Below are positions 1 to 41,690 of a stretch of 41,690 nt of DNA, piece by piece; within the stretch, counting starts at the first letter, position 1; the number at the start of each line of letters is the position of its first letter. Both the position numbers and the translations under genes were made by a program. The notes under the pieces were generated by a model. The model did not search any database. It had not been told where the DNA came from and was given only the letters and a program-made list of their open reading frames with translations. The stretch comes from Thalassotalea sp. PP2-459 (lineage in GTDB: Bacteria; Pseudomonadota; Gammaproteobacteria; Enterobacterales; Alteromonadaceae), in contig NZ_MKQD01000039.1 in assembly GCF_001913705.1 (NCBI RefSeq), positions 1 through 41,690 on the forward strand, in the 5' to 3' direction.

Positions 1-122
1 TAACCATAGAATGACTATGCAATAATCCAAGTGCCGCGATCAGAAGGCGTTTAATTTGAACAAAACTTAAACAGCAAAGATCAACACGCTCTAAAATTAT
101 CAATTACAACATCACCTTCATT

Positions 123-144
123 GGCTGCCTTTGCAGCCTTTTTT
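123..144 (+). terminator. Rho-independent terminator of a gene left of the window
   Basis: A perfect 6-bp GC-rich stem, ggctgc / gcagcc, with a 4-base loop, is followed by six T. It lies more than 400 bases before the next plus-strand gene, so it most likely ends a transcript entering from the left edge. Confidence 0.75.
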
Positions 145-415
145 GAAATTTTTGCTTTAAGGGAGTGTTACAGCTCTCTGTGGTCGCCGTGTTTACGCTT
201 TCAATGACTAGGGTACTTCCATTTTTGATAAGCGTATTTCATCTTAACCGATTAATTCCTTTTGATTAATATTACGCTGTTCAATACATGTTGTAATACT
301 GTCTCATGTTGTCGTAAAAATATCTCCTTTCATCGCAACAACCTAATTAACTCGCAAATTAATCCCATGATAGCGCATTTCTATTGTGGCTATTTCTTGC
401 CTATTCCACTATTAG

Positions 416-441
416 TGTTGATTAGTGCGTACTAATCAACA
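416..441. promoter_or_regulatory. Operator-like palindrome upstream of GH16
   Basis: Perfect 11-base arms (tgttgattagt / actaatcaaca) flank a 4-base centre. Its core, TTGATT-N10-AATCAA, recurs at 3489-3510 upstream of the TonB-dependent receptor with identical spacing. That makes a shared transcription-factor site more likely than a chance hairpin. It lies about 140 bases before the GH16 start. The bound regulator is unknown. Confidence 0.55.
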
Positions 442-578
442 GCCTAAATTAGCAAAGTCATGTGACTGCAAGATAAATAAAAACAAAGTCACTAAATTGG
501 TGGGGGAGACGTTCGGTTTACTATGCTAAATAGAAACACGAATGAAAAGCCTGCTTTGTCTAACGTGGAAATGACAAT

Positions 579-3470
579 ATGATTACAACGATAAGAACAT
601 TAAAAACATTGCTTGCAAGTACAGCTGCAGCAGCCTTAATAGGTTGCGGTGGTGGTGCAGAAACAAGCACCACTTCAACCAGTGTTGAACCGACACAACC
701 CGTTTCAGATTGGGAAATGGTCTGGAATGATGAATTTGATATTGGTGCCATTGATAGTCAAAAGTGGAACCATGAAGTTAACTGTGTTGGTGGTGGTAAT
801 AACGAGAAGCAATGTTATACCGACAATCCAGAAAACTCTTACATTGAAGACGGTATTTTACATATCGTCGCTTTACCTGCTGAAGAAAGTGCTGACTTAC
901 CATATACATCAGCACGGTTAAATACTAAGTATAAAGGTGATTTTAAATACGGTCGTTTTGAAGTTCGAGCAAAGCTACCGAGCGGGCAAGGTAGTTGGCC
1001 AGCGTTTTGGATGTTACCCACAGATGAATTTTATGGTGGTTGGCCAAAATCCGGTGAAATAGACATTATGGAAGCGGTTAATTTAAAAGTAACTAATGCT
1101 GATGGTGAAGTAGAAAACAATGTGCATGGCACACTTCATTATGGTAAAGATTGGCCAGACAATAGCTCTAGCGGTAGGGCGTATCAATTACCTGCGGGTG
1201 TAAATCCTGCTGATGACTTTCATACCTATGCGATAGAATGGCAAGAAGGTGAAATTCGTTGGTATGTTGATGATTACTTATATCAAACACAGCGACGTTC
1301 AACGGTAAGGTATAATAGTAAAGATGAGCCAGTTGGTTTATCTCATCGGGGTTGGTTTACTGAGTTTTTTGATCAAGGTAGTGGTGAGTTAACAACACAT
1401 TGGGATAATTCGCCGTTTGATCAAGAATTTCACTTATTACTCAACTTAGCTGTTGGTGGTGATTGGCCAGAGAATGTCAATAATTTAGGTATTGATGCGT
1501 CAGCGTTTGCGGATGGTCAACATTTTGAGATTGATTATGTACGTGTGTTTCAATGTCAACAAAACCCAGACACTGGCAAAGGTTGTGAAACGGTTCGTGG
1601 TGGTTATGACAGTTTAGATGATGCACTTGAGGAGGGTGAGGCGCCAATTCCGTCGCCGCCTTCTACAGGAGTACCGCAAAATTTAACTATTTTTGATGGC
1701 ACTGCGAATGTAAATTGGCCCGCATGGGATTGCTGTGGTGGTTCAACACCTATGATTGTTGAAGATGCTGATCAAGGTGATGTGATGGAATTTATGGTAG
1801 GGGCAACACCAACAGTAAATGGCTTTACTTCACGTGAAGAATTTATTACCGATCCTGCTGGTAAACCATCACCCTTTGATGCCAGCCCTATTGTAGAAAA
1901 CGGCACACTTAGCTTTATGATGAAAGCCGTATCATTACCAAATACTGCTGATGCACCTTGGTTGTTGAAAGTTGAAAGCCAAGGCGCTAGTACTGCGGCG
2001 GAAATCTCATTGTCTGAAAGTATAGAAGGCGTTTCACCCGTTGCAGGCCAATGGCAAACCTATACATTTTCGTTGCAAACACTTGCTGATGCCGGTCTTG
2101 ACCTTAGTGCTGTTGATGTGGTGATGATATTTCCTGCATGGGGCAGTGGTGAAGGAGCGGTGTATCGTGTCGCAAATTTAACTATCGGTGCAGAAATCTC
2201 AGCGCCATCATTTACTGTTTTTACTGATGAAGCAAAAGCAAGTTGGCCGTTATGGGATTGCTGCGGTGGTTCAACGCCTTTGGTCGTGATTGATGAAGAT
2301 GATGCTCATGGTGCTGTCGCTGAATTTTCTATCGGTGCTACGCCGACCGTAATGGGTTTTGCGTCGCGTGCTGAGTTTATAACGACACCTGATGTTGAAC
2401 CTGAACCGTTTGATGCCAGTGCTATTTTATCTAACGGCGTTATTCAATTTGATATGAAAGTGACTTCTGCACCAAATGTAGCTGATGCTGCGTGGATTTT
2501 CAAAGTAGAAAGTGATAACGCATCAACTGCGGCAGAAGTCGAATTATCTACCAGCGTTGAAGGTGTGGTACCTACAACAGGTCAATGGCAAACATATACT
2601 TTTAACTTGGCGGACTTAGCCAATGCAGGGTTAGATGTTAGCGCAATTGATGTGTTGATGATTTTTCCTGCCTGGGGGAGTGGTGAAGGCGCGATATATC
2701 GTGTCGATAATGTGAAAATGTACGATCCTAATGCGACATCTGGCTTTAGTGGCCATGTACTTTTCGCTGATCAAGCTTTAGAGCAGTGGTCAATTTGGGA
2801 CTGCTGTGGCGGTACAACACCAACCGTTGAAAATGATGATACTGAACATGGTTTAACGGCAGAATTTGTTATTGGTGCAACACCGACTGTTATGGGCATT
2901 ATGGCTGACGACGATGTGTACTTAGATGCGTCAAGTTTGTTGCTAAACGGTGTGGTGCAATTTGAAATGAAAGTAGAGTCCGCGCCTAACGATAGTAGCG
3001 CGGCGTGGCTGTTTAAAATAGAAGCAGGAGATACTACAACGGCTGTTGAACTTGAACTGACAGCAAGCCAAGAGGGTGTCGCACCCGTTGTTGGTCAATG
3101 GCAAACCTATACGTTTTCACTTCAAGATTTATTCGATGCAGGGCTTGATATTAGTCAAATTGACGTGATCATGGTTTTCCCTGCATGGGGCAGTGGTGAA
3201 GGTGCAGTATATCGTTTGGATAATGTCATGATTTATGACCCTAGCAGTGTCCCGCAAGCACAAACACAAACAATATCATTGACATCAAATTCGCTTTATT
3301 ACCGTGCAACAAATGAACATGATTTGTTGCCTTCATTTACCTTTGAGTTACTTGACGTTATTAGCGCAACCCCAGTTGTTTTCGCTAATCACACAATGTT
3401 GTTATCGCTAGATCTAGCGATAACAACAAGTGATAAGCAGCACTTGCAACGAGCTGTAAAAACGTCGTAA
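579..3470 (+). CDS. GH16 family beta-glucanase (laminarinase-like) lipoprotein with three C-terminal modules
   Basis: Predicted to cleave beta-1,3- or mixed-linkage glucan at the cell surface. A lipoprotein signal ends in the lipobox LIGC with Cys23. The GH16 domain covers about residues 45-328 and holds the E-x-D-x-x-E catalytic motif as Glu160 (nucleophile), Asp162 and Glu165 (acid/base). Three repeats of ~175-180 residues follow, each marked by W-D-C-C-G-G-[ST]-T-P (Trp383, Trp559, Trp740) and closing with GQWQTYTF and FPAWGSGEG blocks; they are probably carbohydrate-binding jelly rolls. A 75-residue tail after repeat 3 matches none of the repeats and contains a 32-bp palindrome. It is the first gene of the glucan locus. 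GH16 assignment is strong; exact substrate (laminarin) is inferred from the neighbours. Confidence 0.9.
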   Translation: MITTIRTLKTLLASTAAAALIGCGGGAETSTTSTSVEPTQPVSDWEMVWNDEFDIGAIDSQKWNHEVNCVGGGNNEKQCYTDNPENSYIEDGILHIVALPAEESADLPYTSARLNTKYKGDFKYGRFEVRAKLPSGQGSWPAFWMLPTDEFYGGWPKSGEIDIMEAVNLKVTNADGEVENNVHGTLHYGKDWPDNSSSGRAYQLPAGVNPADDFHTYAIEWQEGEIRWYVDDYLYQTQRRSTVRYNSKDEPVGLSHRGWFTEFFDQGSGELTTHWDNSPFDQEFHLLLNLAVGGDWPENVNNLGIDASAFADGQHFEIDYVRVFQCQQNPDTGKGCETVRGGYDSLDDALEEGEAPIPSPPSTGVPQNLTIFDGTANVNWPAWDCCGGSTPMIVEDADQGDVMEFMVGATPTVNGFTSREEFITDPAGKPSPFDASPIVENGTLSFMMKAVSLPNTADAPWLLKVESQGASTAAEISLSESIEGVSPVAGQWQTYTFSLQTLADAGLDLSAVDVVMIFPAWGSGEGAVYRVANLTIGAEISAPSFTVFTDEAKASWPLWDCCGGSTPLVVIDEDDAHGAVAEFSIGATPTVMGFASRAEFITTPDVEPEPFDASAILSNGVIQFDMKVTSAPNVADAAWIFKVESDNASTAAEVELSTSVEGVVPTTGQWQTYTFNLADLANAGLDVSAIDVLMIFPAWGSGEGAIYRVDNVKMYDPNATSGFSGHVLFADQALEQWSIWDCCGGTTPTVENDDTEHGLTAEFVIGATPTVMGIMADDDVYLDASSLLLNGVVQFEMKVESAPNDSSAAWLFKIEAGDTTTAVELELTASQEGVAPVVGQWQTYTFSLQDLFDAGLDISQIDVIMVFPAWGSGEGAVYRLDNVMIYDPSSVPQAQTQTISLTSNSLYYRATNEHDLLPSFTFELLDVISATPVVFANHTMLLSLDLAITTSDKQHLQRAVKTS
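1669..3240 (+). repeat. Three tandem protein repeats in the GH16 lipoprotein
   Basis: Coding repeats lie at roughly 1669-2205, 2206-2745 and 2746-3240. Each encodes a W-D-C-C-G-G motif near its start, an aromatic GQWQTYTFSL-type block, and FPAWGSGEG followed by YR-x-x-N near its end. The DNA copies have diverged, so this is an old protein duplication rather than a recent one. Repeat 3 is shorter in its front half and lacks the 'SR-x-EFIT' stretch of repeats 1 and 2. Confidence 0.85.
3397..3428. repeat. Perfect 32-bp palindrome inside the 3' end of the GH16 ORF
   Basis: The arm tgttgttatcgctaga is followed directly by its exact reverse complement, with no spacer. It lies in the reading frame about 40 bases before the stop codon and has no following T-run, so it is not a normal intrinsic terminator. 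It could be an operator for the downstream receptor gene, an mRNA-stabilising hairpin, or a recombination scar. Confidence 0.8.
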
Positions 3471-3485
3471 CGCTTGGACATTAAC

Positions 3486-3513
3486 GATTTGATTGTTTAA
3501 GCATAATCAAATC
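3486..3513. promoter_or_regulatory. Operator-like inverted repeat upstream of the TonB-dependent receptor
   Basis: The arms gatttgatt / aatcaaatc are separated by 10 bases. The core TTGATT-N10-AATCAA matches the one at 418-439 in both half-sites and spacing. It sits 30 bases before the receptor start codon, in a 72-base gap after GH16. It could also act as a weak hairpin, but the shared spacing favours protein binding. Confidence 0.55.
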
Positions 3514-3542
3514 AATAAAAATTATTGAATAAGTAGGTAAAA

Positions 3543-6503
3543 ATGAACATTACAAATTTTACAAAGTCACCAATCGCACTTGCACTAACCGCTATGTTAA
3601 CGACAACAACTAGTCCAATAGTGTTCGCGCAAGATGCTGCTTCAAAAAGCAATGAAGTAGAAATTATTGAAGTTAAAGGTATTAAAGGCAGCTTAACACG
3701 GGCAATGAATGTTAAACGTGATATGTCGGGCGTTGTGGACGCTATTTCAGCAGAAGAAATGGGTAAATTTCCAGACACTAATTTAGCCGAATCATTACAA
3801 CGTTTAACGGGGGTATCTGTTAGTCGAAGTAATGGTGAAGGTAGTCAAATTACGGTACGGGGTTTTGGTCCTGACTTTAACTTGATCACCTTAAATGGTC
3901 GTCAAATGCCGGGTACGGGTAATACTCGTTCTTATAGTTTAGAAAACCTTGCCTCAGACGGTGTGTCAGCACTTGAAGTTTACAAAACAGCACGGGCTGA
4001 AAATCCCAGTGGTGGTTTAGGTGCAACGGTAAATATTGTCACCCGTAAGCCGTTGGCAAGTCCTGGAGAGCGTTATAGTCTTTCAGCGAAAGCAATTCAC
4101 GATAGTTCAAACGAAGAAGGCAGTGATGTTACACCAGAATTTTCAGCCTTATATTCCAATACGTTTTTAGATGATACGCTAGGGGTCGCATTTTCCTTTA
4201 CACATCATGAACGTGACTTTCAAAAACAACTGGCTAACATTCAAGGGTGGCAAGCAAATGTTGCATTACCAACAAATTTAGATGACGACAAGGTGGTCGA
4301 TCCACGTGCGATTGATGATGAAGGAAATCGCATTGGAAATCACTTCTTTCCGCGCGATATGAACTACGGTATTGAAAACGTAGAACGCGATAGAACCAAC
4401 AGTCATGTCGTTGTGCAATATATGCCAATTGATGCATTGATTGTTTCTGTAGATTACACGCGTACAGAAGCCACAACCGGCGTAAACTCAATCGGTTGGG
4501 GGTTATGGAATGATTACGGCGGTAATATTAATGCTTACGAAATTGATGACAATGGTACCGTTGTCTATGCCGACATTAGCGGTAATGATGGCTCTTATAC
4601 CGCATCACGAGGCACCACTGATGTAGAAGAGGAGTCAATTGGGGTAAATTTTGATTGGCAAATCACTGACACGCTCAATTTGGTGCTTGATTACCATGAC
4701 TCATCTAGCGATATAGATAATGGCGGTGATGAAGGGTTAGGTAGTTTTGGCTCCCTAGTGTTGGGCTCAGATCAGTTAACCACGAAAACCTATGATTATC
4801 GCAATGGTGATATCCCGCTTGCACAAATCTATTGGAATAACGGTACAACAGAACTCGCGCCAGGTGAAATAGATTCACACTTTAGCCAATTTATCCATTC
4901 GCCAGGTAAGTCTGAAATTGAACAAGTGCAGTTACATGGTACATGGGAAAATGACGTATTTGATATTCCACTCGTACAAGTGAAATTTGGTGGCGCGTAT
5001 ACCGATCAAACCATGGGTGGCTCTAATGCATGGAGTGGATTGATTGGTGGCTTCTTGTTTAACCCATCATGGCCTGAAATGTTTCCTGATGGCATGTTTG
5101 TACGCAATAGCACGGATAACTTTCTGGATGCGTTTAGTAGTGGCGGCGCTAATTTAACCCCTAACTATTATTACACCTTTGATTTTGACGAAGTGGTTGC
5201 TCGCTCAGAAGCATTCTTAACCAATGAAGTGCTTGGTGGCGATGATTACTTTGCCACGACTGCTTACCATGATATGGGTACGATTACTCAAGGTTCAGTA
5301 CAAGAAGAAACCCAAAGTATTTATCTGCAGTCTCAATGGGAATTTGATGTTGCTGAATTTCCGGTACAAGTAAATATTGGCGTTCGCTATGAAGAAACCG
5401 AAGTGACTAGTCATGTGTTACAACCTGTACCAACCACTGTGTGGTGGAAGGGTGGTAGTGAATGGCATACTCAGTATTTACCGGGTGACGCCAACTTTTT
5501 AGAGCAAACCGGTGAGCATGATGTGTTCTTACCTATGATCGATGTAAAAGTTGATTTGACTGACGAACTAGTCGGTCGTGTGTCATGGGGTAAAACCATT
5601 ACACGCGCACCTTTAGGCGATTTAGCCGGCGGTAGAAGTTTATCTGGCAGTCCAAAAATTGGCTCGCGAAATGGTGGCGAAGGAAATACCAATTTAATGC
5701 CATTTGAGTCAACTAACTTTGATCTAAGCCTTGAGTATTATTACGGTGAGGCCAGTTATGCCTCTGTGGGTTACTTCCGTAAAGAGGTGGAAAACTTTAT
5801 AGGCAGTCAAATTGTCTCAACAACCATTGAAGGTTTTCACGACATTTATTTAGGCCCTCGCTGGAATCAAGCGGTAGCTGATATTGAATCGCGTGGCGAG
5901 CAAGCAACCAATGATGCTATTTTTGCTGAAATACAAGCCAATGGTTCGCCATTAAATGAGCAAGGTTATTTAACACCTGCATCAGATGATCCGCTAATTT
6001 CTTGGGATATTCGTCGGCCTTTTAATGCGCCTGATACTAAGACGGTAGATGGCTTTGAAGTTGCCTTTCAGCATTTATTTGGTGAAAGCGGCTTTGGCTT
6101 GGGCATCAATGGCACAATTGTCGATGGTGATGTTGAGTTTGACGTGAATAGTTTAGCCCAGCAAACCCCGTTAACAGGTCTAAGCGATTCGGCAAACTTT
6201 CAGGCTTTCTACGAGAAACATGGCTTGTCTGTTAAAGCAACGTATGCTTGGCGAGACGAGTACTTAATTGGTGTTGGGCAAAATGAAGGCTCTTCCGATA
6301 ACCCTCCACAGTTTGCAAAAGCTTTTGGCCAATGGGACTTAAGCGTCAATTATGACATCGATGAGCAAACAACCGTCTTTTTTGAAGGCATTAATATTAA
6401 TAACGAAACGGAACAAGGTTTTGGCCGTTATGAAGAGCAGTTCTTATTTGCTCGTCAGTATGGCCCTCGTTATGTAGTCGGTGTTCGATATAGCTTTCAA
6501 TAA
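3543..6503 (+). CDS. TonB-dependent outer-membrane receptor (TonB_Xanth_Caul type)
   Basis: Outer-membrane active transporter expected to import glucan oligosaccharides using TonB energy. A signal peptide ends near residue 29 (PIVFA before QDAAS). A TonB-box-like stretch EVEIIEVKG follows, then a plug domain (about 55-170) with PDTNLAESLQRLTGV, ITVRGFG and NGRQMPG, and a long beta-barrel to residue 986. The plug-motif order is typical of the TIGR01782-like receptors that accompany glycoside hydrolases in Alteromonadales, Xanthomonas and Caulobacter. The last residues, VGVRYSFQ, end in Gln instead of the usual terminal aromatic. It lies between a GH16 and a sugar importer, so a beta-glucan ligand is likely but inferred. 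A strong terminator follows. Confidence 0.92.
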   Translation: MNITNFTKSPIALALTAMLTTTTSPIVFAQDAASKSNEVEIIEVKGIKGSLTRAMNVKRDMSGVVDAISAEEMGKFPDTNLAESLQRLTGVSVSRSNGEGSQITVRGFGPDFNLITLNGRQMPGTGNTRSYSLENLASDGVSALEVYKTARAENPSGGLGATVNIVTRKPLASPGERYSLSAKAIHDSSNEEGSDVTPEFSALYSNTFLDDTLGVAFSFTHHERDFQKQLANIQGWQANVALPTNLDDDKVVDPRAIDDEGNRIGNHFFPRDMNYGIENVERDRTNSHVVVQYMPIDALIVSVDYTRTEATTGVNSIGWGLWNDYGGNINAYEIDDNGTVVYADISGNDGSYTASRGTTDVEEESIGVNFDWQITDTLNLVLDYHDSSSDIDNGGDEGLGSFGSLVLGSDQLTTKTYDYRNGDIPLAQIYWNNGTTELAPGEIDSHFSQFIHSPGKSEIEQVQLHGTWENDVFDIPLVQVKFGGAYTDQTMGGSNAWSGLIGGFLFNPSWPEMFPDGMFVRNSTDNFLDAFSSGGANLTPNYYYTFDFDEVVARSEAFLTNEVLGGDDYFATTAYHDMGTITQGSVQEETQSIYLQSQWEFDVAEFPVQVNIGVRYEETEVTSHVLQPVPTTVWWKGGSEWHTQYLPGDANFLEQTGEHDVFLPMIDVKVDLTDELVGRVSWGKTITRAPLGDLAGGRSLSGSPKIGSRNGGEGNTNLMPFESTNFDLSLEYYYGEASYASVGYFRKEVENFIGSQIVSTTIEGFHDIYLGPRWNQAVADIESRGEQATNDAIFAEIQANGSPLNEQGYLTPASDDPLISWDIRRPFNAPDTKTVDGFEVAFQHLFGESGFGLGINGTIVDGDVEFDVNSLAQQTPLTGLSDSANFQAFYEKHGLSVKATYAWRDEYLIGVGQNEGSSDNPPQFAKAFGQWDLSVNYDIDEQTTVFFEGININNETEQGFGRYEEQFLFARQYGPRYVVGVRYSFQ

Positions 6504-6513
6504 GATGGTGGTT

Positions 6514-6544
6514 GTTCGGCGGAGGGTCTCCGCCGAACTTTTTT
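6514..6544 (+). terminator. Rho-independent terminator after the TonB-dependent receptor
   Basis: A perfect 11-bp stem, gttcggcggag / ctccgccgaac, with a 3-base loop is followed by six T. It separates GH16-receptor transcription from the importer-GH3 pair, or attenuates read-through between them. Confidence 0.9.
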
Positions 6545-6609
6545 ATTGTACGAGAAGTCCTCGTGAATTTTTGAAAATTCTTTGATAACAACAGATGAAG
6601 GAGTGCTTT

Positions 6610-7869
6610 ATGGCTGAGTTTTCGGTATCAGCAAAGCCTGTAACAGAGCAATTACCACCACAAGATACGAGTAACAACACTTGGGCATTGTGTTCTCTTA
6701 CTACATTATTTTTTATGTGGGGTTTTATAACTTGTTTAAATGATATTTTAATTCCTTATTTAAAGGGCGCATTTGAACTGTCTTACACTCAAGCTATGCT
6801 GATCCAGTTTTGCTTTTTTAGTGCCTATTTCATTGTGTCGATTCCTGCGGGAAATTTAGTGGCAAGAATTGGTTATCAAAAAGGGATTGTTACCGGATTA
6901 AGTATAGCTGCATGTGGTTGTTTATTATTTTATCCCGCAGCGTCAATGGAAGTGTATTTATTATTTTTAATTGCGTTGTTTGTGTTGGCCGCAGGGATCA
7001 CCATATTACAAGTATCAGCAAATCCTTTTGTCAGCGTATTAGGGCCTGTTAAAACCGCACCGTCGCGTTTAACCATGACCCAAGCGTTTAATTCGTTAGG
7101 CACGACATTAGCCCCATTTTTTGGCGCATACCTTATTTTTTCTGGCGCAGAGATAACCCCAGAGTCTGGATCTTCTGCTGTACAGTTGCCTTACTTATTA
7201 CTTGCTGCAGCGTTGCTTTTACTGGCGGGAATTTTTGCAAAATTAACTTTGCCGAATTTAGGAACGGTTAAACAAAACACTGCAAATTATGCTGATGCCC
7301 TTAAATTTTCGCACCTCAAACTAGGTGCCATTGCCATTTTCCTTTATGTCGGTGCTGAAGTGGCGATTGGCAGTTTTCTTGTGAGTTATTTAAACGATCC
7401 AACTATTGCTGGTTTAACGGAAGCTGAAGCCTCGCGTTTAATTGCCTATTACTGGGGTGGCGCCATGATTGGCCGCTTTGTTGGTGCCATTGTGATGCAA
7501 CACATTAGCGCGGGTAAAGTACTTGCCTTTAATGCTGTTGCTGCCATTGTACTGTTATTGTTAACTATTTTTTCTTCTGGAGACATCGCAAAATGGTCAG
7601 TGCTGGCCATTGGGCTGTTTAATTCCATTATGTTTCCAACCATTTTTAGTCTTGCTATTAGCGGATTAGGACAGCATGCAAGCCGAGGTTCTGGCGTGTT
7701 ATGTCTCGCTATTGTCGGAGGCGCCATTGTACCGTTACTGCAAGGAATGATGGCTGATGCTATAGGTTTACAGTTAGCATTCTTCTTACCGTTGCTTTGT
7801 TATATCTATATTGCTTTTTATGGTGTTAAGGGCTCAGTGCCTACTCAAGTTGAAGGAGTTAAGGAATAA
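6610..7869 (+). CDS. FHS-family MFS sugar/H+ symporter (FucP/GluP-like)
   Basis: Inner-membrane sugar:proton symporter, probably for glucose released by the GH3 enzyme. Twelve hydrophobic segments are visible, and the first carries the [16 protein letters not shown] signature of the fucose/glucose-galactose (FHS) family; the QVSANPF and [13 protein letters not shown] blocks also fit. I chose ATG 6610 over the in-frame ATG 6595 because AAGGAG at 6598-6603 sits six bases before 6610 and overlaps the first codons of the longer form. That gives 419 residues, normal for the family. It ends two bases before the GH3 gene, so the two are cotranscribed. Confidence 0.88.
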
Positions 7870-7871
7870 TT

Positions 7872-10430
7872 ATGAATGTGTTATTAAAATCTTGTGTGGC
7901 GCTGTCATGCATTAGTTTGCTTGGTGCTTGCCAACAAGCGTATAAAACTGAGCAACAACAATACGTTGATAAAGGTAAAGCTGCTGAAGTTTGGCCTGAA
8001 ATTGTTTCTGACGTTAAACAAGACCCTATTATAGAAAAAAAAGTTGAAGCACTATTGTCAAAAATGACGCTCGAACAAAAAGTCGCGCAAATGATCCAGC
8101 CGGAAATAAGAGATATCAGTGTTGAAGATATGCGTCGTTATGGCTTTGGTTCATATTTAAATGGTGGTGGCTCTTTTCCCAATAATGAAAAACACTCAAC
8201 TCCGCAAGATTGGATCGTATTAGCAGAAAAAATGTACCAAGCATCGATTGATGACAGCATTGATGGAATTGCTATTCCAACAATGTGGGGTACTGATGCC
8301 GTACATGGGCACAACAACGTAATAGGCGCGACATTATTTCCCCATAATATCGGTCTTGGTGCTGCGAATAACCCCGCGATGATTGAAAAAATTGCACAAA
8401 TAACCGCGACTGAAGTCATGGTAACAGGTATTGATTGGGTATTTGCACCAACAGTAGCAACGGTTAGAGATGATCGATGGGGAAGAACCTATGAAGGCTA
8501 TTCTGAAGATCCTGACATTGTTAAAAAATACGCATATGCCATTGTTAAAGGGCTGCAAGGTCATGCTGGGAAAGATTTCTTAGGTGATGATCGCGTGATC
8601 AGTACGGTTAAGCATTTTATTGGTGATGGTGGTACGGTTGGCGGTGATGATCAAGGTGATAATATTGCCACTGAACAAGAGCTGTTTGATATTCATGGCC
8701 AAGGCTATGTTGGTGGCCTTACGGCTGGTGCTCAATCAGTCATGGCGTCATTCAACAGCTGGCATGGGAAAAAACTGCATGGTCATAAATACTTACTCAC
8801 CAATGTGTTAAAAGAGCAAATGGGCTTCGATGGTTTTGTGGTTGGAGATTGGAATGGCCATGGCCAAATTGAAGGCTGTACCAATGATAATTGCCCTCAA
8901 GCGGTTAATGCTGGCTTAGATATTTATATGGTGCCTACCGATGCTTGGAAGCCGTTATTGGAAAACACCATTAAACAAGTTAAAGAAGGTGTGATAGCAC
9001 ATTCACGAGTTGATGATGCGGTACGTAGAATTTTACGGGTAAAATTTAGAGCGGGTTTATTTGACAAACCTAGTCCTAAAAATCGTTTATTTTCTGGTAA
9101 AACAGCATTAATTGGTCAGCAGTCACATCGCCTTGTTGCTCAGCAAGCAGTAAGAGAGTCATTGGTACTACTTAAAAATAAAGGCAATATTTTACCACTT
9201 AAACCTAGCCAACATATTTTAGTTGCAGGCGATGGCGCAGATAACATAGGTAAGCAATCAGGTGGTTGGACGATCACTTGGCAGGGAACAAACAACACCA
9301 ATGAAGATTTTCCCGGCGGAAGTTCGATTTATCAAGGAATTAAATCGCAGGTAACAAAAGCCGGTGGAAGTGTTGAGCTAAATGTGCAAGGTGAATTTAG
9401 TCAAAAGCCGGATGTTGCCGTTGTTGTTTTCGGCGAAGAACCTTATGCAGAAGGACATGGCGATCGTTCAAATTTAGACTATCAGCGCGGCATAAAAAGT
9501 GATTTAGCGTTACTGAAAAAGCTAAAAGCACAAAATATTCCGGTCGTCTCTTTGTTTATTAGTGGGCGTCCGATGTGGGTAAATGCAGAGCTTAATGCAA
9601 GTGATGCTTTTGTCGCCGTATGGTTACCAGGCTCAGAAGGTAAAGCTGTTGCTGATGTGTTGCTCACCGACGATAAAGGACAAGTTCAGTATGATTTTAA
9701 GGGCAAGCTTTCGTTCTCTTGGCCGAAATCAGCTGATCAGCTAGTTAATCGTTTTGATGAGGATAACGAACCACTACTACCTTATGGATTTGGCTTACGC
9801 TATGGTGAAGAAAGCTTACTTTCAGATAACTTAAATGAACAATCGGCTAAGGTCAGCGCTGATCAAAGCTATGTTAATTTATTTAATGGACAAGTATCTA
9901 AGTTATGGCAATTAAACTTAATAGATGGTGATGATCAGAAAGTTATTAACTCTAGTACTGCGTCATTGACTCATGTTACCTACCGTACTATTGATCGTAA
10001 CGTGCAAGAAGATGCTTTTACCTTAACGAGTAGCGACGCTACATCTGCAGGTCTTTCAATGACAACTGGTAATGGTTTTCGAGAAGATTTAACCGCCGCA
10101 CATGAAGCCGGTAATTACCTTGTGATATCAATGCGCCGAAATAGCGGAGAGATAAAGAGCGCTAAGGTTCAATTAAGTTGTGAAAGCATTGGCGACGAGC
10201 GAGGTAGTTGCTCTGGCAACGTCAAGATCGATAAAACGCTTAATCATTTACCATTAAATACATGGAAGAATATAGCTATTCCTTTAGAATGTTTTGCAGA
10301 ACAAGGGGTTAAATTTAGCCAGATTGTTTCCCCTTTTGCTCTGTTAGTCGCTGGTAGTAATAGTATGTCAATTAGCAATATTGATTACCGTTCGATAAAA
10401 GAAACAGATCAAGCAGTTAGTTGTCAGTAA
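7872..10430 (+). CDS. GH3 beta-glucosidase / exo-beta-glucanase lipoprotein (ExoP-like)
   Basis: Releases glucose from beta-linked oligosaccharides in the periplasm or at the membrane. A lipoprotein signal ends LLGAC with Cys20. The GH3 N-terminal barrel (about 50-400) has the motif FVVGDWNG, placing the nucleophile at Asp326, and the KHFIGDGGT block. The GH3 C-terminal sandwich runs to about residue 650. A last ~160-residue jelly-roll-like domain has NYLVISMRRNSGEIKSAKVQL and paired Cys, as in marine ExoP enzymes. The start follows AAGGA by six bases and is two bases after the importer stop. Together with GH16 and the receptor this completes a laminarin-type pathway. Confidence 0.93.
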   Translation: MNVLLKSCVALSCISLLGACQQAYKTEQQQYVDKGKAAEVWPEIVSDVKQDPIIEKKVEALLSKMTLEQKVAQMIQPEIRDISVEDMRRYGFGSYLNGGGSFPNNEKHSTPQDWIVLAEKMYQASIDDSIDGIAIPTMWGTDAVHGHNNVIGATLFPHNIGLGAANNPAMIEKIAQITATEVMVTGIDWVFAPTVATVRDDRWGRTYEGYSEDPDIVKKYAYAIVKGLQGHAGKDFLGDDRVISTVKHFIGDGGTVGGDDQGDNIATEQELFDIHGQGYVGGLTAGAQSVMASFNSWHGKKLHGHKYLLTNVLKEQMGFDGFVVGDWNGHGQIEGCTNDNCPQAVNAGLDIYMVPTDAWKPLLENTIKQVKEGVIAHSRVDDAVRRILRVKFRAGLFDKPSPKNRLFSGKTALIGQQSHRLVAQQAVRESLVLLKNKGNILPLKPSQHILVAGDGADNIGKQSGGWTITWQGTNNTNEDFPGGSSIYQGIKSQVTKAGGSVELNVQGEFSQKPDVAVVVFGEEPYAEGHGDRSNLDYQRGIKSDLALLKKLKAQNIPVVSLFISGRPMWVNAELNASDAFVAVWLPGSEGKAVADVLLTDDKGQVQYDFKGKLSFSWPKSADQLVNRFDEDNEPLLPYGFGLRYGEESLLSDNLNEQSAKVSADQSYVNLFNGQVSKLWQLNLIDGDDQKVINSSTASLTHVTYRTIDRNVQEDAFTLTSSDATSAGLSMTTGNGFREDLTAAHEAGNYLVISMRRNSGEIKSAKVQLSCESIGDERGSCSGNVKIDKTLNHLPLNTWKNIAIPLECFAEQGVKFSQIVSPFALLVAGSNSMSISNIDYRSIKETDQAVSCQ

Positions 10431-10441
10431 TTGTTAATTAG

Positions 10442-10468
10442 GCGCTTTATGATAAAGCCATAAAGCGC
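10442..10468 (+). terminator. Hairpin terminator candidate after GH3
   Basis: A perfect 10-bp stem, gcgctttatg / cataaagcgc, with a 7-base loop lies 12 bases after the GH3 stop. The trailing sequence is ttcctcctt, T-rich but interrupted, so termination is likely but not certain. Confidence 0.55.
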
Positions 10469-10546
10469 TTCCTCCTTAAAACATTAACCCCTACAACTTG
10501 ACTCTTCGATTTTACCTCATTTAAATAGGTTCATTCACACAACAAA

Positions 10547-10560
10547 TGACAGCGTTGTCA
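10547..10560. promoter_or_regulatory. LacI-family-like operator candidate
   Basis: TGACAGCGTTGTCA is a 14-base palindrome with a central CG and one mismatched pair. Even palindromes with a central CG are typical of LacI-family sites, and this one resembles sugar-regulator (NagR-type) sites described in Shewanella, as far as I recall. It lies after the GH3 gene and ~205 bases before acs. No LacI-family gene is in the window. Confidence 0.35.
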
Positions 10561-10764
10561 ATTGTGCTCAACGGTGATAATGTAAGCATAGGGCGACCTA
10601 TTTTGTTTATCGTGTATTCAGCGCTATTCGACTTTAGTTGAGTATGCGAAACGATTTACATGCTATATGATGTTGCCACTTATAAAAAATACAATTGTTA
10701 CTAATGGCGAAGGCGGTTAGTAGAAAGCAAGAATATCTCAAGTTATATTTACGAAGGACTTATC

Positions 10765-12708
10765 ATGCAAGAACTAAAGAGTCGTTATCCTGTATCTGCC
10801 AGTGCCAAGGCACATACGCATATTGATACAGAAACCTACGAGAGAATGTATCAACAATCAATCGACCAACCAGATGAATTTTGGGCAGAGCAAGCTAATC
10901 AATTCCTTGATTGGTCAAAACCGTTTGATACGGTAAGCAAAGTTGACTTGAAATCGGGCGATATAACATGGTTTGAAGGTGGCAAGCTGAATGTCAGCTA
11001 TAACTGTATCGATAGACACCTTGCCACAAAGGCAAATGATGTGGCGATTATATGGGAAGGGGATAACCCCGAAGAAGATTTAAAAGTTACCTATCAAGAA
11101 TTGCATGATCATGTATGTCGTTTTGCAAATTTATTAAAAGCACGCGGTGTCGAAAAAGGTGATCGTGTGTGCATTTATATGCCAATGATCCCTGAAGTTG
11201 GCTACGCAATGCTTGCTTGTGCACGCATTGGTGCTGTTCACTCTGTTGTGTTTGGTGGTTTTTCAACTGAATCTATTCGCGCTCGTATTGATGATGCTGA
11301 TTGTAAAGTTGTGATAACTGCAGATGAAAGCTTACGCGGTGGCCGTGTTATTCCATTAAAAGCTAATGTCGATGCAGCCATTGCAGATTGCCCTAACGTA
11401 CATTCAGTCATTGTTGTTGAACGTACGGGCGGTGATGTTGCTTACAATGATGCAATTGATGTTAAGTATCAGGCTGCCGTAGCTGATCTAGCAGCAGTAT
11501 GTGAGCCAGAAGAAATGGATGCCGAAGATCCGCTGTTTATTCTTTACACTTCGGGTTCAACAGGTACGCCAAAAGGGGTATTACATACCTGCGGCGGGTA
11601 TTCATTGTACGCAGCAATGACACATAAATATGTGTTTGATTATAAAGATGGTGAAATTTATTGGTGTACAGCTGATGCTGGCTGGATCACTGGCCATTCA
11701 TATATTTTCTACGGACCTTTAGCAAATGGTGCAACTACTCTTGTCTTTGAAGGTGTACCAACCTACCCAGATGCTGGAAGATTTTGGCAAGTATGTGAAA
11801 AACACAAGGTAAATATTTTTTATACCGCACCAACGGCAATTCGCGCCTTAATGAGTGTAGGTGATGATTATGTGACTAAATATGATTTATCTGATTTGCG
11901 TCTATTGGGCACCGTAGGTGAACCAATTAACCCAGAAGCTTGGCATTGGTATTATGAAGTGGTTGGAAAATCTAATTGTCCCATTGTTGACACCTGGTGG
12001 CAAACTGAAACTGGAGGGATATTGATCACTTCATTACCTGGCGCGGTTGATATGAAACCAGGTGCCGCAGGAAAACCATTCTTTGGTGTAAAACCTGCAC
12101 TATTTGATAAAGACGGTAATACCCTTGAAGGTGAAAACCAAGGCTTATTAGTGATGACGGGCAGCTGGCCGGGGCAATTACGTAGTGTTTATGGCAATCA
12201 TGAACGCTTCATTGATACCTATTTGAGTCAATATCCAGGTAACTATTTTACCGGTGATGGTGCCAAACGTGATGAAGATGGCTTTTATTGGATAACAGGT
12301 CGTGTTGATGATGTTTTGAATGTTTCTGGGCACCGTTTAGGCACAGCAGAAATTGAAAGTGCATTAGTACTTCATCCTGCAGTAGCCGAAGCGGCGGTTG
12401 TTGGTTATCCACATGAAGTGAAAGGGCAAGGGGTATATGCCTATGTAACACTTATGGCCAGTGCTACTGAAACTCCTGAACTTAACAAAGAGCTTATTGA
12501 ATTTGTTGCTAATGAGTTAGGTCGTTTTGCTAAACCAGATTATATTCAGTGGGCACCGGGTTTACCTAAAACCCGTTCCGGCAAAATTATGCGTCGTATC
12601 TTACGTAAAATTGCCGAAAATGATATTGGAACCTTAGGCGATACTTCAACATTGGCTGATCCAGCTGTTGTTGATAATCTAATAGATAATCGTATTGTTC
12701 ATGGTTAA
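10765..12708 (+). CDS. acs: Acetyl-CoA synthetase (AMP-forming)
   Basis: Converts acetate, ATP and CoA to acetyl-CoA via acetyl-AMP in the cytoplasm. At 647 residues it matches the family (E. coli 652). Visible motifs are the P-loop-like [11 protein letters not shown], the adenylate-binding [10 protein letters not shown], the hinge region [17 protein letters not shown], and near the C terminus [10 protein letters not shown], whose Lys607 is the catalytic lysine controlled by acetylation in homologues. AAGGA lies eight bases before the ATG. It is a single-gene unit closed by a strong terminator. Confidence 0.97.
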
Positions 12709-12726
12709 TTGTGTATCGTATGAACT

Positions 12727-12754
12727 AAAGCGCCTTAAGGGCGCTTTTTTTTTT
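12727..12754 (+). terminator. Rho-independent terminator of acs
   Basis: An 8-bp stem, aaagcgcc / ggcgcttt, with a 5-base loop runs into ten T. It starts 19 bases after the acs stop. Confidence 0.92.
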
Positions 12755-12806
12755 GCTTAAAATTAAGTTTGAAAATGAGAAATAGATTGCCAGACAAAAA
12801 ATAACA

Positions 12807-12824
12807 TGTAAGAATATCATTACA
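12807..12824. promoter_or_regulatory. TyrR-like box (upstream) for aroF-tyrA
   Basis: TGTAAG-N6-ATTACA matches the enterobacterial TyrR consensus TGTAAA-N6-TTTACA with two mismatches. It lies 23 bases (start to start) before a better box, about two helical turns, consistent with a cooperating weak box. Confidence 0.6.
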
Positions 12825-12829
12825 AATTG

Positions 12830-12847
12830 AGTAAACAAAACTTTACA
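12830..12847. promoter_or_regulatory. TyrR-like box (downstream) for aroF-tyrA
   Basis: AGTAAA-N6-TTTACA has only one mismatch to TGTAAA-N6-TTTACA. It sits about 130 bases before aroF. The consensus and its role in repressing aroF-tyrA by tyrosine are established in E. coli; use of the same regulator here is inferred. Confidence 0.7.
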
Positions 12848-12976
12848 GTTGAGTTGGTAATATTTTTTAGTATAGGTTGACTTTGTTGTCTTGTGTTTTT
12901 CTGCCGCTAGGCGAGCTGTTTAGCACATATGTATTATTCTTATAAAACTCGCTGTTAAAATTATCTGGAACATAAA

Positions 12977-14074
12977 ATGTCTGAACTTAAATCAAAGGTG
13001 ATAAGCCCCCAGGGATCACTAAACAATATTCATGTTAATGCTGAAGAAGTGTTATTAACGCCTGAGCAGCTTCGCGAAGAATTGCCGCTGTCAACAAAGG
13101 GCCGAGAATTTATCATTAATGCACGACAAGATATTTCTAATATCATTCATAAAAAAGATCATCGTTTTCTCGTGATCAGTGGTCCTTGCTCTATCCATGA
13201 CGTTGAAGCTGCTAAAGAATATGCTCAACAGCTAAAAACACTGCATGATCAATATAAAGATACCTTATATATTGTGATGCGTGTTTACTTTGAAAAACCA
13301 AGGACAACGGTAGGTTGGAAAGGCCTGATTAATGATCCACATATGAATGGTTCATTCGATGTAGAAAATGGCTTAAGAAAAGCACGTGAACTATTGTTAT
13401 ATCTAACGGATTTAGGTTTGCCTTTGGCAACTGAAGCACTAGATCCAATAAGCCCCCAGTATTTAGCGGAACTTTTTAGCTGGTCTGCCATTGGTGCAAG
13501 AACCACTGAATCGCAAACACATCGCGAAATGGCAAGCGGTTTATCAATGCCAATAGGCTTTAAAAACGGTACAAATGGTAGTTTAGATGTGGCAATTAAT
13601 GCGATGCAATCTGCTGCATCAGCACACCGTTTCATGGGAATAAACCAGCAAGGGCAAGTTGCCTTAATTACAACATCGGGTAACCCTGATGGTCATGTTA
13701 TTTTACGAGGTGGTAAGAAACCGAATTATCAAGCAGATGATATAGCGCTTTGTGAACAGCAATTAGCAAAACATCACTTAGAACCAGGTATCGTTGTAGA
13801 CTGTTCTCACGGTAATTCAAACAAAGATTATCGTCGTCAACCTATTGTCGCTGATGATGTGGTTGAACAAATTGTTAATGGCAATAAATCTATTATTGGT
13901 ATTATGCTTGAAAGTCATTTAAATGAAGGTAATCAAAGCGCAAATTTACCAAAAACGGAACTACAATATGGTGTTTCAGTGACTGATGCATGTATTGATT
14001 TTAGTACGACAAAAGCATTGCTTATGCGAAGTGTTGATCAATTAGCCACTGTTTTAAAAACGAGAATTCAATAA
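12977..14074 (+). CDS. aroF: 3-deoxy-7-phosphoheptulonate (DAHP) synthase, class I
   Basis: Condenses PEP and erythrose-4-phosphate, the first step of the shikimate pathway. The 365 residues carry family blocks LVISGPCSIHD, MRVYFEKPRTTVGWKGLINDP, GARTTESQTHREMASGLSMPIGFKNGT and IVVDCSHGNS. It is nine bases ahead of tyrA and behind two TyrR-like boxes, the arrangement of the E. coli tyrosine operon; I therefore name it aroF (tyrosine-sensitive), although the effector cannot be read directly from the sequence. Confidence 0.93.
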   Translation: MSELKSKVISPQGSLNNIHVNAEEVLLTPEQLREELPLSTKGREFIINARQDISNIIHKKDHRFLVISGPCSIHDVEAAKEYAQQLKTLHDQYKDTLYIVMRVYFEKPRTTVGWKGLINDPHMNGSFDVENGLRKARELLLYLTDLGLPLATEALDPISPQYLAELFSWSAIGARTTESQTHREMASGLSMPIGFKNGTNGSLDVAINAMQSAASAHRFMGINQQGQVALITTSGNPDGHVILRGGKKPNYQADDIALCEQQLAKHHLEPGIVVDCSHGNSNKDYRRQPIVADDVVEQIVNGNKSIIGIMLESHLNEGNQSANLPKTELQYGVSVTDACIDFSTTKALLMRSVDQLATVLKTRIQ

Positions 14075-14083
14075 AGTATAGTT

Positions 14084-15223
14084 ATGGATAAACCAGACAT
14101 CACTGTTGAGCTTACGGCTTTACGAGACCAAATAGACGAGGTAGATAGCCAATTAGTTGTGCTTCTTGCAAAGCGTCGTACGATTACCAGTAAGGTTGGT
14201 GCGCTGAAAAGCCAAGTAGGTATGCCAATTTATGCGCCTGATCGAGAAACTCAGCTGTTGATGAAACGTCGAGAGCAAGCTGAGCAAGCGGGCGTTTGTC
14301 CTGAGCTTATAGAAGATATTCTTCGTCGATTAATGCGAGATTCTTATCGAAGCCAGGATGCCAGTGGTTACCGCTGTGTAAACCTTGATTGCAGAAAAGT
14401 AGTCCTCATTGGTGGGGCTGGACAACTTGGTGCAGTATTTGTTGATTTGTTCACTCGCTCTCATTACGCGGTGGAAATACTGGAGCATGACGATTGGCCT
14501 AGAAGTAAAGAGATACTTGCTGACGCTAGTTTAGTGATAGTTTCAGTGCCAATAAGGTTAACCACCAACATTATTGGACAGTTATCCCAACTGCCTGATG
14601 ATTGTATTTTAGCGGATTTTACCAGTGTAAAAGCATCGCCATTGTTTGAAATGATGAAGGTGCATAATGGGCCTGTGGTTGGTTTACATCCTATGTTTGG
14701 TCCAGATGTTTCTGGTTTGATTAAACAAACTATTATTGCATGTGAAGGTCGTTCACCAGATAAATATCAATGGTTATTAGAACAGTTCACTGTTTGGGGA
14801 GCTAAAATTCATGCCGTTAGTGCCCATCAACACGATGATGCCATGTCGATGGTACAAGTAATGAGACACTTTTCTACTATTGCTTATGGCTATCATTTAA
14901 TGGCTGAAGGCGCTGAAATATCTCAATTGGTAGAGATGAGTTCACCTATTTACCGTCTAGAGTTGATTATGGTAGGGCGATTGTTTGCGCAAAATCCTAT
15001 TTTATATACGGATATTATTTTTTCAAACCGTGAAAATGTTGCCATGATGAAGCGTTTTGCTTATCGTTTTCTTGAGTTATTAGAAGATGTAGAAATGGGC
15101 GATAAAACCGCTTTTGTCAGCATGTTTAATCAGGTTTCTGATTGGTTTGGTGATTATGCAGAAACCTTTTTACATGAAAGTAAAGCCATGTTATTAAAAG
15201 CAAACGAATTAAAAAAACATTGA
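14084..15223 (+). CDS. tyrA: Bifunctional chorismate mutase / prephenate dehydrogenase
   Basis: Converts chorismate to prephenate and then to 4-hydroxyphenylpyruvate, the tyrosine branch. The N-terminal chorismate mutase helix bundle (about 1-90) contains LRDQIDEVDSQLVVLLAKRR. The dehydrogenase domain begins with a Rossmann motif, VVLIGGAGQLGAVF, and has the GLHPMFGPD block of TyrA. The 379 residues fit the fused gammaproteobacterial enzyme (E. coli 373). It follows aroF by nine bases, so translation is probably coupled. Confidence 0.96.
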   Translation: MDKPDITVELTALRDQIDEVDSQLVVLLAKRRTITSKVGALKSQVGMPIYAPDRETQLLMKRREQAEQAGVCPELIEDILRRLMRDSYRSQDASGYRCVNLDCRKVVLIGGAGQLGAVFVDLFTRSHYAVEILEHDDWPRSKEILADASLVIVSVPIRLTTNIIGQLSQLPDDCILADFTSVKASPLFEMMKVHNGPVVGLHPMFGPDVSGLIKQTIIACEGRSPDKYQWLLEQFTVWGAKIHAVSAHQHDDAMSMVQVMRHFSTIAYGYHLMAEGAEISQLVEMSSPIYRLELIMVGRLFAQNPILYTDIIFSNRENVAMMKRFAYRFLELLEDVEMGDKTAFVSMFNQVSDWFGDYAETFLHESKAMLLKANELKKH

Positions 15224-15229
15224 TATAAC

Positions 15230-15709
15230 ATGAAAAAACAATTTTTGAGCTGTTGTTTAAGCATTGGTTTGTTAGCAGGTTGTGCCTTAAATGATACAGA
15301 GCAGATGGCAGAGGGCGATATATCACGGCAACAGTTACTGTCTTCTCAAGTGCAATTTTCTAATGGTTACCACCAATTTCATCTTAGTGAGGAAAAAACG
15401 GCATTAATACGGGAATGGCCCGATAGTACTCACTTTGATGTTTATTTTGGTACATGGTGCCATGATAGTGAACGCGAAGTGCCGAAGTTATTGAAAATTA
15501 TGGACGTAAATAAAGCGTTTTCGCATCAGTTGATCGCGTTAAATTATCAAAAAACAGAAGCAAAAGGACGAGCTAAAAAAGCGGGAGTGCAGTTTACACC
15601 AACGATTGTTATTTATGTAGATGACCAAGAAATCGGTAGAATTATTGAGCGTTCAAGAAAATCATTAGTGGATGATATAGATAAGATGATAAAAAAACAC
15701 AACGCCTAG
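15230..15709 (+). CDS. Thioredoxin-fold lipoprotein
   Basis: A 159-residue predicted lipoprotein (lipobox LLAGC, Cys18). A thioredoxin-like core starts VYFGTWCHDSEREVPKLL. The usual CxxC is reduced to a single Cys in W-C-H-D-S, so a standard disulfide reductase role is doubtful. The later 'VQFTPTIVIYVDDQEIGRI' segment supplies the cis-Pro region of the fold. It lies six bases after tyrA and probably shares its transcript; a functional link to tyrosine synthesis is not evident. Exact function unknown. Confidence 0.8.
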   Translation: MKKQFLSCCLSIGLLAGCALNDTEQMAEGDISRQQLLSSQVQFSNGYHQFHLSEEKTALIREWPDSTHFDVYFGTWCHDSEREVPKLLKIMDVNKAFSHQLIALNYQKTEAKGRAKKAGVQFTPTIVIYVDDQEIGRIIERSRKSLVDDIDKMIKKHNA

Positions 15710-15723
15710 GCGTTGTGTTTTTT
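15692..15723. terminator. Bidirectional terminator between converging genes
   Basis: A near-perfect palindrome centred on the stop codon of the thioredoxin-like gene (arm acacaacgcct, no loop) is flanked by an A-run on the left and a T-run on the right. It can therefore end both the aroF-tyrA transcript and the minus-strand DUF3012 transcript, whose stop codon lies two bases beyond it. Confidence 0.85.
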
Positions 15724-15724
15724 G

Positions 15725-15901
15725 TTACTCTTCGTCGTCAGATTTAAACAAACAATGCTTGGTATAATCGGCAGCTTCGTTAGCTGTCCAATCTCCTTTG
15801 GGCTTTTCTTTCATCGCTTCACACCATGCTTTAGAGCCCACTTCAGGGGCACAAGCAACTAGTAATATTGAAGTGCATATTACAGCAATTACTTTAGTCA
15901 T
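15725..15901 (-). CDS. DUF3012 small lipoprotein
   Basis: A 58-residue protein. The lipobox LVAC puts the lipidated Cys at position 17, directly followed by the DUF3012 core: APEVGSKAWCEAMKEKPKGD, then WTANEAADYTKHC, ending in an acidic tail. The family is widespread in marine gammaproteobacteria and its function is unknown. Start ATG at 15901. Its stop abuts the bidirectional terminator shared with the opposing thioredoxin-like gene. Assignment to DUF3012 is from remembered family pattern. Confidence 0.85.
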   Translation of the reverse strand: MTKVIAVICTSILLVACAPEVGSKAWCEAMKEKPKGDWTANEAADYTKHCLFKSDDEE

Positions 15902-15939
15902 TTAGTTTGTCCTTTTATACCAATTGAAATAAATAATGT

Positions 15940-16536
15940 TTAAAATCGAAAAGCAATGCCGATGACGACATTTGCTTCAAACCAAAGGTTATCTTCAAAT
16001 TGTGCATGGCAGCTTTCAGCTTGGCAAAATATATTATCGTCTTCATCAACTAAGCTTGCATAACCTCTAAGCTCAGTAAAAAACGATAGATTATCTGAAA
16101 ACTCGTAGCGAGTACCTAAAGCAAGTGTTGCTGAAGGATAGAGCTCATTGTTTTGTTCAGTTTCAAATGCTGCGCCACCTAAACCAAGAGATACGGTTGT
16201 TGTGTAGTTTTCTTGCTTAAAAAGCGCAAGACCATTGAAGTGACCATATAAAATGTCGAGTGATTGCTGGCTTTGATCATACTCGCTAATGAAGTCATGT
16301 TTAACGTGGTTAAAAAGTACTTGCCCCATACCGGTTGGTGAATCAAACCAAGCGATTCCTAAACCATAATTGATACCGTCATCAATGGTAATAGTTTCGC
16401 TATTGTTGATACCGTTCAAATCGGGCGCCCAAGATTGACCCACATGAGCACTAAATTCCCACTCTGAAGCCTTAACGGAATTGTTCACCATCATCAAAGA
16501 AACAATGATTATCATTATTAAAATACTGTATTTCAT
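15940..16536 (-). CDS. Small outer-membrane beta-barrel protein
   Basis: 198 residues with an N-terminal signal peptide (cleavage near NNSVKA before SEWEF). Alternating strand patterns and a C-terminal strand ending VVIGIAFRF, with terminal Phe, are the hallmark of BAM-inserted barrels; the size suits an eight-stranded OmpX/OmpW-like or MipA/OprF-like barrel. Two Cys in the last loop (FCQAESCHAQ) could form a disulfide. It is 24 bases downstream of the AsmA-like gene. Ligand or role not recognised. Confidence 0.7.
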   Translation of the reverse strand: MKYSILIMIIIVSLMMVNNSVKASEWEFSAHVGQSWAPDLNGINNSETITIDDGINYGLGIAWFDSPTGMGQVLFNHVKHDFISEYDQSQQSLDILYGHFNGLALFKQENYTTTVSLGLGGAAFETEQNNELYPSATLALGTRYEFSDNLSFFTELRGYASLVDEDDNIFCQAESCHAQFEDNLWFEANVVIGIAFRF

Positions 16537-16560
16537 TGCAGCAATCTCTCAGTAACGTTG

Positions 16561-17292
16561 TTAATTAAATAATTCAGATAACTTTTCTTTCGCTTTTTCT
16601 TTGATTTTTTCTTTTGCTTTGTCTTTGAGTTTCTCTTTTTGTACTTTTTTGGTGTGACGCCAAATTTCAGACAACGCTTCTTTAATAATAACACTCCCTA
16701 ATTGGCTCGCAGGCAACCCTTGTTCACCACCAATATTGGTCAAGGTAATATCTGGTAATGTTGCTTGATGTTCTTTATTGCCTAATGCTGATAAATCCAT
16801 TGATAACGCAGTGCCTGCTAAAATAACCTTTTTAATCGCTATTTTGGGCTCAGCTTTCGTGCTTGGCGCTTCTTCTGCTTGTGATTTAGGTAAGTTTTTT
16901 CCGATAGTATCGATTAACTCTTTGATGTTAGCATTTCCTTCCTTGGTGAACTCTACAAATGCTTCAGGTTTTTGAATAACGATAGCATCTAAAACAATAG
17001 GTTCTTCAATCAGACTTTCAATATTAATATCGAGAGTGATTTCGCCTAAAGTGAATGCATTTGGGTAGTTGTATTGGCTAGGGTTAGGTAGATTTAAACC
17101 ATAAATGCTGCCTGCACCTTTGGCTAATTGAATGTCGACTTGACTAACGGTCACATTTTGTTCTGTTACCTGATGCCCAACAGTTTCAATTTGTGTTTTG
17201 ACATATTCATTTAGTGAGCCACCAGCAATAAACCATAATGCTCCGCCGCAAAGAAGTAGAATTACTACAATAATTGAAGAAATAACTTTCAC
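16561..17292 (-). CDS. AsmA-like / DUF748-type membrane-anchored periplasmic protein
   Basis: 243 residues. A single N-terminal membrane anchor (about 3-24) is followed by a periplasmic domain with the 'IYGLNLPNPSQYNYPNAFTLGEITLDIN' and 'ANIKELIDTI' patterns of AsmA-related proteins, which belong to lipid transfer/outer-membrane homeostasis families. The last ~30 residues are very lysine-rich with a KAKEKIKEKAKEKL pattern, likely an amphipathic helix. It precedes the beta-barrel gene by 24 bases, suggesting a shared envelope role. Function beyond the family is not known. Confidence 0.65.
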   Translation of the reverse strand: MKVISSIIVVILLLCGGALWFIAGGSLNEYVKTQIETVGHQVTEQNVTVSQVDIQLAKGAGSIYGLNLPNPSQYNYPNAFTLGEITLDINIESLIEEPIVLDAIVIQKPEAFVEFTKEGNANIKELIDTIGKNLPKSQAEEAPSTKAEPKIAIKKVILAGTALSMDLSALGNKEHQATLPDITLTNIGGEQGLPASQLGSVIIKEALSEIWRHTKKVQKEKLKDKAKEKIKEKAKEKLSELFN

Positions 17293-17456
17293 TTAATCCA
17301 TCCTGTTAGTTTCGTGATATGGTTTTTCTTAGTATATCGGGAATTTTACTAAATGTTTGCACTTCTCTGAAATTTCTTCATAAATTTATTACGTATGAAG
17401 ACTATTGAGTATTTATTGCGATATGTTTAGCGGCTTGAATAGTCGTTTTTACGTGA

Positions 17457-17487
17457 CATGTTAACGTGAAATTCACACGCTAACATG
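17457..17487. repeat. 12-bp inverted repeat between pheA and the AsmA-like gene
   Basis: The arms catgttaacgtg / cacgctaacatg (one mismatch) flank a 7-base loop. It lies 22 bases after the pheA stop on the minus strand, without a T-run in either direction. It may be an imperfect terminator or an operator for the minus-strand AsmA-like gene. Confidence 0.6.
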
Positions 17488-17508
17488 CAACATTACCTAC
17501 GAGAATAT

Positions 17509-18702
17509 CTATGAACTGGTGTTTAGCGCACTGCTAGGTACACTGGTTGGATTAATATGTTCGATAGGGTAACAACCGAGTACTTTGATAAAATTTGTGA
17601 TTGACGTTAACGATCTTATCGCCTCTTGCATGGTAATTTGCTTTAGGTTTGCTTCTACATCAATATAAAACATTTCTTCCCAAGGGCGACCTTGAATCGG
17701 CCTTGACTCTAGTTTACACATGTTAATACCGGCATTTTTGAGGATCACTAAACACTCAACTAATGCGCCAGGTTTTTGTCCTGTAGCAAGAATAAAAGTG
17801 GTTTTTGCAGGAATTTGCTCGGCAACTTCTATTGGCTTTCTTGCGACTAAAATAAAGCGACTATGGTTTTCTGATTGATTAGCGATTGCTTTTTCTAGTG
17901 CATGCAAATTGTACAGTTTTCCACCTTCTTCACTGCCTATAACAGCAACAGTTGGATCTTGTAATTCATTTGCTTTTGCCATGGCTTCTGCAGTGCTTTC
18001 GCAATACTCAATGCGCATGCCACTTTGTTTATCAAGAAAGTTACTACATTGTGCGAAAGGTTGGCCGTGGGCGTAAATCGTTTTGATATTGCTAAGGCTG
18101 GTATTAACTGCAGTAAGTAAACAATGTTCAATTGGCTGGGTAATTTCACCAACAATTGAAAGGTTAGTGTGTTGCAATAAGTCGTAAACTTGATTGATAC
18201 CGCCTGAACTTGTATTTTCGATTGGCAGCATTCCGTAGTCTGCGTGTCCTGATTCAACCTGTTGTAAAATTTCACTAAAGCTTTGGCAACCATGTTCGAT
18301 AATTTTTTCTGCTCTTCTCGAAAAGTAACGGTGACTGGCTAAATAGCTATACGAACCTTTGTTGCCTAAAAAAGCCACACTCACTGCTGGCATTTCAATG
18401 TTAGGGTTAGCAAGTGTTTGTAAATAAGCCTGTTGATTTAACACTGAATCTTCAATGATGGTTTGAAAAACGCTGGTAACATAGTGGGCATCAAGGCCAT
18501 ATTCTCTACCTTGCTTAATTAGGCGAACGAGCAAATCTTGCTCGCGTTGTTGGTCACGGACAGGTCTAATTTGATGCGCTTTGCTTTTAGCAACATTTAG
18601 CGTAAGTGAACGGCGTTTTGCAAATAACGCAAGTAATTCTTGATCAAGTTGCGTTATGTGTTCTCTGATTTTATTAAGATCTAATTCTTCGCTTACGGAC
18701 AT
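17509..18702 (-). CDS. pheA: Bifunctional chorismate mutase / prephenate dehydratase
   Basis: Converts chorismate to phenylpyruvate, the phenylalanine branch. An N-terminal chorismate mutase helix bundle (LNKIREHITQLDQELLALFAKR) is followed by the prephenate dehydratase domain (VAFLGNKGSYSYLASHRYF; LPIENTSSGGINQVYDLL) and a C-terminal ACT domain with the GALVECL and ESRPIQGRPWE motifs that bind Phe. The frame stays open to a TTG at 18717, but I prefer ATG 18702, giving 397 residues (E. coli 386). Expression is likely controlled by the leader peptide and attenuator just upstream. Confidence 0.95.
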   Translation of the reverse strand: MSVSEELDLNKIREHITQLDQELLALFAKRRSLTLNVAKSKAHQIRPVRDQQREQDLLVRLIKQGREYGLDAHYVTSVFQTIIEDSVLNQQAYLQTLANPNIEMPAVSVAFLGNKGSYSYLASHRYFSRRAEKIIEHGCQSFSEILQQVESGHADYGMLPIENTSSGGINQVYDLLQHTNLSIVGEITQPIEHCLLTAVNTSLSNIKTIYAHGQPFAQCSNFLDKQSGMRIEYCESTAEAMAKANELQDPTVAVIGSEEGGKLYNLHALEKAIANQSENHSRFILVARKPIEVAEQIPAKTTFILATGQKPGALVECLVILKNAGINMCKLESRPIQGRPWEEMFYIDVEANLKQITMQEAIRSLTSITNFIKVLGCYPIEHINPTSVPSSALNTSS

Positions 18703-18748
18703 AAGGGGTGTTTCCAACGTTACTAATAATAAAGATTCTTCTTGGCAT

Positions 18749-18773
18749 AAAAAAACCTCCGCTTGGGAGGTTT
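18749..18773 (-). terminator. pheA attenuator (intrinsic terminator in the leader)
   Basis: On the minus strand, aaacctcc / ggaggttt forms a perfect 8-bp stem with a 5-base loop followed by seven T, lying between the pheL stop and the pheA start. A competing antiterminator is possible: gggag (18800-18804) can pair with ctccc (18765-18769) in the terminator's left arm. gagagttgtt (18793-18802) can instead pair with the leader segment aacactctc (18832-18840). This is the classical three-way attenuator layout. Confidence 0.85.
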
Positions 18774-18803
18774 ATCGCTAATTCTGTACGACAACAACTC
18801 TCC

Positions 18804-18851
18804 CTAGTGCTGGGTTCTAAAAAAGATAAAAGAGAGTGTTATATTGTTCAT
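18804..18851 (-). CDS. pheL: Phenylalanine leader peptide
   Basis: A 15-residue ORF, MNNITLSFIFFRTQH, has Phe at positions 8, 10 and 11, and its stop lies just before the attenuator hairpins. In enterobacteria the pheA leader peptide (also 15 residues, Phe-rich) senses charged tRNA-Phe: ribosome stalling at Phe codons masks segment 1 and lets the antiterminator form. The Phe codons here immediately follow segment 1, in the right place for this. The ribosome-binding site is weak. Fewer Phe codons than in E. coli, but the position and architecture leave little doubt. Confidence 0.82.
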   Translation of the reverse strand: MNNITLSFIFFRTQH

Positions 18852-18857
18852 CGGTTT

Positions 18858-18886
18858 ACTTTAGCTAGCACGCCGGTGTTTTTCAA
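18858..18886 (-). promoter_or_regulatory. Candidate sigma-70 promoter of pheL-pheA
   Basis: Read on the minus strand, TTGAAA, a 17-base spacer and TAAAGT match the -35 and -10 hexamers at 5/6 and 4/6. It would start transcription almost at the pheL ATG, which leaves little room for a leader. A TATAAA at 18894-18899 is an alternative -10 that would give a ~40-base leader, but it lacks a good -35. Confidence 0.35.
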
Positions 18887-18954
18887 CAATTTATTTATAC
18901 CTATTTGACATCAACCGTTTGTACTTTGCTATATAAGCCAGCTTTTGGCATGCA

Positions 18955-19341
18955 TTACGGTAAACACTGCCACACAATGGTTAACGCGCACAATAAACTA
19001 ATACCCCAAATAATACTACGCAACGTACTAATATTAGCCAAATAGAGAATGTGATAAAAGATGCGCGCAACAATATGGGCTATAGCAAGTTGCTGAATGA
19101 GTTCTCCAGTATGGTTAGTTGCGATCGCTAAAATAACCGCAGGCGCAAAAATAATGACAGATTCGAAGGCATTTTGGTGAGCTGCTAATGCGCGAGCACC
19201 AAACCCGGTTAATTTTGCTTGTTGGCTTCTTGGGGCCTTGTTGTTGTAGCCTCCAAGTTTGTGCATCGCAATTGCAACAGGTAATTTAGCAATATACGGC
19301 AACAATAGGGCAATGAGTAAACAGCTGATGAGAAGAGTCAT
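18955..19341 (-). CDS. MAPEG family membrane protein
   Basis: 128 residues with four hydrophobic segments. The pattern with the conserved 'R-A-L-A-A-H-Q-N-A-F-E' stretch after the first loop is the signature of MAPEG (glutathione/eicosanoid-type) proteins; bacterial members are mostly uncharacterised. It starts eight bases after the acylase stop, so the two genes share a transcript. Confidence 0.85.
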   Translation of the reverse strand: MTLLISCLLIALLLPYIAKLPVAIAMHKLGGYNNKAPRSQQAKLTGFGARALAAHQNAFESVIIFAPAVILAIATNHTGELIQQLAIAHIVARIFYHILYLANISTLRSIIWGISLLCALTIVWQCLP

Positions 19342-19349
19342 GTTGGTTC

Positions 19350-21764
19350 CTAATAACTTAGCAAGGTTAGTGTATATTTAGTTTTTCCAGGTAAAAATGG
19401 GGATGTCTTACCGTCCAGCCAATCTTGATGCCCTACTGCAAAATAAGGGCTCCAAGGATGGCTTGCTTGACTCGTGGGCATATGAAAAATACCATGCTCT
19501 TCATAGCCTGGTGATACTACCATACGCTGAGAAGCTCCAAAGTGAGCACTTTGTACTCTTGGCATATAACTATCACCCGGCATGGGTGTTGTTGGCATTG
19601 ATAACCAACTCGAGAGCAGTGGTAAGCCTTTCGCTAACGGGTGTTGTATCGCAGCTGTATTTTGTTGCCCCCACGTTGCGCTAGTAAGGTCTTGATCTTT
19701 CGTTAGCGTTTGAAAGGTTTGCTCAAATGCCAAGATAAAAGTTTGCTGCCACTCTTCATCTGGCAACCATAAGAAGTTATTCGGTTGTTGGGTGACTAAT
19801 TGCCATAGCGGTATTTCTAATTGATGGCGGATGGAACGAATTTCAAAAGACTTATCAATGTTTTCCATGTTAGCTGCTAATTGACTAAATACGCGATCAC
19901 GGAGCGCTAAACGAAAGTTTCTGATCAAACGATAGCTTACTGAATCGACACTTGCCGATAGTTCGGTTTCTGCGAGTAATAAGGTTTTTGCTTCTTGCCA
20001 ATCAGGGTATTGCTCAATGATATCGGTAGTTAATACCTGATCGATAATAAATTCATGCCAACGATCTAAAAATACAGCGTTATCATCAAGTGCAATATCC
20101 AGTAGTGTTGTTTCATCGAAAGAGTTTTCTGCAAATAAGCGTTGTGAAATTTGTTTCGCACGTGCACCTAATGCGTAACCGCCGTTGCCTAGTTTTTTCA
20201 GCATATCTCCGCCAACAACACGGGCATTTGCCGTCCATAATCGTTGTGTTTTTGGATTATAAATGCTGGGGTAATCTTTGGCTGGCAAATATCCATTCCA
20301 TTGATACTTACCCTTCGCCCACGATACAGGTGTTTCACCAAAGGGTTTATTTCGTTTAGGGATCTTTCCTATTATTGTCCAGCCAATGTTACCGTTTTTA
20401 TCCCCAACAACCATATTTTGTGCTGGAATACCGGTATTTGCTGCAACGGTAAATGCTTGTTTTACCGTTGCAGCCGATTCTAATTTCAATAAGCCTAAAT
20501 TCACTGCCGTCGAGTCGTGTGCTGTCCAGCGATAAGCAAGTAATTGACCTAAATGGTTTTTACCAATAACAGGTCCCCAAATAGTTTCTTGAAGTTGTAC
20601 TTCTTCTGAAAGTTGTTGCTTAATTGCTACCATTTGTGTGGTGTTGATAAAAGGTTTAAAACCTTCTGGTGTGAGGTACTCAGTGTTTTGCTCATTGGTT
20701 TCTAATACGATCACATCACTAAAGTCGCCATAACTATTGGTGAAACCCCATGAAATATGACCGTTACTGCCTGAAACCATGGTAGGGGTGCCGGGCAGTG
20801 TAATGCCAGTTATATCGGTTGTAGCATTATTGTCTTGATATATAAACCGGGCACGATACCAAGTGTTAGGAATACGTAACGTTAAATGCATGTCGTTAGC
20901 GACAATAGCACTACCTGTTTGAGATAAAGCGCCTGAAACTGCCCAATTATTAGAGCCAGGTAATGCTTCGGTGTGTTTGTGTGTATTAAAAGCATCAACT
21001 AACGTTAATACTAAAGAATGGGTGTTCTTTGATGGAATTGTTGAAGATGTTGCACTAGGCCAAGGCGTGTCTGGTAGTGGTGCTGGTTGATATGAAGTGC
21101 CATCTAATGCGGCGTCCCAAACACTGCCTTTGGGGTTTAAAAATTGATATACCTTGTCATTTAACAACGTTTGCAATAATCCTAGTGTTCTTTCTCGCTT
21201 TCCATCTTTATGTTGTAAATCTAAATACATAGAAAAGACAGCTAAAATACTGTCTTCTGGACGCCATTCAACTGGTCGCTGTTGTAACAATAAATATTCG
21301 AAGGGGTAAGCTTTTAAACGTCTTAAACCTTCGTTTACACCTGTAGTGTAGGCATCAAGTATTATCTTTTCGTAAGGTGAAAGCTGTTGAACGATATCTT
21401 CTGCACGTTGACGAAACCGATGGATCCGAACTGATTTGTCATAGGAAAGTGCAGTGGCACCAAATAAACTTGATAATTCACCAGCGGCGTTTCTTCGTAA
21501 AGTGTCCATTTGAAAGAAGCGCTCTTGGGCATGTAAAAAGCCGGTAGCAAGCGCTAGATCTTGCCTATTATCTGCTGTGATGGTTGCCACACCGTTACTG
21601 TCGCGCTCTATCATAACGCTTTTTTCTAAGCCAAATAATGTTGTTTTACCTTCAAGTTGTGGTAATGAGCCATCTATTTGGCTGTATAGCCATGTTGCTG
21701 CCATCGAAATGATTAATAACAGTAGTAGTAAGCCGGCAGCGAGAGATTTTTTTACGCGATTCAT
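19350..21764 (-). CDS. Penicillin acylase family Ntn-hydrolase
   Basis: 804 residues, exported by an N-terminal hydrophobic signal/anchor (about 8-28). The family is made as a precursor cut at a catalytic Ser that becomes the N terminus of the beta chain; here the expected Ser lies in LPGSNNWAVSG at Ser271, followed by the conserved NDMHL and YRARF blocks. Members hydrolyse amides, including penicillins and N-acyl-homoserine lactones, so quorum-signal degradation is possible but not shown by sequence. The chain order (short alpha, spacer, long beta) fits the usual size. Its downstream partner is the MAPEG gene. Confidence 0.92.
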   Translation of the reverse strand: MNRVKKSLAAGLLLLLLIISMAATWLYSQIDGSLPQLEGKTTLFGLEKSVMIERDSNGVATITADNRQDLALATGFLHAQERFFQMDTLRRNAAGELSSLFGATALSYDKSVRIHRFRQRAEDIVQQLSPYEKIILDAYTTGVNEGLRRLKAYPFEYLLLQQRPVEWRPEDSILAVFSMYLDLQHKDGKRERTLGLLQTLLNDKVYQFLNPKGSVWDAALDGTSYQPAPLPDTPWPSATSSTIPSKNTHSLVLTLVDAFNTHKHTEALPGSNNWAVSGALSQTGSAIVANDMHLTLRIPNTWYRARFIYQDNNATTDITGITLPGTPTMVSGSNGHISWGFTNSYGDFSDVIVLETNEQNTEYLTPEGFKPFINTTQMVAIKQQLSEEVQLQETIWGPVIGKNHLGQLLAYRWTAHDSTAVNLGLLKLESAATVKQAFTVAANTGIPAQNMVVGDKNGNIGWTIIGKIPKRNKPFGETPVSWAKGKYQWNGYLPAKDYPSIYNPKTQRLWTANARVVGGDMLKKLGNGGYALGARAKQISQRLFAENSFDETTLLDIALDDNAVFLDRWHEFIIDQVLTTDIIEQYPDWQEAKTLLLAETELSASVDSVSYRLIRNFRLALRDRVFSQLAANMENIDKSFEIRSIRHQLEIPLWQLVTQQPNNFLWLPDEEWQQTFILAFEQTFQTLTKDQDLTSATWGQQNTAAIQHPLAKGLPLLSSWLSMPTTPMPGDSYMPRVQSAHFGASQRMVVSPGYEEHGIFHMPTSQASHPWSPYFAVGHQDWLDGKTSPFLPGKTKYTLTLLSY

Positions 21765-22234
21765 CAGTAGGTAAATAAAGGTAAATGTCTTATAAATTTA
21801 GAGTACCTGAAATGTGAGAAAGGAACAATGTACGATACTTACTTCGCCTTTAACTGGGCTGAGTTGTTGATGGAAGTGCGCAGTAATAAGGAAAAACTCC
21901 GTGATATAACAGTTTGATAAATAAAAAAGCTTACCGTTTCAGTTGATTGGCTAATTTCTTATCCCGAGTTCAGGTTAAATACAGCGGTTAGATCGTGAGA
22001 TTATAGAACGCTGTAAAAACGAGCGATTGTCTTTGTAAAAAAAGTGTTAGCCGAAAGCTAAAAACAATGTAATAATCATAGATAGTGCAAGGACATGGCA
22101 TTTCGCCAATCGCAATTCTTTTTTCGGTCAGTTGTTCAATCGTTTATCAAACAAGATGTTTTTGCTTGACCATGTTTGTTTATAGTGCAACACATCTAGA
22201 TTGATGTGTGGGCGTATTTTAGTAGAGAATAAAA
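21765..22234. other. Divergent intergenic region between the acylase and a conserved hypothetical
   Basis: Promoters for both flanking genes must lie here. It contains one possible 29-codon ORF (21828-21917) and a 7-bp hairpin, acacatc / gatgtgt, at 22190-22209 just before the 22235 start. I see no further gene or RNA. Confidence 0.5.
21828..21917 (+). CDS. Possible 29-residue small protein
   Basis: ATG preceded by AAAGGA (spacing only three bases) opens a frame encoding MYDTYFAFNWAELLM and then a charged helix-like EVRSNKEKLRDITV. Its composition looks protein-like, but length and tight spacing make it uncertain. No homologue is recognised. Confidence 0.3.
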   Translation: MYDTYFAFNWAELLMEVRSNKEKLRDITV

Positions 22235-22618
22235 ATGTCACAAACACATTCACGTTATATCCAAGTTGGCGATTGGTATTTTGAAATCAAAGCCGTTCGT
22301 GCATTGAAAGTTGATGAGTATGGTGAGCCATATCAAGCTATTGCAAATTGTAATATTAATGGCAATAAAATGTACATTGATGGTTTATTGAATAAAGATG
22401 ATGATGAGTTTTCTAAGCATGACTTTAAAAGCTTTTATCAATTTGCTCAAAAAATTGGCTTAGATGAAATTTCATATCACCGCTTCCAAAATGGCGAATC
22501 GGTTCATAAAGAAATACTTGTTGCACCAGAGAAACAAGTAACGGCTTCAAAAACTGTCAAGAAAAACCCTCAAGAAGAAGTCAAGCCTGATGTTGTACCT
22601 ATGCGTTTGGTCAAATAA
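22235..22618 (+). CDS. Conserved hypothetical protein
   Basis: 127 residues, cytoplasmic by composition, no signal peptide or membrane segment. The first ~90 residues form an alpha/beta-looking domain (YIQVGDWYFEIKAVRAL, then NINGNKMYIDGLL), followed by a lysine/proline-rich flexible tail. I do not recognise a named family. It starts its own unit behind a divergent region, ~135 bases ahead of the cysteine desulfurase gene. Confidence 0.75.
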   Translation: MSQTHSRYIQVGDWYFEIKAVRALKVDEYGEPYQAIANCNINGNKMYIDGLLNKDDDEFSKHDFKSFYQFAQKIGLDEISYHRFQNGESVHKEILVAPEKQVTASKTVKKNPQEEVKPDVVPMRLVK

Positions 22619-22754
22619 TACCGTAACCATTTTCGTGTAGTGTGAAGGTTGTTTCACAACTGAAACGCATGTCATTAAAACTTACAAATAGCGAATTGCT
22701 ATCTTAGCGTAGCGTTGGTAACGTTAAATTACGCTCGTTAATGAATGAAAACTC

Positions 22755-24005
22755 ATGTCTATTGTTAGTCCATGGAAGCACGACTTTCCAGTTTATCTAT
22801 CACACGCACACCCTAATCTTTGTTATTTAGATTCTGCCGCCACATGCTTAACTCCAAAACATGTCGCTGATGCGGTGTTTCACTATCAATGTTATGCCCA
22901 TGCAAATAGTCATAAAGGCTTATATCAGCTGAGTGCCAGTGTGACTGAAAGAGTCGAACAAGCTCGCGAGAAAGTCGCACATTTTATTGGAGCACAAAGT
23001 GGCGAGAATATCTCGTTTAATCATGGTACCACTGATGCTATTAATATGGTGGCATATAGCTTTGTTGAACCTTTGCTTATCGAAAAACAAGATGGCGACC
23101 AAGCTAATATAGTGATCAGTGCAGCTGAACATCATGCTAATTTACTGCCTTGGCAACGTTTAGCTCAACAATACAATGTTGAGTTGCGAATTGCGCCTTT
23201 GAACAAAGATGGCACAATCAATCAAGCAAACTTATCCGCATTGCTTGATAGCGATACAAAATTATTGGCAATTACACATTGCTCTAATGTACTTGGGTTG
23301 ATGAATCCGGTATCTAATATCTGTCGTATTGCTCGTAATAAAGGTATACCAACGTTAATTGATGGTGCACAAGCCATTTGTAAAGGGTCAGTCAATGTCA
23401 GTGAAATCGATTGTGATTTTTATGTATTCTCAGCCCATAAAATTTATGGTCCAACAGGCTGTGGCGTTTTATACGCAAAAGGAAACCTTTTTGATAACAT
23501 GCGCCCGTATCAATTAGGAGGCGGGGTAATTGAGTCAGTAAGTTATCAACAAAGTCGTTTTATTGCTGGTCCGCTCAAATTTGAACCGGGATCTCATAAT
23601 GTTGCTGCGATTGTTGGCTTAATTGAAGCGATTGATTACATGGCGGACATTTCATGGCATGATGTTAATCAATATATTGATAACTTAGCAGGATATTTGC
23701 ATTCAGAGCTTGAAAAATTACCCTTTTATCAACCGCTGATAAAGCGATGTGCCACCGATGTCGAGGAGAAAATTCCTACTTTGGTAAGTTTTCAAGTTAA
23801 AAAAGTACATTGCCATGATATTGCCAGCTTACTTGATAATGATGGCATTGCAATTCGTGCAGGCCATCACTGCGCGCAACCGTTACATCAAACATTGGGT
23901 GTTAACGCAAGTATACGCGCGTCATTAGGGTTGTATAATGATGTCTCAGATATTGATAAATTAGTGGCTAGTTTAACAACGGCACATAAAATGATGGCAC
24001 TTTAA
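22755..24005 (+). CDS. csdA: Cysteine desulfurase (SufS/CsdA type)
   Basis: PLP enzyme that takes sulfur from L-cysteine and holds it as a persulfide. 416 residues of class II type: PLP Lys229 in FSAHKIYGPTGCG, a His-rich AAEHHANLLPW block, and the persulfide Cys373 in RAGHHCAQP. It begins a tight run with a SufU-like scaffold (10-base gap), XdhC and a MocA-like transferase. That setting suggests sulfur delivery to a molybdenum cofactor or to a Fe-S cluster of a molybdenum hydroxylase, rather than, or besides, general Fe-S assembly. Confidence 0.9.
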   Translation: MSIVSPWKHDFPVYLSHAHPNLCYLDSAATCLTPKHVADAVFHYQCYAHANSHKGLYQLSASVTERVEQAREKVAHFIGAQSGENISFNHGTTDAINMVAYSFVEPLLIEKQDGDQANIVISAAEHHANLLPWQRLAQQYNVELRIAPLNKDGTINQANLSALLDSDTKLLAITHCSNVLGLMNPVSNICRIARNKGIPTLIDGAQAICKGSVNVSEIDCDFYVFSAHKIYGPTGCGVLYAKGNLFDNMRPYQLGGGVIESVSYQQSRFIAGPLKFEPGSHNVAAIVGLIEAIDYMADISWHDVNQYIDNLAGYLHSELEKLPFYQPLIKRCATDVEEKIPTLVSFQVKKVHCHDIASLLDNDGIAIRAGHHCAQPLHQTLGVNASIRASLGLYNDVSDIDKLVASLTTAHKMMAL

Positions 24006-24015
24006 TGTTGGAGTT

Positions 24016-24504
24016 ATGCACTTGGCTTTAACCAAAAAACAGCATGTAGATCACACTAAATCTCAGCACCAGTTGTATCAAACTGCTTTACTTGCTCATC
24101 ATAAACACCCTGTTGGCTTTGAGTTGGCAATTAATGCAGATGCTTCATATGAAGGTGTGAACCCCGCTTGCGGTGATGAAATTACGGTGAGTTGTGAAAT
24201 CAAGCATCAAGGTGAATTATCAGTGATTAAGGCCATTGCCTTTCATGGGGATAGCTGTGCTATTTGTCGAGCATCTGCATCTATTATGTGTCAAGAAGCA
24301 CAAGGGATAACTTTAGTTGAGGCTATGCTAATGGCTCAGCAGTTAACAGGGGCATTATCTACGAACATCTCAATGATAGGGGAGCTTGCAGAGCAGTTTT
24401 CGCCACTATTGATGATTCAACAGTTTCCCGTTAGAAAACAATGTGCATTACTGCCTTGGAATACCTTAATGGAAACACTAAAATGTTTGCAAGACCAGCC
24501 TTAA
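24016..24504 (+). CDS. sufU: SufU-like sulfur acceptor / Fe-S scaffold protein
   Basis: 162 residues of the IscU/SufU fold. The ligand positions of SufU are present: Cys and Asp in NPACGDE, Cys in GDSCAICRASAS (with an additional Cys), and Cys in VRKQCALLPW. In Firmicutes SufU binds zinc and takes persulfide sulfur from SufS; the same paired arrangement is seen here. AGGAG lies close to the ATG. A longer N-terminal extension of ~45 residues precedes the core, compared with typical SufU. Confidence 0.85.
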   Translation: MHLALTKKQHVDHTKSQHQLYQTALLAHHKHPVGFELAINADASYEGVNPACGDEITVSCEIKHQGELSVIKAIAFHGDSCAICRASASIMCQEAQGITLVEAMLMAQQLTGALSTNISMIGELAEQFSPLLMIQQFPVRKQCALLPWNTLMETLKCLQDQP

Positions 24505-24515
24505 AGGGTTAACAC

Positions 24516-25517
24516 ATGCAAGAAAACTGGTTACAAATTGTAGGCAATTTTTCAACTGAGCAAGACTATGTATTAGCGACCATCGTCGCTACCAAGGGTT
24601 CAACGTATCGAAAAACAGGCACCATGATGTTAATTTCTGCGCAAGGACAATGTACAGGTTTATTAAGTGGCGGCTGTTTAGAGGCTGATATTGCTTTACA
24701 CGCTCAAGAGGTGTTAAGAGAAAATCATACAAAACTACTTACGTATGATTTAAAAGCTGATGCTGACTTATTATGGGGTCTAGGATTAGGGTGTGACGGT
24801 GCTATTGATATTTATCTACAACCACTAACGAAAATAAATAACCATCTTAATTTCGTATCATTACTCAAGGCTGTGCAGCAAAGGCAATCAGGATATTATT
24901 GTCAGCAAGTGGAAGATAAAAGTGCAGGGATGGCTGAATTTATTACGGCTAGCAACGATTTTGATCATGATAATATTCAGCGCGAATTACCCGAAGGAGA
25001 TTGGCTGATCACACCGGTTACACCGGTATTTTCTTTATTAGTGTGTGGGGCTGGTCCTGATGTAGCACCGTTAGTTACTATGATTGAGCAATTGGGTTGG
25101 CGAGTAACTTTACAAGATCATCGACAAGCATATTTAGACCAACCAGCATTTGCGCACTGTTTTGCCAAGCGTAAATTACGACCAGAACAATCAAATGCTG
25201 GTGACTATCAGGGGTTTGATGCTGTTGTTGTGATGACTCATAATTTAAATAATGATGGTGAGATACTTAAGCATGCGTTAGCGGCTAATATTGGCTATAT
25301 TGGTTTATTAGGTCCCGCAGGTCGGCGAGATAAGCTACTTAATGCGTTGTCGTTAACGGCATCTGATGTACAACAACAAGTTTTTGCTCCTATTGGGCTA
25401 AATATAGGGGGACGAAGTCCACAAGCCATCGCGTTGTCAATTTGTGCTGAAATTCAGCAGTTTATTAGTCATCAATTTCAGTCGAGTCAGATAAAGTCAT
25501 GGCGTATTCAACAATAG
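24516..25517 (+). CDS. xdhC: XdhC/CoxI family molybdenum-cofactor insertion protein
   Basis: 333 residues. The N-terminal XdhC/CoxI domain carries ATIVATKGSTYRKTGTMM and GLLSGGCLEADI, and the C-terminal Rossmann-like XdhC domain has LLVCGAGPDVAPL. In homologues it binds molybdopterin cofactor, protects it and, with a desulfurase, mediates sulfuration before insertion into xanthine dehydrogenase-type enzymes. It follows sufU by 11 bases and overlaps mocA by 19 bases. No molybdenum hydroxylase subunit is in the window. Confidence 0.9.
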   Translation: MQENWLQIVGNFSTEQDYVLATIVATKGSTYRKTGTMMLISAQGQCTGLLSGGCLEADIALHAQEVLRENHTKLLTYDLKADADLLWGLGLGCDGAIDIYLQPLTKINNHLNFVSLLKAVQQRQSGYYCQQVEDKSAGMAEFITASNDFDHDNIQRELPEGDWLITPVTPVFSLLVCGAGPDVAPLVTMIEQLGWRVTLQDHRQAYLDQPAFAHCFAKRKLRPEQSNAGDYQGFDAVVVMTHNLNNDGEILKHALAANIGYIGLLGPAGRRDKLLNALSLTASDVQQQVFAPIGLNIGGRSPQAIALSICAEIQQFISHQFQSSQIKSWRIQQ

Positions 25518-26125
25518 AAAGTGAGCTGGCTGTAATCGTATTAGCGGCCGGTAGTTCATCAAGGCTGGGTCAGCCAAAACAATTAGTTGAAGTGCAAGGA
25601 AATAAGCTCATTGCAAGGCAGTGTGAGCTTGCGCTAACACTCACTAATAATGTGCTGGTAGTTGTGGGTTGTTATGCAGAAAAAGTCAGTGATGCGGTCA
25701 ATCACTTACCCGTTAATGTGGTGAATAATCCAAATTGGCAACAAGGTATGGGAAGTTCAATAGCAGCAGGGATTAATGCGTTGCCTTCAACGGTGAAGGG
25801 GGTAATGTTACTGTTGGTTGATCAATGGCAGTTAACAGCTGCAGATTTAGCGTTAACCAAACAAACGTGGCAACAAGCATCGAACAGTATCATTTGTGCG
25901 CGCGGTAAAAGTGGTGCATTTTCGCCGCCAATTATTTTTCCCCGCGATTACTTTAAGCAACTTAAACACATACCACCAGATTCTGGCGCTAAGGCGATTG
26001 TAAATCAACATGGCGATAATGTTATTTCTTTATCATTAGAAGCAGCATTTGCAGATTTAGATACACCAGAGCAACTTCAACACTGTTTACGTTATTTTCA
26101 GACTATGAATTCTGATCTAGCTTGA
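25499..26125 (+). CDS. mocA: MocA-like molybdenum cofactor nucleotidyltransferase
   Basis: 208 residues. The MobA-like NTP-transferase motif VIVLAAGSSSRLGQPKQLVE opens the protein, with MLLLVDQWQL in the middle (the metal-binding D of the family) and the ending LDTPEQL. MocA converts Mo-MPT to the MCD form used by xanthine-dehydrogenase-type enzymes. The 19-base overlap with xdhC indicates translational coupling. Genetic context favours MocA over MobA. Confidence 0.85.
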   Translation: MAYSTIESELAVIVLAAGSSSRLGQPKQLVEVQGNKLIARQCELALTLTNNVLVVVGCYAEKVSDAVNHLPVNVVNNPNWQQGMGSSIAAGINALPSTVKGVMLLLVDQWQLTAADLALTKQTWQQASNSIICARGKSGAFSPPIIFPRDYFKQLKHIPPDSGAKAIVNQHGDNVISLSLEAAFADLDTPEQLQHCLRYFQTMNSDLA

Positions 26126-26161
26126 TAAAATAGCGAAAACTTAATTATTTTTGAGAACATC

Positions 26162-26710
26162 ATGTCTTCATTACAAGATCAACTATTAAAAGCCGGCCTT
26201 GCCACCAAACAAAGTGCGCGTAAAGCAAACACGGAAAGACGGAAAAAGAAAAAGCAGCAAAAAAGTGGGCAGCAAGTTGAAGCTAGCTTACAAGAGAAAG
26301 TGCAGCAAGATTTAGCTAAGCAACAACAAGAAAAACAAATAAAAGATTCAGCATTAAATGCCCAACGTCAACAGGCATTAAAAGAAAAAGAAGATAAGCT
26401 GAGAATTGTACAAATTTTACAGCATCATCAAGTAACAGGCGTCGATGGTGAGAAAGTATATAACTATACTTTTAACAATAAAATTAAAAAAATGCATTTA
26501 GATAACACAAGTTATGATGCCTTAGTCAATGGCCGCTTAGCCTTGTGTGGTGTTGACGAAACAACGTATTTAGTGACCTCTGAAACCGCCGACAAAGTGG
26601 CTGCATTAGCTCCAGAGGTGTTGTTGGTGCAAAACGATAAAGTTACCAGTGATGTTGATGAAGACGACCCGTACGCTGAATATCAAATTCCAGATGATTT
26701 AATGTGGTAG
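26162..26710 (+). CDS. yaiL: DUF2058 (YaiL-type) protein
   Basis: 182 residues, cytoplasmic. The basic N-terminal MSSLQDQLLKAGLATKQSA motif and a long charged coiled-coil (about 18-75) precede a globular domain with YNYTFNNKIKKMHLD. These are features of the gammaproteobacterial YaiL family, annotated as nucleoprotein/polynucleotide-associated. The acidic C-terminal tail DEDDPYAEYQIPDDLMW is also typical. Function is not established. Confidence 0.88.
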   Translation: MSSLQDQLLKAGLATKQSARKANTERRKKKKQQKSGQQVEASLQEKVQQDLAKQQQEKQIKDSALNAQRQQALKEKEDKLRIVQILQHHQVTGVDGEKVYNYTFNNKIKKMHLDNTSYDALVNGRLALCGVDETTYLVTSETADKVAALAPEVLLVQNDKVTSDVDEDDPYAEYQIPDDLMW

Positions 26711-26745
26711 CGAATATATTTTACTAAAGTCAGGTCTAATAATAT

Positions 26746-26775
26746 GCGAATGAACTCATTGGCTAGTTCATTCGT
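26746..26775 (+). terminator. Hairpin between yaiL and msrP
   Basis: The arms cgaatgaact / agttcattcg form a perfect 10-bp stem with an 8-base loop. No strong T-run follows (tagtaatg). It may be a weak terminator of the upstream run or a regulatory hairpin for msrP. Confidence 0.45.
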
Positions 26776-26820
26776 AGTAATGTATTTATATTCATTGGTA
26801 TTATTGAGGCAAGGCAGGTT

Positions 26821-27828
26821 ATGAAAAAATCGATTAGCAGCGCCGTTAATCTTCCGGAGCATAGTGTTACAGATGAGAATGTTTATTTAGCGCGTCGTAC
26901 TATGCTAAAGCAGCTTGGCTTCGTAGGTGCTACGGGTTTATTAGCAACGCCTTCTCAAGCATCAGCACTTGATTGGTTTTCAAGTGAAAAAGAACGCTCA
27001 CCTTTTAAAACAACCCCGTTAACGTTCGAAAAAAGGATCTCTCTTGATGAAACGTTAACGCCAGAAGCAAAAGTCACTTCTCATAATAATTTTTATGAAT
27101 TTGGCACCAGTAAATCAGATCCAGTAGAAAATGCTCAACAGCTACAGGTTAACCCTTGGCAACTTCGAATAGAAGGCGAGTGTGAAAAACCGATTACCTT
27201 AGATTATGATCAGCTGTTATCAATGTTTACGTTGCAAGAACGTATATACCGGTTTCGTTGTGTAGAAGCATGGTCCATGGTGATCCCTTGGATAGGCTTT
27301 CCGCTTGCTGATTTGTTGAAAAAAGTGCAACCAACATCAAAAGCGAAGTTTGTTGCCTTTCAAACGTTATATGATCCTAAGCAAATGCCTGGTCAGGCAA
27401 GTCGTCGTATGGGTGGCGGTATTGATTACCCTTACGTTGAAGGGTTGAGAATTGATGAAGCCGTTAACGATTTAACGTTGTTATCGGTAGGGCTTTACGG
27501 AAAAACATTACCGCCGCAAAATGGCGCGCCGATTCGCTTAGTAGTGCCTTGGAAGTATGGCTTTAAAAGTATCAAATCAATCGTTAGCATTCGTTTGGTT
27601 GAAAAAATGCCGCCAACAACCTGGAATATTTTGGCGCCAAATGAATATGGCTTCTACGCTAATGTTAACCCTAACGTTGATCATCCTCGCTGGAGCCAAG
27701 CTAGCGAACGGCGATTAACCACCGGAGGCTTGTTTGCTCGAAATCGCATAGAGACTTTGCCATTTAATGGCTATGGTGAGCAAGTTGCTGAACTATATCG
27801 AAATATGAACTTAACAAAACACTTTTAA
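26821..27828 (+). CDS. msrP: Protein-methionine-sulfoxide reductase, molybdopterin catalytic subunit
   Basis: Periplasmic repair enzyme for oxidised methionines. A Tat signal is present (Arg25-Arg26 in ARRTMLKQL), with cleavage near SQASA. The molybdenum-ligating Cys is Cys147 in [20 protein letters not shown]. Blocks such as [26 protein letters not shown] and [20 protein letters not shown] match E. coli MsrP (YedY) closely; 335 residues is the family length. Eight bases separate it from msrQ. Confidence 0.97.
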
Positions 27829-27836
27829 AGGTTGTT

Positions 27837-28418
27837 ATGAGAAGAGATACACTTACGTTAAAGGTGTTGATTCACGCGATAAGTTTAACATTATTAATCA
27901 ATGTCTATTATATGGCCATCACAGATCAGCTGGGTGCAGATCCTGTCGAGTACGTGTTACATTTTACCGGTATTGGCGCATTAAATTTACTAATACTAAG
28001 CTTAGCCGTTACGCCATTAACAAAGTACATCAAGAAGCCTTTTTTGATGCAAAATAGGCGATTAATTGGTTTGTATGCTTTTCTATATGCACTATGCCAT
28101 GTGTTGAGTTTTTGGGCATTTGAAATTCAATTTAACCTTGCGCTATTTTTTGAAGAGATTATTGAACGACCATACATCACAGTAGGTATGGTAGCGTTTA
28201 TCATCCTAGTGCTGTTAGCTATCACCTCATGGTCAGTGGTTAAAAAGCGTATGGGAAGGCGCTGGCAAAAACTGCATAACTGGGTATATTTTGCTATTTT
28301 ACTTGGGGGGATACACTTTTATTGGTCGGTGAAAGCTAGTGTGACTGAACCGGTTATTTACGGAGTGATTATCACTATTTTACTCTTTTTAAGGAAGCGT
28401 AAATTCTTAAACTCTTAA
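27837..28418 (+). CDS. msrQ: Heme-binding membrane subunit of the MsrPQ system
   Basis: 193 residues with about six membrane segments. Family blocks are ALNLLILSLAVTPLTK, RRLIGLYAFLYALCHVLSFW with the heme-ligand His, and WQKLHNWVYFAILLGGIHFYW. It passes electrons from the quinone pool to MsrP. It is cotranscribed with msrP. Confidence 0.95.
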   Translation: MRRDTLTLKVLIHAISLTLLINVYYMAITDQLGADPVEYVLHFTGIGALNLLILSLAVTPLTKYIKKPFLMQNRRLIGLYAFLYALCHVLSFWAFEIQFNLALFFEEIIERPYITVGMVAFIILVLLAITSWSVVKKRMGRRWQKLHNWVYFAILLGGIHFYWSVKASVTEPVIYGVIITILLFLRKRKFLNS

Positions 28419-28601
28419 TAGCAAATAACATTTGATATTGTAATTTCAATCAATTCTTCTTGTCTACACATCTTGTGCTGGTTACTTATCGTTAAAATTA
28501 AACGTCTTGTCGCACTTTGATACAATTGCGAAAAAATGCACTTGTCGAAAGCTTCACTACGTAATAATGTTACGGTGATAAAAATATAACGATAAATTTA
28601 C

Positions 28602-28625
28602 AAATGTTAGTTAATAACATTTTTT
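28602..28625 (+). terminator. AT-rich hairpin with T-tract in the 5' leader of the first amidohydrolase
   Basis: aaatgtta / taacattt form an 8-bp stem with a 5-base loop followed by a T-run, ending 15 bases before the start codon. It may be a weak attenuator or a chance structure in an AT-rich leader. Confidence 0.3.
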
Positions 28626-28640
28626 GTTCAGGAACCTCAC

Positions 28641-30023
28641 ATGCAAAAATTTATACCTTCGGTATTAGTTGCTGCTATTTCAGTGTCTTTGACGGCGTGT
28701 ATTCAGTCAGAAAAACAAGATGAAAAAGTAGAGATTAATAAAAATCCATATCCGAGCACTTATCAAGTGCTTCCTCAGCAAACAACCATTATTCGCAATG
28801 CTACCGTATTAACGGGCACTGGAGAGCGTTTAGATAATGCAGATGTACTCATGCTTGATGGGAAAATTAGCCAAGTAGGTGCTTCGCTTTCTGCAGATAG
28901 TGCTGTCATTATCGATGCGAAAGGTAAATGGGTAACACCTGGTGTTATCGATGTACATTCGCACTTGGGGGTATATCCAAGCCCTTCAGCTGAGTCACAT
29001 TCTGACGGCAATGAAGCAACACAACCAAATACCTCTGAAGTATGGGCAGAACACAGTGTTTGGCCGCAAGATCCTGGTTTTAATAGGGCTCGTGCAGGTG
29101 GTATTACGACCTTACAAATTTTACCAGGTTCGGCAAATTTATTTGGTGGGCGAGGGGTTACCTTACGTAATGTACCTAGTCACACTATGCAAGGGATGAA
29201 ATTTCCAGATGCGCCTTATGGTTTAAAAATGGCTTGTGGTGAAAATCCAAAACGTGTTTACGGTTCGAAAAAAGTTTCCCCTGCCACACGAATGGGTAAC
29301 ATGGCTGGTTACCGTATGGCTTGGGCCGAGGCCGTAGAATATAAACGCGCATGGGATAAATATGAAGCAGACTATGCTGAAGGTAAAAACTCAGAAGCAC
29401 CCGCTAGAGATATTGAACTTGATACGCTAAAAGGTGTGCTTGATGGCGAGATAAAAATTCATAACCATTGCTACAAAGCGGAAGAAATGGCGATGATGAT
29501 CGATCTCTCAAAAGAGTTTGGTTACCACGCAGGTACATTCCACCATGCTATAGAAGCTTACAAGATTGCGGATACACTTGCTGAGAATGGTAATTGTGCA
29601 GCAATGTGGCCAGATTGGTGGGGCTTTAAAATGGAAGCTTACGACATGATCCAAGAAAATGTTGCCGTGGTTGATAGTAAAGCCAATTCGTGTGCGGTTG
29701 TACATTCAGATTCAGCGACTACCATTCAACGTTTAAACCAAGAAGCCGGTAAAGTGATGTATCGTGCCAATGAAAATGGCTTTGATATTAAGCCAAAAGA
29801 TGCGATCACTTGGATCACCGCCAATGCAGCAAAATCACTTGGTATTGAAGATAAAACAGGTAGTTTAGCATCAGGTAAGAGTGCTGATGTGGTGATCTGG
29901 AATAGCAACCCGTTTAGTGTTTATGCCCAAGCGGAACAAGTATTTATTGATGGCGCAAAGGTTTATGACCGTTTTGATGATAAATATCAAGCCGTTAGTG
30001 ATTTTTCATTAGGCCAGCAGTAA
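28641..30023 (+). CDS. Amidohydrolase family lipoprotein
   Basis: Metal-dependent hydrolase of the imidazolonepropionase-like amidohydrolase group, anchored as a lipoprotein (LTAC, Cys20). The first metal pair is intact: Asp104 and His106/His108 in the DVHSHLG motif; later 'IHNHCYK', 'GTFHHAIEAYK' and 'VHSDS' segments supply further His and Asp metal ligands. It ends with the SGKSADVVIWNSNPF signature. The substrate is not known. It precedes a second, altered amidohydrolase by 11 bases (ATG at 30035). Confidence 0.88.
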   Translation: MQKFIPSVLVAAISVSLTACIQSEKQDEKVEINKNPYPSTYQVLPQQTTIIRNATVLTGTGERLDNADVLMLDGKISQVGASLSADSAVIIDAKGKWVTPGVIDVHSHLGVYPSPSAESHSDGNEATQPNTSEVWAEHSVWPQDPGFNRARAGGITTLQILPGSANLFGGRGVTLRNVPSHTMQGMKFPDAPYGLKMACGENPKRVYGSKKVSPATRMGNMAGYRMAWAEAVEYKRAWDKYEADYAEGKNSEAPARDIELDTLKGVLDGEIKIHNHCYKAEEMAMMIDLSKEFGYHAGTFHHAIEAYKIADTLAENGNCAAMWPDWWGFKMEAYDMIQENVAVVDSKANSCAVVHSDSATTIQRLNQEAGKVMYRANENGFDIKPKDAITWITANAAKSLGIEDKTGSLASGKSADVVIWNSNPFSVYAQAEQVFIDGAKVYDRFDDKYQAVSDFSLGQQ

Positions 30024-30034
30024 GGAGAATGACC

Positions 30035-31264
30035 ATGAAATTATTTAAAGCTTCGTTATTAACGTTAGCACTTACTAGCACTGCCTCAGCATATGCAGAA
30101 AGCATTGCTGTAACTAACGCAACGATTCATACCATGACAGAACAAGGAGTGTTAACGAACGCTACTGTTGTTTTTGATGAAGGAGTGATCACTGCGATTA
30201 ATCCTGAAACTGTTAATGCTGATACCTCTATAGATGCTGGCGGTAAAACACTGACACCAGGATTTATCGGTTCAATGAACCAGCTTGGTTTAGTTGAAGT
30301 ATCGGCGGTGTCAAGCACGCGCGATTCTAGCGAGAAAAAAGCAAACATAACCTTTGATGCTAGTACGGCATTTAACCCGAAATCTACGGTTATTCCTTAT
30401 ACGCGAAAAGGTGGAATTACAACCAATATATCGGTTCCTCGTGGTGGCGATGATATGTTTAAAGGCCAGGCATTCTTCGCTGACTTATCGGGTGAATTTG
30501 ATAGCATACGTATGACTGATGTTGCCGTCATTGTTGACTTAGGTGCAAAGCGTAAAGGCTCTCGTGCCATGGAAATTCAAAAACTTCGTCATAAATTACA
30601 AGATACGAAAGAGGCATTATCGAAAGCGAAAAAGGATAAAAAAGACGCGAAAAAGCCAAAGCGTGCCGACCAAGCAATTAATGCGTTATTAGCCGGTGAA
30701 AAACCGATGATAGCCTATGTTGATCGTGCAACAGATATTCTCGCTTTACTCGCGCTTAAAAAAGAGTTTTCTCTCGATTTAGTGATTGCGGGTGCTGGTG
30801 ATGCCGTTAGTGTTGCAGATGAAATTGCGCAGGCAGAAGTGCCGGTTATTATGGGGGCAATTAACAACTTGCCTAGCTTTGATGCACTGCACCGCACTTT
30901 AGCAAGTGCAAGTACTTTGTTTGATGCTGGTGTTAATGTTGCTTATTCGGTAAGTGGTGATACACATAATCTATACATGCTTCGTTTTGATGCGGGAATT
31001 TCTGTAGCAAACGGCGTTTCAAAAGAAAATGCTTTAAAAGCAGTCACGGCTAACGTTGCAGATGCGTTCAATATTGATGCTGGTCGTATTGCGGTTGGGA
31101 AAAAAGCAGACCTAGTATTATGGAGCGGTGACCCATTTGAATTAAGCACACGTGTTGAACAAATGTGGATTGATGGTGTAGAAACATCTACATTGAGCCG
31201 TCAAGACGCACTACGTGATCGTTACACGGCTGAAACGAATATGCCTAGAGCATACGTGAAGTAA
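30035..31264 (+). CDS. Degenerate amidohydrolase-like secreted protein
   Basis: 409 residues from ATG 30035 (the ATG at 30029 is one base from the AAGGAG ribosome site, so it is less likely). A signal peptide ends near residue 21 (TASAYA). The fold, including the C-terminal GKKADLVLWSGDPFEL motif, is that of an amidohydrolase, but the metal motif is altered: G-F-I-G-S-M-N-Q-L-G stands where D-V-H-S-H belongs, with Met81 and Gln83 replacing both His. A lysine-rich helical insertion lies near residues 175-205. It is probably a non-catalytic partner of the preceding enzyme. Confidence 0.82.
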   Translation: MKLFKASLLTLALTSTASAYAESIAVTNATIHTMTEQGVLTNATVVFDEGVITAINPETVNADTSIDAGGKTLTPGFIGSMNQLGLVEVSAVSSTRDSSEKKANITFDASTAFNPKSTVIPYTRKGGITTNISVPRGGDDMFKGQAFFADLSGEFDSIRMTDVAVIVDLGAKRKGSRAMEIQKLRHKLQDTKEALSKAKKDKKDAKKPKRADQAINALLAGEKPMIAYVDRATDILALLALKKEFSLDLVIAGAGDAVSVADEIAQAEVPVIMGAINNLPSFDALHRTLASASTLFDAGVNVAYSVSGDTHNLYMLRFDAGISVANGVSKENALKAVTANVADAFNIDAGRIAVGKKADLVLWSGDPFELSTRVEQMWIDGVETSTLSRQDALRDRYTAETNMPRAYVK

Positions 31265-31306
31265 TTAGTGTTATACGTGTGCTAACTGCCACGTAATATA
31301 TTATTA

Positions 31307-31335
31307 AGGCCAGACAAATTTGTCTGGCTTTTTTT
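31307..31335 (+). terminator. Rho-independent terminator after the amidohydrolase pair
   Basis: A perfect palindrome with 10-base arms, gccagacaaa / tttgtctggc, is followed by seven T. Confidence 0.9.
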
Positions 31336-31416
31336 GTATGCACTGAATACTTTTATACTTTCTTCCATTCTATGCTTTGATACACTTAAACTTTAACACT
31401 TAATTAGGTATACCTT

Positions 31417-32295
31417 GTGAGCCTTACGCTTTTAAAATCAACTGACTACGCAAGCATTAGCCAACAACAACTTGCTAACGAACACGCTATTTTACTGATT
31501 GAACATCCTTTGTGTCAGGCCAAAGTCAGTGTTTATGGTGGTCATGTACTTAGTTGGCAGCCAACCAATCAACGTGCTGTTCTTTGGTTAAGTGATAAAG
31601 CTGAGTATCAAACAGGAAAAGCAATTAGAGGGGGAATTCCTATTTGTTGGCCATGGTTCGGCCCCTTGATAGATGAACAAGGCAATAATCTAGGAAATCA
31701 TGGCTTTGCACGAACCAGTGATTGGCAAGTAACGTCATGTTCAATTACACAAGAAGCTATTACGCTAGTGTTAAGCATTAAAGGAGAAAATAGACATTCA
31801 GCGTGGCAACACTCGTTTGAGGTTGAACAAACCTTAATTTTTTCAAATAATTTATTTCAACGGTTATCGATCAAAAATACAGGAGAGTTACCGTTAAAAT
31901 TTGGCCACGCCTTACATAGCTATTTTGCTGTTAGTGATCCTAAAAATGTGCAACTTCCTCAGCTTAAAGGAGTACATTTTGATGATAAAATTACTGGCAA
32001 GAAACAACAAATAGACGAGTTAGTGAATTGTGTGGGCCCACTTGATCGTATTTATTATGATAATACTGAGCAGTTGATCAAAGACACCGGTTGGCAACGT
32101 ACTATAAAAGTAACCAGTAATGATTGCCAACAATGGGTTGTTTGGAATCCAGGTAGAGAGATAGCGGCGACCATGGCAGATGTACATCAAGGTGGTGAAA
32201 CTGAATATGTCTGCCTCGAGGCAGCAAACACTCAGTGGGTGTCAATTGAGGCTGGCCAATCTAAGGCGGTAAGCCAACAGATAGAAATTATTTAA
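31417..32295 (+). CDS. yeaD: D-hexose-6-phosphate mutarotase (YeaD-like)
   Basis: Interconverts alpha and beta anomers of glucose-6-phosphate. 292 residues, GTG start. Family blocks include VSVYGGHVLSWQP, IRGGIPICWPWFGP with the following NHGFARTSDW, and the C-terminal VVWNPGREIAATMADVH. A plausible downstream step for the glucose made by the glucan locus. It ends in an 8-base convergent overlap with the diguanylate cyclase. Confidence 0.9.
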   Translation: MSLTLLKSTDYASISQQQLANEHAILLIEHPLCQAKVSVYGGHVLSWQPTNQRAVLWLSDKAEYQTGKAIRGGIPICWPWFGPLIDEQGNNLGNHGFARTSDWQVTSCSITQEAITLVLSIKGENRHSAWQHSFEVEQTLIFSNNLFQRLSIKNTGELPLKFGHALHSYFAVSDPKNVQLPQLKGVHFDDKITGKKQQIDELVNCVGPLDRIYYDNTEQLIKDTGWQRTIKVTSNDCQQWVVWNPGREIAATMADVHQGGETEYVCLEAANTQWVSIEAGQSKAVSQQIEII

Positions 32296-33718
32296 CGTAT
32301 TCAGTACGATTTCGACCTTTAGATTTCGCTTGATAAAGCGCGGTATCAGCTAGCTGTATTAAGTTATCGAGTGATTGATTACCACTGTTTTTATGGCAAA
32401 GGCCAAAACTTATTGTGATGTTAAATGATTGACTCATACTTGAATGACTAAAGGCGTTATTTGCAATGCTTTCACGCATGCGTTCAATAATTTCAATAGC
32501 TTGTTCTGATGATATATCGGGGAGGATCATAACAAATTCTTCTCCTCCCCAGCGGCCACAGATATCTTCATTTCGTAAACAAGCTTCAAGTTTGCGGGCC
32601 ACTTCTTGTAAAGCAGCATCACCAACGACGTGACCATATTGATCATTTATTTCTTTGAAATGGTCAATATCGGCGATCACCACACAAATATTATCGTGCT
32701 CGCAAGATAACTCTTCATATTTCCATGTTAAGTAACTGCGATTAGGAAGCTTAGTGAGAAAGTCTGTTTCTGAACTCTCAACTAATCTTTTTTTGAAATA
32801 ATCAACAACGCCAATGAAGACTGAATATAACACGATAATAATCAGTAAAAATATACCGATTCGAGTCAAAAATAGTGTCCAGTATTCTTGTTGTTCAGAA
32901 GCGGGTGGCGAAATGATAAACATACGCCAATTTAAAGCAGGTAAAGGCATTTGAGAAATTACTCTGTTACCATCGGAGTAAGCAATAATTGAATTAGCAA
33001 GTTGTTTTCCACCGTTTTTTATCATCTGTTGATACCAGTCAAGATCGTTAACATGAATGATTTCGTCTTGACGGTGGTGGCTTTCAGTTTTCATTAAATG
33101 ATTAGATGATAGTGTTACTTCATTTTGTTCGTTTACAAAAATTAATTCAAAGCCGAAGCGCTCTCTATACTCAGAAAAGGCGTCTGCAAAATGGTCGAGA
33201 TCTATCGCAACACCGGCAAAACCGAGAAACTCATCTCGTGCGTTAAACAGCTTAATATCAAAAAATAGGTGCGGATCTTCAGCTTTACCTATGTCAGCAA
33301 ACTGCGTGTATTCTTGCGCTTTTAAACGGTGATACCATTCTGCTTTATCGCTTGATAAAGAAAGTACTTCGCCGTTAGAATCAATATCAATATCATGCTT
33401 TTCAAGTGCAAGAAAAGTAACAACATTATGCCTTATAGACATGGTGCGTAAATAAGTCAGTAAACGGCTCTTACTGACTTGCTCTTGATCAATTAAATCA
33501 ATTAATAAAGGGTCATTAGCAATAAAAAATGCAGTATTCAGTGGTCGAATAATTTCAGTGTTAACGATTGAAAATAACGGGATAATTGATTGATATTGGT
33601 TTTTGTTATAACTGTTTATCACCTCTTTAAAAGTGAAATAAGAAGTGAGTAATAAAGTGATAATGGTAAATAAGAATAGTGCAGACAAGTATCTTTCAAA
33701 TTTGCGCATAAACTTCAT
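32288..33718 (-). CDS. Membrane diguanylate cyclase with periplasmic sensor
   Basis: 476 residues. TM1 (about 10-30), a periplasmic Cache-like sensor region (to ~285), TM2 (~287-308), and a GGDEF domain with GGEEF at 391-395. The RxxD I-site (RNED) lies five residues before it, so product inhibition by c-di-GMP is expected. Other blocks: TDFLTKLPNR and VIADIDHFKEINDQYGH. It starts 13 bases after the mutH stop on the same strand, suggesting cotranscription. Confidence 0.93.
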   Translation of the reverse strand: MKFMRKFERYLSALFLFTIITLLLTSYFTFKEVINSYNKNQYQSIIPLFSIVNTEIIRPLNTAFFIANDPLLIDLIDQEQVSKSRLLTYLRTMSIRHNVVTFLALEKHDIDIDSNGEVLSLSSDKAEWYHRLKAQEYTQFADIGKAEDPHLFFDIKLFNARDEFLGFAGVAIDLDHFADAFSEYRERFGFELIFVNEQNEVTLSSNHLMKTESHHRQDEIIHVNDLDWYQQMIKNGGKQLANSIIAYSDGNRVISQMPLPALNWRMFIISPPASEQQEYWTLFLTRIGIFLLIIIVLYSVFIGVVDYFKKRLVESSETDFLTKLPNRSYLTWKYEELSCEHDNICVVIADIDHFKEINDQYGHVVGDAALQEVARKLEACLRNEDICGRWGGEEFVMILPDISSEQAIEIIERMRESIANNAFSHSSMSQSFNITISFGLCHKNSGNQSLDNLIQLADTALYQAKSKGRNRTEYVK

Positions 33719-33731
33719 GGCGGTGGTTAAC

Positions 33732-34409
33732 TCATATTACACGTAAATGTTGATTAATTAAGTATTGAGTAAATGCGGTTTTCAAATAAAAACCTCTAGG
33801 TAAGGTCATAAATGGTTTTCCTTCATAGTCATATGCTTTTGTTTTCGCGCTGCTGTTGGCAGCTTTCGGCCTTAATTGTAACACTTGACCATGTTTACCA
33901 TTAATTTTTTCGACTTCCCCTAACACTATCATATCGGTGAGTTCTTGCCAGTCTTGTGCCATTAACTGTTCTTCGTAATCACTCGGACACCATAAAAAAG
34001 GTGTGCATACAATACGTTCAGCCACAGGAATTTCTCGCTCAGCAATAACAGGAACCCACAATACTTTGGTTAGTTTATGCTTTAAATGACTATTTTGCCA
34101 TGTATTACCAACTAAACCTGTGAGTGGGGCAACGCAAACAAAGGTAGTTTCTAAAGGTTTTGCTTGTTGATTGATTGGAATAGATTTTAGCTCAATGCCT
34201 AATTCAGTAAAGTCGGGTTCAGGTTTTGAACCCGCACTAGCGCCTAATGCATGTTCTAATAGCAAACCCACCCAACCTTTTTCTTTAGTCAAATTTGAAG
34301 GTACTGCAATACCATATTGTTGAGCAATTTCACCTAATGATAGCCCTGCAATACGTTGGGCACGTGCAAGTAATTCTTCTTCTGTTTTTGGGGGATTAGG
34401 TTTTTGCAT
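33732..34409 (-). CDS. mutH: DNA mismatch repair endonuclease MutH
   Basis: Nicks the unmethylated strand at hemimethylated GATC sites for MutSL-directed repair. Catalytic residues occur as in E. coli: Asp in PDFTELG, Glu and Lys in GIELKSIP. Blocks [15 protein letters not shown] and [12 protein letters not shown] fit. I chose ATG 34409 (225 residues; E. coli 229) because homologues start here; an in-frame ATG at 34424 is also possible. Neither has a clear ribosome site. It is divergent from rppH, as in E. coli. Confidence 0.95.
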
Positions 34410-34565
34410 AATAATAAGTGTCATTTATTTACTTATTATTATCTGAAAGAGCAGCAATTGCCGCAAGACATATCTGGAAATTTAACATTCGTTGATTTTT
34501 CTATTTGCTCATCGAACTTTATTGTGGAAGAATCAGTTTATAGTGAAATTTTTCTAGGAAGTCCT

Positions 34566-35063
34566 GTGATAGATGCCGAAGGCTATCGAGCCAATGTCGG
34601 CATAGTTATAATTAATGACAGGGGACAAGTATTTTGGGCACGACGTTTTGGTCAGCATTCATGGCAATTTCCTCAGGGGGGGGTTGATGAAGGCGAAACA
34701 CCAGAGCAAACCATGTATCGTGAGTTATATGAAGAAGTCGGTTTAAAGCCAGAACATGTTAAGTTGATGGCTACGACAAAACATTGGTTGCGTTATAAGT
34801 TACCCAAGCGCTTGATCCGACATGAAAGCAAACCTGTTTGTATAGGTCAAAAACAGAAGTGGTTTTTACTCAAACTCACTGCGAAAGAGTCTGCTGTTGA
34901 GTTAGAGCACTCAAATCACCCTGAGTTTGATGATTGGCGCTGGGTAAGTTATTGGTACCCTGTAAGGCAAGTAGTTGCATTTAAACGAGACGTTTATCGT
35001 AAAGTGATGAAAGAATTCTCTAACACAACGTTTGCAATTCCTCGTCGAAAGCGTCGAAATTAG
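34566..35063 (+). CDS. rppH: RNA pyrophosphohydrolase
   Basis: Removes pyrophosphate from 5' ends of mRNA to trigger decay. The Nudix box [22 protein letters not shown] is complete, preceded by [14 protein letters not shown] chose the GTG at 34566, not the longer frame to 34404: homologues begin M-I-D-x-x-G-Y-R, matching V-I-D-A-E-G-Y-R, and AGGAAG lies just upstream. 165 residues. The 54 upstream codons are non-homologous and overlap the antisense mutH start. Confidence 0.95.
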
Positions 35064-35084
35064 TTATAACTATGTATGAATTGA

Positions 35085-35123
35085 AATAGCTCACTTTTGA
35101 TCCAGTGGGCTATTTTTCTTTTT
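35085..35123 (+). terminator. Rho-independent terminator after rppH
   Basis: Stem aatagctcact / agtgggctatt (one G-U pair), 8-base loop, T-rich tail interrupted by one C. Confidence 0.8.
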
Positions 35124-35225
35124 AGGGGTATTATTTGTTCGTATATTTTGTCGGTGGCGTTAATGGCTGATTGGAGTAATACCCAGCAATGCCCATTCAT
35201 AACCGTAGGAGTATAAGCGTTTCAG

Positions 35226-37502
35226 ATGTTAACCAGTTTACGTAAAATAGTACTGGAGTTTAGCCAAGATAGTGCACTTGATAGTGCGCTAACGCGTATT
35301 GTCACGCAAATAAAAACGGTGATGCGCACTGACTGTTGCTCAATATATTTGGCGGATCATCAAAAACAACACTTTATTTTAATGGCCACTGATGGTCTTG
35401 CTCAAGAGTCGTTAGGACAAACAACATTAGGCTTTAGCGAAGGGCTTATTGGTTTGGTTGCCCAACGTGAAGAACCTCTAAATATCGCTAATGCTCGTCA
35501 ACACCCGCATTTTGTGCATGCTCCAGCCGTGAAAGAAGATAAGTTCAATGCTTTTTTAGGCACACCCATTATTCATCAACGCAAAGTGTTAGGCGTTATT
35601 TCTATTCAACAAGAACAAGCACGCTATTTTACAGAAACGGAAGAAGCCTTTATTGTTACTCTTGCTGCACAAATTGCCACCGCAATAGCCAGTGCAGAAG
35701 CAACAGATATACTGACTAAGCAGCAAGGCAATAGCCAATGGGTTTCCTCAATTAAAGGGGTTGCAGGCTCTTCAGGTGTTGCGATGGCACCCATCTTTTC
35801 GATGCAACCTAATATTGAACTTCGTAGTGTCTCTTTGAAGCAAACTCATGATGTAGTTCACGAGCAGCAACGTTTTTTGAAGGCTGTTAAGTCAACGCGT
35901 GCTGACTTTGAACGAATGACGAAAGAGCTTGCTCGTAGCATTGCAGATAATAGCTTAGATATCTTTGATATGTATAAACAGCTATTGGATAACGCAAATC
36001 TTGGTAAAGAAGTCAGTGAAAAAATTGCTCAAGGTTGGACTGCTGAAAGTGCTCTAAGGCTGGTAATAGACGGTTACGTAGTTCAGTTTGAGGGTTTAGA
36101 TGATGATTATCTTCGAGAGCGTGCGAGTGATATTAAAGACTTAGGTAATCGTATTTTATATAACTTAAAGGTATTAAACACAACCGTACAAGCGGTGCCT
36201 GAATCCTTTATTTTAGTGGCAGAAGATGTGACTGCAGCGTTAGTTGCTGAATATCAGCATTTAGGGTTAAAAGGCATTGTTTCCCTGCAAGGTTCAAATA
36301 ATTCACATGCTGCCATTCTAGCACGAGCATTAGCAATTCCTGCTGTAATGGGAGTAAACCGTATCCCATTAGAGAAAGTTGACCAATCAATGTGCATTAT
36401 TGATGGCTATACTGGTGAACTTTTCGTTGCGCCTAATGATGCGCTCATAAGAGAATATGAGCATCTAATTGCTGAAGAAACAGCGCTTACCGCTAAAGTA
36501 AAAGAAGTTGAAGGGTTACCTGCTGAAACGCCAGATGGTAAAACGATAGCTGTGTTATTAAATGCAGGCTTATCTTCAGGATTTGAACATACTAAAACGA
36601 CTGGTGTTGATGGTATTGGCTTATATCGCACTGAAATTCCGTTTATGAATAAAAGCTGCTTTCCTTCTGAGGTTGAGCAAACAGTATTATATCAGCAAGT
36701 TTTACAAGCTTTCTCTGGGCAAGTAGTCACCATGCGTACGTTAGATGTAGGTGGTGATAAAGCTTTACCTTATTTTCCTATTATTGAAGATAACCCATTT
36801 CTTGGCTGGCGAGGTATTCGTATTACCCTTGATCATCCTGAAATATTTTTATTGCAAGTGCGAGCTATGTTACGCGCTAACGCTAACATTGGTAATTTAG
36901 AAATTATGTTACCGATGATTTCGAGCATAGTGGAGGTTGATGAAGCAATACGATTGATTAATCAGGCTTATTATGAGCTCTCTGCTGAGCTTGAGTTTGA
37001 ACAAGGTAAATCATTACCTAAACCTAAAATAGGTATTATGATTGAAGTACCCAGTGTTATTTTTCAATTAGGTGAACTAGCACAGAAGGTGGACTTTTTT
37101 TCTGTCGGCAGCAATGATTTAACACAATATTTACTCGCGGTTGATCGAAATAATGCACGTGTTGCAAATTTATATAATTCATATCACCCATCGGTGTTAA
37201 AAGCATTAAATATGATAGCTCAAGAATCTCAGCGTTTTATGGTACCATTAAGCTTGTGTGGAGAATTAGCAAGTGAACCAGCCGGCGCTTTATTATTGCT
37301 CGCAATGGGCTATGATAAAATAAGTATGAACTCACATAATGTTGCACGAATAACATGGGTTATTCGTCATGTAGAGTATAAAACTGCAAAAGCAATATTA
37401 TCAAAAGCTCTTACTTTTTCCGATACCCAACAGGTTATTGATTACCTTAATGAACAACTTGAACTATTGAACTTGGGTGGTTTTGTTCGCGCTGGTATGT
37501 AG
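35226..37502 (+). CDS. ptsP: Phosphoenolpyruvate-protein phosphotransferase PtsP (enzyme I-Ntr)
   Basis: First enzyme of the nitrogen-type PTS; it phosphorylates NPr from PEP. 758 residues: GAF sensor (about 1-165), PEP-utiliser N-terminal domain, the mobile phospho-His domain with His361 in GSNNSHAAILARALAIP, and the PEP-binding barrel with Cys678 in LSLCGELASEP. The order rppH-ptsP matches E. coli. Confidence 0.97.
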   Translation: MLTSLRKIVLEFSQDSALDSALTRIVTQIKTVMRTDCCSIYLADHQKQHFILMATDGLAQESLGQTTLGFSEGLIGLVAQREEPLNIANARQHPHFVHAPAVKEDKFNAFLGTPIIHQRKVLGVISIQQEQARYFTETEEAFIVTLAAQIATAIASAEATDILTKQQGNSQWVSSIKGVAGSSGVAMAPIFSMQPNIELRSVSLKQTHDVVHEQQRFLKAVKSTRADFERMTKELARSIADNSLDIFDMYKQLLDNANLGKEVSEKIAQGWTAESALRLVIDGYVVQFEGLDDDYLRERASDIKDLGNRILYNLKVLNTTVQAVPESFILVAEDVTAALVAEYQHLGLKGIVSLQGSNNSHAAILARALAIPAVMGVNRIPLEKVDQSMCIIDGYTGELFVAPNDALIREYEHLIAEETALTAKVKEVEGLPAETPDGKTIAVLLNAGLSSGFEHTKTTGVDGIGLYRTEIPFMNKSCFPSEVEQTVLYQQVLQAFSGQVVTMRTLDVGGDKALPYFPIIEDNPFLGWRGIRITLDHPEIFLLQVRAMLRANANIGNLEIMLPMISSIVEVDEAIRLINQAYYELSAELEFEQGKSLPKPKIGIMIEVPSVIFQLGELAQKVDFFSVGSNDLTQYLLAVDRNNARVANLYNSYHPSVLKALNMIAQESQRFMVPLSLCGELASEPAGALLLLAMGYDKISMNSHNVARITWVIRHVEYKTAKAILSKALTFSDTQQVIDYLNEQLELLNLGGFVRAGM

Positions 37503-37559
37503 TCTTGCTTTTATTGTTGTTTTCTTCGTTGCCTTCGTGCCTATTATTGGAAATCAAAC

Positions 37560-38354
37560 ATGTTTATAAATGTCGTTATTTCTTGTGCTTTATTAGGATG
37601 TATTGCAGGCTTTCTAGCAGGATTACTTGGCATAGGTGGTGGCTTAGTCATTGTACCTGCCTTGGTGTATTTATTGCCGTTACTAGGCGTAAATGCAGAG
37701 TTAGTGATGCCTATCGCTATCGCAACATCTTTAGCATCAATTGTTTTTACTTCTGCTTCAGCAAGCTTTGCTCATCATAAAAATAGTAACATTCCTTGGC
37801 CGCTGGCCAGACAACTTATGGTAATGATAGCTTTAGGCGCCATATCAGGAGCCTATGTGGCTGATTCACTTTCTACAGAGGTTTTAACCTATATTTTTGC
37901 TACTGCGGTTATTATTTTGGCCTCTTACATGTTGTTTTCTATAAAAGTACAAAAGAGCAAACCTTTACCAGGTGATCATACTATTCGTGCTATGGGGTTC
38001 GGTACTGGATGCATTTCTAGCATGATGGGTATAGCCGGTGGTGCTATATTAGTGCCTTTATTAAGTTATTATTCGGTGTCTATCCGTCATGCTATTGGCA
38101 CAGCAACGGTATGTGGTTTAGTGGTAGCTTTATTTGGCGCCGCGGGCTTTATTATCACGGGGTTAGATCAACCAAATTTACCGCATTGGAGTTTAGGTTA
38201 TATTTATTTACCTGCTTTGTTAGGTATTGTATTAACGTCTTCATTATTTGCGCCTTATGGGGTGAGGCTAGCGGGTAAATTACCCGTTCGTTATTTACAA
38301 CGAATGTTTGCTGGTTTTTTAATTCTCGTGGCGATAAGAATGATTTTTCGTTAA
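37560..38354 (+). CDS. TSUP (TauE/SafE) family membrane permease
   Basis: 264 residues with about eight membrane segments. The duplicated glycine-rich motif of the family occurs as GLLGIGGGLVIVPALVYLLP near the start and MMGIAGGAILVPLLSYY in the second half. Family members export sulfite, sulfoacetate or related organosulfur anions; the actual substrate is not readable. It lies between ptsP and thyA; lgt, which often follows here in relatives, is absent. Confidence 0.92.
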   Translation: MFINVVISCALLGCIAGFLAGLLGIGGGLVIVPALVYLLPLLGVNAELVMPIAIATSLASIVFTSASASFAHHKNSNIPWPLARQLMVMIALGAISGAYVADSLSTEVLTYIFATAVIILASYMLFSIKVQKSKPLPGDHTIRAMGFGTGCISSMMGIAGGAILVPLLSYYSVSIRHAIGTATVCGLVVALFGAAGFIITGLDQPNLPHWSLGYIYLPALLGIVLTSSLFAPYGVRLAGKLPVRYLQRMFAGFLILVAIRMIFR

Positions 38355-38410
38355 AAAATAGCGTACAATCACCGTAAAGAATGGAACATTAGTAAGAGTC
38401 ATTAACAGCC

Positions 38411-39262
38411 ATGAAACAATATTTAGCGTTATGTAAAAACATTATCGAACAAGGGCAGTGGGTAACGAATGAGCGCACAGGTAAAAAGTGCTTAACGTTG
38501 ATCAACGCAGATTTAGAGTACGATGTGGCTGGTAATAAATTTCCGCTAATTACAACACGAAAAAGTTTTTATAAAGCCGCCATCGCTGAATTGCTTGGTT
38601 ATTTACGTGGTTACAGTAACGCGGCACAATTTCGTGAAATAGGCTGTAACACCTGGAACGCCAATGCAAATGATAATGACGCCTGGTTGAATAACCCTTA
38701 TCGCAAAGGTGAAGATGATATGGGTAGGGTTTATGGTGTGCAAGGACGTGCATGGCAAAAGCCTGACGGTACCCCGTTAGATCAGCTTAAAAAAGTGGTT
38801 GATAACCTTGCTAACGGTATTGATGATCGTGGTGAAATTATTACCTTTTATAATCCTGGAGAATTTGATTTAGGTTGTTTACGCCCTTGTATGCATACTC
38901 ACACCTTTTCTTTGTTAGGTGATACGCTTTATTTAACCAGTTACCAACGTTCGTGCGATGTGCCGCTGGGTTTAAACTTCAATCAAGTTCAAGTATTTAC
39001 CTTTTTAGCGTTAATGGCACAAATTACTGGTCATAAACCTGGTAAGGCTTACCATAAAATAGTCAATGCGCATATTTATGAAGATCAACTGCCGTTACTA
39101 CGTGACGTACAATTAACCAGAGAACCGTTTGCTTCACCGCAGCTTGAAATTAATCCTGATATTAAATCGTTAAAAGATTTGGAAACATGGGTAACAACGG
39201 ACGACTTTACGGTTAAAGGCTATCAACATCATGAAGCCATCGCTTACCCTTTTAGTGTTTAA
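38411..39262 (+). CDS. thyA: Thymidylate synthase
   Basis: Makes dTMP from dUMP with methylene-THF. 283 residues. The catalytic Cys is Cys160 in [16 protein letters not shown], and [14 protein letters not shown] carries the dUMP-binding Arg; HIYEDQL completes the site. The 'RPCMH' form and the insert with [19 protein letters not shown] match the Vibrio-type enzyme rather than the 264-residue E. coli one. Confidence 0.97.
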
Positions 39263-39673
39263 CAGCTAAACTCTCTCCATTTTTTATTCACTTCACTGAA
39301 AATACAATGTTGGCGATACATAAGGCATTTTAATGCGCTAAATGCCTAGCCAACATTTATACAAGCTTTTTACAATGTTTTTAAATTGCCACCTTTAATT
39401 GTCCATTCTACCTTTGACCCTATCTTCTGAATATGGATTACCGTACTGATTTCTGATGATGAGAAACCAGTATTGCAATCAAGTTGTATGAAGATTTTTC
39501 TGTCAGATTTCATATTAAATGTTTTTCAGGAGATAAGAGCAGCAGACTTGAGTTTACGGTATTCAAAACTACTAATGTCGGCTTAATTAACCGCTCATTC
39601 TCATGGTGTGAATGAGTCAATTAACAAACCAGTATTATTTATTAAAAATGCTGGATACAAGGAGTGTAATATT
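39263..39673. other. Intergenic region between thyA and the bacteriocin-like gene
   Basis: Contains a nested hairpin at 39306-39357 and a smaller one, ctcattc / gaatgag, at 39594-39616. A 32-codon ATG frame near 39488 has no good ribosome site. Composition shifts to more AT-rich here, at the edge of the accessory segment. Otherwise nothing recognisable. Confidence 0.5.
39306..39357. repeat. Nested double hairpin downstream of thyA
   Basis: Outer arms aatgttggc / gccaacatt enclose inner arms ggcattt / aaatgcc, all perfect. No T-run follows. It could be a repeat element (REP/MITE-like), a structured RNA or a non-canonical terminator. Confidence 0.7.
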
Positions 39674-39859
39674 ATGCGTGAATTAAACGTAAATGAAATT
39701 GAACAAGTAGATGGTGGTGTTAGAGGTTTAGGTTGGGGAGCGGTTGGTGCATATTTATATGAGTCAGTAGGCGGAGCAAAAGGAATTAATGATCATCATA
39801 GGAAATCTTGGGCTTCAGCTTCAGCAAGCGCCCGTTATTATTACCGTAAGTTGTTCTAG
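39674..39859 (+). CDS. Double-glycine-leader bacteriocin-like peptide
   Basis: 61 residues. The leader MRELNVNEIEQVDGG is a textbook double-glycine leader: hydrophobic residues in the -4/-7/-12-type register and a GG processing site. The predicted mature part is 46 residues, starts VRGLGWGAVGAYLYESVGGA with glycine-rich small-residue spacing, and ends with a basic aromatic RYYYRKLF. The frame continues upstream to 39608, but AAGGAG nine bases before ATG 39674 fixes the start. No C39-peptidase ABC exporter is in the window. It looks like a class II (lactobin/cerein-type) peptide; activity is not shown. Confidence 0.78.
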   Translation: MRELNVNEIEQVDGGVRGLGWGAVGAYLYESVGGAKGINDHHRKSWASASASARYYYRKLF

Positions 39860-39867
39860 TAGATTAA

Positions 39868-39893
39868 CCCTTCAACTTAAAATTGAGGGGATT
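39868..39893 (+). terminator. Hairpin after the bacteriocin-like gene
   Basis: cccttcaa pairs with ttgagggg (one G-U) across a 7-base loop nine bases after the stop. No T-run follows, so read-through to the next gene is likely; it may stabilise the short message. Confidence 0.4.
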
Positions 39894-39904
39894 AATAGAA
39901 TAAG

Positions 39905-40072
39905 GTGTTTAAATATTTAGTATCTCTTTGTATGTTGATTTTAGCCGTGTACTTCGATGAGAAAATTACCATTTTAAGAAAAGCAGATTTTGTGTTTTTT
40001 TCTTATATATTGGGAGTCTTGCTAAGTTTTATTGCCGCTCTATTTTTGCCTTTGGTATATTCTTTTTTTTAA
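39905..40072 (+). CDS. Small two-helix membrane protein, candidate immunity protein
   Basis: GTG opens a 55-codon frame with two hydrophobic segments (about 4-15 and 32-52) separated by a charged loop, FDEKITILRKADF. Small hydrophobic proteins next to GG-leader peptides are typically immunity proteins. GAGGGG lies upstream at wider than ideal spacing, so the start is uncertain; ATG at codon 10 is an alternative. The frame ends in a run of eight T; a shift there would add a basic 25-30-residue tail. Confidence 0.5.
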   Translation: MFKYLVSLCMLILAVYFDEKITILRKADFVFFSYILGVLLSFIAALFLPLVYSFF

Positions 40073-40272
40073 GAAGGGCAGTTGATTGCTTTAAAAAGAT
40101 CATATGGAATTATTATCGGCTTATTTTTATTCAATTAGAGAATTAAAATTAGTACGGTTAATGATATACAGAAAATGAGTATTAGTTTTACCAGCGGCAG
40201 TGCAGGTATGGTATTTAAACAACTTTAAATCTAATCGACAATATATTCACAATTTTGACAACAGAAGTAATA
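40073..40272. other. AT-rich spacer before the CPBP protease gene
   Basis: Only very short frames are present (for example 24 codons from 40104). One continues the preceding gene if the T8 run slips. No clear gene, terminator or promoter. Confidence 0.4.
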
Positions 40273-41007
40273 ATGAATAGTACACAAACCAAGAACTCAT
40301 TGACGAGTTTATTTAATACATCACTTTGGTTATTAGCTTTATTAATTTTAACGCCAACTGTACTTAGTATTTTTTTTGATATTTACTTTGGTATCCAGCA
40401 AAAGGGTAACTATTCCCTAGAAGCTTTTTATGATTGGATTAATAGTATTCCTGTCTTATTAATATTGTCACTAATATCATCATTAATAAATATATATATA
40501 TTGGTTAAGGCAACACATGGAAATAATTGGACGAAACGACTAGATTATTGGGCTGTTCATTCAATTAATCGCCAAGAGTTAATGAAGTGGTTAGCTGTTG
40601 TTTTTATTTTTGTGTGTGTATCAACATTATTGGGTGTTGTACTAAATCTACCAGCTGAAAATTTTATGCTTGATGTGCAAGCCGCTAATGATGGCTTAGC
40701 TATGTTTGTGCTTATTATCGCCACTACTTCTTTTGTTTTCCCCATTATTGAGGAGTTAATCTTTCGTGGTTGGCTTTATAGCAAAATAAAGCAGACTAAA
40801 CTAGGGGATATTGGAGCATTAGTCATTACTACGTTTATATTTACTGCAATTCATACGAAATATGACAATGTGTCTACTTTAATTTATATATTCTTTTTAG
40901 GTTTATTGTTAGGTTTTGTTCGTTATAAAACCCAAAATACTAGCTATACGATTGTAATTCATATATTGCTTAATAGTTTGGTTATCATTGAATTATTTTA
41001 CTTTTAA
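40273..41007 (+). CDS. CPBP family intramembrane metalloprotease (Abi/CAAX type)
   Basis: 244 residues with about seven membrane segments. The three family motifs are present: E-E-x-x-x-R as Glu160-Glu161 to Arg165 in PIIEELIFRGW, His194 in FTAIHTKY, and His230 in VIHILLNS. In Gram-positive bacteriocin loci CPBP proteins often give self-immunity, and this gene lies 400 bases downstream of a GG-leader peptide. I chose ATG 40273; a longer frame from TTG 40255 has no support. Confidence 0.88.
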   Translation: MNSTQTKNSLTSLFNTSLWLLALLILTPTVLSIFFDIYFGIQQKGNYSLEAFYDWINSIPVLLILSLISSLINIYILVKATHGNNWTKRLDYWAVHSINRQELMKWLAVVFIFVCVSTLLGVVLNLPAENFMLDVQAANDGLAMFVLIIATTSFVFPIIEELIFRGWLYSKIKQTKLGDIGALVITTFIFTAIHTKYDNVSTLIYIFFLGLLLGFVRYKTQNTSYTIVIHILLNSLVIIELFYF

Positions 41008-41029
41008 TTATCTTACTCTTTCACTAGGG

Positions 41030-41180
41030 GGTGTTGATCTTTCGAGATTAAATGTTGTTGAACCCAAAGGGCAGCGTTTTTTGTCATTTATACGTCGTTA
41101 TTGCTTTTTCATGTGGAATAACCACACGTTAATCGCAATGCCTTGTCTAAATACTATTAAACTGCTGCAAAAATAAACGT
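41030..41180. other. Possible degenerate repeat or insertion-sequence remnant
   Basis: A non-coding-looking stretch starts with gggggtgttgatctttc, contains a small hairpin tgtgg-aataa-ccaca, and has a 62-codon frame (start inside the protease gene) without ribosome site. Its look is of a dispersed repeat of marine gammaproteobacteria, but I cannot name it. Confidence 0.3.
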
Positions 41181-41266
41181 GAAAAATCAACAGGCACTAA
41201 GTCACTTTGTTTAAAACATGAAAACATCACTTGAACAAAAGTTAGGGCGATTTCTTAGGAGGCTTT

Positions 41267-41614
41267 GTGAAATACACATTTGATTTTAGAGGTGAAAAGT
41301 ATACCTTACTAAATTTTTGGTTTAGCGATGTTTCTATTATTCTACTATGTCGCGGTAAAGAAATATTTAGAGTGAATCGCGATAATAACATCATAAAAAT
41401 AAAAGAAAAATTTTCAATTATGACAGATGATGGTGAACTAGTTATCGATACAACTTCAAAAATGTTTAAGGTAGAAATCAAAATAACTGATGATGAAAAT
41501 AATGTAATTCCTATGGAAAAATCAACAATCAGTATATTCAACTTTTTAAGAAGTATTAATGTATCTTGGGATTTATCGTTTAAGAATAAGTGGGCGTGTC
41601 CACTTCCCCATTAA
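41267..41614 (+). pseudogene. Hypothetical gene truncated by an IS3-family insertion
   Basis: GTG start with a strong AGGAGG four bases upstream. The first 108 codons encode a beta-rich hydrophilic protein (MKYTFDFRGEKYTLLNFWF...). From codon 109 the frame reads into the end of the insertion sequence and adds seven foreign residues, WACPLPH, before a stop. The rest of the gene should lie beyond the element, outside the window. No family recognised. By position it may belong to the bacteriocin cassette. Confidence 0.65.
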
Positions 41615-41690
41615 TGACACAGTTCTAAATTAGAATTTTCCAGTTTTTCTCGGTAAACTGCCGGCGGCAGGTTACCCAGACTCTCATGTG
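41591..41690 (-). mobile_element. IS3-family insertion sequence, right end (partial)
   Basis: The element begins at tgggcgtgtccacttcccc, the likely terminal inverted repeat with TG end, and runs off the window. It carries the C terminus of an OrfB-type transposase on the minus strand. Confidence 0.75.
41611..41690 (-). CDS. IS3-family transposase OrfB, C-terminal part (partial)
   Basis: Read on the minus strand, the last 25 residues are HESLGNLPPAVYREK then LENSNLELCH and stop. The HESLG-x-LPP block is the conserved end of IS3-family DDE transposases. The gene is cut by the window edge; its state further upstream is unknown. Confidence 0.85.
   Translation of the reverse strand, partial: HESLGNLPPAVYREKLENSNLELCH

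Follow-up and report, generated by a model that had tools for sequence, protein, structure and literature searches.

A predicted microcin-like cassette with a CPBP protease and a truncated VanZ-like gene in Thalassotalea sp. PP2-459

Three plus-strand genes behind thyA in Thalassotalea sp. PP2-459 raise the question of whether a small peptide, a short membrane ORF and an intramembrane protease form a bacteriocin-like system and, if they do, how the peptide would leave the cell and which protein would protect its producer. The window is the whole stretch of 41,690 nucleotides analysed here, contig C39 of the host genome (G000; 85 contigs, 4.08 Mb). Our reading, which we consider modestly probable, is that of a class II microcin-like cassette with no exporter of its own, in which a VanZ-like immunity gene has decayed and the CPBP protease probably provides immunity; export, antibacterial activity and immunity are predictions of this reading. 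The features of the interval are as follows.

38411-39262: thyA, preceding the peptide, stump and CPBP block
39229-39718, plus strand: 5' module (thyA tail, intergenic region and leader codons), repeated elsewhere by blastn
39659-39664, plus strand: Shine-Dalgarno-like AAGGAG, read directly, 9 bases ahead of the peptide ATG
39674-39859, plus strand: double-glycine (GG) precursor peptide, 61 aa, from ATG to the end of the stop; leader 39674-39718, core 39719-39856
39863-39896, plus strand: hairpin behind the peptide gene, lacking a T run, from folding energy
39905-40072, plus strand: truncated VanZ-like remnant, 55 aa, from GTG to the end of the stop, recognised by comparison with the 114-aa protein of G099
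40273-41007, plus strand: CPBP (Abi/Rce1-like) intramembrane protease, 244 aa (250 aa from an alternative TTG start at 40255), PF02517 E 1.6e-19 plus motifs

The peptide and its truncated neighbour

The precursor consists of a 15-residue leader, MRELNVNEIEQVDGG, and a 46-aa core with 7 Gly. The core, which begins GAYLYESVGGAKGIN, has an average mass of ~5078 Da and a pI of about 10 and is cationic. The leader matches the Gram-negative GG motif M[R/K]ELX3E[I/L]X2[I/V]XG[G/A], which the part of PMC9200625 used here credits to Michiels 2001 and Dirix 2004. It scores E 5.7e-9 in a leader model built from 20 peptides, the window leader being itself among these training rows. Curated family libraries alone would not prove the peptide, which stays below the cut-offs of PF10439 (Bacteriocin_IIc; 16.2 vs 27.1 bits) and TIGR03949 (lactobin A-cerein 7B; 12.2 vs 21.5 bits). 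Compared with the congener G099, the peptide gene carries 9 synonymous and 1 non-synonymous changes (ratio 0.028), and thyA carries 28 and 1 (ratio 0.008). Judged against G099, the precursor is under strong purifying selection; the comparison with the conspecific G066 gives 1 synonymous and 2 non-synonymous changes, too few to show selection. Eight leaders were found in the host genome at E<=0.1, on contigs C39, C45, C67 (four), C41 and C25, and relaxing the threshold to E<=10 adds one weak row (5.9). The motif, the conservation and these further leaders bear out the initial annotation, which had called the ORF a double-glycine-leader peptide with a 46-residue mature part and had proposed a search of the genome for others of its kind. 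Its view that GG leaders are mainly Gram-positive does not stand, since Gram-negative GG leaders and class II microcins have long been described (sections of PMC9200625 and PMC9746304 used here).

The core is 97-100% identical among G000, G066 and G099, and in all three the next genes are the VanZ-like gene, intact or as a stump, and then the CPBP gene. The co-occurrence of the three genes that the initial annotation had proposed to check is thus found in 3/3 genomes with this core. Divergent cores occur in five other genera (G124, G043, G075, G165 and G050), each with a VanZ-like ORF of 116-149 aa directly behind it, and the flanking ORFs that were examined included no recognisable CPBP. The CPBP is therefore not obligatory for the peptide family. 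Peptide relatives with neither of the other two genes had been named as a case against the grouping; these five, with the VanZ-like gene and no recognised CPBP, realise that case in part.

The middle ORF belongs to no family in Pfam or NCBIfam, and when its 55-aa product was searched across the bacterial family, strong hits came from the three known genomes alone, with the next one at E 0.005. At the same place G099 has an intact 114-aa protein from an ATG (L041:10391-10735). The window and G066 have 55 aa and an early stop, and then, slightly further on, lack 98 bp relative to G099. The intact G099 protein was modelled with four helices at a mean pLDDT of 82 (the model has 115 residues, one of them preceding the ATG), and the window retains the stretch of the first two. 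The 55-residue ORF of the initial annotation is accordingly present, while its status as a distinct two-helix membrane protein is not upheld; a separate functional class of "two-helix protein" was rejected, the ORF being a truncated copy of the 114-aa protein.

We name this protein VanZ-like only, since 9/9 scanned stump relatives miss the PF04892 (VanZ) cut-off of 30.1 bits (14.5, 23.0, none, 29.8, 13.9, 20.4, none, none and 20.5 bits). These membrane proteins of 114-149 aa resemble the VanZ family in their sub-threshold similarity and in the invariant columns of six aligned VanZ-like relatives (G..P, YExxQ and FDxxD). They differ from it in a best score of 29.8 bits, in their location behind GG peptides and in the Foldseek result for the model, which has no PDB match at E<=0.001. 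The profile match of the G050 copy extends past its stop, and this copy may be short. In G009, two GG peptides whose cores are of other types are also followed by VanZ-like ORFs; no GG peptide was seen next to three other strong VanZ-like matches (G068, G264 and G088).

Against G099 the stump shows 4 synonymous and 11 non-synonymous changes over 55 codons (ratio 0.75), and the CPBP gene shows 49.5 and 53.5 over 244 codons (ratio 0.25). Together with the 0.028 of the peptide, these ratios indicate that selection maintains the peptide and the CPBP and is relaxed on the middle gene. Against G066 the stump has 0 synonymous and 6 non-synonymous changes, numbers too small to read, and the CPBP has 21 and 19 (ratio 0.23).

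In another account, cognate immunity would come from the VanZ-like protein alone, the CPBP would once have served a different peptide that has since been lost, and the window locus would be a decaying or silent remnant. VanZ-like genes do stand directly behind this core family in G099 and in all five distant relatives, as well as behind the two other peptides of G009, and in G043, G075 and G165 an interrupted peptide ORF is accompanied by a whole VanZ-like ORF, which is the order in which toxin/immunity pairs usually decay. We nevertheless regard this account as improbable, because purifying selection relative to G099 acts on the peptide and the CPBP and not on the stump, and because the CPBP is kept by every one of the three genomes with the window core type.

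The exporter and the operon in the family

C39 peptidases cut GG leaders. The host genome holds one C39 domain, in a 715-aa exporter on contig C16, away from the window locus. The exporter is thus elsewhere in the genome, as the initial annotation had supposed, and the idea that the genome has no C39 exporter anywhere was rejected. The C16 exporter exceeds the cut-offs of PF03412, PF00664 and PF00005, and its catalytic Cys, His and Asp motifs were read by eye as AECGLA, NHFVV and INDPALG. It is adjoined by a HlyD/membrane fusion protein (415-aa ORF, L002:5478-6725; PF13437, 54.2 vs 22.2 bits), and the genome has 16 OEP domain matches (TolC-type channel), two in most of the proteins, with none assigned to this system. 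In an exporter tree of 40 rows (38 different), the C16 exporter falls in a 16-row clade (100/99). Eight of the 16 rows have a leader of the window (MREL) type within 4.5 kb, but none of the four in its nearest subclade (G000, G066, G099 and G021) has one alongside. On this sequence pattern, export of the window peptide by the C16 exporter is plausible.

Two small GG-like ORFs lie behind the C16 exporter (L002:9729-10191). Both are matched in G066 and G099, and the second, whose leader is MTNIDRSQWTKIIGG, has 85% identity to its G099 counterpart. They are probably local substrates, so that the window peptide would be one of several cargoes of this exporter. The separation of the cassette from any exporter of its own, together with the presence of these ORFs at C16, is a counterpoint to our reading.

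If the microcin-like reading is correct, the precursor would be made with its GG leader, the C16 exporter (the only C39-peptidase ABC exporter of the genome) would remove the leader, and the 46-residue cationic core would leave through HlyD and a TolC-type channel, presumably to damage the envelope of close relatives. The membrane gene behind the peptide would be the immunity gene, VanZ-like ancestrally and truncated in the present species, and the CPBP would most likely protect the producer by binding or cutting peptide inserted in its membrane.

The leader type was found in 43/196 genomes of the family at E<=1e-3 and in 71/196 at E<=0.1; in a class-wide draw it was found in 6/369 genomes, two of the six being family members. 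A C39 domain (E<=1e-25) is present in 43/43 leader genomes vs 109/196 overall by hand count, for which the hypergeometric value of 1e-13 is not a true probability because the genomes are related. In the family, leaders of this type stand in operons ordered HlyD, GG peptide, membrane protein, C39 exporter. Among 70 mapped loci, most of them chosen for their leaders, 30 exporters are preceded on the same strand by a GG peptide, and a HlyD-like gene comes before the peptide in 28/30. A membrane protein lies between peptide and exporter in 26/30 operons; it is a CPBP of 151-284 aa in 12 and a 319-aa rhomboid in one. Membrane proteins were called with a simple hydropathy window, HlyD and exporter genes by their resemblance to the C16 proteins.

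Leader-type peptides (n=117) share a mean ungapped identity of 58% over the leader, which is partly by construction since the peptides were selected by leader, and 10% over the following 20 residues. Up to ten GG peptides stand in tandem at one locus (L151:8073-9616, G185), where they lie behind a C39 exporter and several are nearly identical. Two short C-terminal motifs recur across unlike cores, one set in L044, L056, L128, L146 and L153 and another in L043, L045, L046 and L121, the endings resembling DWG..S...D..LAP or MMLAP on the one hand and RYTGGFHG on the other. They may reflect shared targets or receptors.

The CPBP protease and the presumed immunity position

The CPBP passes the PF02517 gathering cut-off (70.4 bits vs 22.4) and, in agreement with the initial annotation, carries all three CPBP motifs, EExxxR, FxxxH and HxxxN, here as EELIFR, FTAIH and HILLN. 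The motif residues are invariant in an 8-row alignment. EExxxR is kept by most peptide-linked CPBPs; among the rows listed, the short ones of L044, L116 and L121 are without it. Since the VanZ-like candidate next to the peptide is truncated, the CPBP is the remaining candidate for a cognate immunity protein. It is odd that the presumed original immunity gene is broken and yet the peptide is conserved, unless the CPBP or another gene protects the cell.

In 20 of the 43 leader genomes, which together have 78 CPBPs, 23 of these proteins are encoded no more than 2.5 kb from a leader; every one is downstream of it on the same strand, against an expected number of about 0.26. Of 42 leader clusters, 21 have such a CPBP. 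The 23 span 9 genera, with 15 in the genus of the window, partly the same loci in related genomes, and 8 in eight other genera. Chance neighbourhood without joint function was rejected on this enrichment; the interval does lie in an accessory island adjoining an IS-like element, as such an explanation would have it, but a 23/78 linkage across nine genera leaves it very improbable.

The window CPBP groups with CPBPs located between peptide and exporter in G057 and G001, which belong to two other genera (SH-aLRT 95 and 90), to which it is 45% and 40% identical, and the orphan cassette may therefore descend from a complete operon. Peptide-linked CPBPs do not form one lineage: in a quick tree there are 10 label changes, of which at least 5 are forced by well-supported branches (7 if L119_11949 is labelled unlinked, 5 if linked; the total is 10 either way), with gains and losses indistinguishable. 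A single specialised CPBP lineage was rejected by these label changes. The tree left out the duplicate loci L203 and L207, L138 as a near but not identical copy of L137, and L157_247, which lies at a contig edge and whose label is doubtful, and the CPBP trees cover part of the 55 unlinked CPBPs (40 small loci, 37 proteins recovered, 4 loci giving none). At a further locus, on contig C46, the CPBP is retained in G000 and G066, and the peptide that G099 and G021 have was not found there in those two genomes; persistence of this kind is as expected of immunity genes. We favour immunity as the role of the CPBP because of its slot, its retention without the peptide and its many separate links, and on sequence comparison the CPBP is a probable immunity protein.

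Rhomboids are also found behind GG peptides. In the 43 leader genomes, 4/109 rhomboids follow a leader at a distance of no more than 2.5 kb (matched by eye), against an expectation of about 0.26 (P 1.5e-4): L042:7930-8892 (G099), L050:6668-7627 (G124), L142:8978-10012 (G065) and G066:C1:3199400. The G124 rhomboid is positioned between the peptide and the C39 exporter. Three rhomboids were inspected and 3/3 pass the Pfam cut-off; GxSG is kept in two and was not seen in the G065 protein. A tentative extension, possible but on balance doubtful, is that Alteromonadaceae protect themselves against microcin-like peptides by intramembrane proteolysis. CPBPs many times and rhomboids a few times, two unrelated protease folds, would have been recruited to the position that follows the precursor and, in complete operons, separates it from the C39 exporter, and would destroy the peptide in the producer's membrane; VanZ-like proteins would be a further, non-proteolytic solution in the same place.

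The position of the CPBP between peptide and exporter in 12 complete operons, and its invariant motif residues in the 8 aligned rows, would also suit a maturation protease for the leader or core rather than an immunity protein. We consider this unlikely. The slot holds no CPBP in 18/30 operons of the same leader type, which disfavours the CPBP as a general leader protease and is also, with the five distant relatives, a counterpoint to its general role in immunity. In addition, C39 already cuts GG leaders, the slot alternates between CPBPs and small non-CPBP membrane proteins, and the CPBP at C46 persists without its peptide.

Alternatively, the peptide might be a secreted signal, a pheromone, which the CPBP processes or senses. 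The model for this is SilX of Streptococcus anginosus, a CAAX protease beside a bacteriocin that the part of PMC9298176 used here ties to the quorum-sensing signal SilCR and not to immunity. According to the same part, deletion of SilX abolished bacteriocin activity, synthetic SilCR restored it, and there was no Angicin sensitivity. SilX is a published warning against assuming immunity for a bacteriocin-linked CAAX protease, and the retention of EExxxR in most peptide-linked CPBPs is consistent with a processing role. The window CPBP is like SilX in lying within a bacteriocin region and differs from it in that no comparable signal system was recognised in the cassette, nor a dedicated receptor gene. 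Hypervariable cores, tandem arrays and an adjacent variable membrane protein form the pattern of toxin and immunity genes, and we judge the signal explanation rather improbable.

Known systems and island context

As a type of system, class II microcins and Gram-negative GG leaders are already known. Class II microcins of Enterobacterales comprise a GG precursor, an immunity protein, a C39 ABC exporter, a membrane fusion protein and TolC; only ten have been validated, mostly from Escherichia coli, and confirmed immunity proteins have 51-216 aa (sections of PMC9746304 used here). The system described here resembles them in its GG leader, in the C39 exporter with adjacent fusion protein, in that several peptides perhaps depend on one exporter, and in the small membrane protein behind the peptide in most mapped relatives. 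It is unlike them in that CPBPs of 151-284 aa in 12 operons and a 319-aa rhomboid in one occupy the corresponding place, and in that the window cassette is without an adjacent exporter. The pipeline in the same sections of PMC9746304 keeps immunity candidates of 30-250 aa, so the longer CPBPs and the rhomboid would be passed over.

The cassette also resembles Gram-positive class II loci with CPBP/Abi immunity in its GG peptide, in the CPBP downstream and in the retained CPBP motifs, and differs from them in its Gram-negative host, in the HlyD and outer-membrane step, in its MREL-type leader and in that the CPBP of relatives adjoins the exporter. Such CPBP/Abi immunity proteins at Gram-positive loci were reportedly described by Kjos et al. 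in 2010. CPBP-type immunity in Gram-positives is also treated in the introduction of PMC9298176. According to the part of PMC7564069 used here, antiSMASH reported "bacteriocin" clusters in some genomes of Thalassotalea; loci of a similar sort have thus already been noted, though not in detail. A literature search over titles and abstract starts, with few subscription journals, found no Alteromonadaceae GG-peptide locus with a CPBP or rhomboid between peptide and exporter. Nor did this search turn up the repeated placement of CPBPs, a few rhomboids and VanZ-like proteins behind Alteromonadaceae GG precursors. The striking part is the presence of intramembrane proteases in the immunity position, in a leader type that is widespread in a mostly marine family, with a conserved operon and a slot of varied membrane proteins. 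If these proteases do confer immunity, a CPBP-linked mechanism would become testable in a Gram-negative host, and CPBP, rhomboid and VanZ-like solutions could be compared in one operon position.

The 5' module ahead of the window core has copies elsewhere, at 87.8% identity over 493 bp to L038:9070-9558 (G066) and, for its 3' part, at 88.9% over 378 bp to L039 (both by blastn). On contig C45 and in G066 the repeated module (~490 bp) precedes a second GG peptide with a different core, a pattern suggestive of one conserved 5' unit to which varying cores are attached. The region lies unbroken on one contig in G066, and the second GG peptide there, accompanied by a 59-aa two-helix ORF, starts 3.8 kb from the first. 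The window end (41597-41690) matches, at 98.9% identity over 94 bp, an IS-like element of G066 (L038:10045-11236), which carries integrase core domains and is located at a different point in that genome. We take this element to be IS3-like. Since the window ends in IS-like sequence and C45 holds the second peptide, contigs C39 and C45 probably adjoin, and the element is probably why the contig breaks here and the second GG peptide of the island lies on C45.

The synonymous distance of the CPBP gene between G000 and G066 is 0.146, vs 0.029 for thyA, and this excess divergence hints that the CPBP gene was exchanged by recombination. The hairpin between peptide and stump has a folding energy of -12.0 kcal/mol (z -2.1), and its G099 counterpart, changed in sequence, reaches -18.9 (z -3.7); it is perhaps an mRNA stabiliser or attenuator.
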